Source of the DNA: Dyella mobilis
GTDB taxonomy: Bacteria; Pseudomonadota; Gammaproteobacteria; Xanthomonadales; Rhodanobacteraceae
Direction of reading: 5' to 3'
Assembly: GCF_016904945.1 (NCBI RefSeq)
Contig: NZ_JADIKF010000032.1
Span: forward strand, 1-64,000
DNA length: 64,000 nucleotides
Each line of letters opens with the position of its first letter. The first letter of the stretch is position 1. Made by a program: the position numbers and the translations under genes. Positions 1 through 64,000 of this stretch are shown here, one piece after another. The notes under the pieces are model-generated. The model ran no database searches, was not told where the DNA came from, and worked only from the letters and a program-made list of their open reading frames with translations.

Positions 1-76
1 TCGTGGCGACAGGACATGAGGGTCTTCTCCTTCCACGGCATGACGCACTCCCAAGAGTCGACATCCCGTGAGACTA

Positions 77-117
77 GGTGTTACCCATGTCTCCGAACAC
101 CTGTTACCCATGTCCCC
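77..117. repeat. Tandem TGTTACCCATGTC repeats, possible end of an insertion element
   Basis: Two near-identical 16-mers, TGTTACCCATGTCTCC at 79-94 and TGTTACCCATGTCCCC at 102-117, lie 23 bp apart. GGTGTT (77-82) and AACACC (96-101) form an inverted pair around the first copy. Repeated short motifs of this kind near a TGT-type terminus resemble transposase-binding ends of IS elements such as the IS21 or IS3/IS481 groups. No transposase is visible in the window, so any element body would lie to the left of base 1. The identification is an inference from memory of similar ends. Confidence 0.4.
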
Positions 118-164
118 AGTCCGCACATCCGGGGTAACCCAACCTGCCCCAACCTGCGAAGCGG

Positions 165-1805
165 CTATTTCCAACCGGAAGTGATCGGATAGCGCCGCTC
201 GCGGCCAAATGCGCGCGTCGTGACGCGCGGCCCCGGAGCCGCCTGGCGCCGCTTGAATTCGTTGACCAGCACCAACCGGACCACGCGATGCACGGTGTGC
301 TCGTCGAAACCTGCCGCGATGATTTCGGCCTGCGATTGCTCTTCTTCGATGAAACGCGCCAGGATGGCGTCGAGCTCATCGTAGGCCGGAAGGGAATCCT
401 GGTCGGTCTGGTTGTCGCGCAGTTCGGCCGACGGAGGCCGCTCGATCACCGGCGGCGGAATCGCCCACTCGCCCTCGTTGCCGGTAATGCGCACCTGCTC
501 CTGGTTGCGCCAGCGCGACAACCGGTAGACCTCGGTCTTGTACACATCCTTGAGCGGTGCATAAGCGCCGCACATGTCGCCATAGAGCGTGGCGTAGCCC
601 ACCGCCATTTCGCTCTTGTTGCCGGTCGCCAGCAGCAGACGGCTGTGCTTATTGGACAGGGCCATCAGCATCACGCCGCGCGTGCGCGACTGCAGGTTTT
701 CTTCCGTGGTATCGGGCCTCTTGCCTTCGAACAGCGGCGTCAACGAGGTCATGAAAGCTTCGTAGACCGGCTCGATGCCGATCACGCGATAGTCCACGCC
801 AAGGTGTTCTGCCTGGCCGCGCGCGCCGTCGAGCGAAAGCTGCGAGGTGTAGCGCATGGGCATCATCACTGCGGTGACGCGATCGGAGCCAAGGGCATCC
901 ACCGCCAGCGCCAGGGTCAGCGCCGAATCGATGCCTCCCGACAGTCCCAGCAGTACACCTGGAAAACCGTTCTTGTCGATGTAGTCGCGAATGCCGCGCA
1001 CCAGCGCGGCATAGAGGGTAGCTTCGCGTGAGGTGTCGGAAACCACCGGCCAATCCCGCGCATGCAGGGTGCGCTCGGCCGGATCGAAATCCGCCCACAG
1101 CAAGGCATCCACAAAAGCCGGCGCGCGCGCCGCGATGCTACCGTCGGCATTCACCAACAGGCTGCCGCCGTCATACACCACTTCGTCCTGGCCGCCGACG
1201 AGATTGAGATACACCAGGGCGCAACCGGTTTCCTTGGCGCGCGCGGCGAGCACTTCCTCGCGCGCCAGCTGCTTGGCTTCATCCCAGGGCGAGGCATTGA
1301 TCACCACGATCAACTCCGCGCCCGCCGCGGCCGCGGCGGCGGCCGGCTCGGCCTGCCAGATGTCTTCGCATACCAGGTAACCCACGCGCACCCCCTGGAT
1401 GACGGCGATGGCACTGGTCCGCCCGGGGCGGAAATAGCGCTTGTCGTCGAACACCCCGTAGTTGGGCAGGATCTGCTTGTGCGTGATCTGCACGATCTCG
1501 CCGCCGCGCATGAAGGCGGCGGCGTTGTAAACCTCGCCCTGACTATGCGGAAAGCCGACGATCGCGGTCATGCCGTTGGTATGCGTGGCAAGGTCTTGGA
1601 CAGCTTCCTGGCACGCGGCCAGAAAGCTCGGTCGCAGCAGCAGATCCTCCGGCGGGTAGCCGCTGATCGTCAGCTCGGGAAATACTGCCAGCGATGCCCC
1701 TCCGGCCTCTGCCTGCGCCATCAAATCGCGCACTTTCGCGGTATTGGCGGCGACCGCGCCGACGGGGAAATCGTATTGGGCCAGGGCCAATCGGAGCACA
1801 GCCAT
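165..1805 (-). CDS. nadE: Glutamine-dependent NAD+ synthetase
   Basis: Makes NAD+ from deamido-NAD+, ATP and glutamine-derived ammonia, the last step of NAD synthesis in the cytoplasm. The 546-residue protein has the two-domain layout of the glutamine-dependent form. An N-terminal nitrilase-like amidase carries the expected Glu (FPELTISGYPP), Lys (HKQILPNYG) and Cys (YLVCEDIW). A C-terminal synthetase carries the PP-loop GLSGGIDSALT. I chose the ATG at 1805 (MAVLRLALAQYD) because homology to the amidase begins there; the frame stays open 15 codons further upstream without a clear ribosome binding site. It is transcribed in the same direction as sucC-sucD but is separated from them by about 340 bp and a terminator, so it is probably its own unit. 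Confidence 0.95.
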   Translation of the reverse strand: MAVLRLALAQYDFPVGAVAANTAKVRDLMAQAEAGGASLAVFPELTISGYPPEDLLLRPSFLAACQEAVQDLATHTNGMTAIVGFPHSQGEVYNAAAFMRGGEIVQITHKQILPNYGVFDDKRYFRPGRTSAIAVIQGVRVGYLVCEDIWQAEPAAAAAAAGAELIVVINASPWDEAKQLAREEVLAARAKETGCALVYLNLVGGQDEVVYDGGSLLVNADGSIAARAPAFVDALLWADFDPAERTLHARDWPVVSDTSREATLYAALVRGIRDYIDKNGFPGVLLGLSGGIDSALTLALAVDALGSDRVTAVMMPMRYTSQLSLDGARGQAEHLGVDYRVIGIEPVYEAFMTSLTPLFEGKRPDTTEENLQSRTRGVMLMALSNKHSRLLLATGNKSEMAVGYATLYGDMCGAYAPLKDVYKTEVYRLSRWRNQEQVRITGNEGEWAIPPPVIERPPSAELRDNQTDQDSLPAYDELDAILARFIEEEQSQAEIIAAGFDEHTVHRVVRLVLVNEFKRRQAAPGPRVTTRAFGRERRYPITSGWK

Positions 1806-2096
1806 CGTTGTTTCGAATCCAGGGGCGACTGGCGCTAAATGGTAGTGCAAAGGCGAAGAACAAGAGCAGCCGACCGCACTTCGGCAGACGGCTCAAATTC
1901 GTTGCCGTATGAGTAACTAGCGCATCGCCGGCTGGACGCTGGCAGACCATGCAATCGCCCGTTGCCGGGTGCCACGCTGATCGCCGAATGGCCCGCAGCA
2001 GTTTCTGGACCCTCGGCACCCTGGCGGGCGCCTGCTTTGTTTTCAACGGCTTCGCCGTCTTGCAGGCTGCCTCGAAGCGCTTGCCGAGTCGGCACG
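1806..2096. other. Intergenic stretch upstream of nadE, no gene seen
   Basis: About 290 bp lie between nadE and the sucCD terminator. A plus-strand frame starting at 1988 would give a short hydrophobic peptide, but it runs through the terminator hairpin and lacks a convincing ribosome binding site, so I do not call it. The nadE promoter presumably lies here; no consensus promoter stands out. Confidence 0.5.
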
Positions 2097-2128
2097 AAAA
2101 AAGGGCCGCGTTACCGCGGCCCTTTTTT
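2097..2128 (-). terminator. Rho-independent terminator of sucC-sucD
   Basis: Perfect inverted repeat with arms AAAAAAGGGCCGCG (2097-2110) and CGCGGCCCTTTTTT (2115-2128) around the loop TTAC. Read on the minus strand it is a GC-rich stem followed by a U-run, 21 bp past the sucD stop. The symmetric A/T tracts mean it could also work in the other direction. Confidence 0.9.
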
Positions 2129-2149
2129 GCGACACCGAACCTGCGCGGC

Positions 2150-3025
2150 TTACTTCTTCAGCAAGCCCGCCAGCGTCTTGCCCAGATCGGCCGGCGACTT
2201 CACCGTGGTGACGCCTGCCTTTTCCAGCGCAGCAAACTTCGCTGCCGCCGTGCCCTTGCCACCGGAGATGATGGCGCCGGCATGGCCCATGCGCTTGCCG
2301 GCCGGAGCCGACGCGCCTGCGATGAACGACACCACCGGCTTCTTGACGTATTCGCCGATGAACTCAGCCGCTTCTTCTTCCGCGCTGCCGCCGATTTCGC
2401 CGACCATGATGATGCCTTCGGTCTGCGGATCGTCCTGGAACAGCTTCAGGCAGTCGATGAAGTTCAGGCCGTTGATCGGGTCGCCGCCGATACCGATACA
2501 GGTCGACTGGCCCAGGCCTTCGTTGGTGGTCTGGAACACGGCTTCATAGGTCAGCGTGCCGGAACGCGACACGATACCGACCTTGCCCGGCTTGTGGATG
2601 TGGCCCGGCATGATGCCGATCTTGCACTCGCCCGGGGTGATGATGCCGGGGCAGTTCGGCCCGATCAGCACGGTTTCCGGATGCTGTGCGAGCACGTTCT
2701 TCACGCGCAGCATGTCGAGCACCGGGATGCCTTCGGTGATCGTCACGATCACGCGCACGCCGGCGTCGATCGCTTCGAGGATCGAATCGGCAGCGAACGG
2801 CGGCGGCACGAAGATCACCGACGCGTCGGCGCCGGTTTCGTCGACCGCTTCGGCCACGCTGTTGAAGACCGGCAGGCCGATGTGCTCGGTGCCGCCCTTG
2901 CCCGGGGTCACGCCGCCGACCACCTTGGTGCCGTAGTCGACTGCCTGTTCGGCGTGGAAGGTGCCCTGCTGGCCGGTGAAGCCCTGCACGATGACCTTGG
3001 TGTTCTTGTTAACCAAAACGCTCAT
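2150..3025 (-). CDS. sucD: Succinyl-CoA synthetase alpha subunit
   Basis: Alpha subunit of ADP/GDP-forming succinate-CoA ligase, the substrate-level phosphorylation step of the TCA cycle. At 291 residues it matches the usual family length. It has the N-terminal CoA-binding Rossmann fold ([14 protein letters not shown]) and the phosphohistidine loop [15 protein letters not shown], with the catalytic His near residue 248. The start at 3025 has a GAGGAG ribosome binding site. It lies 13 bp downstream of sucC in the same direction and the pair ends at a strong hairpin terminator, so the two subunits are co-transcribed. Confidence 0.97.
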
Positions 3026-3038
3026 GGTTGTGCGCTCC

Positions 3039-4199
3039 TCACTTCGCGGCGGCCACGGCTTTCTTCGCCGCGTCGTTGAGATCGTCGGCCGGCGTGATCG
3101 CCAGGCCGGAGTTGGCCAGCAGTTCGCGACCCTTCTCCACGTTGGTGCCCTGCAGGCGCACCACCACCGGAATCTTCAGGCCCACTTCCTTCACCGCGGC
3201 GATGATGCCTTCGGCGATCAGGTCGCAGCGCACGATGCCGCCGAAGATGTTCACCAGGATGGCGCGCACCTTGTCGGAGGAAAGGATCAGCTTGAACGCT
3301 TCGGTCACGCGCTCCTTGGTGGCACCGCCGCCGACGTCGAGGAAGTTGGCCGGCTCGCCGCCTGCCAGCTTGATCACGTCCATGGTGGCCATGGCCAGGC
3401 CCGCACCGTTCACCATGCAACCGATGTTGCCGTCCATGGTGACGTAGTTGAGGTTGTGCTGCACGGCAGCCGCTTCGGCGGCGTCTTCCTGCGAGAGGTC
3501 GCGCATCTTCGCCAGGTCCGCATGGCGGAACTCGGCGTTGTCGTCGGAATTGACCTTGCCGTCGAGGGCGGCGAGGTTGCCGTCTTCGAGGATGGCGAGC
3601 GGGTTGAGCTCGACCAGCGACAGGTCCTTCTCGTTGAACAGCTTGTACAGGCCGAGCATGATCTTGGTCAGCTGGGTGACCTGCTTCGGATTAAGATCCA
3701 TCGCGAAGCCGAGCTGGCGGCACTGGTAGGGCTGCAGGCCTTCGACGAAATCGACCACGATCGTGTGGATGTCGTCCGGCGTTTCCTTCGCCACCTGCTC
3801 GATGTCCACGCCGCCGTGCTTGGAGGCGATGAAGGTGACGGCCTTGCTGTCGCGGTCGACCAGGATCGACAGGTACAGTTCCTTGGCGATGTTGGTGGCA
3901 TCGGTCACCAGCACCAGATTGACGGGCAGCGCGCGGCCGGCCGACTGGTAGGTTTCCATGTTCTTGCCCAGCATGCCCTTGGCGGCGGCATGGACGTCAT
4001 CCAGGCTCTTGCAGAACTTGACGCCGCCGGCCTTGCCGCGGCCGCCTGCGTGGATCTGCGCCTTGACCATCCATTGCGAACCGCCCAGGTGCTTGGCGGC
4101 ATCGACAGCGGCGTCGGGGGAGTTGGCGACTTTGCCCGGCGGCACGGCAATGCCGTACTGCGCGAACAGCTCTTTGGCCTGGTACTCGTGGAAATTCAT
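3039..4199 (-). CDS. sucC: Succinyl-CoA synthetase beta subunit
   Basis: Beta subunit of succinate-CoA ligase, carrying the ATP-grasp nucleotide site and the succinate site. At 386 residues from the ATG at 4199 it is close to the E. coli length of 388. The N-terminus [12 protein letters not shown] is the family signature, followed by an ATP-grasp region ([10 protein letters not shown]) and [11 protein letters not shown]-type C-terminal sequence ([11 protein letters not shown] here). The frame stays open far upstream to 4676 but that extension is low-complexity intergenic sequence. First gene of the sucC-sucD operon, divergent from pilS; the sucCD/pilS neighbourhood is typical of xanthomonads (from memory). 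Confidence 0.96.
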
Positions 4200-4611
4200 T
4201 CGATACCTCGAGTGAATGGGGAAGGATCGAGTCTGCGCGGTAGACACAGCACAGACTTGGGAGAACGGACGGCGGTGATACGCACTACCGGCGTGCAGTG
4301 CGCTGCGGCCACGGGTCAACGTGACGAAAACCGCGCAATACGGCCAGGTATTTTCGCGGAAGCGGGTCCTGATGGAAAGGGGCCGGGGGAAAATGGCTCT
4401 CCGCACCCGCCTCCTCGCCCCTCCGGGGAGCGGATGGAGGCGAGGGTCCACTCTTGCGCTGGTCCCGCAAAAATGAGGGGTAAGTCCTTCTGAGGATTGA
4501 GGTGCAGGCCCAATCTTGCGAAAGTGGCGCATCGGAGTCCGCTTCGATGCCGGCGGACTGCGTGTCTGGCCCCTCGCCCTGCCATCGCCCCGGAGGGGAG
4601 AGGGAATAACC
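4200..4611. other. Divergent sucC/pilS intergenic region with inverted dispersed repeats
   Basis: The 412-bp region must hold the sucC and pilS promoters. It contains CCCCTCCGGGG at 4418-4428 and its reverse complement CCCCGGAGGGG at 4588-4598, an inverted pair about 160 bp apart. It also contains CCAATCTTGCGAAA at 4510-4523. Both motifs recur together at 41050-41093, so this is part of a dispersed intergenic repeat family. The second arm overlaps the ribosome binding site of pilS. Confidence 0.6.
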
Positions 4612-6258
4612 ATGCCCACTTTGAGAGTCCTTGCCCCCGTGTCCAACCGCGCGATGTCCGACTCGCCCAACAGCACGACGACCCGCCACGAATTGTTGTT
4701 CCTGAATTACTTCAGGCTGGCCCAGGCCCTGGTTTACATCGGGCTGGCCTTCACCCCGGTCGGCATGGGCTGGCCCCACCTGGACAACGCCGGCCTGGCC
4801 CGCACCGTCGCGGTTGCCTATCTGCTGTTTGCCGTGGCGATCGTGGCTTCCATCCACCTGGCGCGCACGCTGGGCTGGCTGGGCATCCTGGCCACCCTGT
4901 TCATGGATATCGTCGCCGCCGTGCTGGCGATCGCCGCCATGAACGACGCGCGCATCGGCATCGCCATGATGCTGGCGGTGAACCTGGCGGCAGGCGCCCT
5001 CCTGCTGCCCCTCCGGCTGGCTCTGTTTTTGGCAGCCCTGGCCACCCTCGGCATCCTGGGCCGCACCCTGCTGGGCCTGCCCCACCTGGGCTCGGCCGAT
5101 GACCGCGACCTGCTGGAGTCGGGCCTGTTCGGCATGGCCTATTTCGCGATTGTCGTGCTCTGCAACGTGCTGGGCCGGCAACTGCGCGCCAGCGAGGCGC
5201 TGGCCGAGCAGCGCAGCATCGACCTGGTCAACCTCTCGCAGGTCAACGAGCTGATCATCCGCCGCATGAAAACCGGCGTGATGCTGGTGGACGACGCCAA
5301 CCGCATCCACCAGATCAACGAATCGGCGTGGATGCTGCTGGGCAACCCCTCTTCGGACCAGCGCGACCTGGGCCGGGTGGCGCCGGAACTGTCGCGCCGG
5401 CTCTATCACTGGATCACCTCGGGCAAGCTCGACGAAAACGCCACGCAACTGGCCGACGGCATGCCGGAGGTCGTTCCGCGCTTCAGCCGCCTGGCGCCGA
5501 ACGACGACTCGCTGGTGCTGATTTTCCTGGACGATACCTCGCTGGTATCGCGCCGCGCCGAAGAGCTCACGCTCAGCTCGCTGGGGCGCCTGTCGGCATC
5601 GATCGCCCACGAGATCCGCAACCCGCTAGCGGCCATTCGCTATTCCGCGCAGTTGCTGGCCGAATCGACCGAGTTGAATCACACCGACCTGCGCATGGTC
5701 GAGATCATCAACAACCACTGCAGCCGCCTCAACGAAATCATCGAGAACATCCTGCAGCTTTCGCGACGCGAACGTTCACGCCCGGAAACCCTGAACCTCG
5801 GCGACTGGTCGCACAGCTTCGTGGAGGAATACAAACAAGGAAACGATCTTGGCGGCGATTCCCTCCGTGTGATCGACAACAGCGCAGCCCCCGTGGCCGC
5901 CGTGGCCGATCCGCAGCAACTGCAGCAGGTGGTGTGGAACCTGGTGCAGAACGCACTGCGCTACGGCCGCATGCCCGGCGAATCGGCGCGCGTGATGGTG
6001 GTGGTGCGCCATGGCGAGCACGGCGTGCCGATCCTGGAAGTGATCGATCGCGGCCCGGGCATCGCGCCGAAAGTGGCGGCGCAGATTTTCGAGCCCTTCT
6101 ACACCACGCACGAATACGGCACGGGCCTGGGCCTGTATCTGGCGAGACAGATGGCGGAAGCCAATCAGGCGGCGCTGGAATATGTGCGCGTTGCAGGCGG
6201 CGGCAGTTGCTTCAGGCTGGTCCTGACGCCGCCGGCGAAGATTGAGCCGGCGGTGTAA
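4612..6258 (+). CDS. pilS: Type IV pilus sensor histidine kinase PilS
   Basis: Membrane histidine kinase of the PilS-PilR system, which controls sigma-54-dependent pilin (pilA) transcription. The protein of about 548 residues has an N-terminal block of about six hydrophobic segments (roughly residues 25-190), a PAS-like sensor, a HisKA domain with [19 protein letters not shown] (phosphorylated His near 333) and an HATPase_c domain ([25 protein letters not shown]). The start at 4612 follows GGAGAGGG; an alternative ATG at 4654 (MSDSPNST) is nearer to the conserved region. Its partner pilR, normally adjacent in Pseudomonas and Xanthomonas, is instead at 25128, about 19 kb away beyond a sugar-utilisation island. 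The identification rests on the kinase type, the sucCD context and the presence of pilR in the same region. Confidence 0.85.
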
Positions 6259-6278
6259 TCCGGCTTCAGGAGAAATGT

Positions 6279-7085
6279 GTGCAGTCGTGGAACATCAAGC
6301 AGCACTTGGACACCCTCTTTGCGATCCGCGACCAGTTGGGCCCGGTCTACGGAAGCGAAGACCTCTGCATGCTTCTTTACAGCATGGTGCGCCGCGAGCA
6401 GCCGCAGGTCGTCGTGGAGCTGGGTACCGGCCTGGGAGCGACCACGGCATGGGTCGCATCGGCACTGAAGGAAATCGGCACGGGGCGCATCTATACCTTC
6501 GATAACGGCAGCCATTTCCAGGACGCTTCAGTCAAGGCGTTTCTTTCGCAACTCGGCGGCGAGCTGCACGAGTTTGCACGGCTGTCGCAAACGGGTTCTT
6601 ACGAAGCGTGCATGGACTGGATCTTCCAGCGCGTCGACGTCGCCGACCGCGTGCAACTCGTCAAAGGCGACATCGGTTTCGATGCACGCGCGGCAGAAGC
6701 CGTCGCCCAGGGCAAGAAGATCGACTTGCTGTTTTCCGATTTCAATCACGCACCCAAGACGATCATTCAATTGCTGGCCGGGTATTTGCCGTACGTGAAC
6801 ACGACGTCAGCCATTTACATCGACAGCGCGCCGACCCATCTCCCTTCGTACTGGATGCTCGAGAATCTGGTGCAGATGCTCAACGCAAAGCGCATCCCGG
6901 CGGCATGGCGCCACGAACTGGGCGCCGAGCAACTGGCGGCGCTACGCGATCTGGTCGACCAGTGCCGCTTCCAATTGGTCCACCTGGTCGAGAAAACCCC
7001 CAGAAGTCAAAACAGCACGGCTTGGATACGCATTGCTCCCGACGACATCTTTCCAGCAGGCGCCACCCACCTGCGATTCCAGTAA
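6279..7085 (+). CDS. Class I SAM-dependent methyltransferase-like protein
   Basis: Predicted cytoplasmic 268-residue protein with a class I methyltransferase fold. Motif I is VVELGTGLGATTAWV near residues 45-60, followed by an acidic beta-2 end (IYTFDNG) and a motif IV-like segment (KIDLLFSDFNHAP). The layout resembles the O-methyltransferase/Methyltransf_24 group. The GTG at 6279 is preceded by AGGAGA; an ATG at 6275 is in another frame. It starts 20 bp after pilS in the same direction and could be read through from it. Its substrate is unknown, and it is the first gene of the stretch separating pilS from pilR. Confidence 0.7.
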   Translation: MQSWNIKQHLDTLFAIRDQLGPVYGSEDLCMLLYSMVRREQPQVVVELGTGLGATTAWVASALKEIGTGRIYTFDNGSHFQDASVKAFLSQLGGELHEFARLSQTGSYEACMDWIFQRVDVADRVQLVKGDIGFDARAAEAVAQGKKIDLLFSDFNHAPKTIIQLLAGYLPYVNTTSAIYIDSAPTHLPSYWMLENLVQMLNAKRIPAAWRHELGAEQLAALRDLVDQCRFQLVHLVEKTPRSQNSTAWIRIAPDDIFPAGATHLRFQ

Positions 7086-7096
7086 CGAGCAGCCGA

Positions 7097-8110
7097 TCAG
7101 GTCGACCGCACCACCAGCGTCGACGCCATCATCTGCGACTGCACCGGCTGTCCGTGGATCAGCGCCAATACCTTGCGCGCCAATAGCACGCCGCCTTCCT
7201 GCCAGTTCTGCCGCACCGTGCTCAACGGCGGCAGGAAACTCGCACCCAGCGGCGTATCGTCATAACCGATGACCGACACGTCGTTCGGCACGGAGTGCCC
7301 CAGCTCCACCAGCGCGCGGATCGCCCCCATGGCGAGCAAGTCGCTGCATGCGAAGATCGAGTCGAAACGCACCTTGCGTTCCGACAGCGAACGCACCGCG
7401 TCGACGCCGGACTCTAGGGTGAAATCCGTACGGCGCAACAACAGCGGCTTGATACCGTGGCCAGCCAGTTCGTCGACAAAGCCGAACAGGCGCTGCGCCA
7501 TTTCCGGGTGGTCCGGATTGCCGATGAATACCGGATGGCGTCGCCCGATCGACAAGAAGCGCTCGGCCACGCTCACGCCACCCTGGCGGTTATCGCTGCC
7601 CACCACGATGTGATTGTCGCCGCCCTGTCCGGCCGCGCCCCACACCACCATCGGCAGGCCCACCTTGTCGTACAGGCGCACGGCATCCTGACGTACACCC
7701 TGGCCCAGCAGAATCAATCCATCGGCCGCCTGCACGGCGGCGTTCACCGCATCCTGGCGGGTGGTCAACAACACGCTATAGCCGGCCGATGTCAGCTCCT
7801 GCGAGATACCGCCGAGCAGCGACAAGGGATAGGGGTCCCACATCGTGCGCCCGGAAGACGGTTTCATTTCCACGATCACCGCCACTGTGTGGCTGCGGCG
7901 CAGGCGCAGGTTGCGCGCACTCACGTTTAACTTGTAGCCATGCTTGCGGGCCAATGCCTGCACTCGCTCCCGCGTTTCGGGGTTCACCAGCGTGCTTTCA
8001 CTCAGCGCGCGCGAAACGGTGATCTTGGATACCCCTGCCAGCTCGGCCAGATCGGCCATGGTCAGGCTCGGGCGTTGCGCAAGGGGTTGTTTCTTCTTGA
8101 TACCCGTCAA
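7097..8110 (-). CDS. LacI-family transcriptional regulator of the disaccharide island
   Basis: 337-residue repressor or activator of the LacI/GalR family. The N-terminal helix-turn-helix and hinge read MADLAELAGVSKITVSRAL, followed by a periplasmic-binding-protein-like ligand domain (VIGYDDTPLGASFLPPLSTV near the C-terminus). It is divergent from the GH65-phosphoglucomutase fusion gene, and a perfect 30-bp palindrome lies between them at 8254-8283. This supports control of the flanking disaccharide genes and probably autoregulation. The inducer is likely the imported disaccharide or a hexose derivative, but the sequence does not show which. Confidence 0.9.
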   Translation of the reverse strand: MTGIKKKQPLAQRPSLTMADLAELAGVSKITVSRALSESTLVNPETRERVQALARKHGYKLNVSARNLRLRRSHTVAVIVEMKPSSGRTMWDPYPLSLLGGISQELTSAGYSVLLTTRQDAVNAAVQAADGLILLGQGVRQDAVRLYDKVGLPMVVWGAAGQGGDNHIVVGSDNRQGGVSVAERFLSIGRRHPVFIGNPDHPEMAQRLFGFVDELAGHGIKPLLLRRTDFTLESGVDAVRSLSERKVRFDSIFACSDLLAMGAIRALVELGHSVPNDVSVIGYDDTPLGASFLPPLSTVRQNWQEGGVLLARKVLALIHGQPVQSQMMASTLVVRST

Positions 8111-8253
8111 AAGAGGCCCCTCAATTCACTTCCGGAAAGCTGCATACATAGACGCGGCAAGTGTGGCCCGCCCCTACCCCTTCGTCCAATCCCGTTTACT
8201 TGTAGAGCACATCCAAAGCACACCCGGGAGGCTAAGCTGCTGCGTTGCCGCAG

Positions 8254-8283
8254 ATGATATCGATATCTTGATATCGATATCAT
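8254..8283. promoter_or_regulatory. Perfect 30-bp palindrome, candidate LacI-family operator
   Basis: ATGATATCGATATC (8254-8267), TT, then its exact reverse complement (8270-8283). Each arm contains GATATCGATATC, itself a 12-bp palindrome, so symmetry is nested. It sits in the gap between the divergent lacI-type gene (start 8110) and the phosphorylase fusion gene (start 8341), 58 bp upstream of the latter. Being A/T-rich in a GC-rich region and centrally placed, it is the obvious operator candidate. Confidence 0.75.
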
Positions 8284-8340
8284 TCACTTCTATGCTCGCC
8301 CGGACCTGGCTTAAGGCCATCAGGAAGGTCCAGCGAGAAC

Positions 8341-11300
8341 ATGCCGAGGGGAGAAAGTGTGCCAAGTCACCACTTGCCAAATACCGCCAGGGAGCCGGCA
8401 GGTCTGGACTCTCCCGATCCGTGGCGCGTGGTGCATGCCAGCCGCCCCACCCCGGATGAAAGGCCCGTTCTGGAAAGTCTGTTCGCGCTTGCCAATGGCA
8501 CCCTGGGTGTACGCGGCGGACTGGAAGAGCAAAGCAGCCCGACCCAAGGCAGTTTCCTGAGCGGAGTGTGGGAGCGCACGCCGATCGAATACCACGAGCG
8601 CTTCCCCGGCTTCGCCCGTACCAGCGATACACGCATCCCGGTACCCGACGGCACTCGCATCGGCCTGCGCCTCGGCGAAACCCTGGTCGATCTAGACGAA
8701 GGCGAATGGCTGGCTTTTGAGCAGGCACTGGACCTGCGCGCCGGCTGCCTGCAACGCATGCTGCAATGGCGCTCCCCCACGGGCGTCACCTTGCAGATCG
8801 ACGCGGAACGGATCGTTCCCCTGCATCAGCCTAATCTGCTGTGCATCCGTTACCGCGTCACCTCTATCGACTACAGCGGCCCGATCATCCTCGAATCGGC
8901 GCTGATAGCCAGCAACACCGCCACCGAGCAAGGCGACGATCCGCGCATGGGCGCCCGCGTCGCCGGCGGCCTGAGCATCACCACCTCCGATGCGGACCAC
9001 ACACTGGCGTCGATCTGCCAGCGCACGCAGCACAGCCACATCCGCCTTGCCAGCGGCCAGCGCCATCGGCTGCCCGCCACGAATGTTGCGTTCGCCCGCG
9101 CCGTCATCGAAGACGCCGAAGGCGTGCAACAGCACTATCGCGCCGAGTTGCGCCCCGGCAGCAGCATCGTGCTGGAGAAATACGTCGCCTATGCCTGGAC
9201 ACCCCCGGATGGCGGCGACACGCTGGCATCGCTGCTCGATGCGGTCGCCATGACGCTGGACGAAGCGGCCAAGCAAGGCTTCGATGTCCATCGCGCCAAC
9301 CAGTCCAAGGCCTGCGAGGCGTTCTGGCAGGAAGCCGACCTGCAGGTCGACGGCGACGATGCCGTTGAACAATCGCTGCGTTTCAGCCTGTTCCACATCC
9401 TGCAATCCACCGGCCGGGACGGCAGCGGCAGCGTGGCCGCCAAAGGACTCACCGGCGAAGGCTACGAAGGCCACTATTTCTGGGACGCCGAAGCCTTCGT
9501 GCTGCCGGTACTGGCACTGACGTCGCCGGAACAGGCACGCAGCATGCTGCAATATCGCGTCAATACGCTGGAACGCGCCCGACGCCACGCCCGCGAAATG
9601 AACCACGGCGCCGGTGCACTGTATGCGTGGCGCACGATCAGCGGCGACGAATGCTCGGCCTACTTCCCCTCCGGCTCCGCGCAATACCACATCAATGCCG
9701 CGATCGCCTTTGCGATCGGCTTGTACGTGGACGCCACCGGCGACATCGAATTTCTGGTGCGCGGTGCCGCGGAAGTGTTGTTCGAAACCGCCCGGTTGTG
9801 GTTGCAGGTCGGCTACTACAACCCGCGCCGCAACGATGCCTTCTGCATTTGCCAGGTAACCGGCCCGGACGAATACAGTGCGCTGGTCGACAACAATTAC
9901 TACACCAACCATCTGGCGCAGCAGCATCTGCGCCATGCCGCGACCGTGGCCTCAAAGCTGGCCAGCAAAAGGCCCGAAGACTACGCGCGGATTGCCGCGG
10001 CCATCGACCTGTCGGATGCCGAAATCAATGCCTGGCTGGCCGCCGCCGATGCGATGTACCTGCCGGTGGATGCGCGGCTGAACATCTTTCCGCAAGACGA
10101 CGATTTCCTCGACAAGCCGCGCCTGCCACTTGCCGCACACGGCCAGCACGAGCATCGGCCGCTGCTGCTGGACATGCATCCGTTAACGATCTATCGCCAT
10201 CAGGTGTGCAAGCAGGCCGACGTGCTGCAGGCGTTCGTGCTGGCCGGCAACGCCATCGACAAGGACAGCAAGCGCCGCAATTTCGATTACTACGAAAGCG
10301 TCACCGTGCACGATTCCACGCTGTCGGCCTCGACCTTCAGCGTCGTCGCTTCCGAAGTGGGTTATGCAGACAAGGCGTATCGCTACTTTCTCGATACCCT
10401 GCGCGTGGATCTGGACAACCTGCACGGCAACACTTCGCACGGCCTGCACATGGCCGCCATGGCGGGCAGCTGGCTGGCGCTTGCCTGGGGATTCGGCGGC
10501 ATGCGTCCGGTCGACGGCCGTCCCGCTTTCGCTCCCACCCTTCCTGCAACGTGGAACGGCTATCGCTTCGGCTTGCAATGGCAAGGCCGACACATTCGCG
10601 TGGAGGTGAATGCAAGCGGTGTCGCATACACGCTGACACGCGGAAATCAGCTGGAGGTCCTGCACCATGGCGCACCGATCTCGCTGCACGGCGGAGAAAC
10701 CGTCCACGTGCCGCTGACACCCGTTTCGCCCGTGCATAACATCAAGGGCGTCATCTTCGACCTCGATGGCGTGATCGCCGATACGGCGGTCGTTCACCAC
10801 GCCGCCTGGAAAAAGCTCGCTGCCGAGATCGACATTCCGTTCGACGACGCGATCGGCGAGCGGCTCAAGGGCGTCGATCGCCGTGCCTCGCTGGAGATCC
10901 TGCTCGAACAAGCCTCGCGTTCTTACTCTGAAGCGGAGAAAGAAGCCTTGGCAACGCGCAAGAACGACTACTACCGGCAACAGATCCAACAATTCGGCCC
11001 ACAGCAGCTGTTGCCCGGCGCACGCGCCGCCGTCGAATCGGTGCGTGGTGCGGGACTGAAAACCGCGCTGGCTTCCGCCAGCCGCAACGCATCGCTTTTG
11101 CTGGAAAAACTCGGCATCGCCGATTTGTTCGACTACGTGGTCGACGCCAATCACATCAGTCGCGCAAAACCCGATCCGGAGATTTTCCTGGCCGCCGCGC
11201 GCGGCCTCGGTCTGGCACCGAGCGAATGCCTCGGCGTGGAAGACGCCGCGGCAGGAATTGCCAGCATTCACTCTGCAGGAATGACCGCGGTAGGCATCGG

Positions 11301-11382
11301 CCAACCGCAAGCTTTGGCTGGAGCGGACCTGCTGTTGCCGGACGTAGCCGCGTTCGACATCAGCCGTTTTATCAAGACATAA
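8341..11382 (+). CDS. GH65 disaccharide phosphorylase fused to beta-phosphoglucomutase
   Basis: 1013-residue cytoplasmic fusion (no signal peptide). Residues about 30-790 are a GH65 phosphorylase: an N-terminal beta-sandwich, then an (alpha/alpha)6 barrel with the general-acid motif GPDEY (Glu511) and the phosphate-site motif TVHDSTLSASTF. Residues about 800-1013 are a HAD-family beta-phosphoglucomutase with DLDGVIADT (nucleophile Asp807, acid/base Asp809), ASASRN and RAKPDPEIF motifs. Known GH65 phosphorylases split maltose, trehalose, kojibiose or nigerose with phosphate into glucose and beta-glucose 1-phosphate; the mutase converts the latter to glucose 6-phosphate. The two steps are therefore joined in one chain. 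The linkage specificity cannot be read from sequence by eye. The ATG at 8341 is used; a GTG at 8359 has a stronger ribosome binding site (AGGGGAGA). First gene of a rightward cluster. Confidence 0.9.
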   Translation: MPRGESVPSHHLPNTAREPAGLDSPDPWRVVHASRPTPDERPVLESLFALANGTLGVRGGLEEQSSPTQGSFLSGVWERTPIEYHERFPGFARTSDTRIPVPDGTRIGLRLGETLVDLDEGEWLAFEQALDLRAGCLQRMLQWRSPTGVTLQIDAERIVPLHQPNLLCIRYRVTSIDYSGPIILESALIASNTATEQGDDPRMGARVAGGLSITTSDADHTLASICQRTQHSHIRLASGQRHRLPATNVAFARAVIEDAEGVQQHYRAELRPGSSIVLEKYVAYAWTPPDGGDTLASLLDAVAMTLDEAAKQGFDVHRANQSKACEAFWQEADLQVDGDDAVEQSLRFSLFHILQSTGRDGSGSVAAKGLTGEGYEGHYFWDAEAFVLPVLALTSPEQARSMLQYRVNTLERARRHAREMNHGAGALYAWRTISGDECSAYFPSGSAQYHINAAIAFAIGLYVDATGDIEFLVRGAAEVLFETARLWLQVGYYNPRRNDAFCICQVTGPDEYSALVDNNYYTNHLAQQHLRHAATVASKLASKRPEDYARIAAAIDLSDAEINAWLAAADAMYLPVDARLNIFPQDDDFLDKPRLPLAAHGQHEHRPLLLDMHPLTIYRHQVCKQADVLQAFVLAGNAIDKDSKRRNFDYYESVTVHDSTLSASTFSVVASEVGYADKAYRYFLDTLRVDLDNLHGNTSHGLHMAAMAGSWLALAWGFGGMRPVDGRPAFAPTLPATWNGYRFGLQWQGRHIRVEVNASGVAYTLTRGNQLEVLHHGAPISLHGGETVHVPLTPVSPVHNIKGVIFDLDGVIADTAVVHHAAWKKLAAEIDIPFDDAIGERLKGVDRRASLEILLEQASRSYSEAEKEALATRKNDYYRQQIQQFGPQQLLPGARAAVESVRGAGLKTALASASRNASLLLEKLGIADLFDYVVDANHISRAKPDPEIFLAAARGLGLAPSECLGVEDAAAGIASIHSAGMTAVGIGQPQALAGADLLLPDVAAFDISRFIKT

Positions 11383-11444
11383 ACGGCTAAGCGACGTGGC
11401 GGCAAGCCACGCGATCACAAACAAACCGTTGGGGAGAACGATTG

Positions 11445-14027
11445 ATGAACAGCAAGCCACTCACGCGCCTGGCGTTGTCGACGGCGATCGCCGCGACGCT
11501 GATGTCCGGCGCCGTCTACGCGCAACAGACCGATCAGGCCTCATCGACCCAGAACACGGGCACCAGTCCTGCCGCGACCGCGACACCCGCGGTCAAAGCC
11601 AGCCCCGGCACGCAGCAGGCCGCCAACGCGAAGAACGCATCGACCTTGCAACAGGTCGTGGTGACCGGCACGGCCAGCTTCGCCGGCATCAAGAAGATCG
11701 ATGCGGCCTACTCGATTACTTCCATGTCCTCGCAACAGATCAAGGAAGCCAATCCGGTCAGCGCCGCCGACCTGCTCAAGCAGTCGCCCGGCATCTTCGC
11801 GGAATCCTCCGGCGGCCAGACCGGCGCCAATATCGAAGTGGCCGGCTTCCCCAGCGGCGGCGACGCGCCCTTCGTCGCGTTCCAGCTCAACGGCTCGCCG
11901 GTGTATCCGCAAAGCGATCTGTCGTTCATGGATCTCTCCTCGATGGTGCGCATCCCCGACGACACCATCGACCGTGCCGAAATGGTGCAAGGCGGCCCGG
12001 CCGTGCTGTATGGCGCAGGCATGCCCGGCATCACTGCGAACTTCATCCTGAAGGAAGGTACCGATGTGCCCTCGGGGGATATCGGCGTCACCTATGGCAC
12101 GGATGACTTGAAGCGCGTGGACGGCTTCGTCGGCTTCAAGGTTGCGAACAACTGGTACGGCAGCTTCGGTGGCTGGTTCCGCTCGGACAACTATCGTGAT
12201 CCGCACTTCACCACACCCGGCGATTACGGTGGCTCGCTCAGCGGCACACTGTCGCGCGACTGGGACAGCGGCGAGTTGATGTTCTATGCGCACGCCCTGA
12301 CCGACAAAAACCAGTTCATCGCCGACACTCCCATCTACAACCCCAGCCGCGGGCAGTTCAGCGCGTATCCCGGCTTCAATCCGCTCACCGGCAGCCTCGG
12401 CAGCGCGGCCGACCAGTTCGAAACCATCCAGACCACGCCATGCCACACCACCGGCTGCACGCCCGGCGGCATTCCGGTGAACCTCGCCGATGGCCGCGGC
12501 ACCACGGTCTACCAGTTCGGCAGCAACTTCGACTGGGATTTCGGCAATGGCTGGACCATTTCCAACAAACTCAACTACACCAACAGCGACTCCACTCAGA
12601 TCGCGTTCTACAACACCAGCGCGAACCCGGAATCGCTGTTCAACTACATCTCGAATGCAGAGACAGCCGACAAGCTTCCCGCCGGCATGGCCATCTCCGC
12701 CAACTACACCAACGGCCAGACCGCCAACTTGAACCAGGATGTGCTGACCGAAGGCCTGTGGTACGTGCACAAGCAGCTCAATGCGATCAGCAACGAGTTC
12801 CACGTCAGCGATGAAATATTCGACGGCAATACGCTGACCTTCGGCAACTACACCACCGTCTACGATGATCACGACAACTGGTACCTGGGCAACACCATGT
12901 TGCTGCAAGGCCAGAGCAATCCGAACCCGATCGTAGTCAATCTCACCGATACCACCGGCACCTATCAGCTGAGCAGCGCGCAAGGGTTCGTCAGCGGCCC
13001 CACCGATGCGTTGCGGGAGCGCTGGTACGGCTTGAACACCGCCTTCTTCCTCACCGACACCTGGAAAGTGGGCCAATGGCTGTTCGACGCCGGCATCCGT
13101 GACGAGCGCGAATGGCAGAACGGCGCCTGGCAGAACCAGGCCACCGGCAACCTCGATCCCAATCCGTTCACGCTGTACAACATGAATGCGTCGTACCTGG
13201 CACCGGGCATGACGTACATGAAATACCAAAAGACCGCGCCGTCCTGGACGATCGGTGCCAACTACGAGATCACCCCGAACATGAGCGCCTACGTGCGCCT
13301 CAACGACGGCGTGATCTTCCCCAGCTTCGACAACCTGCGCGGCGGCATGGGCAGCGTCGACGGAACGCCGGTGGAGAAGGTGCACAACCAGGAAATCGGC
13401 TTCAAGTACCAGAGCAGCTGGGTGTACGTGGATGCGAGCGCCTACCATCGCCTCTTCTACGGCGTGCCCTACAGCTTCACCAGTCCCCAGGGCAACATCC
13501 AGTACCTGCTCTATGGCGCCAACACCAAGGGTGTGAACCTGTCCACCACGTTCACGCCGTTCGCGCACTTCTCGCTGCTGCTGAGCGGCGACTACATGGA
13601 CGGCCACTACACCAATACCGGCCTGGTGGAATACACCAACGAAACCGGACAGAACGCCTATGCCAGCATGTACGGCATGGTGTTGCAGCGCCAGCCCAAG
13701 CTGCAGTTCCGCATCACCCCCTCGTACACCTTGCCGACCAGTTGGGGCAACCTGCGCGCGTGGATCACTTACGAATACATCGGTCCTCGCTATGAAGACC
13801 AGATCGAATCGCAACCGCTGGGTTCGTATTACGACCTCGCCTTCGGTGTGCAAGCCAACGTCGGGCAGCACTGGGTCTACAGCGTGAGCGGCACCAACAT
13901 GACCAACCAGATCGGCCTTACCGAGGGCAATGCGCGCGAGTACGGCTTCGCCAACCAGAACGGCGTGATCCTGGCGCGCTCGATCCTGGGCCGCGAAGTG
14001 CAAGGGCAGGTCAAGTATCAGTTCTAG
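11445..14027 (+). CDS. TonB-dependent receptor, probable carbohydrate uptake
   Basis: 860-residue outer-membrane beta-barrel receptor. It has a signal peptide (LALSTAIAATLMSGAVYA-Q), a Gln/Ala/Thr-rich spacer, a TonB-box-like segment (TLQQVVVTG), a plug domain (SAADLLKQSPGIFAESS, IDRAEMVQGGPAVLYGAGMPG) and a barrel ending in a C-terminal Phe (VKYQF), as expected for outer-membrane insertion. The ATG at 11445 follows GGGGAGAA. It lies 62 bp downstream of the phosphorylase fusion and upstream of an MFS transporter and secreted glycosidases, so it probably imports the oligosaccharide used by the island. A siderophore role cannot be excluded from sequence alone. Confidence 0.88.
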   Translation: MNSKPLTRLALSTAIAATLMSGAVYAQQTDQASSTQNTGTSPAATATPAVKASPGTQQAANAKNASTLQQVVVTGTASFAGIKKIDAAYSITSMSSQQIKEANPVSAADLLKQSPGIFAESSGGQTGANIEVAGFPSGGDAPFVAFQLNGSPVYPQSDLSFMDLSSMVRIPDDTIDRAEMVQGGPAVLYGAGMPGITANFILKEGTDVPSGDIGVTYGTDDLKRVDGFVGFKVANNWYGSFGGWFRSDNYRDPHFTTPGDYGGSLSGTLSRDWDSGELMFYAHALTDKNQFIADTPIYNPSRGQFSAYPGFNPLTGSLGSAADQFETIQTTPCHTTGCTPGGIPVNLADGRGTTVYQFGSNFDWDFGNGWTISNKLNYTNSDSTQIAFYNTSANPESLFNYISNAETADKLPAGMAISANYTNGQTANLNQDVLTEGLWYVHKQLNAISNEFHVSDEIFDGNTLTFGNYTTVYDDHDNWYLGNTMLLQGQSNPNPIVVNLTDTTGTYQLSSAQGFVSGPTDALRERWYGLNTAFFLTDTWKVGQWLFDAGIRDEREWQNGAWQNQATGNLDPNPFTLYNMNASYLAPGMTYMKYQKTAPSWTIGANYEITPNMSAYVRLNDGVIFPSFDNLRGGMGSVDGTPVEKVHNQEIGFKYQSSWVYVDASAYHRLFYGVPYSFTSPQGNIQYLLYGANTKGVNLSTTFTPFAHFSLLLSGDYMDGHYTNTGLVEYTNETGQNAYASMYGMVLQRQPKLQFRITPSYTLPTSWGNLRAWITYEYIGPRYEDQIESQPLGSYYDLAFGVQANVGQHWVYSVSGTNMTNQIGLTEGNAREYGFANQNGVILARSILGREVQGQVKYQF

Positions 14028-14150
14028 GAGTGAGGAATCTGGGGTGAGAGGTAAGCAAGGGCCAAAGCATTGCAACCTGAAACTCTTCTCTCGTTTCTAA
14101 TTCCTCGACCCTCTTCTGCGTTTTGAGTCGCCCTCCCCTCCCTGGGGCAC

Positions 14151-14183
14151 CCATGGCCGGGTGTCGAAAGCACCCGGCCATGG
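14151..14183. terminator. Strong hairpin downstream of the TonB receptor
   Basis: Arms CCATGGCCGGGTG (14151-14163) and CACCCGGCCATGG (14171-14183) pair perfectly over 13 bp around a 7-nt loop. Only ATTTT follows, so it is not a classic U-tract terminator; it could attenuate transcription or protect the 3' end between receptor and transporter. The surrounding 306-bp gap (14028-14333) holds no gene. Confidence 0.5.
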
Positions 14184-14333
14184 ATTTTCCGGAACGTGAA
14201 CGTTGTAGAGTTCACGGAGGTGCCGGGATTTCCACGAACGTTTCCGCTTTGCCAAAAACCGAGCTGCTCGTCGCTTCGACAGGGTGAGGAAGCCCGTTTC
14301 CAAGCAATGTGGTGCCAAAAGCAACAGGTCGCC

Positions 14334-15596
14334 ATGAACCGATTTCGCATGATTGCCGCGCTGGCCCTCATCTACGTGGTCTTCGCGATCCTGCTCAATA
14401 GTGTCGGCACGGTCATCCTGCAATCCATCTACACTTTCGGCGTCGACAAACCGCAGGCCAGCCTGCTCGAACTGTTCAAAGACTTGCCGATCGCGGTCAC
14501 CTCGTTCCTGGTCGCTTCCTTTCTTCCCCTGCTCGGCTATCGGCGCGCGATGATGATCGCGCTGGGCATCGTCGGCTGTGCCTGCGTGCTGATGCCGCTC
14601 TATCCCAGCTTCCGCACTACTGAGCTGCTGTTTACCTGCGTGGGTATTTCGTTCGCGCTGACCAAGGTCTCGGTGTATTCGTCGATCGGCCTGCTCACCG
14701 CGGACCGCAGCGAGCACGGCCGGCTCACCAATACCATCGAAGGGTTGTTCATGGTCGGCGTATTGATCGCCGGCTGGCTGTTCAGCGCCTTCATCGATCG
14801 CCAGGCACCGGCTGATCCGTCGTGGCTGAATGTGTACTGGATACTGGCGGCGCTGTGCGCGCTGGTGATCGCGCTGCTGGCCATCTCGCGCATGGACGAA
14901 TCCGCCGCGCGCACCGACGAAGGCAAGCCGATGCGCGGCTCGCTGCTGGAAATGCTGCATCTGTTCGTGCGGCCGCTGGTCTACGTGTTTCTCGCTTCCG
15001 CCTTCCTGTATGTGTTGATCGAACAAAGCTTCAGCACCTGGCTGCCCACGTTCAACAACGAGATTCTCAAGCTCCCCAACGCCATGAGCATCCAGATGGC
15101 GACGATCCTCGCGGCTACCAGCGCAATCGGCCGCATCGTCGCCGGACAACTGCTGCGGCGCATGCGCTGGTACACCCTGCTGAATATCTGTGTGGTCGGC
15201 ATGGGCCTGCTGGTGATGCTGACCTTGCCGCTCGCCCGTGGCGTCGTCGCGCGTGCCCAGGTCGGCTGGCACGATGCGCCGCTCGCCGCCTACCTCATCC
15301 CCTTGATCGGACTGCTGATGGCGCCGATCTATCCGGTGATCAATTCGGTGGCGCTCAGCTCGCTGCCCAAGCCGTCGCACGCGGCCATGACCGGCCTCAT
15401 CGTAATTTTCTCGGCACTGGGCGGCACGCTCGGCTCGCGCATCACGGCCATCGTTTTCTCGCGCTTCGACGGCATCCACGCGTTTTATTTTTCGCTGGTG
15501 CCGATGCTGCTGATCCTCGTTACGCTGTTCCTTTTCAAGCGCGAAACCGATCGCGAGGGCACCGCCCTGGCCAGTGTTTCCCTCGCTGCTAAATAG
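14334..15596 (+). CDS. Major facilitator superfamily transporter
   Basis: 420-residue inner-membrane protein with about 12 hydrophobic segments starting at MNRFRMIAALALIYVVFAILL. Mid-loop charges and the 6+6 arrangement fit an MFS symporter. I chose the ATG at 14334 because the first transmembrane helix begins there; the frame opens upstream at 14196 over low-coding-quality sequence. It is 45 bp upstream of a secreted GH65 gene and follows the TonB receptor, so the natural role is moving the disaccharide or glucose across the inner membrane. Substrate not established. Confidence 0.85.
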   Translation: MNRFRMIAALALIYVVFAILLNSVGTVILQSIYTFGVDKPQASLLELFKDLPIAVTSFLVASFLPLLGYRRAMMIALGIVGCACVLMPLYPSFRTTELLFTCVGISFALTKVSVYSSIGLLTADRSEHGRLTNTIEGLFMVGVLIAGWLFSAFIDRQAPADPSWLNVYWILAALCALVIALLAISRMDESAARTDEGKPMRGSLLEMLHLFVRPLVYVFLASAFLYVLIEQSFSTWLPTFNNEILKLPNAMSIQMATILAATSAIGRIVAGQLLRRMRWYTLLNICVVGMGLLVMLTLPLARGVVARAQVGWHDAPLAAYLIPLIGLLMAPIYPVINSVALSSLPKPSHAAMTGLIVIFSALGGTLGSRITAIVFSRFDGIHAFYFSLVPMLLILVTLFLFKRETDREGTALASVSLAAK

Positions 15597-15641
15597 CGCT
15601 TTCCCGGAAGGAAGACGCGCGCTTCAATCGCCGGAGTTTCC

Positions 15642-17888
15642 ATGAGCTTTCGCACCATCGGCTTTACCGGACTGCTGCTCGTTGCAGGTACCGCCGCTTG
15701 CCCGTGCCTTGCCGCGACCGATCCGAGCTTTCTGCTCACCGCCACATCCGACAACTTCGGCAGCTATTTTCCCAGCTACCTGGCGAACGGCTATTTCTCC
15801 ACCATGACCTCGCCGCGCGGCACCGAGCCGAATCGTGCGTACATGGTTGCCTTCATGGATTACGACAAGAGTGACATCTCCCGACCGGCGGCCATTCCCG
15901 GCTGGAGCGAGGTCGACTACAACCCCGGCGGAGGATGGATCAATTCGACCCGCCTGGACCCGAAGATCTTTGCCGACTACGCGCAAACGCTGGACATGCA
16001 CGACGGCACGCTCACCACCCGCTACCGCTTCGACTACGCCAACAAATCCACCGATGTGAAGGTGCTGACCTTCGTCAGCCAGGCCGACCAGCACCTCGCC
16101 GCCACGCAGCTCACCATCACGCCGCATTTCGACGGCAGCGTGGAACTCACCTTTCCCATCCGCTTGTGGTCCGAACATCAGCCGCGCTTTCCGATCGGCA
16201 GCATGAGCGGCGACCAGATGATCGCCGCGGTGATTGCCAGCGGCCAGAACCTCGACAACAAACCGATACCCACGCCCGATCGCGCAGCCGTTTGGTATCC
16301 CGGCTACACCCAGGTGCTGTCCAGCGATGGCGACACCAAGCAGCTCACGCTCTGGCTCGACGGCCGCGCCAAGCAAGGGCTTGGCATGGCCGAAGCGGCC
16401 GCCGTGCAATTGCCGTCGTCGCTGGACATCGAAGACATCAAGCTGGAGAAAACCGGCGACCTGCTTTCCCTGCACGTCACCGCCCGCGTCAAGAAGGACG
16501 CGACTTACATCTTCACCAAGTATCTGGCCGCGTCGCGCCAGGATTGGGGCGGAAACTCCAAAGAGGATGTCGCGCTCGCCATCCAGGCGCGCAAGACCGG
16601 TTTCGACGCTCTGCTGGCCAGACACCAGGCCGCGTGGCACGAGCTGTGGAAGTCGGACATCGTGATCGACGGCGATCCGCAGGTGCAAAAAGCCGTGCAC
16701 TCGGATCTCTATTACCTGCTATCCAACACCACGGTCGGCACCGCATGGCCGATGGGCGCCTGCGCGTTGACGCCGAACTACGCCGGGCATGCTTTCTGGG
16801 ACAGCGATTCGTGGGTATTCCCCGCGCTGCTGCTATTGCACCCGGAACGCGCCAAGCCGATCGTGATGTTCCGCAACCGCACCATGCAGCCGGCGCGCGA
16901 ACGGGCGATCCAGTACGGCGCCAAGGGCACCATGTACCCGTGGGAAGCCGATCCGCAGATCGGCGTCGACAACACGCCGCACTTTGCGTACGGAGTTGTC
17001 CGCGAGATCCACGTCAACGCCGACATCGCCATCGCGCAATGGCAGTATTACCTCGCCAGCGGCGACCAGGCGTGGCTGAAGCAATACGGCTGGCCGGTGA
17101 TCCGCGAGGTTGCGCAGTTCTGGACCAGCCGCGTGACGTACGACAAGGCGATGGACCGCTACGAGATCATGCACGTCACCTCGCCCGATGAAGCGTATGA
17201 CGACGTGCCGAACGACTCCTTCACCAACGCCGCGGCACGCAAGGCCTTGCAGATCGCGATCGAGGCGGCGAAACAGGTAGGCGCAACACCCGACCCGCAA
17301 TGGCAGGTCATCGCCGACCAGATGTACATACCCTTCTTGGACAAGGAACAGCGCCACCTCGACTTCGATGCCTCGGTGCCGCACGACAAGATCACCTGGA
17401 TGGGTTCGTCGCTGGCATGGCTGATGTATCCCAACCTCGACTTGCCCATGTCGCCGACGGTGCGCCGCAACGACTTCGATTTCCAACTGCACGAGCTGAA
17501 GGTCCACGGCGACGATCCGAACGAGATGATGATGGTGATGCTTGCCGTGGGCGCATCCGAACAGGGCGACGCCAAGACGGCCGGCGAATGGATCCAGCGC
17601 AACCTGGTCGGCTTCCTCAAACCGCCGTTTAACGTGCGCACCGAAACGGTGGCCAATAACGCCGGGTATATCCTCGCCACCTCGGCGGGCTTTCTACAAA
17701 GCCTGGAATACGGCCTTACCGGCCTGCGCATCGACGACAAAGGACTGGACCAGGCGTATGCGCCGACGCTGCCGCCGTCGTGGCAAGCTCTGACGCTCAA
17801 GCGCGTGCATTTCCAGGGCAAGACCTACGACATCAGCGTCCGCCGCGATGCCGATGGCAAGGTCCAACTGCAGCGCCAGCCGCTATAA
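15642..17888 (+). CDS. Secreted GH65-type alpha-glucoside hydrolase, copy 1
   Basis: 748-residue protein with a signal peptide (LLLVAGTAACPCLA-AT), probably periplasmic. The fold follows GH65: an N-terminal super-beta-sandwich (residues about 25-320) and an (alpha/alpha)6 barrel with GHAFWDSDSW, the acid motif HVTSPDEAYDDV (Glu517) and FNVRTET (Glu668), a plausible general base. Phosphorylases instead carry a phosphate-binding HDSxLS motif there, which is absent, so hydrolysis is expected. Characterised GH65 hydrolases include acid trehalases and kojibiose hydrolases. It starts 45 bp after the transporter and is followed at 28 bp by the TPR-oxygenase gene, consistent with one operon. It shares extended similarity with the gene at 19891. 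Confidence 0.85.
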   Translation: MSFRTIGFTGLLLVAGTAACPCLAATDPSFLLTATSDNFGSYFPSYLANGYFSTMTSPRGTEPNRAYMVAFMDYDKSDISRPAAIPGWSEVDYNPGGGWINSTRLDPKIFADYAQTLDMHDGTLTTRYRFDYANKSTDVKVLTFVSQADQHLAATQLTITPHFDGSVELTFPIRLWSEHQPRFPIGSMSGDQMIAAVIASGQNLDNKPIPTPDRAAVWYPGYTQVLSSDGDTKQLTLWLDGRAKQGLGMAEAAAVQLPSSLDIEDIKLEKTGDLLSLHVTARVKKDATYIFTKYLAASRQDWGGNSKEDVALAIQARKTGFDALLARHQAAWHELWKSDIVIDGDPQVQKAVHSDLYYLLSNTTVGTAWPMGACALTPNYAGHAFWDSDSWVFPALLLLHPERAKPIVMFRNRTMQPARERAIQYGAKGTMYPWEADPQIGVDNTPHFAYGVVREIHVNADIAIAQWQYYLASGDQAWLKQYGWPVIREVAQFWTSRVTYDKAMDRYEIMHVTSPDEAYDDVPNDSFTNAAARKALQIAIEAAKQVGATPDPQWQVIADQMYIPFLDKEQRHLDFDASVPHDKITWMGSSLAWLMYPNLDLPMSPTVRRNDFDFQLHELKVHGDDPNEMMMVMLAVGASEQGDAKTAGEWIQRNLVGFLKPPFNVRTETVANNAGYILATSAGFLQSLEYGLTGLRIDDKGLDQAYAPTLPPSWQALTLKRVHFQGKTYDISVRRDADGKVQLQRQPL

Positions 17889-17916
17889 CCCGCCACGTCG
17901 ACGAGCCACTGCCTTC

Positions 17917-19740
17917 ATGTCCAGCCCGCCACCCGAACTGCTCGATACCATGCAGCACATCGGTGGGCTGCTGAAGCGCGGCGATCTGCGCGGCGCGCAC
18001 GACCGGCTGCAGGCGGTGGTCGAAGCACATCCCGATTACGCCGAGGCATTGCGCCTGCTTGGCGGCGTGCGGCAAAGCTTTGGCGAAACGGACAGTGCCG
18101 AGGCGTTGTTGCGCAAGGCGATGGCGCTCGACCCCGGCTGGGGACCCACCTTGTTTACGCTCGGCGAATTGCTGCTGCAGCGCGGGCGTTCCGACGAAGC
18201 GGTGCCGCTGCTGAAGCGAGCGGCGCAACGCATGCCCCAAGCGGCGCTGCTGCTGGCACGCCATTACAACGATCGGCAGCAACCGGCGGAAGCACTCGCC
18301 GTTGCCGCCCCTCTGTGCGAGGCCGGTCAGCTGCAGCCTGACCTGGTGACCCAGCACGTCGCCGCGCTGAGTGCACTGGGACGCCAGGACGAAGCCGTGG
18401 CGCTTTATCGCCGGTTCGCCGACGCCGCCCCCGACCATCCCGCTGCCATGCATGCGCTGGCCATTGCACTGGGCGCCGCCAATCAGCACACGGAAGCCGA
18501 ACGCACCGCGCGGCATGCACTGAATCGCGGACATCGCAGCGCCGCCGTCTATTTCACTCAGGCCAGCAGCTTGGTGACGCTAGGCGATTTCGAAGCGGCC
18601 GAAACGGCACTGCGCGAATGCCTGCGCCTGGAACCGCGACACCTGGATGCGCACGATCATCTGGCACGGCTGGTGTGGATGCGCACCGGCGATGCCGCGC
18701 AGGCCACCGCCGCACTCGATCAAACGCTGCAAGGTGCTCCGGGAGACGAAGCACTGCTCGCCGCGAAAGCCGCGGTGTTGCAAGGCGCGGACGACGTGCG
18801 CGGTGCCTATGCATGCCTGGCCGCAGCGGCCGCGCGCCCCCACGCGAGTCCGGCACTGTTGGTTCGTGCAGGGCTCGCCGCACTGGAATTCGATCCGGCA
18901 ACGGCATTGACGCTGGCCGAACGCGCACTGCAACTCTCGCCAAACGCCACGCCGTCGCGCACCCTGCTCACCGCCTCATTGCTTGGCATCGGCGATGCGC
19001 GCCGTGCTCTGGAACATGCAGAGCTGCTGCTATCGGCCGCGCCCGACGATCAATACCTGATCGCGCTGCAAACCACCGCTTGGCGCATGCTCGGCGACGC
19101 GCGCTACGACGTCTGGTGCAACTATCCGCAACGGGTGCGTCCGCGGCGGCTGCAGGCACCGCCGGCGTGGCAGGATCTGGCCGGCTTCCTCGCCGACCTC
19201 AAGCGCAGCCTGCAACGTTTGCATCAACGGCACGATCATCCCTTGCTGTTCCAATCATTGCGCCGCGGCACCGAGACCACCGGCGACCTGACCCGTGAAC
19301 AGGACCCGGTGATCCAGGCGCTGTTCAACGCTTTCGACGCCCCGATCCGCGACTATCTCGCCTATATCGGCACCGGCAACGATCCGCTGCGCCGTCGCAA
19401 CCGCGGCACATACCAATACAACGGCGGCTGGTCGGTGCGGTTGCGCAGCGCGGGTTATCACACCAACCACGTACATCCGCGCGGCTGGCTCTCTTCGGCG
19501 TTCTACGTCGACCTTCCGGAGGGCATGGCCGGCAATGCGACGTCGCAAGAGGGCTGCCTGGCCTTCGGCGAACCAGGCATGCCGACTGCGCCGCCGTTGC
19601 CCGTACAGCACGTCGTTCGCCCGGAGCCCGGCATGCTGGTGCTGTTCCCGTCGTATTTCTGGCACGGCACCCTGCCATTCCACAGCACGCAGACCCGGCT
19701 TACGGTGGCTTTCGACGTGGTACCGGAGCGTGAGCGATGA
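17917..19740 (+). CDS. TPR-repeat protein with C-terminal 2OG-Fe(II) oxygenase domain
   Basis: 607-residue protein with no signal peptide. Residues about 10-440 are helical TPR-like repeats (for example SAEALLRKAMALDPGWGPTLFTLGELLLQRG). The C-terminal region has the features of the putative 2OG-Fe(II) oxygenase family PF13759: YHTNHVHPRGWLSSAFYVDLP, a second His in FWHGTLPFH, and a downstream Arg (TQTRLTVAFDVV) for 2-oxoglutarate. The substrate is unknown; in this family a protein or small-molecule hydroxylation is the usual guess. It sits between two paralogous secreted GH65 genes, 28 bp after the first, suggesting co-transcription. The ATG at 17917 is used; upstream frame overlaps the GH65 gene. 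Confidence 0.8.
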   Translation: MSSPPPELLDTMQHIGGLLKRGDLRGAHDRLQAVVEAHPDYAEALRLLGGVRQSFGETDSAEALLRKAMALDPGWGPTLFTLGELLLQRGRSDEAVPLLKRAAQRMPQAALLLARHYNDRQQPAEALAVAAPLCEAGQLQPDLVTQHVAALSALGRQDEAVALYRRFADAAPDHPAAMHALAIALGAANQHTEAERTARHALNRGHRSAAVYFTQASSLVTLGDFEAAETALRECLRLEPRHLDAHDHLARLVWMRTGDAAQATAALDQTLQGAPGDEALLAAKAAVLQGADDVRGAYACLAAAAARPHASPALLVRAGLAALEFDPATALTLAERALQLSPNATPSRTLLTASLLGIGDARRALEHAELLLSAAPDDQYLIALQTTAWRMLGDARYDVWCNYPQRVRPRRLQAPPAWQDLAGFLADLKRSLQRLHQRHDHPLLFQSLRRGTETTGDLTREQDPVIQALFNAFDAPIRDYLAYIGTGNDPLRRRNRGTYQYNGGWSVRLRSAGYHTNHVHPRGWLSSAFYVDLPEGMAGNATSQEGCLAFGEPGMPTAPPLPVQHVVRPEPGMLVLFPSYFWHGTLPFHSTQTRLTVAFDVVPERER

Positions 19741-19890
19741 AACGCCGCCCAGGCTGTTTTGCAATCACCTCGACGTCCAAATCCCGCATCGGCGCCGTTG
19801 GCCGCCCTGGTGCACGAGGCACTGTAACGGCAACATCACACAGGCCGGCCACCATGCGCGGCCTGTCGAATGCAGCCTTGCGGAGTCGTG

Positions 19891-22164
19891 ATGAGATTTG
19901 AGCGTAACCAGTCGGCCAGTTTCGCAACCCTCGTTCTCGGTTGCGTGTTTGCATCGTGCGCGTGGGGCGCAACCGATCCCAGCTTCCTGTTGGGCGCGTC
20001 CGATGGCAGTCTGCCCGGCTATTTTCCGGGCGAGCTGGCCAACGGCTACGTCTCCACGCTGACCGCGCCGCGCGGCACCGAAGGCAATCTTTCCTATGTG
20101 GTCGCCTTCATGGACCGCACCCAGGGCGACGTCTCGCGCCCCGCGGCCATACCGGGCTGGACCGGCATCGACTACAGCACCGGGCCTTCGCGCAGGGGGC
20201 AGGCATGGCTCAACCAGGCCAGCCTCGATCCGGCGCACTTCCAGCACTACGGGCAGTTGCTGGACATGTACAACGGCGTGCTGACCACTCACTACCGCTA
20301 CATCGACGGACCGAAATCGACCCAGGTCAGCGTCGCCACACTGGTCAGCCAGGCCTCGCCGCACCTGGCCGCCAGCCAGTTGTCGATCACCCCGGATTTC
20401 GATGGCGAGGTGGAGCTGTCCTTTACCCTGGATCTGTGGGCGCCGCATCAGCCGCGTCTTGCGCTGGCCAAACTGGATGGCCAGCAGATGCAGGAGGCCG
20501 TTGCCGCCAACAATCTGGCCTTGCAGGCCAGCGCACCCGCAACGCCCGATCGCGCGGCGCTGTGGTATCACGGCGACACCCGCGTAGTCGCCAGCGGGGG
20601 CGATACCAAGACCTTGACGCTGTGGCTGGATGGGCAGGCCGAACGTGGGGCGAAGATGGCTCAGGCCGTCGCCATCGCCCTGCCTGCGGGCATGCAAGCC
20701 AGCGACGTGCAGTTGCAAAAGAGTGAGTATCGGCTTGCGCTCAAACTGCGCGTTGCCGTGCAACGCGGACACAGTTACGCCTTCACCAAATATGTCGCGA
20801 TCTCGCGCGACCATTGGGGCGGCGACGCCAAGCAGGATCTTGCCCTGGTCACCGCCGCGCGCACGAACGGGTATGACGACCTGCTAAACCGGCACGAAAC
20901 GGCCTGGCATGCCTTGTGGCAATCGGATATCGCCATTCAAGGCGATCCGCAGGCGCAGTTGATGGTGCATTCGGACCTCTATTACCTGCTGGCCAATTCC
21001 ACTCCCGATACCGCCTGGCCGATCGGCGCCTGCGGCCTCACCCCCGGCTATACCGGGCACGTGTTCTGGGACGGCGATGCCTGGATCTTTCCCGCGCTGC
21101 TCCTGCTGCATCCCGAACGCGCCAAGTCATTGGTGATGTTCCGCGCCAACACGCTCAAGCAGGCGCAGGAGCGAGCACATGCGCGCGGCCTGCAAGGCGC
21201 GATGTATCCGTGGGAAGCCGATCCGGATGATGGCACTTCGCAAACGCCGCACTTCGCGTCCGTGCTGGACGAGCGCGAGATTCACGTCAACGCCGATATC
21301 GCCATCGCGCAATGGCAGTATTACCTGGCCACCCAGGATCGCGACTGGCTGCAGCACTACGGTTGGCCGGTGATTCGCGCCGTTGCCGATTTCTGGGCCC
21401 ACCGCGCCACCTACAATGCGAGCCAGCACCGCTACGACATCCAGCACGTCACCTCGGTCGATGAGGATTACAGCGACGTGCCCAACGACACCTTCACCAA
21501 TGCGTCGGCGCGCAAGGCTCTGGATATCGCCACGGCTGCCGCAACGGTGCTGAATGAAAAGCCCGACCCGCATTGGGCCGAGGTTGCGAAGGGCCTGTAC
21601 CTGCCGTTCGCGCAACAGGATGGGCACTATCTGGATTTCGATCCGTCGGTACCGCACGACCTCGACTCCTGGGGCGCCAGTTCGCTGCCCAAGCTGTCGA
21701 TGCCGTCGCTGGACTTGCCGATGGATCCCGAGGTGCGCCAACGCAACTACGCCTACGCCATAGCGGCCATCGCGCATTCGCGTCACGACCCGAACAGCAT
21801 GGGCTTCGCGCCGCTGTCGATCGCTGCCGCCACCGCCGGCGACGAGAAAGAGGCCACGGCGTGGTTCCAACGCTTCCTGGTCGGCCACGTGCTCAAGGCG
21901 CCCTTCAACGTGCGCACTGAAACCGCCACCAACAACACCGGCTATTTCATGACCGCCAGCGGCGGCATGCTGCAGAACATCCTGTTCGGGTTCACCGGCC
22001 TGCGCATCGAACAGGACGGACTGGTGCAGGCCTATCCGCCCATGCTGCCAGCCGGATGGAACGCGCTGACGCTCAAGCACATCAGTTTTCGCGGCGAACA
22101 CTACGACGTCGAACTGCGTCGCGATGCGCAGGGCAAGGTCAGCCTGACGCGCCACGGATCATGA
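19891..22164 (+). CDS. Secreted GH65-type alpha-glucoside hydrolase, copy 2
   Basis: 757-residue paralogue of the protein encoded at 15642, sharing collinear blocks such as ATDPSFLL, ANGY-ST-TAPRGTE, PGHxFWD-D-W, HPERAK, GxMYPWEADP and REIHVNADIAIAQWQYYLA. The signal peptide is VLGCVFASCAWG-AT. The acid motif is HVTSVDEDYSDV (Glu525), differing from copy 1 in two flanking positions, and the second acidic motif FNVRTET is retained (Glu677). These differences may reflect a different linkage preference. The ATG at 19891 directly follows GTG with a GGAG 6-9 bp upstream. Located 150 bp after the TPR-oxygenase gene and 64 bp before the trehalase. Confidence 0.85.
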   Translation: MRFERNQSASFATLVLGCVFASCAWGATDPSFLLGASDGSLPGYFPGELANGYVSTLTAPRGTEGNLSYVVAFMDRTQGDVSRPAAIPGWTGIDYSTGPSRRGQAWLNQASLDPAHFQHYGQLLDMYNGVLTTHYRYIDGPKSTQVSVATLVSQASPHLAASQLSITPDFDGEVELSFTLDLWAPHQPRLALAKLDGQQMQEAVAANNLALQASAPATPDRAALWYHGDTRVVASGGDTKTLTLWLDGQAERGAKMAQAVAIALPAGMQASDVQLQKSEYRLALKLRVAVQRGHSYAFTKYVAISRDHWGGDAKQDLALVTAARTNGYDDLLNRHETAWHALWQSDIAIQGDPQAQLMVHSDLYYLLANSTPDTAWPIGACGLTPGYTGHVFWDGDAWIFPALLLLHPERAKSLVMFRANTLKQAQERAHARGLQGAMYPWEADPDDGTSQTPHFASVLDEREIHVNADIAIAQWQYYLATQDRDWLQHYGWPVIRAVADFWAHRATYNASQHRYDIQHVTSVDEDYSDVPNDTFTNASARKALDIATAAATVLNEKPDPHWAEVAKGLYLPFAQQDGHYLDFDPSVPHDLDSWGASSLPKLSMPSLDLPMDPEVRQRNYAYAIAAIAHSRHDPNSMGFAPLSIAAATAGDEKEATAWFQRFLVGHVLKAPFNVRTETATNNTGYFMTASGGMLQNILFGFTGLRIEQDGLVQAYPPMLPAGWNALTLKHISFRGEHYDVELRRDAQGKVSLTRHGS

Positions 22165-22228
22165 AACGCCGCATCACGTGATCGACCTGCCGCCCACGCC
22201 GTGTCGATGCACTTACCGGGGAACCGCC

Positions 22229-23884
22229 ATGAAAAAAAGCATTCGCAGCCTCGCCCTGATCCTTTCCGCAACCCTGGTTGCGACCGCCATGGCCGCGCAA
22301 CCGGACCCTGCAAAGACACGCACCTATATCGATCACGCCTGGACCACGCTGACGCGCTCGCAGGACAACTGCTACGCACTCGCCGATCCAAAGATAAACG
22401 GACGTCCCGTGATCTATGTGCCGGCGCAATTCACGGCGCCGGCATCGCTCGCGCAGACGGCGAAGCGCTGCAACGTGGATATTCACCCGTTGCCGCGCGT
22501 GATCGACCGGCTCGGCGATGTCGATGCAACCAAGCTGCCGGTACAGGGCCTTTTGTACTTGCCGCATCCCTATGTCGTGCCGGGCGGTTTCTTCAACGAG
22601 ATGTACGGCTGGGACAGCTACTTCATCGTGCTGGGACTGGTGGCCGACCATCGCACCGAACTGGCGCGCGACATGACCGAGAACGCGCTGTTCGAAGTGC
22701 AGTATTACGGCGGAGTGCTCAACGCCAACCGCAGCTATTACCTGAGCCGGTCGCAGCCGCCATTCCTCAGCGCGATGATGGTGGCCGTGCTCGATGATCC
22801 GGCCAGCTTCCGCAGTGCCGACGAGAAAAAGGCGTGGCTGGAAAAAGCCTATCCGCTGGCGGTGCGCAACCACGACATCTGGACGCGCCCGGAACACCAG
22901 GCCGGACATACCGGCCTTGCCCGCTACTACGACCTGGGCAGCGGCCCCGTGCTGGAAGCGCAGGACAGCGAGTTCTATCGCGGCGTGATCAAATGGTTGA
23001 TCGCCCATCCCGATCAAGATCCCGGTTACCTCGTCAAAGGCTCCAAAAATCCGGACGATGCCGAGGCGGCAAAGCTGAAGACGACGAGCTGCGACGTGCG
23101 CGCATCGAAGGTTTGCCTGGGCAACTGGGTGGACGGCTACCGCTTGACCGCCGACTACTATCACGGCGACCGCGCCATGCGCGAATCCGGTTTCGACACT
23201 AATTCCCACTTCGGCCCGTTCGGCGGCTCCACTCATCATTACGCGACGGTGGATCTCAACAGCCTGCTCTATCGCTACGAACTGGACCTGCACGATTTCG
23301 CCCTGCAACTGGGCAAGACCGCCGACGCCGAGCATTGGGCGCAGGCAGCCGCCGCGCGCAAGGCTGCGATGAACCAGTACCTGTGGCGCCCGGAGCTGGG
23401 CATGTATCGGGACTACGACTTCGTCGCCGGCAAACCCTCCGATGCGCCGTACATCACCACGTTCTATCCGCTGTGGGCCGGCGCGGCATCCGCCGAGCAA
23501 GCCGCGGCAGTGCGCAAAACGCTGCCCATCTTCGAATTGCCGGGCGGACTGGCCATGGATAATCGTCCCAGCGGCACGCAATGGGACAGCCCGTTTGGCT
23601 GGGCACCCACCAACTGGCTGGCGATCCGCGGACTGGATGCCTACGGCTTCCACGACGACGCACGCCGCCTGGCCGCCAAGTTCGACGCCACCGTCGACCG
23701 CAGCTTCGCCGCCGACGGCACCATCCGCGAGAAATACAACATGGCGCTGGGCAATGCGGACGTGAAAGTCAGCGCGGGCTACACCACCAACGTGATCGGT
23801 TTCGGCTGGACCAATGGGGTGTATTTGAAGTTGCAGGAGATATTGAAGGGCACAGATACCAAGCAACCGACGACGGCGCAGTAA
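22229..23884 (+). CDS. treA: Periplasmic alpha,alpha-trehalase (GH37)
   Basis: 551-residue GH37 trehalase that hydrolyses trehalose to two glucoses. It has a signal peptide (SLALILSATLVATAMA-AQ) and both family signatures, PGGFFNEMYGWDSYF (canonical PGGRFxExYxWDxY with R replaced by F) and QWDSPFGWAP. The catalytic acid is in RESGFDTNS (Asp323) and the base in REKYNM (Glu501), as in E. coli TreA. I chose the ATG at 22229, where the signal peptide begins. Last glycosidase of the rightward cluster. Its presence makes trehalose the best supported substrate of the island, though it does not fix the specificity of the GH65 enzymes. Confidence 0.93.
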   Translation: MKKSIRSLALILSATLVATAMAAQPDPAKTRTYIDHAWTTLTRSQDNCYALADPKINGRPVIYVPAQFTAPASLAQTAKRCNVDIHPLPRVIDRLGDVDATKLPVQGLLYLPHPYVVPGGFFNEMYGWDSYFIVLGLVADHRTELARDMTENALFEVQYYGGVLNANRSYYLSRSQPPFLSAMMVAVLDDPASFRSADEKKAWLEKAYPLAVRNHDIWTRPEHQAGHTGLARYYDLGSGPVLEAQDSEFYRGVIKWLIAHPDQDPGYLVKGSKNPDDAEAAKLKTTSCDVRASKVCLGNWVDGYRLTADYYHGDRAMRESGFDTNSHFGPFGGSTHHYATVDLNSLLYRYELDLHDFALQLGKTADAEHWAQAAAARKAAMNQYLWRPELGMYRDYDFVAGKPSDAPYITTFYPLWAGAASAEQAAAVRKTLPIFELPGGLAMDNRPSGTQWDSPFGWAPTNWLAIRGLDAYGFHDDARRLAAKFDATVDRSFAADGTIREKYNMALGNADVKVSAGYTTNVIGFGWTNGVYLKLQEILKGTDTKQPTTAQ

Positions 23885-23895
23885 AGCGCTCTTCA

Positions 23896-23923
23896 CGAGC
23901 CCCTCTGTCTGGCGAGGGGCTCG
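23896..23923 (+). terminator. Hairpin just after treA
   Basis: Perfect 10-bp arms CGAGCCCCTC (23896-23905) and GAGGGGCTCG (23914-23923), 11 bp past the treA stop. There is no U-tract, so it may be a partial terminator or an RNA-stabilising stem before the esterase gene. Confidence 0.5.
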
Positions 23924-23984
23924 CCTCGGAAAGTCTTGACGCCACGGCACTCAAACCCAGTCCAATCGATGGGAGGAAAACTCC

Positions 23985-25046
23985 ATGCACGTGCGCCATC
24001 TTCGCTACGCCGCAATCGCGCTGCTGCTGTGTGCAGATGTTCACGCGCAAACCGCATCCTCCGGTTTCAAGGCCGATGGCAGCGTGACCTCACCCGCCAT
24101 CGCCATTCCCTATTCCAGCTACGCCTCGCCTGAAGCCCGCGCATTCTTCCCCAAAATGCTCGCAGCCGGAGCCAAGGCGCCACCGATCACCGCGCCGATC
24201 GAGCAAAGCCGCGCCTTCTACGAGCGGATGAACAGCGATCGCGTGGCGCGCATGGAAAAGCTTTATCCAGTGCAGATCCGCCACGAAACCATCGCCGGAG
24301 TAGGCGCCGACGTCGTGCTTCCGGCAGCAGGTGTCGCCGCGGAAAACGCGCATCGCGTACTGATCAACCTGCACGGCGGAGCGTTCCTGTGGGGTGCGCA
24401 CAGCGGCGGGCTGGTGGAATCCATCCCGATCGCCAGCGTCGGGCGCATCAAGGTGATCAGTCTCGATTACCGCCAGGGGCCCGAGCACACCTTTCCTGCC
24501 GCCAGCGACGATGTGGAAGCGGTCTACCGGGCGCTGCTCAAGCAATACGCACCTGGCCAGATCGGCATCTACGGCTGCTCGGCAGGCGGCATCCTCACCG
24601 GCGAGGCCACCGCCCGGATCATCCACGACAAGCTGCCGGTGCCTGGAGCCATCGGCACCTTCTGCGGTTCGCTCAACGACATCGACGGTGACTCCGTCTA
24701 TGTCGCGCCTTTGTTGAACGGCCAGGGCATCCCCGCCCATCCCCTGACGTTTGCCGACCTGCCCTACTTTCGCGGCGCCGATCCCCGCGACCCGCTGGTC
24801 CAGCCCGGACGGTCCGCCGCCCTGCTGGCCAGGTTTCCGCCCACTTTGCTGATTACCGGCACGCGCGACGTGACCATGAGCTCGGTGCTGCACAGCCAGG
24901 AACTGCTGGACCAGGCCGGCGTGCAGACCGAACTGCACGCCTGGGACGGCATGTGGCACTCCTTTTTTTCCGACCCGGAGCTGCCGGAATCCCGGGATGC
25001 CTACCGGGTTATCGCGCGTTTCTTCCTACACCACCTGGTGCGTTGA
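23985..25046 (+). CDS. Secreted alpha/beta-hydrolase esterase, hormone-sensitive-lipase family
   Basis: 353-residue hydrolase with signal peptide (YAAIALLLCADVHA-Q). The oxyanion motif HGGAF, nucleophile GCSAGG (Ser199), acid GTRD (Asp295) and MWH (His325) define an HSL-type (family IV) carboxylesterase. Start at 23985 has a strong GGGAGGA site. It sits between the trehalase and pilR, and may deacylate sugar substrates or act independently; the sequence does not tell. It is the last gene of the island before pilR. Confidence 0.88.
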   Translation: MHVRHLRYAAIALLLCADVHAQTASSGFKADGSVTSPAIAIPYSSYASPEARAFFPKMLAAGAKAPPITAPIEQSRAFYERMNSDRVARMEKLYPVQIRHETIAGVGADVVLPAAGVAAENAHRVLINLHGGAFLWGAHSGGLVESIPIASVGRIKVISLDYRQGPEHTFPAASDDVEAVYRALLKQYAPGQIGIYGCSAGGILTGEATARIIHDKLPVPGAIGTFCGSLNDIDGDSVYVAPLLNGQGIPAHPLTFADLPYFRGADPRDPLVQPGRSAALLARFPPTLLITGTRDVTMSSVLHSQELLDQAGVQTELHAWDGMWHSFFSDPELPESRDAYRVIARFFLHHLVR

Positions 25047-25127
25047 CGAGATGTACACGTGTTGCGCTTTGCCACTTGCAGGCGTCGCGAGTATCCTGAA
25101 CGGTAACCCATCCCTCGCCTCCGAATC

Positions 25128-26573
25128 ATGAGCCAACAGACCGTCCTGGTCATCGACGACGAACGCGACATCCGCGAACTGCTGACTATTACGCTTGGCC
25201 GCATGGACCTTAAGGTCGATGCAGTCGGCACCGTTGCCGAAGCACGCCGCGCATTAGCCGATCACCACTACGACCTCTGCTTTACCGACATGCGCCTCCC
25301 CGACGGCAGCGGCCAGGAGATCATCGAACTGATCGCGGCCGAATACGACGAAACGCCGGTGGCGATGATCACCGCCTACGGCAACGTCGACGCAGCGGTC
25401 ACCGCGCTGAAGGCTGGCGCGTTCGACTTCGTGTCCAAGCCGGTCGACATCCAGATGCTGCGCCGGCTGGTGCGCACGGCGTTGAAGCTGGCTGAGGAGA
25501 AACGCAACGGCGTCACCGCCAGCAGCGCGACCCCCGGTTCGGGCGACCGCCTGATCGGCGACTCGACGGTGATGCAGCAGGTGCGCAACACCATCGGCAA
25601 GCTCGCCCGCAACCAGGCTCCGGTGTATATCGCCGGCGAGTCGGGCGTGGGCAAGGAACTGGTCGCGCGACTGATCCACGAGCAGGGGCCGCGCGCCACC
25701 GGACCGTTCATCCCGGTCAACTGCGGTGCAATTCCTTCGGAGCTGATGGAAAGCGAGTTCTTCGGCCATCGCAAAGGCAGCTTCACCGGTGCCGTCGCCG
25801 ACAAGGAAGGCCTGTTCCAGGCTGCCCATGGCGGCACGCTGTTCCTGGATGAAGTGGCCGAGCTGCCGCTGCACATGCAGGTAAAGCTGCTGCGCGCGAT
25901 CCAGGAAAAAGCCGTGCGGCCGATCGGCGCGCGCGAGGAAATCGCCGTCGACGTGCGCATCCTGTCGGCCACTCACAAGAATCTTGCAGCGCTGGTCGAC
26001 CAGGGCCAGTTTCGCCAGGACCTGTTCTATCGCATCAACGTGATCGAACTGCGCGTGCCGCCGCTGCGCGAGCGCCGCGGCGACGTGCCGCTGCTGGCCG
26101 ACTTCGTGCTGCGCCAGCTGGCCACCAAGAGCCGTAGCGATGCGCCGGCCCGCCTGCTGCCCGAGGCAAAGCAGGCGCTGGAGGACTACGACTTCCCCGG
26201 CAACGTACGCGAACTGGAAAACATCCTGGAGCGCGCCGTGGCCATGTGCGACGGCGACCGCATCGATGCCAGCGACCTGATGCTGCCGCAGCGCCCGCAG
26301 CGCCACGGCGCAGAACAACCTGGCGCGGCCGGGCATGCGGCTCATCACGCGCCAGCCGGCGGCTTTGCCCATGCGCATCCGCCAACTGCACCGGCGCCGG
26401 CATCGACGCCCTCCAGCGAGCTTGGCCTGGACGACTACATCAGCAACCTCGAGCGCACGGCGATCATGAAGGCGCTGGAAGAATCGCGCTACAACAAGAC
26501 CGCAGCGGCGCGAAAGCTGGGCATCACCTTCCGTGCGCTGCGCTACAAACTGAAAAAGCTCGGCATCGATTGA
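25128..26573 (+). CDS. pilR: Type IV pilus response regulator PilR (sigma-54 activator)
   Basis: 481-residue NtrC-type regulator. An N-terminal receiver domain carries the phosphoacceptor Asp54 (CFTDMRLPDG). The AAA+ domain carries Walker A GESGVGKE, the sigma-54 contact loop GSFTGA (GAFTGA variant with Ser) and Walker B LFLDEVAELP. A His/Pro/Ala-rich linker leads to a Fis-type helix-turn-helix (NKTAAARKLGITFRALRYKL). It activates pilA with sigma-54. The usual pilS-pilR adjacency is broken by about 19 kb here, so pilR must have its own promoter in the 81 bp after the esterase or be read from the island. A PilR assignment rather than another NtrC-like regulator rests on overall sequence feel plus the pilS nearby. 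Confidence 0.85.
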   Translation: MSQQTVLVIDDERDIRELLTITLGRMDLKVDAVGTVAEARRALADHHYDLCFTDMRLPDGSGQEIIELIAAEYDETPVAMITAYGNVDAAVTALKAGAFDFVSKPVDIQMLRRLVRTALKLAEEKRNGVTASSATPGSGDRLIGDSTVMQQVRNTIGKLARNQAPVYIAGESGVGKELVARLIHEQGPRATGPFIPVNCGAIPSELMESEFFGHRKGSFTGAVADKEGLFQAAHGGTLFLDEVAELPLHMQVKLLRAIQEKAVRPIGAREEIAVDVRILSATHKNLAALVDQGQFRQDLFYRINVIELRVPPLRERRGDVPLLADFVLRQLATKSRSDAPARLLPEAKQALEDYDFPGNVRELENILERAVAMCDGDRIDASDLMLPQRPQRHGAEQPGAAGHAAHHAPAGGFAHAHPPTAPAPASTPSSELGLDDYISNLERTAIMKALEESRYNKTAAARKLGITFRALRYKLKKLGID

Positions 26574-26585
26574 TGCCTGCGTTGC

Positions 26586-26617
26586 GGGTTACCCCCGGAT
26601 CAAGTCCGGGGTAACCC
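26586..26617. repeat. GGGTTACCCC palindrome between convergent genes
   Basis: GGGTTACCCCCGGA, loop TCAAG, TCCGGGGTAACCC: 13-bp arms with one extra C on the left. It fills the 47-bp gap between convergent pilR and the hybrid kinase, where it can stop both. The same TCAAG-loop design recurs at 41165-41195, so it is a dispersed REP-like element. Confidence 0.75.
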
Positions 26618-26620
26618 GAT

Positions 26621-28186
26621 CTACCTGTCGCTCCTGCGCAAGGTATCGCGCACCGCCTGCAACAGTTCCTTCGTGCTCACCGGCTTGTTGAGGCGATGCA
26701 ACCGCCCCGGCACCTGGAAGATCGGCGCATCGGCCGGATCATCCACACGGCAAAGCACCAGTACGCCCTTGCGGTAACCGGAGTCGCTCAACGCGGCCAG
26801 CGTGCGTTCGCTGGTGAAGAGGCTCATGTCGGCGTCCATCACCACCAGGTCAGGCAGACCGCACGCCTCGATCCACTGCAGGGCGGCGGTGCCGCTCTGG
26901 CTGGCATGCACTTCGTAGCCCCAGGTATCGAGCGTGTCGGTAAGCAAGGTGAGCTGGCCCGCTTCTTCCACTACCAGCAGCACGTGCTCGGCGTTGCCGT
27001 GCAGCGTGGTGTCGCCCTCCACCATATCCGGGGTCTCGGCCACCGGACGCACCACTGGAATGTACAGATCGAAGCAACTGCCTTCGCCGGGGATGCTGTC
27101 CAGGCGCATGACGCCGCTGTGGCTGTAGACGATGCGGCGGCAAGACAGCAGCCCCAGCCCCGTGCCGCCTTCCTTCGTGGTGAAGAACGGCTCGAATAGT
27201 CGCTTGCGCACTTCTTCGGGCATGCCGTGCCCGGTGTCGGACACGGTCAGGCGCGCATAATCGCCGGGCTGCGCTTCTTCCTGTTCCAGGAAAAAGCTCT
27301 GTTCCAGCCTGGCCTTGCTTGCCACCACCCGCAACACGCCGCCGCTCGGCATGGCCTGGATCGCATTGAGGCAGAGGTTGAGCAGGCATTGCTGCAGCTC
27401 GGTGTGGTTGCCTTCGAAGCTAAGCTCGCCGTCGTCCACTTCGATATCCAGGCGGATCGCGCGCGGCACACTGCCTTGCAACAGCAGGGAAAGCGCGTCG
27501 ACCAGTGCCTGCGCCCGCACTTGTTCGGCACGGCGTGCACCACGCGCAAAAGACAGCATGGACTGCACCATCTCCAGCCCGCGGCGCCCGCAGTCGCGCA
27601 CCAACGCGCCGAGTCGGGCCAGGCGCGGATCGTCCTGGTAATCGAGCAGGCTGTCACCCGCGAGCAACAAGGGTTGCAACAGATTGCGCAGGTCGTGGCT
27701 GAGACCGCCGGCGAGCATCGCCAGGCTCTCGAAGCGTTGCACCCGGATCAGCTCTGCCTCGGCCCGTGCACGGGCGCGTTGCTCTTCCGCTTCGCGCATG
27801 GCGCGGCGCACGGCGCTGGCCAACCTCGCGGGGTTCTGCTTGAGGATGTAATCGGTCGCCCCTTCGCGCAATGCTGCGATGGCAGCTTCTTCGCCGAGCG
27901 TGGCCGACACATAGATGAACGGCGTGTCGGGGCTGTGCGCCAACAGCAGCTCCAACGCGCGCTGCCCGGAAAAGCCGGGCATGCTCAGGTCCGACAATAC
28001 GATGTGCGGATCGAAATCCTGCAGGGTGCCCAGAAAAGCCGGTTCGTCATCGACCAGCCGCACGTCGTAGTCGATACCGTCCGCCTGCAGCTCGGTGAGG
28101 ACCAGCTCCGCATCGAGCGGACTGTCCTCTACCTGCAGGACGCGTATGCGCGGCAACGATCGCTGATGGTTGGCCTTGTCCGGCAT
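26621..28186 (-). CDS. Hybrid signalling kinase: receiver, histidine kinase, receiver
   Basis: 521-residue cytoplasmic protein without membrane segments. Receiver 1 (residues about 14-135) has Asp66 in LSDLSMP. A coiled linker leads to HisKA with GLSHDLRNLLQPL (His164) and HATPase_c (NLCLNAIQAM, DTGHGMPEE, GGTGLGLLSCRRIV). A C-terminal receiver has Asp451 (VVMDADMSL) and Lys501, but its acidic pocket is EE rather than ED or DD. The layout suggests a relay in which the first receiver gates the kinase. It is the third gene of a leftward operon behind the stand-alone regulator and membrane kinase. Signal and output are unknown. Confidence 0.85.
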   Translation of the reverse strand: MPDKANHQRSLPRIRVLQVEDSPLDAELVLTELQADGIDYDVRLVDDEPAFLGTLQDFDPHIVLSDLSMPGFSGQRALELLLAHSPDTPFIYVSATLGEEAAIAALREGATDYILKQNPARLASAVRRAMREAEEQRARARAEAELIRVQRFESLAMLAGGLSHDLRNLLQPLLLAGDSLLDYQDDPRLARLGALVRDCGRRGLEMVQSMLSFARGARRAEQVRAQALVDALSLLLQGSVPRAIRLDIEVDDGELSFEGNHTELQQCLLNLCLNAIQAMPSGGVLRVVASKARLEQSFFLEQEEAQPGDYARLTVSDTGHGMPEEVRKRLFEPFFTTKEGGTGLGLLSCRRIVYSHSGVMRLDSIPGEGSCFDLYIPVVRPVAETPDMVEGDTTLHGNAEHVLLVVEEAGQLTLLTDTLDTWGYEVHASQSGTAALQWIEACGLPDLVVMDADMSLFTSERTLAALSDSGYRKGVLVLCRVDDPADAPIFQVPGRLHRLNKPVSTKELLQAVRDTLRRSDR

Positions 28187-28252
28187 CCCTTAACCCGCTT
28201 GATCAATCCAAGCATCATAATTCAGCGCCGAACGACGAGGGTGGCCCTGCAA

Positions 28253-28699
28253 TCAGGCCTGATCCGGCGCCTCGTTCAGCACTCCCCAGAACTGCCCGAG
28301 CGTACGCACCGCCTCAAAAAAGCGCGACACGTCGACCGGCTTGATGACATAGGCGTTGACGCCCAGGTCCCAACTGCGCGCCAGGTCGCTTTCTTCACGC
28401 GACGACGACAGGATCACCACCGGCGTACGGCGGAAGCGCTCGTCCGCACGCATCTGCCGCAGCACGTCCAGCCCGTTCATGCGCGGCATCTTGATGTCCA
28501 GCAGGACCACGGCCGGGTCCTCGCCCTGGCGGCCGGCGAAGGCGCCTTGGGCATAGAGCCAGTCCATGCACTCCTCGCCATCCTCGACGTGCACGATGGG
28601 ATTGGCAAGATTCGCCTGGCGCAGCGCATCCATGGTCATCTCGGCATCGACGGGACTGTCTTCGACCAGCAGGATCGTGCGCAAAGGACCGTTTTTCAT
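28253..28699 (-). CDS. Single-domain response regulator (Rcp1/CheY-like)
   Basis: 148-residue receiver-only protein. Acidic pair Glu13-Asp14, phosphoacceptor Asp68 (VVLLDIKMP), conserved Ser and Lys (ILSSS, IKPVD). The extended form with an insertion after beta-2 and the motif NPIVHVEDGEECMDWL is typical of Rcp1-type regulators partnered to phytochrome-like kinases. Its start codon overlaps the stop of the upstream kinase in an ATGA arrangement (28696-28699), which implies translational coupling and a cognate pair. Confidence 0.9.
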   Translation of the reverse strand: MKNGPLRTILLVEDSPVDAEMTMDALRQANLANPIVHVEDGEECMDWLYAQGAFAGRQGEDPAVVLLDIKMPRMNGLDVLRQMRADERFRRTPVVILSSSREESDLARSWDLGVNAYVIKPVDVSRFFEAVRTLGQFWGVLNEAPDQA

Positions 28700-30504
28700 G
28701 ACGCCATCCAGCCATCGGGCGAAGGCGGCTCCACCGCTGACAGCGTGAAGTGGAACCGTGCGCCGCGCCCGGGCTCGCCTTCGGCCCAGACCCGCCCGCC
28801 ATGGCGCATCACGATACGCTGCACGTTGGCCAGGCCAATGCCGTTGCCGGGAAATTCACTGGCCTTGTGCAGGCGCTGGAATACGCCGAACAGCTTGTCG
28901 ACGTAGCGCATGTCGAAGCCCGCACCGTTGTCGCCGATGGTGAATTCGTAGTCGCCGCCGTCGTTGCGCTGCATGGAAATGTCGATCTGCGCCGTCTTGC
29001 ACTGCCCGGTGTATTTGACGGCATTGCCGATCAGGTTCTGCCACACGGTGCGCAGCATGTTTTCGTCGCCGACCACGGTCGGCAGGCTCTCCACCCGCCA
29101 TTCGATGTGCCGCCCCGGCGCTTCCGATTCGGCCAGCGTGCGCGTCTCCTCCACCAGCGCCTGCATGTCCACCGCCTGCAACCGCAACGCGCCACGGCCC
29201 AGCCGCGAGAACACCAGCAAGTCTTCGATCAGCTGGGCCATGCGTTGCGAAGCATCGCGGATCACGCCCAGGTAGTGATGCGTGGTGGCATCCACCTCCG
29301 CACCCAGGTGCGTTTCCAGCTTCTGTGCAAAGGCGGTGATGTGCCGCAACGGTGCACGCAGATCGTGGGAGACCGAATAGCTGAAAGCCTCCAGCTCGCG
29401 GTTGACGTCGGAGACCTGTGCCACCTTGCCTTCCAACTGGTGGTTGAGTTCCTTCACCTGCTGCTCGACCAGGGCGCGCGCGGTGACGTCGCTGACCGTC
29501 AGCAGCAAGGCCGGGCTTTCGCTGTCCTGCTGCTGCAAGCGCCGTGCGTTGATCACCACGTGGCGCTCCACGCCGTCGACGGTGCGCTGGGTCAGCTCGT
29601 AATCCCACAGCTCGCGGTCGCGCAACAGCACGTCGCGCAGGCGCTGTTGCAGGATCTCATCGGCCCAGGCGCCCTGGCCGATATCGTCGACGTGCTCGGC
29701 CCGGCTGTCTTCCGGCACGCCGTACAACTCGCTGAAGGCCGCATTCACCAGCAGAGTGCGCAGGTGGTGGTCGAGCAGGGCGATCGGCTCGCGCACCGCC
29801 TGCAAAATCATTTGCGACCGCTGTACCGCCTGGCGTTCGCCCACTTCGGCGCGCAGGCGCTTGCCGATCTGCCGCTCCGAAACCACCACCACGATCGTCA
29901 GCATCACCAATTGCGCCAGTGCAGTCAGCGCAAGCGCGGCGCTGTTGTCGCGGGATTGGGTGCGGGCATCCTCGCGCCGGTGCTGCAGCTCCTGTTCGGC
30001 GCCGGCGACGATCTTGTCGGCAACATCTTCCGTACGGTAAAGGGTGCCTGCGTCGTGCAAGGCTTGCGCGGCGCCCACCGCGTCCTTCTGCTGGTAGCGC
30101 CGCATGGCCTGCTGCTGCAGCGCGAGCCGTCCGTTTTCCACCGCCCCCAGCCGCTCGACCAGGCGCGCCTGGTCGGGATTGTCTTCGGTCATGCGGCGCA
30201 GTTGATCCAGCAGGTCCGGCACCATTCGCTGGGTGTTCTGCACGGCGACCTCGGCGTGACCGGAAGGGTCGTCCATCAGCAGGTGCTGGATCGCCGTTTC
30301 GCTGTCGTAGGTTTGATCGGCGATCCGGTAGACCAGGGCCTGCACTTCCGCCGAACGGGTGACCCGTTCTCCTGCTGCCAGGGACTGCTGCGAACCGCCG
30401 CGGGTGATCAGGTACGGCAACGCGACGATGACCAGGACTGCAAACAGCAGTCCGCCGGTGCGCCAGCGCAAAGCCGCTACTTGTCGCACCCTCCCACGGA
30501 TCAT
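28696..30504 (-). CDS. Membrane sensor histidine kinase with PAS domain
   Basis: 602-residue kinase. Transmembrane helices near residues 18-35 and 190-212 flank a helical periplasmic sensor of CHASE3-like type. A PAS domain (AVREPIALLDHHLRTLLVNAA) and coiled segment precede HisKA (EAFSYSVSHDLRAPLRHITAF) and HATPase_c (NLIGNAVKYT, DNGAGFDMRY, GIGLANVQRIV). This kinase subtype commonly pairs with Rcp1-like regulators such as the overlapping next gene. Lead gene of the leftward signalling operon; divergent spacing from nothing else, as the GH92 gene upstream runs the same way and ends 134 bp away. Confidence 0.88.
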   Translation of the reverse strand: MIRGRVRQVAALRWRTGGLLFAVLVIVALPYLITRGGSQQSLAAGERVTRSAEVQALVYRIADQTYDSETAIQHLLMDDPSGHAEVAVQNTQRMVPDLLDQLRRMTEDNPDQARLVERLGAVENGRLALQQQAMRRYQQKDAVGAAQALHDAGTLYRTEDVADKIVAGAEQELQHRREDARTQSRDNSAALALTALAQLVMLTIVVVVSERQIGKRLRAEVGERQAVQRSQMILQAVREPIALLDHHLRTLLVNAAFSELYGVPEDSRAEHVDDIGQGAWADEILQQRLRDVLLRDRELWDYELTQRTVDGVERHVVINARRLQQQDSESPALLLTVSDVTARALVEQQVKELNHQLEGKVAQVSDVNRELEAFSYSVSHDLRAPLRHITAFAQKLETHLGAEVDATTHHYLGVIRDASQRMAQLIEDLLVFSRLGRGALRLQAVDMQALVEETRTLAESEAPGRHIEWRVESLPTVVGDENMLRTVWQNLIGNAVKYTGQCKTAQIDISMQRNDGGDYEFTIGDNGAGFDMRYVDKLFGVFQRLHKASEFPGNGIGLANVQRIVMRHGGRVWAEGEPGRGARFHFTLSAVEPPSPDGWMAS

Positions 30505-30638
30505 CGATGGCCCTTGATCGACATGCGCGCTGGCATGATGCCTGCATTCTGCGCATGTTTGCCCCTACTGACCAGTGCGAGGCCGCGGCCGCCCCTCAGG
30601 AGCGACGCGTCGGCGATGCAAGATGAGCGGCAAGGATG

Positions 30639-32975
30639 TCAGTGCGGATACGGGCTCATCGCCGTGGGACGCGCCGAAATCGCCGTGCCCCAGCTCTTGT
30701 TGGGCTCCGCCTGCATGCTGAAGTGCAGTTCGCCGCCGGCCAGGATGTCAGCGTGCCGCAGATAAACGCGGTTCAGCGGTTTGCCGTTGAGGGTGACTGC
30801 GCCGACATACGGATGCGCGGCATCCATCGGCGTCGCGGTAATGGTGAAGGTGTGGCCATTGCTCAGATGGATCGCGGCGCGCGGCAGGAACGGGCGGCCG
30901 ATCGCGTATTCGTCGCTGGCCGGCGTGACCGGATAGAAGCCCAGCGCGGTAAAGATGTACCAGGCCGACATCTGGCCCAGGTCGTCGTTGCCGATCAAGC
31001 CCGCAGGGCCCGGGCCGTATTCGTTATCCATGATCTGCTTCAGGCGCTGCTGCGTTTTCCACGGCTCGCCGGCGTAATCGTAGAGATAGCCGATGTGGTG
31101 GCTCGGTTCGTTGCCGTGTGCGTACCAGCCGATCAGGCCGGTGATGTCTTCCACGTTCTTGAAGATGGACGGATCGACCTTGGCGTCGAACATCTGGTCG
31201 AGCTTGTCGGTGAACGCCTTGTCGCCGCCCATCGCGGCGATCAGCCCGGCCACGTCCTGCGGCACATACCAGGAATACTGCCAGGCGTTGGCTTCGGTGT
31301 AGTCGTCGCCGTAGCCGGCACTGGTCGGATCGAACGGTTCGCGGAACTGGCCGTTACTCAGCTTCGCGCGCATGAAGCCGGTCTTCGGATCCCACACGTT
31401 GCGCCAGTTGGTCGCGCGCTTCTCGAATGTGGCGTAGATGTCCTGCTTGCCCAGTGTCTTGGCCATCTGCGCGATGGCCCAGTCGTCGTAGGCGTATTCC
31501 TGGGTCTTGGAGCCGCCCTCCACTTCCTTGTCGATCGGCACGTAACCGAGCTTTTCGTAGTCGGCCAGATCGCCGTAATCGCCATAGGTGGCGGTGGACA
31601 CCATCGCCTTCATCGCCTTGTCGGCATCGAAGCCGCGGATGCCCTTGATGTACGCATCGGCGATGATCGCCACGGCGTGATAGCCGGTCATGCACCAGGT
31701 TTCCAGACCCTGGTAGGCCCATACCGGCAGCATGCCGAACGGACTGGCCTGCTGCGCAGCAATCAACGAACGCACGAAATCGACGGTGCGATCCGGATGC
31801 AGCAGGATCAGCAACGGCTGCTGCGCGCGATACACGTCCCACATCGACCAGCTCGAATAAAAATCGAAACCGTCGGCGTGATGCACCTGGTGATCCGGCC
31901 CACGGAACTCGCCGTTGACGTCCATGCTCAGGCTGGGCGCGATCATGGCGTGATAGAGCGCGGTATAGAACTGCGTGCGCAACACCTGCGGACCGTCCAC
32001 GTCGATCGGCGCCAGCGCCTTGTTCCAGGCGGCCATGGCATCGGCGCGGTGGGCATCGAAATTCCAGCCCTCGCCATCTTTATCCAGATTCTCGACGGCA
32101 TTGGCCTCGCTGACCGACGAGATCGCCACCTTCACCAACAGCGGCTGCTTGAGCTGGCCGAAATCGAACACGCCCTCCAGGGCGCGGCCGTTCTGCGCAT
32201 TCGCATCCTGCTGCTGATAGCCCGGCCCCTTGAAGCCCTTGTAGACCAGGTCGGTCTCGCGGTTGTACAGCTCGCGCGAGATCATCGGCTGGTTGAAGCG
32301 CATCGCGAAGCACAACTCGCGGCCCGGCGCCCAGCCGCGGGTGGTGCGACAACCGGTCACAGTGCCGTCCTGGTGCACTTGCAGTTCCGCCCACAGCACC
32401 TTGCCGGGGTAGTCGTAAATGCTCGGGCGCAGATCCAGCAGCAGGTGCGCCGGCTTGCCGGCCGGGAAGGTGTAGCGGTGCCAACCCACGCGACGGGTGG
32501 CGGTGAGCTCGGCGCGCACGCCGTAGTCGGCCAGCGTCACGGCGTAATAGCCGGGCTGCTCGACCTCGGTGGCGTGGTCGAAGCGCGAGCGGTAGCCGCT
32601 GCCGGGCACCTTTTCGTCGCCCGGGTCCAGCTTCACGTCGCCGGCGATCGGCATCACCAGCACGTCGCCCATGTCCGAGTGGCCGGACCCCGAAAAATGC
32701 GTGTGCGAGAAGCCCATGATGGTGGGGTCGCCGTACTGGTACCCGGCCGCCCACTTATAGGCATGCTTGAAATCGGGCATGGCCGTGTCGGGGGAGAGCT
32801 GGACCATCCCGAACGGCACCGTAGCGCCCGGAAACAGGTGTCCATCGCCTCCGGTACCTATGCGAGGATCCACTTCTGACGCATGCTGTCCGGCACTCTG
32901 GGTGGCTGCAGCCGCCCCCAGGGGTGTCATCATGAGCGCGGCGAGGCAGGCATGGAGCAGGCGACGGCTGTTCAT
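30639..32975 (-). CDS. GH92 alpha-mannosidase
   Basis: 778-residue secreted enzyme with signal peptide (LHACLAALMMTPLGAAAA). GH92 members are calcium-dependent inverting exo-alpha-mannosidases, mostly alpha-1,2. Signatures present: VDPRIGTGGDGHLFPGATVPFGM near the N-terminus, GFSHTHFSGSGHSDMGDVLVMP, WSMWDVYRAQQPLL, and GNDDLGQMSAWYIFTALGFYPV near residue 660. It is divergently transcribed from a LacI regulator followed by permease, fructokinase and mannose isomerase genes, so it probably supplies mannose to that pathway. Two operator-like repeats in the 164-bp gap support joint control. The exact linkage is not visible. Confidence 0.92.
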   Translation of the reverse strand: MNSRRLLHACLAALMMTPLGAAAATQSAGQHASEVDPRIGTGGDGHLFPGATVPFGMVQLSPDTAMPDFKHAYKWAAGYQYGDPTIMGFSHTHFSGSGHSDMGDVLVMPIAGDVKLDPGDEKVPGSGYRSRFDHATEVEQPGYYAVTLADYGVRAELTATRRVGWHRYTFPAGKPAHLLLDLRPSIYDYPGKVLWAELQVHQDGTVTGCRTTRGWAPGRELCFAMRFNQPMISRELYNRETDLVYKGFKGPGYQQQDANAQNGRALEGVFDFGQLKQPLLVKVAISSVSEANAVENLDKDGEGWNFDAHRADAMAAWNKALAPIDVDGPQVLRTQFYTALYHAMIAPSLSMDVNGEFRGPDHQVHHADGFDFYSSWSMWDVYRAQQPLLILLHPDRTVDFVRSLIAAQQASPFGMLPVWAYQGLETWCMTGYHAVAIIADAYIKGIRGFDADKAMKAMVSTATYGDYGDLADYEKLGYVPIDKEVEGGSKTQEYAYDDWAIAQMAKTLGKQDIYATFEKRATNWRNVWDPKTGFMRAKLSNGQFREPFDPTSAGYGDDYTEANAWQYSWYVPQDVAGLIAAMGGDKAFTDKLDQMFDAKVDPSIFKNVEDITGLIGWYAHGNEPSHHIGYLYDYAGEPWKTQQRLKQIMDNEYGPGPAGLIGNDDLGQMSAWYIFTALGFYPVTPASDEYAIGRPFLPRAAIHLSNGHTFTITATPMDAAHPYVGAVTLNGKPLNRVYLRHADILAGGELHFSMQAEPNKSWGTAISARPTAMSPYPH

Positions 32976-33001
32976 AAGGGGCTTGGATCCGGAGGGAGTG
33001 G

Positions 33002-33017
33002 TTTGGATCGTTCCAAA
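33002..33017. promoter_or_regulatory. Candidate LacI operator, copy 1
   Basis: TTTGGATCGTTCCAAA: 6-bp inverted arms TTTGGA and TCCAAA around TCGT, close to the GH92 start (27 bp upstream of its ATG on the minus strand). The core GATCGTTCCAA recurs 90 bp away at 33092-33107. Confidence 0.65.
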
Positions 33018-33091
33018 TGCTGCAAACTAGCATCGGTGGGGACGCTTCGCATGCTGCACTGCGTGATCCTATTTCCGCAGATTCGGGTAAA

Positions 33092-33107
33092 TTTAGATCG
33101 TTCCAAT
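33092..33107. promoter_or_regulatory. Candidate LacI operator, copy 2
   Basis: TTTAGATCGTTCCAAT shares 14 of 16 positions with the site at 33002-33017 and lies 33 bp upstream of the LacI gene start. Two sites 90 bp apart (about 8.5 helical turns) between divergent genes would permit repression of both, possibly by looping. Confidence 0.6.
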
Positions 33108-33139
33108 AGCTAGGATTGGTCTATGAGGACGGGCTCTTA

Positions 33140-34189
33140 ATGGGGAACACACCGCCGGTCGGCCGTAAGGTCACCCTCAGCGACATCGCCGCGGGCTGCG
33201 ACGTCTCCCGCGCTACCGTATCGCTTGTCCTGCGGGGCAGTCCGCTGGTCAACAAGCACACCCGCGCTCGCGTCGAAGAAGAGCTGCGACGGCAAGGCTA
33301 CGTGTACAACCGGGCCGCTGCCAATCTGCGCCGCCGCACGTCGTCCAGCATTGCGCTGGTACTCAACGACCTGGCCAACCCGTTCTTCGCGGAATTTGCC
33401 GCCGGCGTCGACGAAGTGCTGGGCGACACCGGCTACGTCACCTTGCTCGGCAGCAGCAGCGAATCGATCGAGCGCGAACTGGCCGTGCTCGGCTCGCTGA
33501 TGGAACACGGCCCGGCCGGCATCATTCTTTCGCCGGCCGAAGGCGGCGATGCGCAACAGCTGCTTTCCGCCGTGGGCGGACAAACGCCGCTGTTGCTGTT
33601 CAACCGCGAAGTCGGCGGCGATATAAGCACCTGCGATCACTGGGATCGATTGTTCCTGGATAACCAGCGCGGTGCGTGGCTTGCCACCGAACACCTGATT
33701 TCGCAGGGCCACCAGCGCATCGCCTTTTATGGCGGACACGGCAGCTCCAGTTCGTGCAAGCAACGTCGCGCAGGCTACGCCGAAGCCATGCAGGCGCACG
33801 GCTTGCCGGTCGATTCGCATTGGATGGTGGAGTGCGCACCCAATCGCCTGGATGCCGTGGCGCAAAGCGAACACCTGTTCAACAGCGGCAAGGCACCTAC
33901 TGCGGCGGTCTGCTACAACGATGCGGTGGCGCTGGGCCTGATGCTCGGTTTGCATCAGCGCGGATTGCAGCCCGGCCGCGATTTCGCCCTGACCGGCTTC
34001 GACGACATCGCCGAAGCCGCCGTCAGCGCACCGCCGCTGACCACGCTGGCCGTAACGCCGCGCGCGCGCGGACGCCAGGCGGCGGAACTGATCATGCTGC
34101 GCTTGCAGGATCCCTCCGCCCCTCCGCGCCAAACCATTGTCCCGGTGCAATTGCTGGTACGTGCCAGCAGCTGCCCGCCGCACGCCTGA
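33140..34189 (+). CDS. LacI-family regulator of the mannose module
   Basis: 349-residue LacI/GalR regulator. Helix-turn-helix and hinge: VTLSDIAAGCDVSRATVSLVL, NRAAANLRR. The ligand domain ends with LTGFDDIAEAAVSAPPLTTLAV. The ATG at 33140 has GAGGAC upstream; a TTG at 33116 is possible. It heads a rightward operon (permease 16 bp after its stop, then kinase and isomerase) and is divergent from GH92. It probably senses mannose, fructose or a phosphorylated derivative and binds the sites at 33002 and 33092. Confidence 0.9.
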   Translation: MGNTPPVGRKVTLSDIAAGCDVSRATVSLVLRGSPLVNKHTRARVEEELRRQGYVYNRAAANLRRRTSSSIALVLNDLANPFFAEFAAGVDEVLGDTGYVTLLGSSSESIERELAVLGSLMEHGPAGIILSPAEGGDAQQLLSAVGGQTPLLLFNREVGGDISTCDHWDRLFLDNQRGAWLATEHLISQGHQRIAFYGGHGSSSSCKQRRAGYAEAMQAHGLPVDSHWMVECAPNRLDAVAQSEHLFNSGKAPTAAVCYNDAVALGLMLGLHQRGLQPGRDFALTGFDDIAEAAVSAPPLTTLAVTPRARGRQAAELIMLRLQDPSAPPRQTIVPVQLLVRASSCPPHA

Positions 34190-34205
34190 TTCCCTGGAAA
34201 CCATC

Positions 34206-35528
34206 ATGGCTTTTACTGCACCCACCCGGCCGTCAACGGCTTCCGCGACGGCCGACAACAGCAGCCGCTATACGTACTACCCGATGGCGCTGAGCGTGAT
34301 GACGACGGTGTTCTTCATGTGGGGTTTTCTCACCTGCTTGAACGACATCCTGATTCCGCACCTCAAAGCCGTGTTCGAGTTGAACTATGCGCAGGCGATG
34401 CTGGTGCAGTTCACCTTCTTCGGCGCGTACTTCCTGATGTCCCTGCCGGCAGGACGCGTGGTGGCGCACCTGGGCTACAAGCGCAGCATCGTGCTCGGCC
34501 TGGTCGTGGCCGGCATCGGCGCCGCGGGATTCTGGCCGGCTGCCGGCTTGCGCCTTTACCCGGCCTTTCTTGGCGCACTGTTCGTGCTCGCTACCGGCAT
34601 CACCTTGCTGCAGGTGGCGGCCAATCCGTATGTCGCGCTGCTGGGGCCTGAGAAAACCAGCTCAAGCCGCCTCACCCTGGCCCAGGCGCTCAATTCGTTC
34701 GGCACATTCCTCGCGCCGTGGTTCGGCAGCTTGTTGATCCTGTCGAATCAGGTCAAGAGCTCGGCCGACATCACGCAGCTTTCCGCCACCCAGCAAATGC
34801 TCTATCGCACGCAGGAAGCACAGGCCGTGCAGATGCCGTACATCGGCCTCGCCCTGGTGCTGGTACTGCTTGCGATCTTCGTGTGGATCTTCCGCCTGCC
34901 CAAGCTGGAAGAAAGCACCGAGCAGGCCGACACCAGCCGCCACACGCTGCTGGATGCCATCCGCTATCCGCACGTGCTGTTCGGCGTGCTGGGCATCTTC
35001 TTCTACGTGGGTGCGGAAGTCTCGATCGGCAGCTTCATGGTGAACTACCTGTCGCAACCCGACATCGGCCACATGAGCGAACAGCAGGCCGCGCATTACG
35101 TCTCGCTGTATTGGGGCGGCGCCATGATCGGCCGCTTCCTCGGTTCGTGGCTGCTCGCCCTGCTTTCCCCGCGCAAACTGCTGACGGCCTTCGCGGCCAT
35201 CAACATGCTGCTGCTGGTCGGCACCATGTCGACCACCGGTACGACAGCCATGTACAGCATCGTGGCCATCGGCTTGTTCAACTCGATCATGTTCCCGACC
35301 ATTTTCGCGCTCGGCATCGAACGCATGGGACCGTTGACCGGCAAGGCATCGAGCCTGCTGATCATGGCCATCGTCGGTGGCGCGCTGGTGCCCTGGCTGC
35401 AAGGCGTGCTGGCCGACAACATCGGCATCCAGCACGCGTTCGTGCTGCCGCTGCTGTGCTACGCGTACATCGTTTTCTACGGACTGAGCGGCTCGAAAAT
35501 ACGCAGCGCTCCGATGCAGGCCACCTGA
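34206..35528 (+). CDS. FucP/GluP-type sugar:proton symporter
   Basis: 440-residue inner-membrane MFS protein of the fucose permease branch, which also imports glucose, galactose and mannose. Typical segments: VFFMWGFLTCLNDILIPHLK in helix 1, LQVAANPYVALLG, SSSRLTLAQALNSFGTFLAPW. About 12 hydrophobic helices. The ATG at 34206 (MAFTAPTRP) is 16 bp past the regulator; upstream codons overlap it. In this operon mannose is the expected substrate. Confidence 0.9.
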   Translation: MAFTAPTRPSTASATADNSSRYTYYPMALSVMTTVFFMWGFLTCLNDILIPHLKAVFELNYAQAMLVQFTFFGAYFLMSLPAGRVVAHLGYKRSIVLGLVVAGIGAAGFWPAAGLRLYPAFLGALFVLATGITLLQVAANPYVALLGPEKTSSSRLTLAQALNSFGTFLAPWFGSLLILSNQVKSSADITQLSATQQMLYRTQEAQAVQMPYIGLALVLVLLAIFVWIFRLPKLEESTEQADTSRHTLLDAIRYPHVLFGVLGIFFYVGAEVSIGSFMVNYLSQPDIGHMSEQQAAHYVSLYWGGAMIGRFLGSWLLALLSPRKLLTAFAAINMLLLVGTMSTTGTTAMYSIVAIGLFNSIMFPTIFALGIERMGPLTGKASSLLIMAIVGGALVPWLQGVLADNIGIQHAFVLPLLCYAYIVFYGLSGSKIRSAPMQAT

Positions 35529-35615
35529 CGCAACGCCCGTTTTCATCCCAGGGGCAGCGAAAAGCCGATCCCTCATGACTCATTACACATACGCATCCAC
35601 CCTAGGGGTTTTTTG

Positions 35616-36593
35616 ATGACTCGCTCCATCCTTTGCTTCGGCGAGGCACTGATCGATATGCACGGCGAAGGCAGCGATGGCCACGGCTTTGCGCGGCAGT
35701 TCCTGCCCTTTGCCGGCGGTGCGCCGGCCAATGTCGCCGTGGCACTCGCCAAACTGGGATGCCGTGCACGCTTCGCGGGCATGCTGGGGACGGACCGCTT
35801 TGGCGACTTCCTGCTGCAAAGCCTGCAGCAGGCCGGCGTGGATACCGCCGACGTGGCGCGCACCGGCGAAGCGAATACCGCACTTGCTTTCGTGACGCTC
35901 GATGCACGCGGCGAACGCAGCTTCAGCTTCTATCGCCCGCCTTCCGCCGACCTGCTGTTTCGCGCCGAACATTTCCGCACGCAGACCTTCGACGACACCG
36001 CCATCTTCCACATCTGCTCCAACAGCCTGACCGATGCCGGCCTCGCCGCGACCACACTGGCAGGCATGCAGCGCGCGCGCGCTGCTGGCGCACTGGTGAG
36101 CTTCGACCTTAATTTGCGCCCGGCCCTGTGGCTCAGTGGCAGCGAACCGCGCACACAAGTGTGGCCGGCGCTGCTGCTGGCCGACGTGGTGAAACTGAGC
36201 GCCGAAGAATTCGACTGGCTCGCCAACGAAGGCGAGCAAGTCTTGCTGGATCGCCTGTGGAGTGGCAGCGCACGTTTGCTGGTGGTCACCGACGGCCCGC
36301 ATCCGCTGCGCTGGTACCACCCCGACGCCGATGGCGAACTGCCCTGCTACAACGTACCGATGGTGGACAGCACCGGCGCCGGCGACGCCTTCGTCGGCGG
36401 CCTGCTGCACCAATTGGCCGAACAACACGTCACGCGCGAGAACATCGACGCCTGGGTCGGCACCCTGCCGCGCCTGCATGCCGCGCTGCGCTACGCCAGC
36501 GCCTGCGGCGCCGTCGCTGTCACGCGCCACGGCTCGTTCGCCGCGATGCCGAACACCACCGACGTGGAACAATTCATGGAGACTCACGCGTGA
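35616..36593 (+). CDS. PfkB-family fructokinase
   Basis: 325-residue sugar kinase. The N-terminal signature is ILCFGEALIDM with the substrate glycines FAGGAPANVAVALAKLG, and the C-terminal PfkB signature is DSTGAGDAFVGGLL, containing the catalytic Asp. This form matches bacterial fructokinases, giving fructose 6-phosphate. The ATG at 35616 is used (AGGGG site upstream). Its stop overlaps the GTG start of the isomerase gene (GTGA, 36590-36593), so the two products are translationally coupled: isomerase makes fructose, this enzyme phosphorylates it. Confidence 0.9.
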   Translation: MTRSILCFGEALIDMHGEGSDGHGFARQFLPFAGGAPANVAVALAKLGCRARFAGMLGTDRFGDFLLQSLQQAGVDTADVARTGEANTALAFVTLDARGERSFSFYRPPSADLLFRAEHFRTQTFDDTAIFHICSNSLTDAGLAATTLAGMQRARAAGALVSFDLNLRPALWLSGSEPRTQVWPALLLADVVKLSAEEFDWLANEGEQVLLDRLWSGSARLLVVTDGPHPLRWYHPDADGELPCYNVPMVDSTGAGDAFVGGLLHQLAEQHVTRENIDAWVGTLPRLHAALRYASACGAVAVTRHGSFAAMPNTTDVEQFMETHA

Positions 36594-37807
36594 GCACGCC
36601 CCCCGCCCCCGATTTTCGCTCCGAGAAATTCCTGCGCGAGCACATCGCCAAGACCATGGCGTTCTACCACCCGCACTGCATCGACCCGGCCGGCGGCTTT
36701 TTTCATTACTACCGCGATGACGGCACCATCTACGACACCAGCCATCGCCACCTGGTGAGCAGCACGCGCTTCGTCTTCAACTACGCGATGGCGTCGATCG
36801 AGTTCGGCCACGAGGACTACCTCAAGGCTACACATCACGGCCTGCGCTACCTGCGCGACGTGCATCGCAATCCGCACACCGGCGGCTACGCCTGGACCAT
36901 CCGCGACGGCAAGCCGGAAGACACCATGTATCACGCCTACGGCGTGGCCTTCGTCTTGCTGGCCTATTCCACGGCAGTGAAAGCGGGCATCCACGAAGCC
37001 AAGGCGTGGATGGACGAAACCTGGAATCTGCTGGAAAAGCACTACTGGGACGCCGACGCGCAGCTTTATCGCGACGAAGCCAACGATCAGTGGCAATTCA
37101 CCAGCTACCGCGGCCAGAACGCCAACATGCACATGTGCGAGGCGATGCTCGCCGCATACCAGGCCAGCGACGAGCCGCGCTACCTGGAGCGTGCCCTTAC
37201 GCTCGCCCAAACCATGACCCAGCGCCAGGCCAAGCTCGCCGACGGCCTGGTGTGGGAACACTACAAAATCGACTGGACCATCGACTGGGATTACAACCGC
37301 GACAATCCCAAGCACCTGTTCCGCCCCTGGGGCTTTCAGCCCGGCCACCAGACCGAGTGGGCCAAGCTGCTGCTGATCCTCGAATCGCTGCTGCTGGAAC
37401 GCAACCGCGAAGAAAAGTGGCTGGTACCCACCGCACAACATCTGTTCGACACTGCCCTCGCTCGCGCCTGGGACCCGGTCAACGGCGGCATCTGCTACGG
37501 CTTCGCACCCGATGGCAGCGTTTGCGACGGCGACAAGTATTTCTGGGTGCAAGCCGAATCGCTGGCCGCCGCCGCCCTGCTGCACGCACGCACCGGCGAT
37601 GCGAAATACGACCAGTGGTACGAAAAGCTCTGGGCCTACTCCTGGGAACATTTCATCGATCACCAGTACGGCGCCTGGTATCGCATCCTCACCCAGGACA
37701 ATAAAAAGTACGACGACGAAAAAAGCCCCGCCGGCAAAGTGGACTACCACACCATGGGCGCCTGTTATGAAGTGATGGCGCTGATCCGGGATGGTGGCAA
37801 GCCCTGA
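36590..37807 (+). CDS. AGE-family sugar isomerase, probable D-mannose isomerase
   Basis: 405-residue (alpha/alpha)6-barrel enzyme of the N-acylglucosamine 2-epimerase superfamily. Features expected for mannose isomerases: RFVFNYAMAS, GQNANMHMCEAMLAAYQ, WGFQPGHQTEWAKLLL with its His, and DYHTMGACYEV near the C-terminus. It would convert mannose to fructose without phosphorylation; mannose/glucose epimerisation is the main alternative. It starts at GTG 36590, overlapping the kinase stop by 4 bp. The longer open frame upstream is a shadow over the kinase gene. Last gene of the operon, followed by a strong terminator. Confidence 0.87.
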   Translation: MSTPPAPDFRSEKFLREHIAKTMAFYHPHCIDPAGGFFHYYRDDGTIYDTSHRHLVSSTRFVFNYAMASIEFGHEDYLKATHHGLRYLRDVHRNPHTGGYAWTIRDGKPEDTMYHAYGVAFVLLAYSTAVKAGIHEAKAWMDETWNLLEKHYWDADAQLYRDEANDQWQFTSYRGQNANMHMCEAMLAAYQASDEPRYLERALTLAQTMTQRQAKLADGLVWEHYKIDWTIDWDYNRDNPKHLFRPWGFQPGHQTEWAKLLLILESLLLERNREEKWLVPTAQHLFDTALARAWDPVNGGICYGFAPDGSVCDGDKYFWVQAESLAAAALLHARTGDAKYDQWYEKLWAYSWEHFIDHQYGAWYRILTQDNKKYDDEKSPAGKVDYHTMGACYEVMALIRDGGKP

Positions 37808-37825
37808 TTCGATAGGCGCGTTAAT

Positions 37826-37864
37826 AAAAAAGGCGGAAGCGAGTGATCGCTTCCGCCTTTTTTA
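37826..37864 (+). terminator. Rho-independent terminator of the mannose operon
   Basis: GGCGGAAGCGA (37832-37842), loop GTGA, TCGCTTCCGCC (37847-37857), then a T7 run to 37864, preceded by an A-run. Perfect 11-bp stem, 19 bp past the isomerase stop. Confidence 0.95.
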
Positions 37865-37981
37865 TTGGGCGAATCATCCGCACCAAAACGCGATGTAGCA
37901 CTCTCCACACATCCGACGAAGCCGAGCCACCCTGCACCGAGCACGCCCAACAAAACCACCATCACCCTTAAAACCACCGTC

Positions 37982-38001
37982 ACCCCGGCGAAGGCCGGGG
38001 T
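37982..38001. repeat. REP-like palindrome ACCCCGGC-GAAG-GCCGGGGT
   Basis: Perfect 8-bp arms around GAAG, followed by CCAGCGACTTT. This form, a proline-codon-like palindrome followed by TCCAG, is a common dispersed intergenic repeat of proteobacteria. It lies in the non-coding stretch 37865-38186, where I see no gene. Confidence 0.7.
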
Positions 38002-38186
38002 CCAGCGACTTTCGCCCCACCCACATCACTGCGCTTTGCCGAAACAGAGCAGTGCCGCCATTCAGCTCGACTAACCACCCAACATGTCACCGAACACGCA
38101 AAATTCCGACACCCGAATTACAACGAAAAAAAGCCCCCATCGCCCAACGCTGACATACGTAAGGCAAAATACCTACACGGATGCAC

Positions 38187-38366
38187 AGCGCGACTGAAGC
38201 GCTTTTGCGTTGACGCCAAGAGGATCGGGTTTTAGCGTTGATATGTCGCTGCTAAAACAGCGGCCGGGTGTAGGAACCCGATGTTCAACGCGCACAGGGC
38301 GCCGCAAGGCGCTTTTGTGTGTCCAAGTTCGCCTATGGCGGACGTGTCGGGCAAGCGCAAGCTTGG
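38187..38366 (+). ncRNA. Candidate structured RNA with two GNRA-loop hairpins
   Basis: Closely packed stems: AGCGC/GCGCT (38187-38203) then TTTT; ATCGGGTT (38224-38231) with AACCCGAT (38275-38282); GCGTTGA (38235-38241) with TCAACGC (38285-38291), which crosses the previous stem as a pseudoknot or alternative fold; CGCTG/CAGCG (38247-38262); GCGCC-GCAA-GGCGC (38299-38312) then TTTT; CGCC-TAT-GGCG (38330-38340); CAAGC-GCAA-GCTTG (38352-38365). From memory, this layout and its frames resemble the regions annotated as 'ash' or 'Icd-like' proteins and the C4 antisense RNA class of P4/P1-type phages. It ends about 90 bp upstream of a small gene it may control. Orientation is inferred from that gene and the T-runs. 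Confidence 0.55.
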
Positions 38367-38456
38367 CTGAATTCGTTGAACTCAGTTTCCTACCCTGGCG
38401 CGTCCGCCACCCATCCTGATCGTGGCGGCCATCCCCAACATGGAATGGAGCCCACC

Positions 38457-38741
38457 ATGAGCACCCACTCACGCGATCAATGGATTGCCCTGCACGCCCA
38501 ATACCTCGTCGACCCTCAAGTCAGCCGCCACGGCTTGCTCATGGACGCCCAGATTTTCCTCGACAGCGCCCACGGCATCGCCCAAACGATGAGCGACGTC
38601 ATGAGCGAAGATGACATCCCCAACAGCGACCGACTTTGTTCGGCATTGAATGGCATCGCGCTATTGGTGGAGATGGGCCGGCGGTGCGTCGCGCAGGCGG
38701 AGTTGCGGATCATGACGGGCGGGAATCGAATACAAAAATAA
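38457..38741 (+). CDS. Small protein of unknown function downstream of the structured RNA
   Basis: 94-residue predominantly helical, soluble, acidic-middle protein (MSTHSRDQWIALHAQYLV...); no signal peptide or membrane helix. ATG at 38457 follows GGAG with good spacing. The frame is open upstream to 38319 through the structured RNA, which I consider non-coding. Small proteins of similar size and pattern (DUF3077-like in Pseudomonas) often follow the same kind of leader, from memory. Function unknown; no partner genes nearby. Confidence 0.6.
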   Translation: MSTHSRDQWIALHAQYLVDPQVSRHGLLMDAQIFLDSAHGIAQTMSDVMSEDDIPNSDRLCSALNGIALLVEMGRRCVAQAELRIMTGGNRIQK

Positions 38742-39055
38742 AGACCTAGCCATAGCGACGTGTATTTCCTCGGAATCGCGCCAAAAGCAAAGCCGTTGAG
38801 CGGGCAACACAACAACTAAAACCACGTAAATAGCCACTTTTAAGAAAAAGGCGCCACCACTTACGCGGCATGTAAGTCATCACTTAAACGCAAAAGGAAG
38901 GCTGTTTCTCCATGCCTGCTGGCACCGGCGAAAGCCAAGTGTGGCTCGACTTATCCAGACCCATCCTCTCGCACTAGCGCCATTTTGCGAGCTTGCAGTA
39001 TTGTCGGACGGTTGCCAGGGATGGCGAGCCACTCCCCACCGCTACAGGGCCCTAC
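38742..39055. other. Intergenic region, no gene seen
   Basis: 314 bp, more A/T-rich than the surroundings in its first half. No convincing terminator, promoter or ORF; overlapping frames at 38941-39300 are shadows of the peptidase gene. The peptidase promoter must lie here. Confidence 0.5.
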
Positions 39056-41026
39056 ATGAAAATCATCCCGACGCTTTGCGGCGCCGTGCTCGCCGCCCTA
39101 TCCGTTTCTGCGAGCGCCGCCGATGCGCAGTCGTCCGGCTACAACCCGCTGGAAACGTTTGCCCCGTACGTCTATCCGCAGCCGGCCAACGCTTACCGCT
39201 CCGCCGACGGACAACCCGGGCCGCTGTTCTGGCAGAACCGTGCCGATTATCAGATCAAGGCCGCGCTGGACCCGGCTACCCGCAAGCTGACGGGGGATGA
39301 AGTCATCACCTATACCAACCGCAGCCCGAACGATCTGGACGTGCTGTGGCTGCAGGTGGAACAGAATCGTTACCTGAAGGACGCCCGCGGCGCCTTCGAC
39401 GACGGCAAGTTCCCCACTGAGTTCACTGACGGCGAACACATCGCCTCGGTCGCTGTGGAAAGTGCCGACGGAACGTTACAGAAAGCCGATTGGGTGATCT
39501 CTGATACACGCATGCAGGTGCGTCTGCCGCAGTCACTGAAGGCGCGCGACGGCAAGCTGCGTCTGCACATCAGCTACAGCTATACCGTGCCCGGCGAATT
39601 CGGCGGCCGCACCGACGTCAACCCGACCAAGAACGGCGACATCTTCGAGATCGCGCAGTGGTATCCGCGCATGTGCGTGTACGACGACCTGCGCGGCTGG
39701 AATACCGATCCTTACCTCAACAACGAGTTCTATCTCGAGTACGGCGATTACGACTATTCGGTCACCGTGCCGTGGGACATGATCGTGGTGGGCGCGGGCG
39801 AGCTGCTCAATCCGCAGGATGTGCTGACCAAGACCGAACAGCAGCGCCTGGAGCAGGCGCGCCACAGCGATGCAACGGTGATGATCCGTTCGGCCGCCGA
39901 GGTGAACGACCCCAGCAGCCGTCCCAAGCAGAGCGGTACGCTTACCTGGCATTTCCGCATCCAGAACAGCCGCGACGCCGTGTTCGGCGCATCCAAGGCA
40001 TATATCTGGGATGCCGCGCGGATTAACCTGCCCAATGGCAAGACGGCGCTGGCCGAATCCGCCTATCCGGTGGAAAGCGCCGGCAAGGAAGCCTGGGGCC
40101 GTGCTACCGAATACGTCAAAGCTTCGACGGAGTATTTCTCCAAGCAGTGGTATCCCTACCCCTACCCGGTCGCCATCAACGAAGCGGGATCGGCCGGCGG
40201 CATGGAGTACCCGAGCATCACCTTCGACTCGAAGGAAGCCAAGGGCAGCGATTTGCATGCGCTGATTGCGCACGAAATCGGCCACACCTGGTTCCCGATG
40301 ATCGTGGGCACCGACGAGCGCCGCAATGCGTGGATGGATGAAGGCTTCAACACGTTTATCGACGTGTATGAAGCGGACCACTTCAACCACGGCGAATACG
40401 CGCCCAAGCGTGATCCGGAATACGCGCCCGGCGGCGGCAATCCGGCCGACGAGATCGTCAAGGTGCTGATGGATCCGAATGCACCGTCGCTGCTCACGCG
40501 CGCCGACGCGATCCAGGAGAAGTACCGCCATCCGGTGACATACTTCAAATCCGCCTTTGGCCTGGTGTTGCTGCGCGAACAGATTCTTGGCCCCGAACGT
40601 TTCGATCCCGCGTTCCGCCAATACATCCAGACCTGGGCTTACAAGCATCCCAGCCCCTCGGATTTCTTCCGCTTCATGGAAAGCGAAACCGGCGAAGACC
40701 TGGGCTGGTTCTGGCGCGGCTGGTACGAGCACAACTGGAAGCTGGATCTGGCCGTGCAGAATGTCGCGCCGGTGGACGGCGACTGGCACAAGGGCGCGCA
40801 GGTGACGGTGGCCAATCTCGACAAGCTGGTGATGCCGTCGACCCTGGAAGTGGTCTACACCGATGGCAGCAAGCAGGATCTTCGCGTGCCGGTGGAAACC
40901 TGGATGCAGCATCGCAGCTACGTGATTCGCGTGGACGGCAACAAGCCGGTGAAGTCCGCCACCATCGATCCGCAGCACGCGATTCCGGATGTGGATCGGA
41001 GCAATAACACCTTTACGGTGAAGTAA
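39056..41026 (+). CDS. Secreted M1-family zinc aminopeptidase
   Basis: 656-residue gluzincin peptidase with signal peptide (LCGAVLAALSVSASA). Zinc site HEIGH (His406, His410) and Glu429 in WMDEGFNTF; the exopeptidase motif GAMEN appears as GGMEYPS, a variant seen in periplasmic M1 enzymes that lack the standard Asn. The tail includes a beta-domain (PSTLEVVYTDGSKQDLRVPVETW). It should trim peptides in the periplasm or outside. ATG at 39056 is used. Monocistronic by context, followed by REP-like repeats. Confidence 0.9.
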   Translation: MKIIPTLCGAVLAALSVSASAADAQSSGYNPLETFAPYVYPQPANAYRSADGQPGPLFWQNRADYQIKAALDPATRKLTGDEVITYTNRSPNDLDVLWLQVEQNRYLKDARGAFDDGKFPTEFTDGEHIASVAVESADGTLQKADWVISDTRMQVRLPQSLKARDGKLRLHISYSYTVPGEFGGRTDVNPTKNGDIFEIAQWYPRMCVYDDLRGWNTDPYLNNEFYLEYGDYDYSVTVPWDMIVVGAGELLNPQDVLTKTEQQRLEQARHSDATVMIRSAAEVNDPSSRPKQSGTLTWHFRIQNSRDAVFGASKAYIWDAARINLPNGKTALAESAYPVESAGKEAWGRATEYVKASTEYFSKQWYPYPYPVAINEAGSAGGMEYPSITFDSKEAKGSDLHALIAHEIGHTWFPMIVGTDERRNAWMDEGFNTFIDVYEADHFNHGEYAPKRDPEYAPGGGNPADEIVKVLMDPNAPSLLTRADAIQEKYRHPVTYFKSAFGLVLLREQILGPERFDPAFRQYIQTWAYKHPSPSDFFRFMESETGEDLGWFWRGWYEHNWKLDLAVQNVAPVDGDWHKGAQVTVANLDKLVMPSTLEVVYTDGSKQDLRVPVETWMQHRSYVIRVDGNKPVKSATIDPQHAIPDVDRSNNTFTVK

Positions 41027-41040
41027 TTCGCTTCCGCCTT

Positions 41041-41093
41041 GCTCCCTCTCCCCTCCGGGGAGAGGGTTGGGGTGAGGGGCCAATCTTGCGAAA
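41041..41093. repeat. Dispersed repeat CCCTCTCCCC-TCCGGGG-AGAGGG
   Basis: CTCTCCCCTCCGGGGAGAG palindrome (about 41046-41065) followed by GGTGAGGGGCCAATCTTGCGAAA. The CCCCTCCGGGG core and CCAATCTTGCGAAA also occur in the sucC/pilS gap (4418-4428, 4588-4598, 4510-4523), so the unit is a mobile or expanding intergenic repeat. It may also serve as terminator for the peptidase gene. Confidence 0.65.
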
Positions 41094-41120
41094 TCCTGCC
41101 ACTTTGGCATGACAGCGTAG

Positions 41121-41195
41121 ACTGGGTTAGCGCAGCGTAACCCAACGATGTCGCGTGGCATGTTGGATTACCTCGGATCAAGTCCAGGGTAATCC
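41121..41195. repeat. REP-like doublet TGGGTTA/TAACCCA and GGATTACC/GGTAATCC
   Basis: First palindrome TGGGTTA-GCGCAGCG-TAACCCA (41123-41144), then GGATTACC..GGA-TCAAG-TCC..GGTAATCC (41165-41195). The second is a sequence-diverged copy of the element at 26586-26617 with the same TCAAG loop. Such doublets are typical REP/BIME structures mobilised by RAYT transposases, a remnant of which is at 53430. Confidence 0.7.
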
Positions 41196-41205
41196 GCCCT
41201 AGGAT

Positions 41206-42195
41206 CTACGGCTCCGGCGGCGTGCGAATGGCCGTCGAAAAATCCTCTCCCGGCCTTACCGCGCGAGCACGCGCGGTGATATCTCCCTGCTCGGTAAGAA
41301 CCTGCAACGGATAGCGCTTGTCCAGCGCACCAACTCCGTAGAGATAGCCCGGCAGATACGCCGTAAGCAGCAGGCGATAGTCATAAGGCAAACCAGGGTC
41401 GATCTGCTTGGCCATGCCATACACGATGGTGACGCAGTTCGACGTCACCGTGTTGTAGAAGGCGGGCTGCACCGCCAATTCGTTGGCCTCTTTCACATAA
41501 GACAGAAACAAGGCGTGCATCGCCGGCTTGTTCATTTGCAGTCGGTAGAGATGATCGGTTTCGCCGCGTACATTGGTGCGCACGCGGATCACATCGTCCT
41601 CGTCGGCGGCGACGATAGCGCGTTCGTAGTCTTTGAAGAAGCCACCCAGGGGCGTGAAGGACTGGTTCTTCTTCTTGCGTATCTCGACCGAAAACACCAC
41701 GTGGGAGCCATCGTCGAAGCCGAACGACAACAAGGCATGCACGATGCCCGGCACACCCCACGAGGAGAGAATCAGGTCAGCCGAGGCCAGGTGATCCAGA
41801 TCGTAGGTTCGCGTTTCCCAGCGTGCGTCGTAGTCGTCGTCGGACCGCCAGTTGAAATGGCGTACGTTGTACAAGGTCACCCGATTGCCATCGACGCTGC
41901 CAGTCAACAACTTCGCTACGTCATCGGCCCAGTCGCGCTGACTGGATGGCGCGATCGTGCTCCACCACGCCAGCAACAACAAAAAAGCCAGGGCATACAC
42001 GGCGACCGGCAGGCCGGTACCTCTGGACAGGGTCCACACCAGGGCCACCAACGCCACCAGCGCCCACAGCACGCCCGCCACTCCACGAGCCACGGCGTTG
42101 CCGGGAAACTGATACCACAGTGCCAGCGCACCCCAGCCACCGGACAGCACCACGACCAGCACGATCAGCGCACCCAGCATCCATCGCAGCAGCAT
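41206..42195 (-). CDS. DUF4105 family membrane protein
   Basis: 329-residue protein with three hydrophobic helices at the N-terminus (GALIVLVVVLSGGWGALAL, GVLWALVALVALVW, YALAFLLLLAWW) and a soluble domain matching the DUF4105 pattern (LSFGFDDGSHVVFSVEIRKKKN, FYNTVTSNCVTIVYG with conserved Asn-Cys). The Cys and His/Asp pattern suggests a papain-like peptidase or acyltransferase fold, but function is unproven. ATG at 42195 is used because the first helix starts there. It is divergent from a lipoprotein hydrolase gene across 83 bp; REP-like repeats lie at its 3' end. Confidence 0.8.
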   Translation of the reverse strand: MLLRWMLGALIVLVVVLSGGWGALALWYQFPGNAVARGVAGVLWALVALVALVWTLSRGTGLPVAVYALAFLLLLAWWSTIAPSSQRDWADDVAKLLTGSVDGNRVTLYNVRHFNWRSDDDYDARWETRTYDLDHLASADLILSSWGVPGIVHALLSFGFDDGSHVVFSVEIRKKKNQSFTPLGGFFKDYERAIVAADEDDVIRVRTNVRGETDHLYRLQMNKPAMHALFLSYVKEANELAVQPAFYNTVTSNCVTIVYGMAKQIDPGLPYDYRLLLTAYLPGYLYGVGALDKRYPLQVLTEQGDITARARAVRPGEDFSTAIRTPPEP

Positions 42196-42278
42196 CGGGC
42201 ATCTCCCCAGAACCGTCACGGTATGGATAATAGGACGACAACGATCGCTTAGCCCGCTTTCTTGCCAGAGAAGAATCG

Positions 42279-44210
42279 ATGAAGCGCCGTACGCCAACAG
42301 GGATTCTACGCGTCGTCGTGCTGGCAACAGGCTTGCTGGCTTCCGCTTGCAGCATGGTCGGCATCAAGCAGATCACACCCAAGCAATACGCGGCCCAGCG
42401 CCGCAGCGATGTCTTGAGCACCCGCACGCTCAGCGACAGCACCCTGCAGACCCTCAATGTGGTGGCGCTCAGCCGCGACGACTGCGCAGCCAATTTCCCC
42501 CGCTGCACCCATACCCTGCTCTACTCCGACGGCCTGGACGACGAACGACGCCTGTCCGCCTTGTCGGAATTGTGGCTCGCCTATGGCTTGCAGCAGAGCG
42601 ATAAGGGCAAGGTCCTGAGCGACGCGGCGCTGGACGATTATCTGCAATCGGCCCGCTACGCCTACGCCTATCTGTTCTACACCCACCGCCAGCCGGGCGA
42701 GCGCGCGTTCGAAACCCGTCAGTCACAGGTGCTGGATTTCTATAACTACGCCGTGCAGCGGGCGGTTGGCGGCTTTTTTCAGCGATTGCCGCAGCTGGGC
42801 ACGAACTGGACCAGCGTGCCTGTAGCCGGCTGGAACGTGTTCAAACCCAGCACCGACGTCTACCTGGGCTCGGGCGACTACGTTCCGAAAGAACTGCTGC
42901 CGGCCGAAGGGCTGCGCTTTAGCGGTTTGCGCAACATCTACCGGCGCGATGGTTTTGGCTCTGAATTTGTTGCCGTGGGTGCGGTGCCGGCCGATACCGG
43001 TCAGCCTTGGCGCGAACCCTACTACGTACCGCTCACCGCGGTGCTGGAGTTCCCCGGCGACTCCCTGGCGCAGGTACTCGACACCAGCGACGTGCACTTG
43101 TCCGCCAAGAACCCGTACCTGGAAAACAGCATCCAGCTCGATGGCCAGAGCATTCCGCTGGCTGCCAATTTCACCGCACCGTATGGCGTGTGGCTGGCGC
43201 GCTCGGGGTTTGCGCAGCAATCGATCCGCTCGCTGCTTGGACGCGGCGGCCTGACCAAGCCCGAAGTGCTGCTGATGCAGCCGTACGACCCCAATCGCCT
43301 CACGGTGATCATGCTGCACGGCCTGGCCAGCAGCCCGGAGGCATGGATCAACGTCGTCAACGAAGTCATGGGCGACCAGCAACTGCGCCGCACCTACCAG
43401 GTGTGGGAGGTGTATTACCCGACCAACGTTCCGGTGGCGGTGAACCTCGCGCAGATCCGCCGTGCATTGGACGACACGCTGCATCACTTCGATCCCTCCG
43501 GCAAGGCCGTCGCTTCCAACCACATCGTGCTGATCGGCCACAGCATGGGCGGCGTGATCGCACGGCTGCTGGTGTCTTCCAGCGGCGACAAGCTGTGGGG
43601 CGTCGTTCCCGAACGCCAGGGCCTTTCCGAGGCCGACAAGCAGCGACTGCGGCAGCGACTGGCGCCGTACCTGCAGTTTTCGCCGATGCCTCAGGTGACG
43701 CGCGCGGTATTTCTCGCCGCACCGCATCGCGGTACGCCGGTGGCACGCTGGAAGCTGGCGCGCTGGATCGGCGGCCTGATCCGCCTGCCGCTGACGCTGC
43801 TGGAAGAAGGCAAGAACATCACCGATGCCATGCAAGGCAAGAACACCGCGCCGGGCACGCCGGCACGCCTGCCCAACAGCATCGACAACCTCAGCGATAC
43901 CGACCCGTTCATCCGCGCGTCGAGCACCTTGCCGATTTCGCCCGCGGTGCATTACCACACCATCGTCGGAACTTATAAATCGAAGGGACCGCTGACCGAT
44001 TCCGACGATGGCGTCGTGCCCTATGCCAGTTCACACCTGGATGGCGCCGATTCCGAACTGGCCGTGCCCTCCTGGCACGATGTGCAGGAGACCCCGCAGG
44101 CAATCATCGAACTGCGCCGCATCCTGCGCGTGCATGCCGCCGCACTGCATTGCCTTCAATCGGAAAACGGACCATCCACGCCCTGCCCCGCACCGCTTTC
44201 CACACCGTAA
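42279..44210 (+). CDS. Lipoprotein alpha/beta-hydrolase (esterase/lipase-like)
   Basis: 643-residue envelope lipoprotein. The lipobox LLASAC places the acylated Cys near residue 24. The N-terminal 300 residues are of unknown fold. The C-terminal hydrolase domain has the oxyanion region VIMLHGLASSPEAW and the nucleophile elbow LIGHSMGG, with a later DDGVVPY acid region and a His in VPSWHDVQ. It resembles PGAP1-like or lipase-type hydrolases. Substrate unknown. Divergent from the DUF4105 gene, which could share its regulatory gap. Confidence 0.85.
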   Translation: MKRRTPTGILRVVVLATGLLASACSMVGIKQITPKQYAAQRRSDVLSTRTLSDSTLQTLNVVALSRDDCAANFPRCTHTLLYSDGLDDERRLSALSELWLAYGLQQSDKGKVLSDAALDDYLQSARYAYAYLFYTHRQPGERAFETRQSQVLDFYNYAVQRAVGGFFQRLPQLGTNWTSVPVAGWNVFKPSTDVYLGSGDYVPKELLPAEGLRFSGLRNIYRRDGFGSEFVAVGAVPADTGQPWREPYYVPLTAVLEFPGDSLAQVLDTSDVHLSAKNPYLENSIQLDGQSIPLAANFTAPYGVWLARSGFAQQSIRSLLGRGGLTKPEVLLMQPYDPNRLTVIMLHGLASSPEAWINVVNEVMGDQQLRRTYQVWEVYYPTNVPVAVNLAQIRRALDDTLHHFDPSGKAVASNHIVLIGHSMGGVIARLLVSSSGDKLWGVVPERQGLSEADKQRLRQRLAPYLQFSPMPQVTRAVFLAAPHRGTPVARWKLARWIGGLIRLPLTLLEEGKNITDAMQGKNTAPGTPARLPNSIDNLSDTDPFIRASSTLPISPAVHYHTIVGTYKSKGPLTDSDDGVVPYASSHLDGADSELAVPSWHDVQETPQAIIELRRILRVHAAALHCLQSENGPSTPCPAPLSTP

Positions 44211-44375
44211 GTTCCATGCGCGTGGCGATGGAGAAGCGGTTGTGCCCATTTCTGCACGTGTAACGTTTCAAATACTCAAGACACACCGACTTCTCTTTCC
44301 GGATGCTAGGCGTGGGGAAAGCTTTCGCGTCTTTGGCAATCAATGACTCATCACGAAATTACGGGGAGTGTACGC

Positions 44376-46499
44376 GTGCATCTGAAAACGACCATCGGGT
44401 TTGCACTGGCTTTTTTTGCCATGGGCGCCACGGCAAGCCATGCGGGCGACGTATCGCCGGCAGGAACGTCCACGTCGAATGCCGACCCCTATCTGTGGCT
44501 TGAGGATGTGCGCAGCCCCCACGCCATGGCTTGGGTACGTGCGCAAAATGCCTCGACGCAAAAGCAGTTCGCGAGCACCCCTGAATTCGCCGGCACTCGC
44601 GATCGGCTGCTTGGTGTATACGGTTCCGATGCACACATTCCCTACGTCTATCGGCAAGGCAGCTACCTGTATAACTTCTGGCAGGACAAGGCCCACCCAC
44701 GCGGCATCTGGCGCCGTACGACCCTGGCCGAATATCGCAATACCCAGCCCCATTGGGAGCTGTTGCTGGACGTCGACGCCCTCAACAAAGCGCAGAACAG
44801 CCACGCGGTGTTCAAGGGCGCCGAATGCCTCGAACCGGCCTTCAAGCGCTGCCTGATCAGCTTTTCTCCCGACGGCGGCGATGCGGTGGCGGTACGCGAA
44901 TTCGACGTGCCCAGTCGCTCCTTCGTCGAAGGCGGCTTCGCGCTGCCTGCCGCAAAGAGCACTGTCGGCTGGATTGACGAAAACCATCTGTACGTAAGCA
45001 CGGACTTCGGGCCGGGCTCGCTCACCGATTCCGGCTACCCGCGCATCGTCAAGCGATGGACGCGTGGCACGCCGCTTTCAGCAGCCACCACGGTCTTCGA
45101 AGCGGGAACGAAGGATCTGTCGGCCTCGGCCAACCACGATCCGACACCGGGCTACGAGCGCGACATCGCCTCGGTCTACCGGGATTTCTTTCACACCGAC
45201 AGCTACCTGCTGGAAAACGGCAAGCGCATCCACATCGACGTGCCCGGCGACGCCCTGCCTTCCACGTTTCGCCAATGGCTATTGGTTCAACTTCGCACGG
45301 CGTGGACCACGGGCGGCAAGACGTATCCGCCGGGCGCCCTGCTTGCCATCAAGTTCGACGACTTCATGGCGGGCAAGCGGGATTTCACCACGCTGTTTTC
45401 CCCCAGTGCACACAGTGCACTTTCCGGCTACAGCTGGACCCGCCACCACCTCATTCTCAATGTATTGGACGACGTAAAGAGCCGGCTCGAGATCGTGACG
45501 CCGCAGGCCGATGGCCAGTGGCTGCATCAGTCCCTGGCCGGTGCCCCAAGCTTCAGCAGCATCGACGTATCCGGCGGCGATCCCGAGCACGACGATGAGT
45601 ATTGGCTCACGGTCAATGGTTTTCTGCATCCCACGTCATTCGCACGGGGCGTGATTGGCCAGGGTGCACCGGAAATTCTCAAACAGGCGCCGGCTTACTT
45701 CGATGCGTCCGCATTCAATGTCAGCCAGCACTTTGCCACGTCGAAAGATGGCACGCGCATTCCCTACTTCGAGGTCGACCCCAAGGGCATGAAGCTGGAC
45801 GGCAGCAATCGCACGCTGCTCTACGGCTACGGCGGCTTCGAAATATCGATGCTGCCCTCCTACAGCGGAGGCCTCGGCCGCGGCTGGCTGGAGCGCGGCG
45901 GCGTGTATGTGCTCGCCAATATCCGTGGCGGCGGCGAATACGGCCCGCAATGGCATCTCGGTGCGATGCAGGCCAATACACCGCTCATCTACCAGGACTT
46001 TGCCGCCGTTGCGCAAGACCTGATCGCCCGTGGCGTTACCTCAGCGCAACACCTGGGCGCGCAGGGCGACAGCAAGGGTGGTTTGCTGGTCGGCAACATG
46101 CTTACCCAGTATCCGCAACTGTTCGGCGCGATCGTCTGCGGCATGCCGCTACTGGACATGAAGCGCTACACGCATCTTGCGGCCGGCGCTTCCTGGGTAG
46201 CCGAATACGGCGATCCGGATGACCCCAGGCAATGGGCTTTCATTAAAACCTTTTCGCCTTATCACAATCTGAAAAGCGGCACCCATTACCCCGCGGTGCT
46301 GTTCTATACCGCCACCAGCGACGACCGCGTCGGTCCCGTGCAGGCGCGCAAGATGGCGGCGAAGATGCAGGGCATGGGCGTGAAAAAGGTGTGGTTCTAC
46401 GAAAACACCGAAGGCGGGCACAGCGGCATGGCGGACTACCGTCAGGCGGCTTTCCGCTACGCGCTGACTTACGATTTTCTTTGGGATGCGCTCAAGTAA
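44376..46499 (+). CDS. Secreted S9-family prolyl oligopeptidase-like peptidase
   Basis: 707-residue serine peptidase with signal peptide (TIGFALAFFAMGATASHA). It has a seven-bladed propeller-like N-terminal region and a hydrolase domain: nucleophile GDSKGGLL (Ser566; most relatives have GGSNGG), acid SDDRVGP (Asp649/650) and TEGGHSGM (His682). It cuts short peptides, typically after Pro. I prefer the GTG at 44376, which has GGGGAG upstream, over the ATG at 44343 without a ribosome binding site. Periplasmic or secreted, alongside the M1 aminopeptidase in the same region, consistent with peptide scavenging. Confidence 0.88.
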   Translation: MHLKTTIGFALAFFAMGATASHAGDVSPAGTSTSNADPYLWLEDVRSPHAMAWVRAQNASTQKQFASTPEFAGTRDRLLGVYGSDAHIPYVYRQGSYLYNFWQDKAHPRGIWRRTTLAEYRNTQPHWELLLDVDALNKAQNSHAVFKGAECLEPAFKRCLISFSPDGGDAVAVREFDVPSRSFVEGGFALPAAKSTVGWIDENHLYVSTDFGPGSLTDSGYPRIVKRWTRGTPLSAATTVFEAGTKDLSASANHDPTPGYERDIASVYRDFFHTDSYLLENGKRIHIDVPGDALPSTFRQWLLVQLRTAWTTGGKTYPPGALLAIKFDDFMAGKRDFTTLFSPSAHSALSGYSWTRHHLILNVLDDVKSRLEIVTPQADGQWLHQSLAGAPSFSSIDVSGGDPEHDDEYWLTVNGFLHPTSFARGVIGQGAPEILKQAPAYFDASAFNVSQHFATSKDGTRIPYFEVDPKGMKLDGSNRTLLYGYGGFEISMLPSYSGGLGRGWLERGGVYVLANIRGGGEYGPQWHLGAMQANTPLIYQDFAAVAQDLIARGVTSAQHLGAQGDSKGGLLVGNMLTQYPQLFGAIVCGMPLLDMKRYTHLAAGASWVAEYGDPDDPRQWAFIKTFSPYHNLKSGTHYPAVLFYTATSDDRVGPVQARKMAAKMQGMGVKKVWFYENTEGGHSGMADYRQAAFRYALTYDFLWDALK

Positions 46500-46538
46500 C
46501 GGCCATAAATTTATTTAAAATCAATTATTAAGAGACGG

Positions 46539-46558
46539 CCGCCCCATGCCCGGGGCGG
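46539..46558 (+). terminator. GC-rich hairpin after the S9 peptidase
   Basis: CCGCCCC (46539-46545), loop ATGCCC, GGGGCGG (46552-46558). No U-tract follows; an A/T-rich run lies upstream (46507-46530). Possible terminator. Confidence 0.4.
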
Positions 46559-46590
46559 TCTCACGCTACGACGACTTTTGACGGGCCATC

Positions 46591-48495
46591 ATGACCGACG
46601 TGCCATTCCTGCGCATGCGCAGGTACGCTTGGCGTCGCAAGAAACAGCCGCCCCTGGCCTGGCACTCCCGCACGTTCGTTGGTCAACAACCTAACCTTCG
46701 TCCGAGGTTGCACGTGAATGCGATCAATCACGATGGTCCGCCCGCCAGAGAACAGAAGCGCCTGACGGATCTCAAATCTCTCAATCTGCTCGATTCACCA
46801 CGTGAAGAGCAATTCGAAGTCATTACGCAATTGGCCGCCAAGTCATTGGATACGCCGATTGCATTGATCTCATTGCTGGATCTGCACAGGCAATGGTTCA
46901 AGTCGTGCGTCGGCCTGGATGTCGCGGAAACGCCCAGGGATATTTCCTTGTGCACCGAAGCCATTAAAGAGGAAGAAATGTTGGTGGTCGAAGACGCCAG
47001 CACCGATCCTCGCTTTGCCGACAATCCCATGGTCACCGGCGAGCCGCACATAAGATTCTACGCGGGTGCCGTGATCCGCAGTCCGCGCGGTCAGCCGCTC
47101 GGCACGCTGTGTGTGATCGACCGCAAAGCAAGAGTGCTTACCGAATCCGAGCGCCGACAATTGCTGCGTCTTGCGCGCTTGGTGGAATCGGAAATCCGCC
47201 AGAAAAACCTGGTAGGGCAACTGCTCAGCGAAATCGAGAAAGACAAGAGCCACGGCGTGAGTGCACCGGTTCCGGGGCGCAAAGATGTCTACGATCAGCT
47301 CGCCGAACTGATGAGCAAGGGTGAGCCGCTGGTGATTGCGCTGGGAAAGGTCAGGCCGTTCGAACTAGCCTCCTCGATGCAGATCGACGACGCCACCTTG
47401 CGCAGGGAGCTGGAGCGTTGCCTCAAGGCGCTTCCGCTCGATGTCACGTTCGGCGTGTGGCGTAACGATCAATTCATCGCATTTCGCCAAGGCGTTCCGC
47501 CCGTCGCCACCACGGCGCTGCTTTCGGATCTGGAAAAAGTCTTCTACGCATCCTTTGAATCGCCGCACCACGGCCGCTACGCCACGGTATGCCTGGGCGT
47601 AAGCACATTTCCCCAGGATGGTCATTCGCCCCGCGGACTGCTGCAGCTGGCCAACAAGGTCATGCCGCCGCATACCAGCACCGACAAATTGCTCAATGTC
47701 GGCGTTTATTCCTCCGCGGGGAAAACGCCGACGCAATTCAAGGACGACATTCTCGAGCGCTTGCGCGAAGGAATCGTCCACGAGCGCTTTTACCTGGTCT
47801 ACCAACCCATCGTGGAGGTGGCGACCGGCCGGCTGGTGCGCGCCGAAGCACTGCTGCGCTGGGCCGACCCTACTCTTGGCGACGTGCCGCCGACGGATTT
47901 CATTCCCATTGCCGAGGAATCCGGCTTGATCGTGCGGATCGGCGCCTTCGTGCTGCACGAGGTCGTGCAGGATCTGATGGCATTGAAGGAACAGGGCCGC
48001 TCGATCGTACCCATCTCCATCAATATTTCCGGCAAACAATTGCGCGACCCGGAATTCACCGAGTTTCTGCGCGACGTGATGGCCAGCGCCAAGCTGGAAG
48101 CTGGCGACCTGGAGCTGGAGATCACTGAAAGCAGCCTGATCGAGGACTTGCAGCGCGCCAGCGCCACCTTGAACGACATCCACAAAACCGGTGTCACCTG
48201 CGCCATCGACGATTTCGGCGTCGGCTTTTCCTCGTTCAACTACCTGCGCCGTCTGCCGGTGAAAACGCTGAAAATCGACCGCGAATTCGTGCAATCCATC
48301 GATACCAGCGACCGGGACCGGAATATCGTGGCGGCGATCATCAGCCTGGCCCATGCCTTGGGCATGACGGTCACTGCCGAAGGCGTCGAGCAAGTAGCGC
48401 AACGCGAGCAGTTGCTGGCGCTGGGATGCGATCTCATGCAGGGCTATCTCACCGGGCGGCCCGATTCGTTCAGCAAATTGATGGAGTATTCCTGA
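46591..48495 (+). CDS. GAF - degenerate GGDEF - EAL c-di-GMP phosphodiesterase
   Basis: 634-residue cytoplasmic protein. GAF-type sensor about residues 70-200 (LLDSPREEQFEVITQLAAKSLDTPIALISL, VIDRKARVLT), a middle region of diguanylate-cyclase-like pattern without a GGDEF motif (about 235-385), and an EAL domain (about 395-630). EAL catalytic features are intact: RAEALLRW (Glu419), NISGKQL, ELEITESSL, IDDFGVGFSS, LKIDREFV, AEGVE. It should hydrolyse c-di-GMP in response to a GAF ligand or redox input. Numbering is from 46591; a GTG at 46714 with GAGG upstream is a likely alternative start that removes a basic 41-residue extension. Convergent with the TonB receptor gene. Confidence 0.88.
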   Translation: MTDVPFLRMRRYAWRRKKQPPLAWHSRTFVGQQPNLRPRLHVNAINHDGPPAREQKRLTDLKSLNLLDSPREEQFEVITQLAAKSLDTPIALISLLDLHRQWFKSCVGLDVAETPRDISLCTEAIKEEEMLVVEDASTDPRFADNPMVTGEPHIRFYAGAVIRSPRGQPLGTLCVIDRKARVLTESERRQLLRLARLVESEIRQKNLVGQLLSEIEKDKSHGVSAPVPGRKDVYDQLAELMSKGEPLVIALGKVRPFELASSMQIDDATLRRELERCLKALPLDVTFGVWRNDQFIAFRQGVPPVATTALLSDLEKVFYASFESPHHGRYATVCLGVSTFPQDGHSPRGLLQLANKVMPPHTSTDKLLNVGVYSSAGKTPTQFKDDILERLREGIVHERFYLVYQPIVEVATGRLVRAEALLRWADPTLGDVPPTDFIPIAEESGLIVRIGAFVLHEVVQDLMALKEQGRSIVPISINISGKQLRDPEFTEFLRDVMASAKLEAGDLELEITESSLIEDLQRASATLNDIHKTGVTCAIDDFGVGFSSFNYLRRLPVKTLKIDREFVQSIDTSDRDRNIVAAIISLAHALGMTVTAEGVEQVAQREQLLALGCDLMQGYLTGRPDSFSKLMEYS

Positions 48496-48528
48496 CCGTC
48501 GCCTGGCACATCCGACAACCGTCGGGAA

Positions 48529-48570
48529 TGCCGTGGACCGAGTGCGCACCATCCGACTCGGCCCACGGCA
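48529..48570. terminator. Long hairpin between convergent EAL and TonB genes
   Basis: Arms of 15 bp with one mismatch: TGCCGTGG-A-CCGAGT (48529-48543) and ACTCGG-C-CCACGGCA (48556-48570), 12-nt loop. It occupies the convergent gap and likely limits read-through from both sides; no U-tract. Confidence 0.6.
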
Positions 48571-48579
48571 CACGCTCCG

Positions 48580-51168
48580 CTAGAACTTGTAGTTCACGCC
48601 AAGGTTGACAAAGCGGCCGCGCGGATCGGCCTGGGTCAGGTCGTAATACGTGTTGGAAGGGTCCCACGGCGGCCGGCGGTTTTGCAGATTCTGTACCGCC
48701 AGCGTGATCGTCGTGTGCCGAATGCCGGAATAGGCAACGGAGAGATCGAAGGTGCTCCAGCTCTTCACCTCGGTCGGCCACTGCGGCGTCAACAGATTGG
48801 CCGGGTTCTGACGATATCCGCCGACGTAATACCAGGTCAGCGTGCTGGAAAAATCCGCCAGCGCCCAGTTCAAACCGGTAGTGCCGCGCCAATGCGGCAG
48901 CGAGCCGAAGATGTTCGTGCCGGCACTGTTGACCGGCGCCTGGCCGGCGCCCAATGGCTGGCTGTACTTGAACAACCGGGTCCAACTGCCGTCCAGTGTG
49001 AAGCTGCCGAACTGCTGGGTGTGCACCACGTGCTTGAGGTCGATATCAGCACCGTCGGTGGTCAGGCTTTGCTGGTTGATGTACTGGTTGTACAGGGTGA
49101 TGATCTGGCCCTGCGCGTTTCGGATGACGCGCGGATCCTTGTCGTCGACCATCTGCTGCTCGTTATCCGGCGCGATGATGCCGTTTTGCACGATGTGGTA
49201 GTAATCCACGCCGAAGCTGGTATTGGCCGTCGGGGAAACGACAAAGCCGGCATTCAAGTTTCTGGAGCGCTCTGGCCGCAGGTTCGGATTGGCGGCATAC
49301 ACTTCGGTAAACCCGCGTGGCTGACCGGGCGTGATGGGATCGTACGGATCGATCACCGCGTTGTATGCCACCGCCGTACTGTGTGTGATTTCCGGCAACG
49401 ACGGCGCGCGAAAGCCGCGCGAAAACGAGCCGCGCAACAGCAACCAGTCCAATGGCTGGTAGCGCAGGCTGAATTTCGGTGCGAAGGCCTTGCCGAAATC
49501 GCTGTAGTGATCCACGCGCCCGGCGACATCGGCCTCCAGCGTGCTGAGGATGGGAACGTTGAATTCCGCATAGGCCGCTTGCACGTTGCGCGAACCGTCG
49601 ATGATGTCGATGGCCGGCCGCAGCTCGGTACCCGAAAGTACCTGGGCGGAGGTCTGAGAATTCATCGATTCGTTGCGGAACTGATAGCCAGTGGCAAAAC
49701 CGACCGTGCCAGCCGGCAGATCGAACAATGACCGGGTGGCCGTGGCATCCAAAGAGGACAGCGTGCTGCTGGCGGGACGTTGCGTGGCAATGCGCAACGC
49801 ATCGGTCGCCGACGCGGGATTGTCGTCGGATGCGAGATCGTAACCGCCATCGGCCAGCAACGACTGGAACGCATAGCGGTTGCCGAAATTGGTGACGTTC
49901 TCGTCGAGCTGGCTTTCCGAGTGCTCCACGGATATATCCCAATCCCAACCGCCGTCATGCCCTTGCAGACCGGCGAGCACGCGATTGAACTGGGTGTGGT
50001 CGCGCTTGTTGCGCTGACCCAGCTGCCACAGATTGGTATTCACCGGCGTCGGCACACTGTACGGGTTGGCGGGGTTACCTACCGGCAACGTGGTATCGAT
50101 ATTCACCAACTGCTGCGTAGCGTTGTTCCACGAGCGCAGGCCACTGCCTATCGCCAATGGCGGCCCAAAGATGAAAGAGGCATTGCTGCGGCTGTAGATG
50201 GCTTCGGCGTAGGCCTGGATGCTGTCGGTGAGCTTCAGCGTTCCCTTGAGCACGGCGTGATACCGCTCGATGCCCGGAATCAGGGTCGTGTATTGCGCCG
50301 GGTTATAGGCCCATACCGTTCCGGCCATGCCCGGCGTGATGGCGCCATAAGGCACCCGCTGCACCGGACCGACCGCATTGGCAAACCCTTGCGTCGGATC
50401 GTTGTTGTAATAGTTGGTCGGCACCCACGCGAGCGTGCCGCCGGGCTGATTGCGAAAATCGCTGTTGCGCAGCCAGCTGACGTCGTCCTGGCTCAACTGA
50501 TTGCTGCGTGTACCATCCAGCGCGAAAAACACGTTGTAGCCGTCTTTCTTGATGTCGCCGTGGCCGAGCAAAATGTGGAAGTCGTGCTCCGTCTGGCCGG
50601 TACCCTCGGTGCTGCCGCCGTAACTGACGCCGGCCTCGGCGCCCTGATAATTCTGCTTGAGGATGATGTTGACCACGCCGGCAATGGCATCCGATCCATA
50701 GACTGCCGAAGCGCCGTCTTTCAGCACCTCGATCCGCTCGACCGCGGCAAGCGGCAGCGAATTGAGATCGACAAAGGTTTCCTGCAGGTTGTAGGCCGTG
50801 GCGTAGTTGGAGACGCGCTTGCCGTCGACCAACACCAGCGTGTTTTGCTGCCCCAGGCCGCGCAGTGAAATGCCAGCCGTGCCGGCCGAAAAGCTGCCGG
50901 TAAGCTGCTCGTTGACGCTGTTGCCGGTATTGGCGGAAATGGAGCGAAGGAAATCCGGCAAGGTGGTTTTGCCGCTGGCCTGGATTTGCGCCGCGGTGAT
51001 CACTTGCACCGGATTGGGCCCTTCCAGATCGGTGGTCTTGATGTTGGAGCCGGTCACCGTGACCGCCTCGAGCTGGGTGGCGTTGGCTTTGTCGGCATCC
51101 TGGGCCCGCAGCGCGGGAACTGCCAGGGTCGATGCAATGGCGAGCGTAAGCAGACTGTGCTTGAACAT
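48580..51168 (-). CDS. TonB-dependent receptor
   Basis: 862-residue outer-membrane receptor with signal peptide (LLTLAIASTLAVPALRA-Q). TonB-box-like LEAVTVTGSNIK, plug with LPDFLRSISANTGNSVNEQ, GISLRGLGQQNTLVLVDGKRV and ERIEVLKDGASAVYGSDAIAGVVNII, and a barrel ending in Phe (NLGVNYKF). The VTGSNIKTTDLEGP start and LVLVDGKRV style are typical of the large xanthomonad/sphingomonad TonB receptors for sugars, peptides or iron complexes. The ATG at 51168 is used; nine upstream codons are less likely. No substrate-specific neighbour is evident, but secreted peptidases lie nearby. Confidence 0.9.
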   Translation of the reverse strand: MFKHSLLTLAIASTLAVPALRAQDADKANATQLEAVTVTGSNIKTTDLEGPNPVQVITAAQIQASGKTTLPDFLRSISANTGNSVNEQLTGSFSAGTAGISLRGLGQQNTLVLVDGKRVSNYATAYNLQETFVDLNSLPLAAVERIEVLKDGASAVYGSDAIAGVVNIILKQNYQGAEAGVSYGGSTEGTGQTEHDFHILLGHGDIKKDGYNVFFALDGTRSNQLSQDDVSWLRNSDFRNQPGGTLAWVPTNYYNNDPTQGFANAVGPVQRVPYGAITPGMAGTVWAYNPAQYTTLIPGIERYHAVLKGTLKLTDSIQAYAEAIYSRSNASFIFGPPLAIGSGLRSWNNATQQLVNIDTTLPVGNPANPYSVPTPVNTNLWQLGQRNKRDHTQFNRVLAGLQGHDGGWDWDISVEHSESQLDENVTNFGNRYAFQSLLADGGYDLASDDNPASATDALRIATQRPASSTLSSLDATATRSLFDLPAGTVGFATGYQFRNESMNSQTSAQVLSGTELRPAIDIIDGSRNVQAAYAEFNVPILSTLEADVAGRVDHYSDFGKAFAPKFSLRYQPLDWLLLRGSFSRGFRAPSLPEITHSTAVAYNAVIDPYDPITPGQPRGFTEVYAANPNLRPERSRNLNAGFVVSPTANTSFGVDYYHIVQNGIIAPDNEQQMVDDKDPRVIRNAQGQIITLYNQYINQQSLTTDGADIDLKHVVHTQQFGSFTLDGSWTRLFKYSQPLGAGQAPVNSAGTNIFGSLPHWRGTTGLNWALADFSSTLTWYYVGGYRQNPANLLTPQWPTEVKSWSTFDLSVAYSGIRHTTITLAVQNLQNRRPPWDPSNTYYDLTQADPRGRFVNLGVNYKF

Positions 51169-51700
51169 GGAATGGCAGGTTCCTGGATACAGCATCCCTG
51201 CCCGGCCTTAGGTCGGGGGATGAGGACGCATCGATGTGGACAGCACGAAGCTGTCAGGGGAGAAACGTCGGGGTTGACGTCAGGTCAGGGCCGCGGGGAC
51301 GGCCGGTACGGCAAAAGGACTTTCAGCAACAGCATCCGCAGGCCATCTTTCGGGCTGTGCGGACAATGAATGGGCGGATGCGGATGCTGGTCATGGTGGT
51401 AATCGTGCTTGTCTGGAACCGCCATCGCAGGTATGGCGGTATAGACGTCCATTTACTCATTCGTAGGAACATCCTGTCAACGACCGATGCTTCCGAGGCC
51501 TGAACCAGCCCCTTTTTCCCAAAAATAACTTAATGCCTTGATTTTTCTGGCAATCACGATCAGCACCGGGAAAGAGCGAAACGCAAGAAAGCGCCGAAGG
51601 ATTAAGCATAGGGCTTCACGTCATATTGCCACCCATGACTCACCGACCCTCGCAGCGCCGAACATCCGGCCGGAAAAAACCCTCATTTCCATGGCGAAGC
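51169..51700. other. Long intergenic region upstream of the TonB receptor
   Basis: About 530 bp with no convincing gene. Base composition becomes visibly more A/T-rich after 51450 (for example the stretch around 51520-51545). It must contain the receptor promoter. Frames open at 51234 and 51538 have no ribosome binding site and atypical composition. Confidence 0.5.
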
Positions 51701-51737
51701 ACTGTCCGGACACCACGGACAGTTGTCCGCGGACAAC
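51701..51737. promoter_or_regulatory. Palindrome cluster with GTCCG/CGGAC units
   Basis: ACTGTCCG (51701-51708), 7 nt, CGGACAGT (51716-51723), directly followed by the perfect 14-bp palindrome TTGTCCGCGGACAA (51724-51737). The shared GTCCG/CGGAC half-sites suggest a dimeric regulator binding two adjacent sites. It lies 127 bp upstream of the small ORF at 51865 and 290 bp upstream of the serine hydrolase gene. I do not recognise the regulator. Confidence 0.6.
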
Positions 51738-51864
51738 GAGCCATGGCGCGAAAAAGCTTTAAAAATGGCGCTACTACGCGATTTTCGAGGCATCGATGAG
51801 GTTGGCATCGGCTTTGCAGTACCTACTTCGAAAGCCTCGCCCACTCATCAAAAGGACAATCGCC

Positions 51865-51951
51865 ATGAAATTCGAAACCCTGATGCTCAACAGCCTGTTC
51901 GTCGCCTGCGCCGCGATTTGCGTGTCGACCCTGGCAGCCATGCTGACCTGA
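51865..51951 (+). CDS. 28-residue hydrophobic peptide ORF
   Basis: ATG at 51865 with AAAGGA 9 bp upstream encodes 28 residues ending at TGA 51949-51951, beginning MKFETLMLNSLFVACAAICV. Residues 6-27 form a single hydrophobic segment with two Cys. The translation start context CAAAAGGACAATCGCCATG closely mirrors that of the serine hydrolase (CAAAAGGACGACCATG) 77 bp downstream, suggesting duplication of a leader or co-regulation. Could be a small membrane protein or leader peptide; expression unproven. Confidence 0.5.
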   Translation: MKFETLMLNSLFVACAAICVSTLAAMLT

Positions 51952-52028
51952 GCCTTTGCCGAAGCACTTCTTCGCTCGCGGCAGACGTTCTCGGCAACGA
52001 AACTTTCCAACCCTTCAAAAGGACGACC

Positions 52029-53225
52029 ATGACTGAGCACGTTACGCGGAATGCGACAGCTCTCACCGCCAAGATGCATGGGCTGAATTGCGCCGCGCTG
52101 ATCCTGCTCTCGATTGCCTCCGTTTCGGCCTACGCCGCAACGGCGATGACGCCAAGTGACAATCCGCTTCATTCAGCACTCGACCGCGCCGTCGACCAGG
52201 CAGCCAATCAATACTTTCGCAATCGCTGCCACGTGGGCGTTTCCATTGCTGTCGTCGAAGCCGGTCATTCCCACTACTACGACTACGGAAGCGCTTCTCG
52301 CGACAAAGCCGCATTGGCAACACCCCAGAGCATCTACGAAATCGCATCAGTCACCAAAACCTTTACCGCGACATTGGCAGCGCAAGCCATCATCGACGGG
52401 CGCATGAGCCTGGACGGAGATTTCCGTAACGATCTTCCGGGTGACTACGGCAATCTCGCCGCGAACGGTCGGCCGATCACCCTGCGCACGCTGGCCACAC
52501 ATTACTCTGGCATGCCCCGCGACATTCCCGACACCGATGCGCTCTTCGCAAACAAGAATGCACCCGACTTCAATGCTCGCATGGTCGCACTCAACCAGGG
52601 CTTCGGTCGCGAACAGTTTCTGAAGGCGCTGCACCAGACAAGGCTGCGTAGCGCGCCTGGCGAAAAGCAGGCTTACTCCAATGCCGGCTTTCTGGTGATC
52701 GGACTTGGGCTGGAAAAGGTTTACGGCATGCCGTTCGACCCATTGTTGCGTCAATACATTACGCAGCCACTGGATATGACATCCACCGGCTTTACCTTGA
52801 ATCGCAGCGAGCAATCGCGGCTGGTCACCGGCTACGATCACTACGGTCGCATCGCGCCATACCATCCGGACAACGCGGGCGCGGCATGGGGACTGTACTC
52901 ATCCACTGAAGACCTGGCGCGCTATGTCCGCTGGCAACTGGATGGCAATGATCCAGCCATCCGCCTGTCACACCAGGTCTTGATGGGCAACACGAACGAT
53001 GGCCATGCCATGGCCTGGAGTCTCGGCAACGACCACGGCCAGCCCATCATCTGGCACAGCGGCGGCAGTTTCGGCATGTCCAGCCAGGTCGTGCTCTATC
53101 CGAAACAACACGAAGGCTTTGCCTTGCTGGCCAACGATGCCTGCACCGGCACCGAAAGCGCGTTGATGGCCATCGCCCAAACCGTACATCGAAGCGGCGC
53201 ATCGGCAAAAGCGCACACGAATTGA
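52029..53225 (+). CDS. Serine hydrolase of the beta-lactamase/class C fold
   Basis: 398-residue protein with a long N-terminus and signal segment (ALILLSIASVSAYA). Active-site motifs: SVTK (Ser107, Lys110), YSN (Tyr216-Asn218) and HSGG (His343-Gly346) in place of KTG, as in class C-like esterases, D-aminopeptidases and LACTB-type hydrolases rather than true beta-lactamases. Probably periplasmic. I chose the ATG at 52029 with AAAAGGA upstream; the open frame from 51723 covers the palindromes and the tiny ORF and is unlikely to be translated. Substrate unknown. Confidence 0.87.
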   Translation: MTEHVTRNATALTAKMHGLNCAALILLSIASVSAYAATAMTPSDNPLHSALDRAVDQAANQYFRNRCHVGVSIAVVEAGHSHYYDYGSASRDKAALATPQSIYEIASVTKTFTATLAAQAIIDGRMSLDGDFRNDLPGDYGNLAANGRPITLRTLATHYSGMPRDIPDTDALFANKNAPDFNARMVALNQGFGREQFLKALHQTRLRSAPGEKQAYSNAGFLVIGLGLEKVYGMPFDPLLRQYITQPLDMTSTGFTLNRSEQSRLVTGYDHYGRIAPYHPDNAGAAWGLYSSTEDLARYVRWQLDGNDPAIRLSHQVLMGNTNDGHAMAWSLGNDHGQPIIWHSGGSFGMSSQVVLYPKQHEGFALLANDACTGTESALMAIAQTVHRSGASAKAHTN

Positions 53226-53253
53226 GCCAATGGTCGTTGCCTCGCGTGGAGAC

Positions 53254-53297
53254 AACCCCGACTCTGCTTCCGAAAAAGCCGATCAATCGGGGGTTTT
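53254..53297 (+). terminator. Possible terminator of the serine hydrolase gene
   Basis: ACCCCGA (about 53255-53261) can pair with TCGGGGG before TTTT (to 53297); an alternative short stem is CCGAT-CA-ATCGG (53279-53290). Located 30-70 bp past the stop. Confidence 0.4.
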
Positions 53298-53353
53298 GGA
53301 TGAGTATCCGTATTGGTACAACCCAAGGCGTTTCAGAACGGGAGCCAGGACAA

Positions 53354-53374
53354 GGAGCTTTAGTTACGAGCTCC
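53354..53374. repeat. REP-like hairpin GGAGCT/AGCTCC next to the RAYT remnant
   Basis: GGAGCT (53354-53359), 9-nt loop, AGCTCC (53369-53374), flanked by CAA and TGCGA. It lies 55 bp upstream of the transposase remnant, where REP sequences recognised by RAYT enzymes are normally found. Confidence 0.45.
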
Positions 53375-53429
53375 TGCGATGGACCAACTGCGAATAAGGT
53401 GGAAGGTTACCTCTATCTGCAGCCTCATC

Positions 53430-53783
53430 ATGCCACGCCAGCCTCGTCTCAATCTCACCGGTCTCCCGCAGCACGCGGTTCAACGTGAAAACAATCGGCA
53501 ACCTTGCTTCCTATCCGATCAAGACTATCGATGCTATCTGCGGCTGTTGCAGGAAGCCGCCAGGCAAGAGAATTGCCTGGTTCACACTTGTGTATTGACG
53601 ACCAAACACGCTCTTCTACTCATCACTCCGATCGTCAGAAGTGCTCTGTCCCGCTGCATGCGGGCACTCGGTCGGCGATACGTCACCTACTTCAACAAGA
53701 CTTACCACCGCACCGACACGCTGCGGGAAGGCCGATTCAAGGCAAGCTTGGTCGACAGCCAGCAGAACTCGGCCGCATGGTGA
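53430..53783 (+). pseudogene. REP-associated tyrosine transposase (RAYT) remnant
   Basis: 117 codons beginning MPRQPRLNLTGLPQHAVQRENN, the RAYT/Y1-transposase N-terminus (usual form PRLPRLxLPGxPQHxxQRGNN). It continues through ALGRRYVTYFNKTYHRTDTLREGRFKASLVDS and stops where the family continues with ACYRYIELNPVRAGMV. The HUH nuclease motif, normally HVHLL, reads KHALLL here, so both the metal-site His pair and the C-terminal Tyr region are lost. Full-length relatives are about 150-250 residues or more. It is therefore a decayed copy that cannot mobilise REPs itself. Confidence 0.85.
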
Positions 53784-53952
53784 AAGTTCGACCACTAGGG
53801 AGACCTAGAAAAGTGTTCTGACTCCTTTGGCTACTTCGACCTCTCTGCCACGGTGAAAAGCGCGGTGGAGACACGTTTGCTCGATCTCGGTGCAAAGCGA
53901 GGCCCTCCGGCTGCGCTCGCCGGCATGCTCCCGATGGCCATCTCTTCATTTG

Positions 53953-54714
53953 CTACGAACGCAGCTTGTAGCCGGTGCGAAAAATCCACGCGATGGCTAC
54001 GGCACAGAACACGAGAAAGGCGATGGTCATGCCCGCACTCAACACGACGTTGACGTCGGAATGGCCGTAGAAGCTCCAGCGAAATCCGCTGATCAGGTAC
54101 ACCACGGGATTGAACAGCGCAACCTTCTGCCAGAACGGGGGAAGCATCCCGATCGAATAGAAGGCGCCGCCCAGAAACGTCAACGGAGTAACCACCATCA
54201 ACGGGATCACCTGCAGTTTCTGGAAGTCGTCGGCCCAGAGGCCGATGATGAAACCGAACGAGCAGAAGGTAACGGCGGTGAGCAGCAGGAAGGCAATCAT
54301 CCATACCGGATGCAGGATGCTGTAAGGCACAAAGAAACGCGCCGTAACGAGGATCAGCAAGCCCAGCATCACCGATTTGGTAGAGGCCGCCCCGACGTAG
54401 CCGAATACCGCCTCGAGCGGTGAAACAGGAGCGGAAAGCAACTCGTAGATAGTGCCCGACCACTTGGGTAGATAGATGCCGAATGAGGCATTGGAGATGC
54501 TTTCGTTGAGCAGCGACAGCATGATCAGGCCGGGGATGATGAACGCACCGTAGCTGGTGCCGCCGATCTCGCCCATGCGCGACCCGATGGCGGTGCCGAA
54601 CACGATGAAATACAGCGATGTCGACAGCACCGGCGAAACGATGCTCTGCGTCAGCGTGCGGAACGTGCGAGCCATCTCGAAGCGGTAGATGGCACGAATG
54701 GCGTGAATGTTCAT
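53953..54714 (-). CDS. ABC-2 type exporter permease
   Basis: 253-residue inner-membrane protein with about six hydrophobic helices and the ABC-2 signature region ([36 protein letters not shown]). This type resembles YadH/NodJ-like permeases of drug or polysaccharide exporters. Its ATG overlaps the stop of the ATPase gene by 4 bp (54711-54714), so the two form a half-transporter pair. Substrate unknown. Confidence 0.9.
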
Positions 54715-55658
54715 CGCGTTCCCCGTACCAGGCTGACGAAAATGTCTTCGAGCGAGCTTTCCAGAGTGTGCAAATCCTTGAAGTCCACGCCTCGTTCGCC
54801 CAGCTTGCGCAGCAACACGGCAATGCCGGTGTCGTCGCTCTGGGCATCGAAAGTGTAGGTGAGCATCGCGCCGTCATCGGAGAGTTCCAGCGCGTACTCC
54901 TCCAGGCCCTCGGGCAATGCCTGCATCGGCGCCTGCAGGCTGATGGACAGCTGCTTTTTCCCCAGCTTGCGCATCAGCACGTCCTTGTCTTCGACCAGGA
55001 TCAACTCGCCGCGAGTGATCACGCCCACGCGATCGGCCATTTCCTGTGCTTCTTCGATGTAGTGCGTGGTCAGGATCACCGTAACGCCGGTTGCCCGCAG
55101 CCCGCGCACCATTTCCCACATATCGTGACGAAGCTCCACATCCACGCCGGCAGTCGGTTCGTCCAGAAACAAAATACTTGGCTCGTGCGCCAGCGCCTTG
55201 GCGATCAACACGCGGCGCTTCATGCCGCCGGACAGCGTCATGATTTTCGCGTCTTTCTTTTCCCAGAGCGAAAGATCGCGCAACACCTTTTCAATGTGCT
55301 TGTCATCACGGGCACGCCCGAACAGACCCCGGCTGAACCTGACCGACGCCCACACTGTCTCGAACGCGTCCGTCGACAGCTCCTGCGGCACCAGCCCGAT
55401 CTTCGAGCGCGTAACGCGGTAATCGCGCAACACATCGTGGCCATCGGCGCTCACCGTACCGCCACTGGGCTTCACGATGCCGCAAATGATGCTTATCAGG
55501 GTGGTCTTGCCTGCGCCATTGGGGCCAAGCAGCGCAAAGATCTCACCTCGCCGGATGTCGAGGTCGATGGATTTCAAAGCCTGAAAACCGCTGCTGTAGG
55601 TCTTGTTGATGCCACGGACGGAAACCGCGTGTGGCGTCGAAGTGGCCTGTTCGCTCAT
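54711..55658 (-). CDS. ABC exporter ATP-binding subunit
   Basis: 315-residue ATPase. Walker [10 protein letters not shown], signature LSGGMKRRV, Walker [14 protein letters not shown]-loop [10 protein letters not shown]. The C-terminal extension (about residues 230-315) is the usual DrrA/YadG-like dimerisation tail. Partner of the overlapping ABC-2 permease gene; the pair probably exports a lipid, drug or glycan. Lead gene of a two-gene leftward operon. Confidence 0.92.
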
Positions 55659-55948
55659 GGCATTCCTTGTTTTGCCGTGTTGTATAGCCTTTGGAGTCTA
55701 TGCCCGGAACGGGTCTGGCTTAATCGTATGCGACGAGGCTTAGATCGTTGGTCCCGAGATCAAAAACCAAGAATAATTTCTATTTTCATGAAGTTATGCA
55801 ATCTCCAGCACTCGTGGCGGCGGCCAGGCAGCTCCTGCCAGCCTTTAATAAGGGCGATCGCTATTAATGGAAGCGGTGCCATCTGCTCAAGCCGTCACCC
55901 GAATGCGGAATCCGGCAAGCCAACACTACTTTTCACCATCCCATAAAA

Positions 55949-55980
55949 GCAAAACCCCCTGAAAATTCAGGGGGTTTTGC
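55949..55980 (-). terminator. Rho-independent terminator of ssb
   Basis: Perfect 15-bp arms GCAAAACCCCCTGAA and TTCAGGGGGTTTTGC separated by AA. On the minus strand the stem ends in a U-rich run, 34 bp past the ssb stop. The 290 bp between it and the ABC ATPase start (55659-55948) hold no gene. Confidence 0.9.
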
Positions 55981-56013
55981 AACAAAATATGCCCGAGATA
56001 GCTCCGGCAATCG

Positions 56014-56559
56014 TTAGAACGGAATATCGTCGTCATCGAAGTTGTTGTTGAACGCCGGACCGGTGTCCTGCGCAGGCGCCGGCTGGCGCTGCGGCGCGTT
56101 GCCGTAGCTGTTGCCGCCACCGAAGTCGTCCCCACCACCACCGCCGCCACGGCGCGGTGCGCCGCCGCCCTGCTGGCGCTGCTGGTAACCGCCGCCACCG
56201 CCACCGCCCATGCCGCCTTCGCTGCCGCCGCCGAGCATCTGCATTTCGTTGCCGATGATGTCGGTGGTGTAGCGCTCGACGCCGTCCTTGTCGGTGTACT
56301 TGCTGGTGCGCAGCGAGCCTTCGATATAGACCTGACGGCCCTTCTTGAGATATTCGCCGGCGATTTCGCCGAGCTTGCCGAACAGCACCACGCGATGCCA
56401 TTCGGTGCGGTCCTGCTTCTGGCCGGTCTGCTTGTCGGTCCACTGCTCGGAGGTGGCGATGCGCAGGTTGGTGATCGCCGTGCCGCTGCCGGTGTAGCGG
56501 ACTTCGGGATCCGCGCCAAGGTTGCCGACCAGGATGACTTTATTGATGCCGCGTGCCAT
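56014..56559 (-). CDS. ssb: Single-stranded DNA-binding protein
   Basis: 181-residue SSB that coats single-stranded DNA in replication and repair. The OB-fold starts [23 protein letters not shown] and includes [24 protein letters not shown] and [13 protein letters not shown] Gly/Gln/Arg-rich linker follows, and the acidic tip DDDDIPF recruits partner proteins. ATG at 56559 follows TGAGGT. The length matches xanthomonad SSBs. Confidence 0.97.
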
Positions 56560-56770
56560 GTATGACCTCAAAAACTGAATCTGGGTAAAGGCGTTCCGGA
56601 TGGCGCCATGGGACCATCTTGCCGCGCTTGCGTCTCAGGGGCTGAAAATCCCGATGCTGGCCGGGACGACGCTCGTGGCAAGCCCCGAATCGGCGCTTGT
56701 CCGGATACTGCCCGCCATCATACATGGCTGGCGCCTCGGACCCAGCCACGGCACGCCGCGGCCTGCCAGC

Positions 56771-58078
56771 TCAGAATTTGGCCACGAAGCGCAGGCCTAA
56801 CACCGTGGCATCGTGGTTTGCGCTGGTACCGCCGGGGTGACGGATGTACTGGACGTTGGGCATCAGGGCAAGGCCGCGCCAGAGCTGGAACTGGTAGTTC
56901 AGCTCGGTGACGTACTCGTAGCCCTGCACCGGTAGCGGACCGAGCCCCGCCGCATTGACCAGCCGCTCGGCGTTGGCCACCTGGCTGCTGACCCGGTTGC
57001 GCCCGATGGCGAAGCCGAGGCGGTCGTCCGGCCGGGAAGCGAAGGGGCCGTTGTACAGCAGACCGATGTCGATCATCTGGTCGACCAGGTCGGTGTTGGG
57101 GTCGGCCTGGACGATATTGCCGAATACGCTGAGTCCCCCGCCGGCACCGTTGTGGGTGATTTCCTGCTGGCCCATGAAGTAACTGCCCGACACGCTGTTC
57201 TGCATCATCGGCGCGTTGCTGCCCAGCACGTCCTCGATGTTATCCACGCTGAGGTAGGCGTCTTTGTACTGCGCAGTGTTGCGCCAGCCGCCGATGCGCC
57301 AGGTGCCGGCCAGGGGTTGTCCATCCTGCCCCGCGGCCAGATTGGTATGCCAATCCAGTTGCGCCAGCATCAGGGTGCCGATGTTGCGGCCGGCCGTCGA
57401 AAGCTTCAGGCCCTGCGCGGTGGAAGCGTTGTTTGGATTGACCTCGAAGCCGCCGAACTTGATCGTCCAGGCCGCCGAAGGATTGATCGCGATCACGCCA
57501 CCGGTTTGCGCCAGCGGCCAGGCGTCCACGCCCTTGGAAATCCAACCCGGCAGAGCGCCGCAGAAACCCAGGTTCTGGAAATTGCAGGCGAACGGGAAGA
57601 AGTCGACGCCGATATCCATGCGGCCGAATTTGAGATCGATCAGGCCATTCCACAGCGATTGCTCCAGGTAGAACCGAGTCAAGCGCGTGACGTTGCCGCC
57701 GCCGTAGATTTCCTGAGACTCCAGCAGCGTGCCGAGCCGGGCCTTCTCATCGATCTGGCTGCCGTTGCGATTGTTGATATCGACGTGCAGCGAGCCGCCC
57801 GTCCATCCCCACAACTTCTGGAAGTCGAAGGCCGCGTGCAGGTGGATCTGGTCGGCATAGGCGTCGGTCTGGCGCACGCCGCCGCTAGTGTTGTGCGCGT
57901 ATTCGCCCAGGTAATCCAAACCGATGTCGATGCCCCGATCGTAAAGACGCTGGCGCGCTCCGCCCCAATCACCGGTGAGCGTGGTGTTGGCATAGTCCGG
58001 CGCGCTGTCGGCGGCGTTTCCGCTGGTCGCGGCGACGCATCCGGCCATCGCGATCAGGGCAATGATTTTCTGGCGCAT
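56771..58078 (-). CDS. OprB-family carbohydrate-selective porin
   Basis: 435-residue outer-membrane porin with signal peptide (IIALIAMAGCVAATSGNA-A). The start of the mature protein, LTGDWGGARQRLYDRGIDIGLDYLGEYAHN, is the OprB signature, and it ends with Phe (LRFVAKF). OprB-type porins pass glucose and related polyols. It is transcribed in line with the glp genes 215 bp downstream of glpK and may be the outer-membrane route for glycerol or sugars, although co-transcription is unproven. Confidence 0.9.
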   Translation of the reverse strand: MRQKIIALIAMAGCVAATSGNAADSAPDYANTTLTGDWGGARQRLYDRGIDIGLDYLGEYAHNTSGGVRQTDAYADQIHLHAAFDFQKLWGWTGGSLHVDINNRNGSQIDEKARLGTLLESQEIYGGGNVTRLTRFYLEQSLWNGLIDLKFGRMDIGVDFFPFACNFQNLGFCGALPGWISKGVDAWPLAQTGGVIAINPSAAWTIKFGGFEVNPNNASTAQGLKLSTAGRNIGTLMLAQLDWHTNLAAGQDGQPLAGTWRIGGWRNTAQYKDAYLSVDNIEDVLGSNAPMMQNSVSGSYFMGQQEITHNGAGGGLSVFGNIVQADPNTDLVDQMIDIGLLYNGPFASRPDDRLGFAIGRNRVSSQVANAERLVNAAGLGPLPVQGYEYVTELNYQFQLWRGLALMPNVQYIRHPGGTSANHDATVLGLRFVAKF

Positions 58079-58293
58079 GCGGGTTCTCCTTGGGCGGTGT
58101 TGCTACGACGCAAAAGTTGGCGACAGGCAAAAGGGGGCCTTGCAGGCGCGTGCAGACACGCCCGTTTGCGTTATCGGGTTAGCGAGGTTGTCTCGTTCTT
58201 CTGCGGGCAGAAGAACCAAGGGTTGAGGTACACCGTCAGGTCGACAGCAACCTCACCCGGCCCTCCCCCGACTCGCAGGGGAGAGAGAACCGA

Positions 58294-59853
<1,560 letters not shown>

Positions 59854-60696
59854 TCACGGCGTGGGATCGACGAAGACCCGGTCCGGCACATTCGCCGCTT
59901 GCGGTTGCAAGGCACGTTGGCGTGCAGGCAGGAATGGATAGATCAGCCATTGATAGGCCGCACCGCCGATCACGCCGCCAATCAGCGGACCGACGATGGG
60001 AATCCACCAATAGTTGTCCGGTGCTGGCAGGGCCGACGAACCCCAGCCGGCAAAATAAGCGAACAGGCGCGGCCCGAAATCGCGCGCGGGGTTGATGGCC
60101 CAGGCTTCCAGATACCCCATCGAAGCGCCGATGGTCGCCACCAGCAAGCCGATGATCAGCGCGCCGGAGTTCGCACCAGGCGCCATTTCGTTGTACTGCT
60201 CGGTGATGGCGAAGATGCCGAACAGCAACAAGGCAGTCAGTACGATCTGATCGAGCAAGGCGTGCATGGGCGTAATGGCCAGCCCTGGATGGGTGAAGAA
60301 CACGCCCGCCGCGCCCCCTGCCTCTCGCGTGAGCTGATGCGCCTGGTTGTAGTGATCGATCACCGGCTGAAACAGCACGTAGACCAGCGCCGCACCGATA
60401 AAAGCTCCGACCACTTGCGCAAGGCTGTAGGGAATCACTTTCTTCCACGGGAACCCGCGAAAGGTCGCCAGCGCCAGCGTCACGGCCGGGTTGGCGTGCG
60501 TGCCGGAAACGGAACCGGTGACGTAGATGGCCAAGGTCACCGCCAACCCCCAGGCGATGCACACACCCCAGTAGGCATTCGCGTAAGGGCTTGGGTCGTA
60601 GAGCACATACATGCATGCGACCGAATCGCCGAAGGCGATGATGATGAACGTGGCGACCGCCTCGGAAATGAGTTCGCCGATGCCTTGCCGGTTCAT
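59854..60696 (-). CDS. glpF: Glycerol uptake facilitator (aquaglyceroporin)
   Basis: 280-residue major intrinsic protein in the inner membrane. Two NPA pore motifs: GTHANPAVTLA and AINPARDFGPRLF; the Asp after the second NPA-Arg marks glycerol facilitators rather than water channels. About six membrane helices. GAGGT ribosome site before the ATG at 60696. It lets glycerol in for GlpK, encoded next. Confidence 0.96.
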   Translation of the reverse strand: MNRQGIGELISEAVATFIIIAFGDSVACMYVLYDPSPYANAYWGVCIAWGLAVTLAIYVTGSVSGTHANPAVTLALATFRGFPWKKVIPYSLAQVVGAFIGAALVYVLFQPVIDHYNQAHQLTREAGGAAGVFFTHPGLAITPMHALLDQIVLTALLLFGIFAITEQYNEMAPGANSGALIIGLLVATIGASMGYLEAWAINPARDFGPRLFAYFAGWGSSALPAPDNYWWIPIVGPLIGGVIGGAAYQWLIYPFLPARQRALQPQAANVPDRVFVDPTP

Positions 60697-60830
60697 GGCC
60701 GCACCTCTCGATGGCGCTGCGGGTCAGGCATTGCAACAGACAGGCTCACTGCATGGTTCGACATGTCTTTCCTCCCTCGATGACGGTGTGGTTCCCGCAA
60801 CTTCTCCTGCATACAGGTGAAGCTGCCATT

Positions 60831-62339
60831 TCATTCAAATGACGCTCGCCTCGGCGGTGCGTCGGCAAGATAGGCGGTCAGGCGCGCCACTTGCTCGGTG
60901 TTGAAGCGCAAGCCGAGCTTGCTGCGACGCCAAAGCACGTCGCTGGCGTCCACTGCCCACTCCAGCGCGCGCAGGTAATCCACTTCCGCCTGATACAGAT
61001 CCGCGCCGAAGTGTTCGCCCAGGTCCTGCAGCGACCGCGCCTGCCCCAGGATGCGGGCGCTGCGGCCGCCGTAGCTGTGCACCAGGCGCCAGGCCAATGA
61101 CTGGGGCAGCCAGGGATGCGCCGCTTGCAGTTCGCGCTGCAGCGTGTCGACATCGCGGCGCTCGCCGCCGGGAAGCGGATGGCCTTTGGCGGTCCAGGCT
61201 TCCGAGGCATCTGGGAACAAGTGCGCCAGCCGGTCCATCGCTTCTTCCGCGAGCTTGCGGTAGGTGGTCAACTTGCCGCCGAACACGTTGAGCAGCGGCG
61301 CAACGCTTTCATCCAGTTCCAGCAGGTAGTCGCGAGTGACTTCCGAAGCGTTGCCTTGTTCGTCGTCGAGCAGGGGGCGCACGCCGCTGTAGCTCCAGAC
61401 CACGTCGGAGGGAGCGATCTGGCGCTTGAAATACCGGTTCGCCGCATCGCAGAGATAACGCGTTTCGTCGGCGTTGATGCGTGGCGTGGACGGATCGTCG
61501 CGGTAATCGACGTCGGTGGTGCCGATCAGAGTGAAATCGTGCTCGTAGGGAATCGCGAACACGATGCGCCGATCCGGCTGCTGGAAGATGTATGCGTGCT
61601 CGTGTTCAAACAGCTTGGGTACGACGATGTGGCTGCCCTTCACCAGGCGCAATGCGTGGTCGTGCCCGATCTTGGCCACTTCGTCGAGGAATTGCACGGC
61701 CCACGGACCGGCGGCGTTGACCACGGCCTTGGCGCCAACGGTCCAGCGTTCGCCACGCGCGGATTCCAGCTCCGCCGTCCAGCCATCCACATCCCGCCGG
61801 GCACTGACGCAACGCGTACGCGTAAAAATCGTCGCGCCGCGCTCCATCGCATCCATGGCGTTGAGCACGACCAGGCGCGCATCCTGCACCCAGGCGTCGG
61901 AATAGACGAAACCGGTGTGGAATTCGTCGCGCAACGGCGGTCCCGCCTCGTGATGCTTCAAGGCCACCCGCCGGGACCCCGGCAAGGTGCGCCGGCCGCG
62001 ACCCAGGTTGTCGTAAAGGAACAGGCCCAGGCGGATCATCCAGGCCGGGCGCAGGTGCGACTGGTGTGGCAGCACGAAACGCAGCGGCCAGATGATGTGC
62101 GGCGCGGCGCGCAGCAGCACCTCGCGCTCGGCCAGCGCCTTGCCGACCAGGGCGAACTCGTATTGCTCCAGGTAGCGCAGGCCACCGTGGATCAGCTTGG
62201 TGCTGGCGCTGGAGGTATGCGCGGCCAGATCGTCGCGCTCGCACAGGCACACCGACAAACCGCGCCCGGCCGCGTCCCGCGCAATGCCGACGCCATTGAT
62301 GCCGCCCCCAACGACCAGCAGATCGAACTGCTCAGTCAT
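60831..62339 (-). CDS. glpD: Aerobic glycerol-3-phosphate dehydrogenase
   Basis: 502-residue FAD enzyme oxidising glycerol 3-phosphate to dihydroxyacetone phosphate and feeding electrons to the quinone pool. FAD motif DLLVVGGGINGVGIARDAAGRG, then KLIHGGLRYLEQYEF and FGGKLTTYRKLAEEAM. Length matches GlpD. It lies downstream of glpR; the 200-bp gap contains GlpR-like operators (62405-62420, 62464-62478, 62496-62510), so it probably has its own regulated promoter. Confidence 0.96.
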   Translation of the reverse strand: MTEQFDLLVVGGGINGVGIARDAAGRGLSVCLCERDDLAAHTSSASTKLIHGGLRYLEQYEFALVGKALAEREVLLRAAPHIIWPLRFVLPHQSHLRPAWMIRLGLFLYDNLGRGRRTLPGSRRVALKHHEAGPPLRDEFHTGFVYSDAWVQDARLVVLNAMDAMERGATIFTRTRCVSARRDVDGWTAELESARGERWTVGAKAVVNAAGPWAVQFLDEVAKIGHDHALRLVKGSHIVVPKLFEHEHAYIFQQPDRRIVFAIPYEHDFTLIGTTDVDYRDDPSTPRINADETRYLCDAANRYFKRQIAPSDVVWSYSGVRPLLDDEQGNASEVTRDYLLELDESVAPLLNVFGGKLTTYRKLAEEAMDRLAHLFPDASEAWTAKGHPLPGGERRDVDTLQRELQAAHPWLPQSLAWRLVHSYGGRSARILGQARSLQDLGEHFGADLYQAEVDYLRALEWAVDASDVLWRRSKLGLRFNTEQVARLTAYLADAPPRRASFE

Positions 62340-62404
62340 CGCTCGTCCCAGGAATCGCCAGGGGGAATGCTTTCACGAAAGGCCTCTTGGGTTTCATGCG
62401 AAAA

Positions 62405-62420
62405 TATTCGATTACGAACA
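62405..62420. promoter_or_regulatory. GlpR operator candidate O1
   Basis: TATTCGATTACGAACA matches 14 of 16 positions of the E. coli glpD operator half TGTTCGATAACGAACA (from memory). Located 66 bp upstream of glpD. Confidence 0.7.
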
Positions 62421-62463
62421 CATCGAAACTAAATTCACGCAATCATGCTGCTACTCTGCGCCT

Positions 62464-62510
62464 AATCGAACAATTTCACTCAGAGTCGTGATCGTATTCG
62501 AACATTTTCA
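62464..62510. promoter_or_regulatory. GlpR operator candidates O2 and O3
   Basis: AATCGAACAATTTCA (62464-62478) and ATTCGAACATTTTCA (62496-62510) are near-identical 15-mers 32 bp (three helical turns) apart, fitting the TCGAACATTTTCA pattern of GlpR half-sites. With O1 they give at least three sites upstream of glpD. Confidence 0.65.
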
Positions 62511-62539
62511 GTCACTGCACGCTGCAGTGCAGCGAGGCA

Positions 62540-63310
62540 TCAGGCAGCGATGTGCACCTGGGTCCCTGCCGCGGCCAGCACGTCGGCCATTTCGGCGGGT
62601 GGCGGCCGATCGGTAAACCAGGCGTGGACCAGTGAAATCGGCCCCAGCCGCACCAGGGCATTGCGCCCCAGCTTGCTGTGGTCGGCGGCAAGATAGACTT
62701 GGCGGGAATGCTCGATGATGGCTTGCGCCACGCGTACTTCGTGCAGGTCGAAGTCCAGCAGAGTGCCGTCCGGGTCGATCCCGGAAATGCCGATCACCCC
62801 AAAATCGACCTTGAACTGGCGGATGAGCTCGATGGTCGGCTGACCGGTCACGCCGTGATCGCGCCCACGCACGACGCCCCCCGCCACGATCACCTCGAAA
62901 CTGGGGTTCTCGCTGAGCATGATCGCCACGTTGAGGTTGTTGGTGATGACGCGCAGGCCTTTGTGATTCATCAAGGCACGGGCCACGTCCTCATTGGTGG
63001 TGCCCAGATTGATAAACAGCGAAGCATCATCGGGGATGTGGTTGGCCAGCAGCTGAGCGATCCGGACTTTTTCCTCCTGCCACAGGTGCTGCCGTTCGGC
63101 ATAGGCCAGGTTTTCGACACTGGACGGCATGCTGACACCGCCGTGGTAGCGGCGAAGCAGCCCGGCATCGCACAGCACAGCCAGGTCGCGACGGATGGTC
63201 TGCTGGGTAACGTCAAAATGCCCCGCCAGGTCCTCGACGGTGGCGAAGCCCTCTTCGCGCACACGCGCAACCAGTTGTTCCTGCCTGCGATTGAGAACCA
63301 GGTCGCTCAT
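62540..63310 (-). CDS. glpR: DeoR-family repressor of glycerol genes
   Basis: 256-residue DeoR-type regulator. The N-terminal HTH is NRRQEQLVARVREEGFATVEDLAGHFDVTQQTIRRDL, preceded by the expected start MSDLVL; the C-terminal sugar-phosphate-sensing domain includes FINLGTTNEDVARAL and VGVIGISGIDPDGTL (DFGVIGISGIDPDG here). I chose ATG 63310 with GGGAGG upstream. It represses glp operons until glycerol 3-phosphate binds. Immediately upstream of glpD in the same orientation. Confidence 0.94.
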   Translation of the reverse strand: MSDLVLNRRQEQLVARVREEGFATVEDLAGHFDVTQQTIRRDLAVLCDAGLLRRYHGGVSMPSSVENLAYAERQHLWQEEKVRIAQLLANHIPDDASLFINLGTTNEDVARALMNHKGLRVITNNLNVAIMLSENPSFEVIVAGGVVRGRDHGVTGQPTIELIRQFKVDFGVIGISGIDPDGTLLDFDLHEVRVAQAIIEHSRQVYLAADHSKLGRNALVRLGPISLVHAWFTDRPPPAEMADVLAAAGTQVHIAA

Positions 63311-63458
63311 CGTGCCTCCCATCCGGACAACGGCCACCATGGTAGCCGGAGTGCGAACGGGGCGGTCGCGAACGGCGGCCTGGGCGCACACCGCCCCCGA
63401 ACCGCGAGGCTCTAAAGGAAATTCGAAGTGAAACCGTACGGAAAGCGGCGGCCGCCTC

Positions 63459-63464
63459 TATAAT
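63459..63464 (+). promoter_or_regulatory. Perfect TATAAT -10 element before ispB
   Basis: TATAAT exactly matches the sigma-70 -10 consensus, which is rare in this GC-rich sequence. It ends 10 bp before the ATG at 63474, so transcription would begin nearly at that codon. No clear -35 box at 17 bp; TGAAAC at 63429-63434 is 24 bp away. Confidence 0.6.
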
Positions 63465-63473
63465 TGGGGATCT

Positions 63474-64000
63474 ATGTCCAGTTCCAGCCGCATGAGCTCA
63501 CCCGTTCTCCAGACCATCGATCCCGTACGCGACTTTGCCAGCGTGCGTGCGCTCGCCGAAGGCGACATGCAGCGCATCGATGCCCTGATCCGTCAACGGC
63601 TGGCCTCGGACGTGGTACTGATCAACCAGATCGCCGACCACATCATCGCGGGCGGCGGCAAGCGTCTGCGGCCCATGCTGCATGCCCTGGCGGCACGCGC
63701 GGCCGGCTACACCGCCGACAAGCACATCAAGCTGGCCGCGGTCATGGAATTCATCCACACCTCGACCCTGCTGCACGACGACGTGGTGGACGAGTCGGAC
63801 CTGCGCCGCGGCCGCAAGACCGCCAACGCGCTGTGGGGCAATGCCGCCAGCGTGCTGGTCGGCGACTTTCTCTATTCCCGCTCGTTCCAGCTGATGGTGG
63901 AACTGGACGACATGCGCATCATGCGCATCCTCGCCGACACCACCAACACCATCGCCGAAGGCGAAGTGCTGCAATTGCTGAACATCGGCAACGCCGACGT
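63474..64000 (+). CDS. ispB: Octaprenyl diphosphate synthase, 5' part
   Basis: The coding frame runs off the window at base 64000; 175 codons are visible. Polyprenyl synthetases build the C40 side chain of ubiquinone/menaquinone. Visible motifs: INQIADHIIAGGGKRLRPML, LLHDDVVDESDLRRGRKTANAL with the first Asp-rich motif DDVVD, and EGEVLQLLNIGNAD, all as in E. coli IspB. Starts at 63474 or, less likely, 63492 (MSSPVLQTID). With a -10 element at 63459-63464, translation from 63474 would be nearly leaderless. Incomplete only because of the window edge. Confidence 0.92.
   Translation, partial: MSSSSRMSSPVLQTIDPVRDFASVRALAEGDMQRIDALIRQRLASDVVLINQIADHIIAGGGKRLRPMLHALAARAAGYTADKHIKLAAVMEFIHTSTLLHDDVVDESDLRRGRKTANALWGNAASVLVGDFLYSRSFQLMVELDDMRIMRILADTTNTIAEGEVLQLLNIGNAD

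Follow-up and report, generated by a model that had tools for sequence, protein, structure and literature searches.

The structured RNA at positions 38187-38366 of the window (the whole stretch that was analysed, 64,000 nt of DNA from the soil bacterium Dyella mobilis) is a C4-type antisense module, and the locus is probably a self-contained attenuator of the C4/CI type. Judged from the sequence, C4 most likely limits its own operon and keeps a small downstream ORF nearly off. In Rfam covariance searches, the C4 and isrK models were matched above their gathering scores, the latter marginally, and the c4-a1b1 model just below its own (Table 1). The c4-a1b1 match was full-length (E 2.9e-9 in a search of 701 bases), and homologous leaders at loci L001, L002, L043, L052, L054 and L057 reached the gathering score. 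The likeness to C4-type phage RNAs that the original prediction had seen was thus borne out. The interval 38187-38366 took in the promoter region, the leader with the a1/b1 targets, the terminator hairpin and the 5' portion of C4, and it cut through a module that began near 38210 with the -35 box and ended at 38414 with C4, the ORF then reaching to 38741. Within these misplaced limits, the predicted dense structure was supported by covariation and by a folding energy on the plus strand of -81.7 kcal/mol versus -68.3 ± 4.3 kcal/mol for dinucleotide shuffles (z = -3.2; 2 of 200 shuffles equally good), the minus strand being weaker relative to its shuffles (z = -2.3). No tRNA or tmRNA was found in the window. 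Two ORFs, 38210-38419 on the plus strand (no Pfam match) and 38173-38472 on the minus strand, were treated as chance readings of the structured region.

Table 1. Features of the C4 module and its surroundings (positions in the window)
Feature	Position	Strand	Remarks
Lineage-specific insertion containing the module	37808-38991		No counterpart at the junction in G007 and G008 (BLAST)
-35 element TTGACG (putative)	38210-38215	+	TTGAC at the same distance from hairpin 1 in 14/14 modules
c4-a1b1 target RNA, RF03163	38232-38284	+	42.2 bits, gathering 46.7; below threshold
-10-like element TAGCGT (putative)	38233-38238	+	17-nt spacer; TA at the same position in 14/14 modules
isrK-like leader RNA, RF01394	38245-38318	+	50.2 bits, gathering 50; marginally above
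Leader hairpin 1	38245-38251 with 38258-38264	+	Kept in 25/25 loci, with changes on both sides
a1 target GTAGGAA, loop of leader hairpin 2	38270-38276	+	7 Watson-Crick pairs with 38387-38393
b1 target GTTCAACG	38283-38290	+	8 Watson-Crick pairs with 38374-38381
Alternative antiterminator-like hairpin GCGC-ACAGG-GCGC	38290-38302	+	One base in common with b1; competes with terminator
Terminator hairpin AGGGCGCC-GCAA-GGCGCTTT plus T (predicted)	38296-38316	+	Stem 38296-38303/38308-38315
C4 antisense RNA, RF01695	38331-38414	+	58.1 bits, gathering 45
C4 stem P2 with GCAA cap	38352-38356/38361-38365	+	Fold
b' loop of C4, CGTTGAAC	38374-38381	+	Perfect complement of b1
a' stretch of C4, TTCCTAC	38387-38393	+	Perfect complement of a1
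Second hairpin CCGCCAC/GTGGCGG	38404-38428	+	Conserved; would compete with C4 stem P1
94-aa ORF, small helical protein (predicted)	38457-38741	+	Homologues in 13 other genomes at E ≤ 0.001

The RNA possessed the three stems of C4 and the a' and b' loops complementary to target sequences, with a GG at the 5' position expected for an RNase P-type C4 end. Known C4 RNAs are processed by RNase P to about 77 nt, and by analogy the mature C4 would span approximately 38337-38411, cleavage occurring at the GG. A total of 25 homologous loci from 12 genomes were aligned, the Dyella relatives in the comparison including D. flava (G007), D. lipolytica, D. dinghuensis and D. psychrodurans; 14 modules, from Dyella and one sister genus, had one common layout. 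The search for compensatory changes in homologues, on which the original prediction had been made to depend, showed double-sided changes in 15 of the 46 consensus pairs and both antisense helices kept. Since the loci had been selected with the C4 model and were mutually related, the selection itself could favour conservation of stems; it cannot favour the matches of a with a' and b with b', because these join C4 to a region outside C4. Both antisense helices were present at all 25 loci despite differing sequences, which indicates compensatory change. The a helices were 6-8 bp and the b helices 6-11 bp long, some with G-U pairs, and the b-helix sequences were nearly as numerous as the loci.

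Cognate partners paired better than permuted ones for b (score 9.95 versus a permutation mean of 5.56 ± 0.28) and for a (8.66 versus 5.40 ± 0.36), values reached by 0 of 5000 permutations in either case, a figure that is not a strict probability because the loci are related. A cruder comparison of 31 loci went in the same direction (14.2 versus 10.7 paired bases). The four modules of the D. mobilis genome each scored highest with their own partner, and in its 5.18 Mb the exact a1-b1 tandem occurred only in its own target and, reversed, in the loops of its own C4. No second a or b site above chance was found before the ORF in the stand-alone modules, and translational control of the P1 type, which would need a2/b2 at the ribosome-binding site, was rejected for the module; several phage-type loci do carry a second a/b site at that position. 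In D. lipolytica, L084 and L085 were 91% identical in 463 bp spanning C4 and the ORF, yet their a and b codes differed, suggesting a pairing code that changes fast. The second hairpin, immediately behind C4, was conserved in stand-alone and phage-type loci alike, with a mean pairing score of 11.96 versus 6.94 ± 0.40 after shuffling.

The promoter and the transcription start, the latter near 38245, are inferred, as they are based on conserved spacing and a consensus promoter scan reported no promoter at the module, the -10 element being poor. The predicted terminator hairpin had a folding energy of about -11.5 to -12.5 kcal/mol, and its core stem was present in 24 of the 25 loci. Its T-run is short (four T), and the homologue L087 has none. 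Two GCAA-capped stems had been pointed out in the original prediction, and both are there, one as this terminator and the other as C4 stem P2; their GNRA loops are not conserved (the P2 loop is mostly TTCG and the terminator loops vary) and mark stability only, a functional role of the loops not being supported. As for the two stems followed by T-runs, one is the predicted terminator, whereas the stem 38187-38203 with its TTT lies outside the conserved module.

Mutually exclusive hairpins between b1 and the T-run were observed at 24 of the 25 loci, and in all 24 of these b1 lay within the stem of the alternative hairpin. The alternative hairpin had a mean folding energy of -8.8 kcal/mol, versus -3.9 kcal/mol with the upstream bases shuffled and -2.3 kcal/mol with b1 blocked. 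Since blocking b1 weakens the alternative hairpin, C4 bound to b1 should favour the terminator. The window has a weak version of the alternative hairpin (-6.0 kcal/mol), which shuffled sequence equalled in 36% of trials, and most homologues have a stronger one; the switch model therefore rests more on the family than on this copy.

Regulation would then probably proceed as follows. The upstream promoter would start the transcript at leader hairpin 1, and reading through the a1/b1 leader and the terminator hairpin would extend it into C4 and the small ORF. C4 would be excised from this transcript, by RNase P if it behaves like known C4 RNAs, and the a' and b' loops would then bind a1 and b1 on nascent transcripts made later from the same locus. 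Pairing at b1 would remove the base of the alternative hairpin, whereupon the terminator would form and transcription stop before C4 and the ORF. The outcome would be negative feedback, with the ORF kept low and able to rise only once the C4 pool shrinks. As C4 is located downstream of the terminator, its own supply would also suffer under strong termination.

This arrangement resembles that of phage P4, in which CI RNA is reported to cause premature termination by pairing with seqA and to act at seqA and seqC (PMC4825925). Here as in P4, the antisense RNA and an upstream target are carried on one transcript, and by analogy the module would work like P4 seqA-CI without seqC; P4 differs in having the downstream target seqC and replication genes, whereas the module has one small ORF and lies outside a phage. 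IsrK of Salmonella prophage Gifsy-1, termed a structural homologue of seqA RNA, likewise combines a leader with a terminator and is read through into a longer transcript (PMC4825925), but the module lacks anrP/antQ-like genes and has a host-chromosome setting. The C4 of P1/P7 shares with it the fold, the a' and b' loops, the RNase P-type 5' end and an upstream a1/b1 leader; that C4 occludes a ribosome-binding site (PMC5320573), a downstream target of which no counterpart was found in the module. Chromosomal families of C4-like sRNAs with variable loops, for which immunity or host targets have been proposed, were described in Acinetobacter (PMC5320573). Those of A. baumannii Group 1, like the ones in Dyella, occur in many copies per genome with variable a'/b' loops; their targets were not identified (PMC5320573), whereas every Dyella module comes with a matching target in cis and an ORF of a dedicated family. 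In some relatives, matches to C4 were as numerous as 12 (G026, many of them below the gathering score) and 10 (G057).

The product of the 94-codon ORF was predicted to form three helices (mean pLDDT 78). It had no match in Pfam or in the plasmid search, a single insignificant match in PHROGs (E 0.14) and no significant structural relatives, the best having E values of about 1 (PDB) and 0.5 (viral models); weak matches to WXG100-like helical hairpins were not accepted as relationship. Values of dN were 0.24-0.29 versus a dS of 1.9-2.7, the latter being near saturation for some pairs. A profile of the family had matches in 20 of 299 genomes of the order, with up to 16 copies per genome, and most copies, including six in the D. 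mobilis genome, were not located behind a C4. The non-C4 copies examined were preceded by another leader, conserved and rich in hairpins, which is about 450 nt long, has what looks like an upstream ORF (MATPDDT...) and precedes most copies of the family (L008:1030-1494 and L009-L012 in the D. mobilis genome; L044, L048-L051, L055, L056, L058 and L062). In this leader, 13 of 69 predicted pairs covaried among 14 Dyella sequences and nothing above gathering was found in Rfam at these positions; it is a candidate for a new RNA family on these sequence grounds. In two sister genera (G165, G240, G254, G258 and others), the ORF family was amplified to 10-16 copies per genome, some with in-frame stops, and the long leaders of these copies were alike and started in a manner resembling the Dyella leader.

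The module is located in a carbohydrate-gene neighbourhood, between genes for a GlcNAc-2-epimerase and an M1 peptidase that are directly adjacent in G007 (D. flava) and G008. The absence of phage context noted at the outset was supported, as the locus lies between host genes and like loci are mostly host-flanked: within the 25 commonest flanking families, neither it nor 11 like loci had the surrounding phage genes of a prophage or satellite immunity region. Among these 25 families, taken from the flanks of 12 of the 14 stand-alone modules, host genes were found with the exception of one integrase and RepB, and no other phage structural or replication family occurred; rare phage genes could have escaped notice. 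Three prophage or satellite C4 loci in the same genus, by comparison, were flanked by integrase, replication and tail-fibre families. Three of the four C4 modules in the D. mobilis genome, including that of the window, are followed by a member of one ORF family. The fourth (L003/L079, contig C33 near 11457) has a 68-codon ORF behind it and is satellite-like, near an int-alpA RNA; on its other side is a gene whose product, on our reading of its sequence, resembles a TIR-domain protein. A REP-like palindromic repeat, CCCCGGCGAAGGCCGGGGTCCAG, at 37975-38015 of the window had dozens of matches across the genus.

The closest modules, with proteins 65-66% identical, were found at other sites in G003 and G007, and homology with them covered only some 530 bp, starting at the promoter and stopping where the ORF ends. 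Another D. mobilis module (C31:243061, near a tRNA gene) and one in G007 had downstream genes in common, with 87% and 83% DNA identity, about 2 kb of extra sequence lying in between in G007. The modules have thus both moved and been kept, since sites differ between species and yet one neighbourhood is common to two species. The module lies outside any recognisable prophage. The earlier suggestion of a chromosomally domesticated regulator is plausible.

That the locus is what remains of the immunity region of a phage or satellite, decaying and without present function, is unlikely, if not negligible. Prophage and satellite C4 modules do occur in the same genus, some of their ORFs being distant relatives (G006 and G025 loci), module sites vary from species to species, and at L059, where no C4 is recognisable, just the ORF and the region of the 3' hairpin are left. 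Pairing should be the first thing to go in a decaying element, whereas both antisense helices are intact here and at all other loci examined; moreover, non-synonymous changes in the ORF are far fewer than synonymous ones, and the module L078/L082 stands in the same gene neighbourhood in two species. The pairing code bears on a quite unlikely reading, namely a C4 kept on the chromosome for immunity, silencing incoming phages or satellites that have the same a/b code, as likewise proposed for the Acinetobacter C4 family (PMC5320573). Codes differ between modules, even between the closely alike L084 and L085, as an arms race predicts, and the a code of the window (GTAGGAA) is shared by six C4-type leaders on viral contigs (L136 and L138-L142). 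In several of these leaders the a code is repeated behind C4 (GTAGGAAGG), where it would overlap a ribosome-binding site. However, the b1 sequence of the window was in none of the viral leaders found, its DNA module had no match in the phage collection, and every module retains a cis target of its own and a conserved ORF, neither of which would be required for immunity alone.

Action in trans on unlinked host mRNAs, with C4 as a domesticated sRNA and the cis target secondary, was suggested for the Acinetobacter C4-like sRNAs (PMC5320573); it is highly improbable for the module, as the uniqueness of the exact a1-b1 tandem in the genome, assessed by exact matches only, argues against it. Almost certainly wrong is the view of the stem block as a single pseudoknotted RNA of its own kind. 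The perfectly complementary stretches at 38224-38282 and 38235-38291, taken in the original prediction as crossing pairs, do exist, but they use bases of the -10/spacer region upstream of the inferred start and are absent from the orthologous modules in G003 and G007. The self-contained C4/CI-type attenuator remains the preferred reading.

C4, CI and IsrK RNAs and the chromosomal C4-like sRNAs of Acinetobacter are already known. As far as an incomplete literature search shows, so that earlier descriptions may exist, stand-alone cassettes with their own target and ORF family, codes insulated from one another within a genome and the predicted hairpin switch are new. More tentatively, such self-silencing C4 attenuators may have been adopted by bacterial chromosomes, spreading as a cassette of about 530 bp without a recombinase of its own and diversifying their codes so that copies stay mutually insulated, each governing its own small helical protein; this is possible, with the odds somewhat against it. 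The many natural cognate pairs, 25 of them aligned, provide a ready set for testing target choice by C4/CI RNAs, and the association opens the question of the role of a repeatedly amplified small-protein family. The module shows an antisense immunity circuit of the phage type retained away from phages, together with a gene dedicated to it and a pairing code whose two parts can be read.
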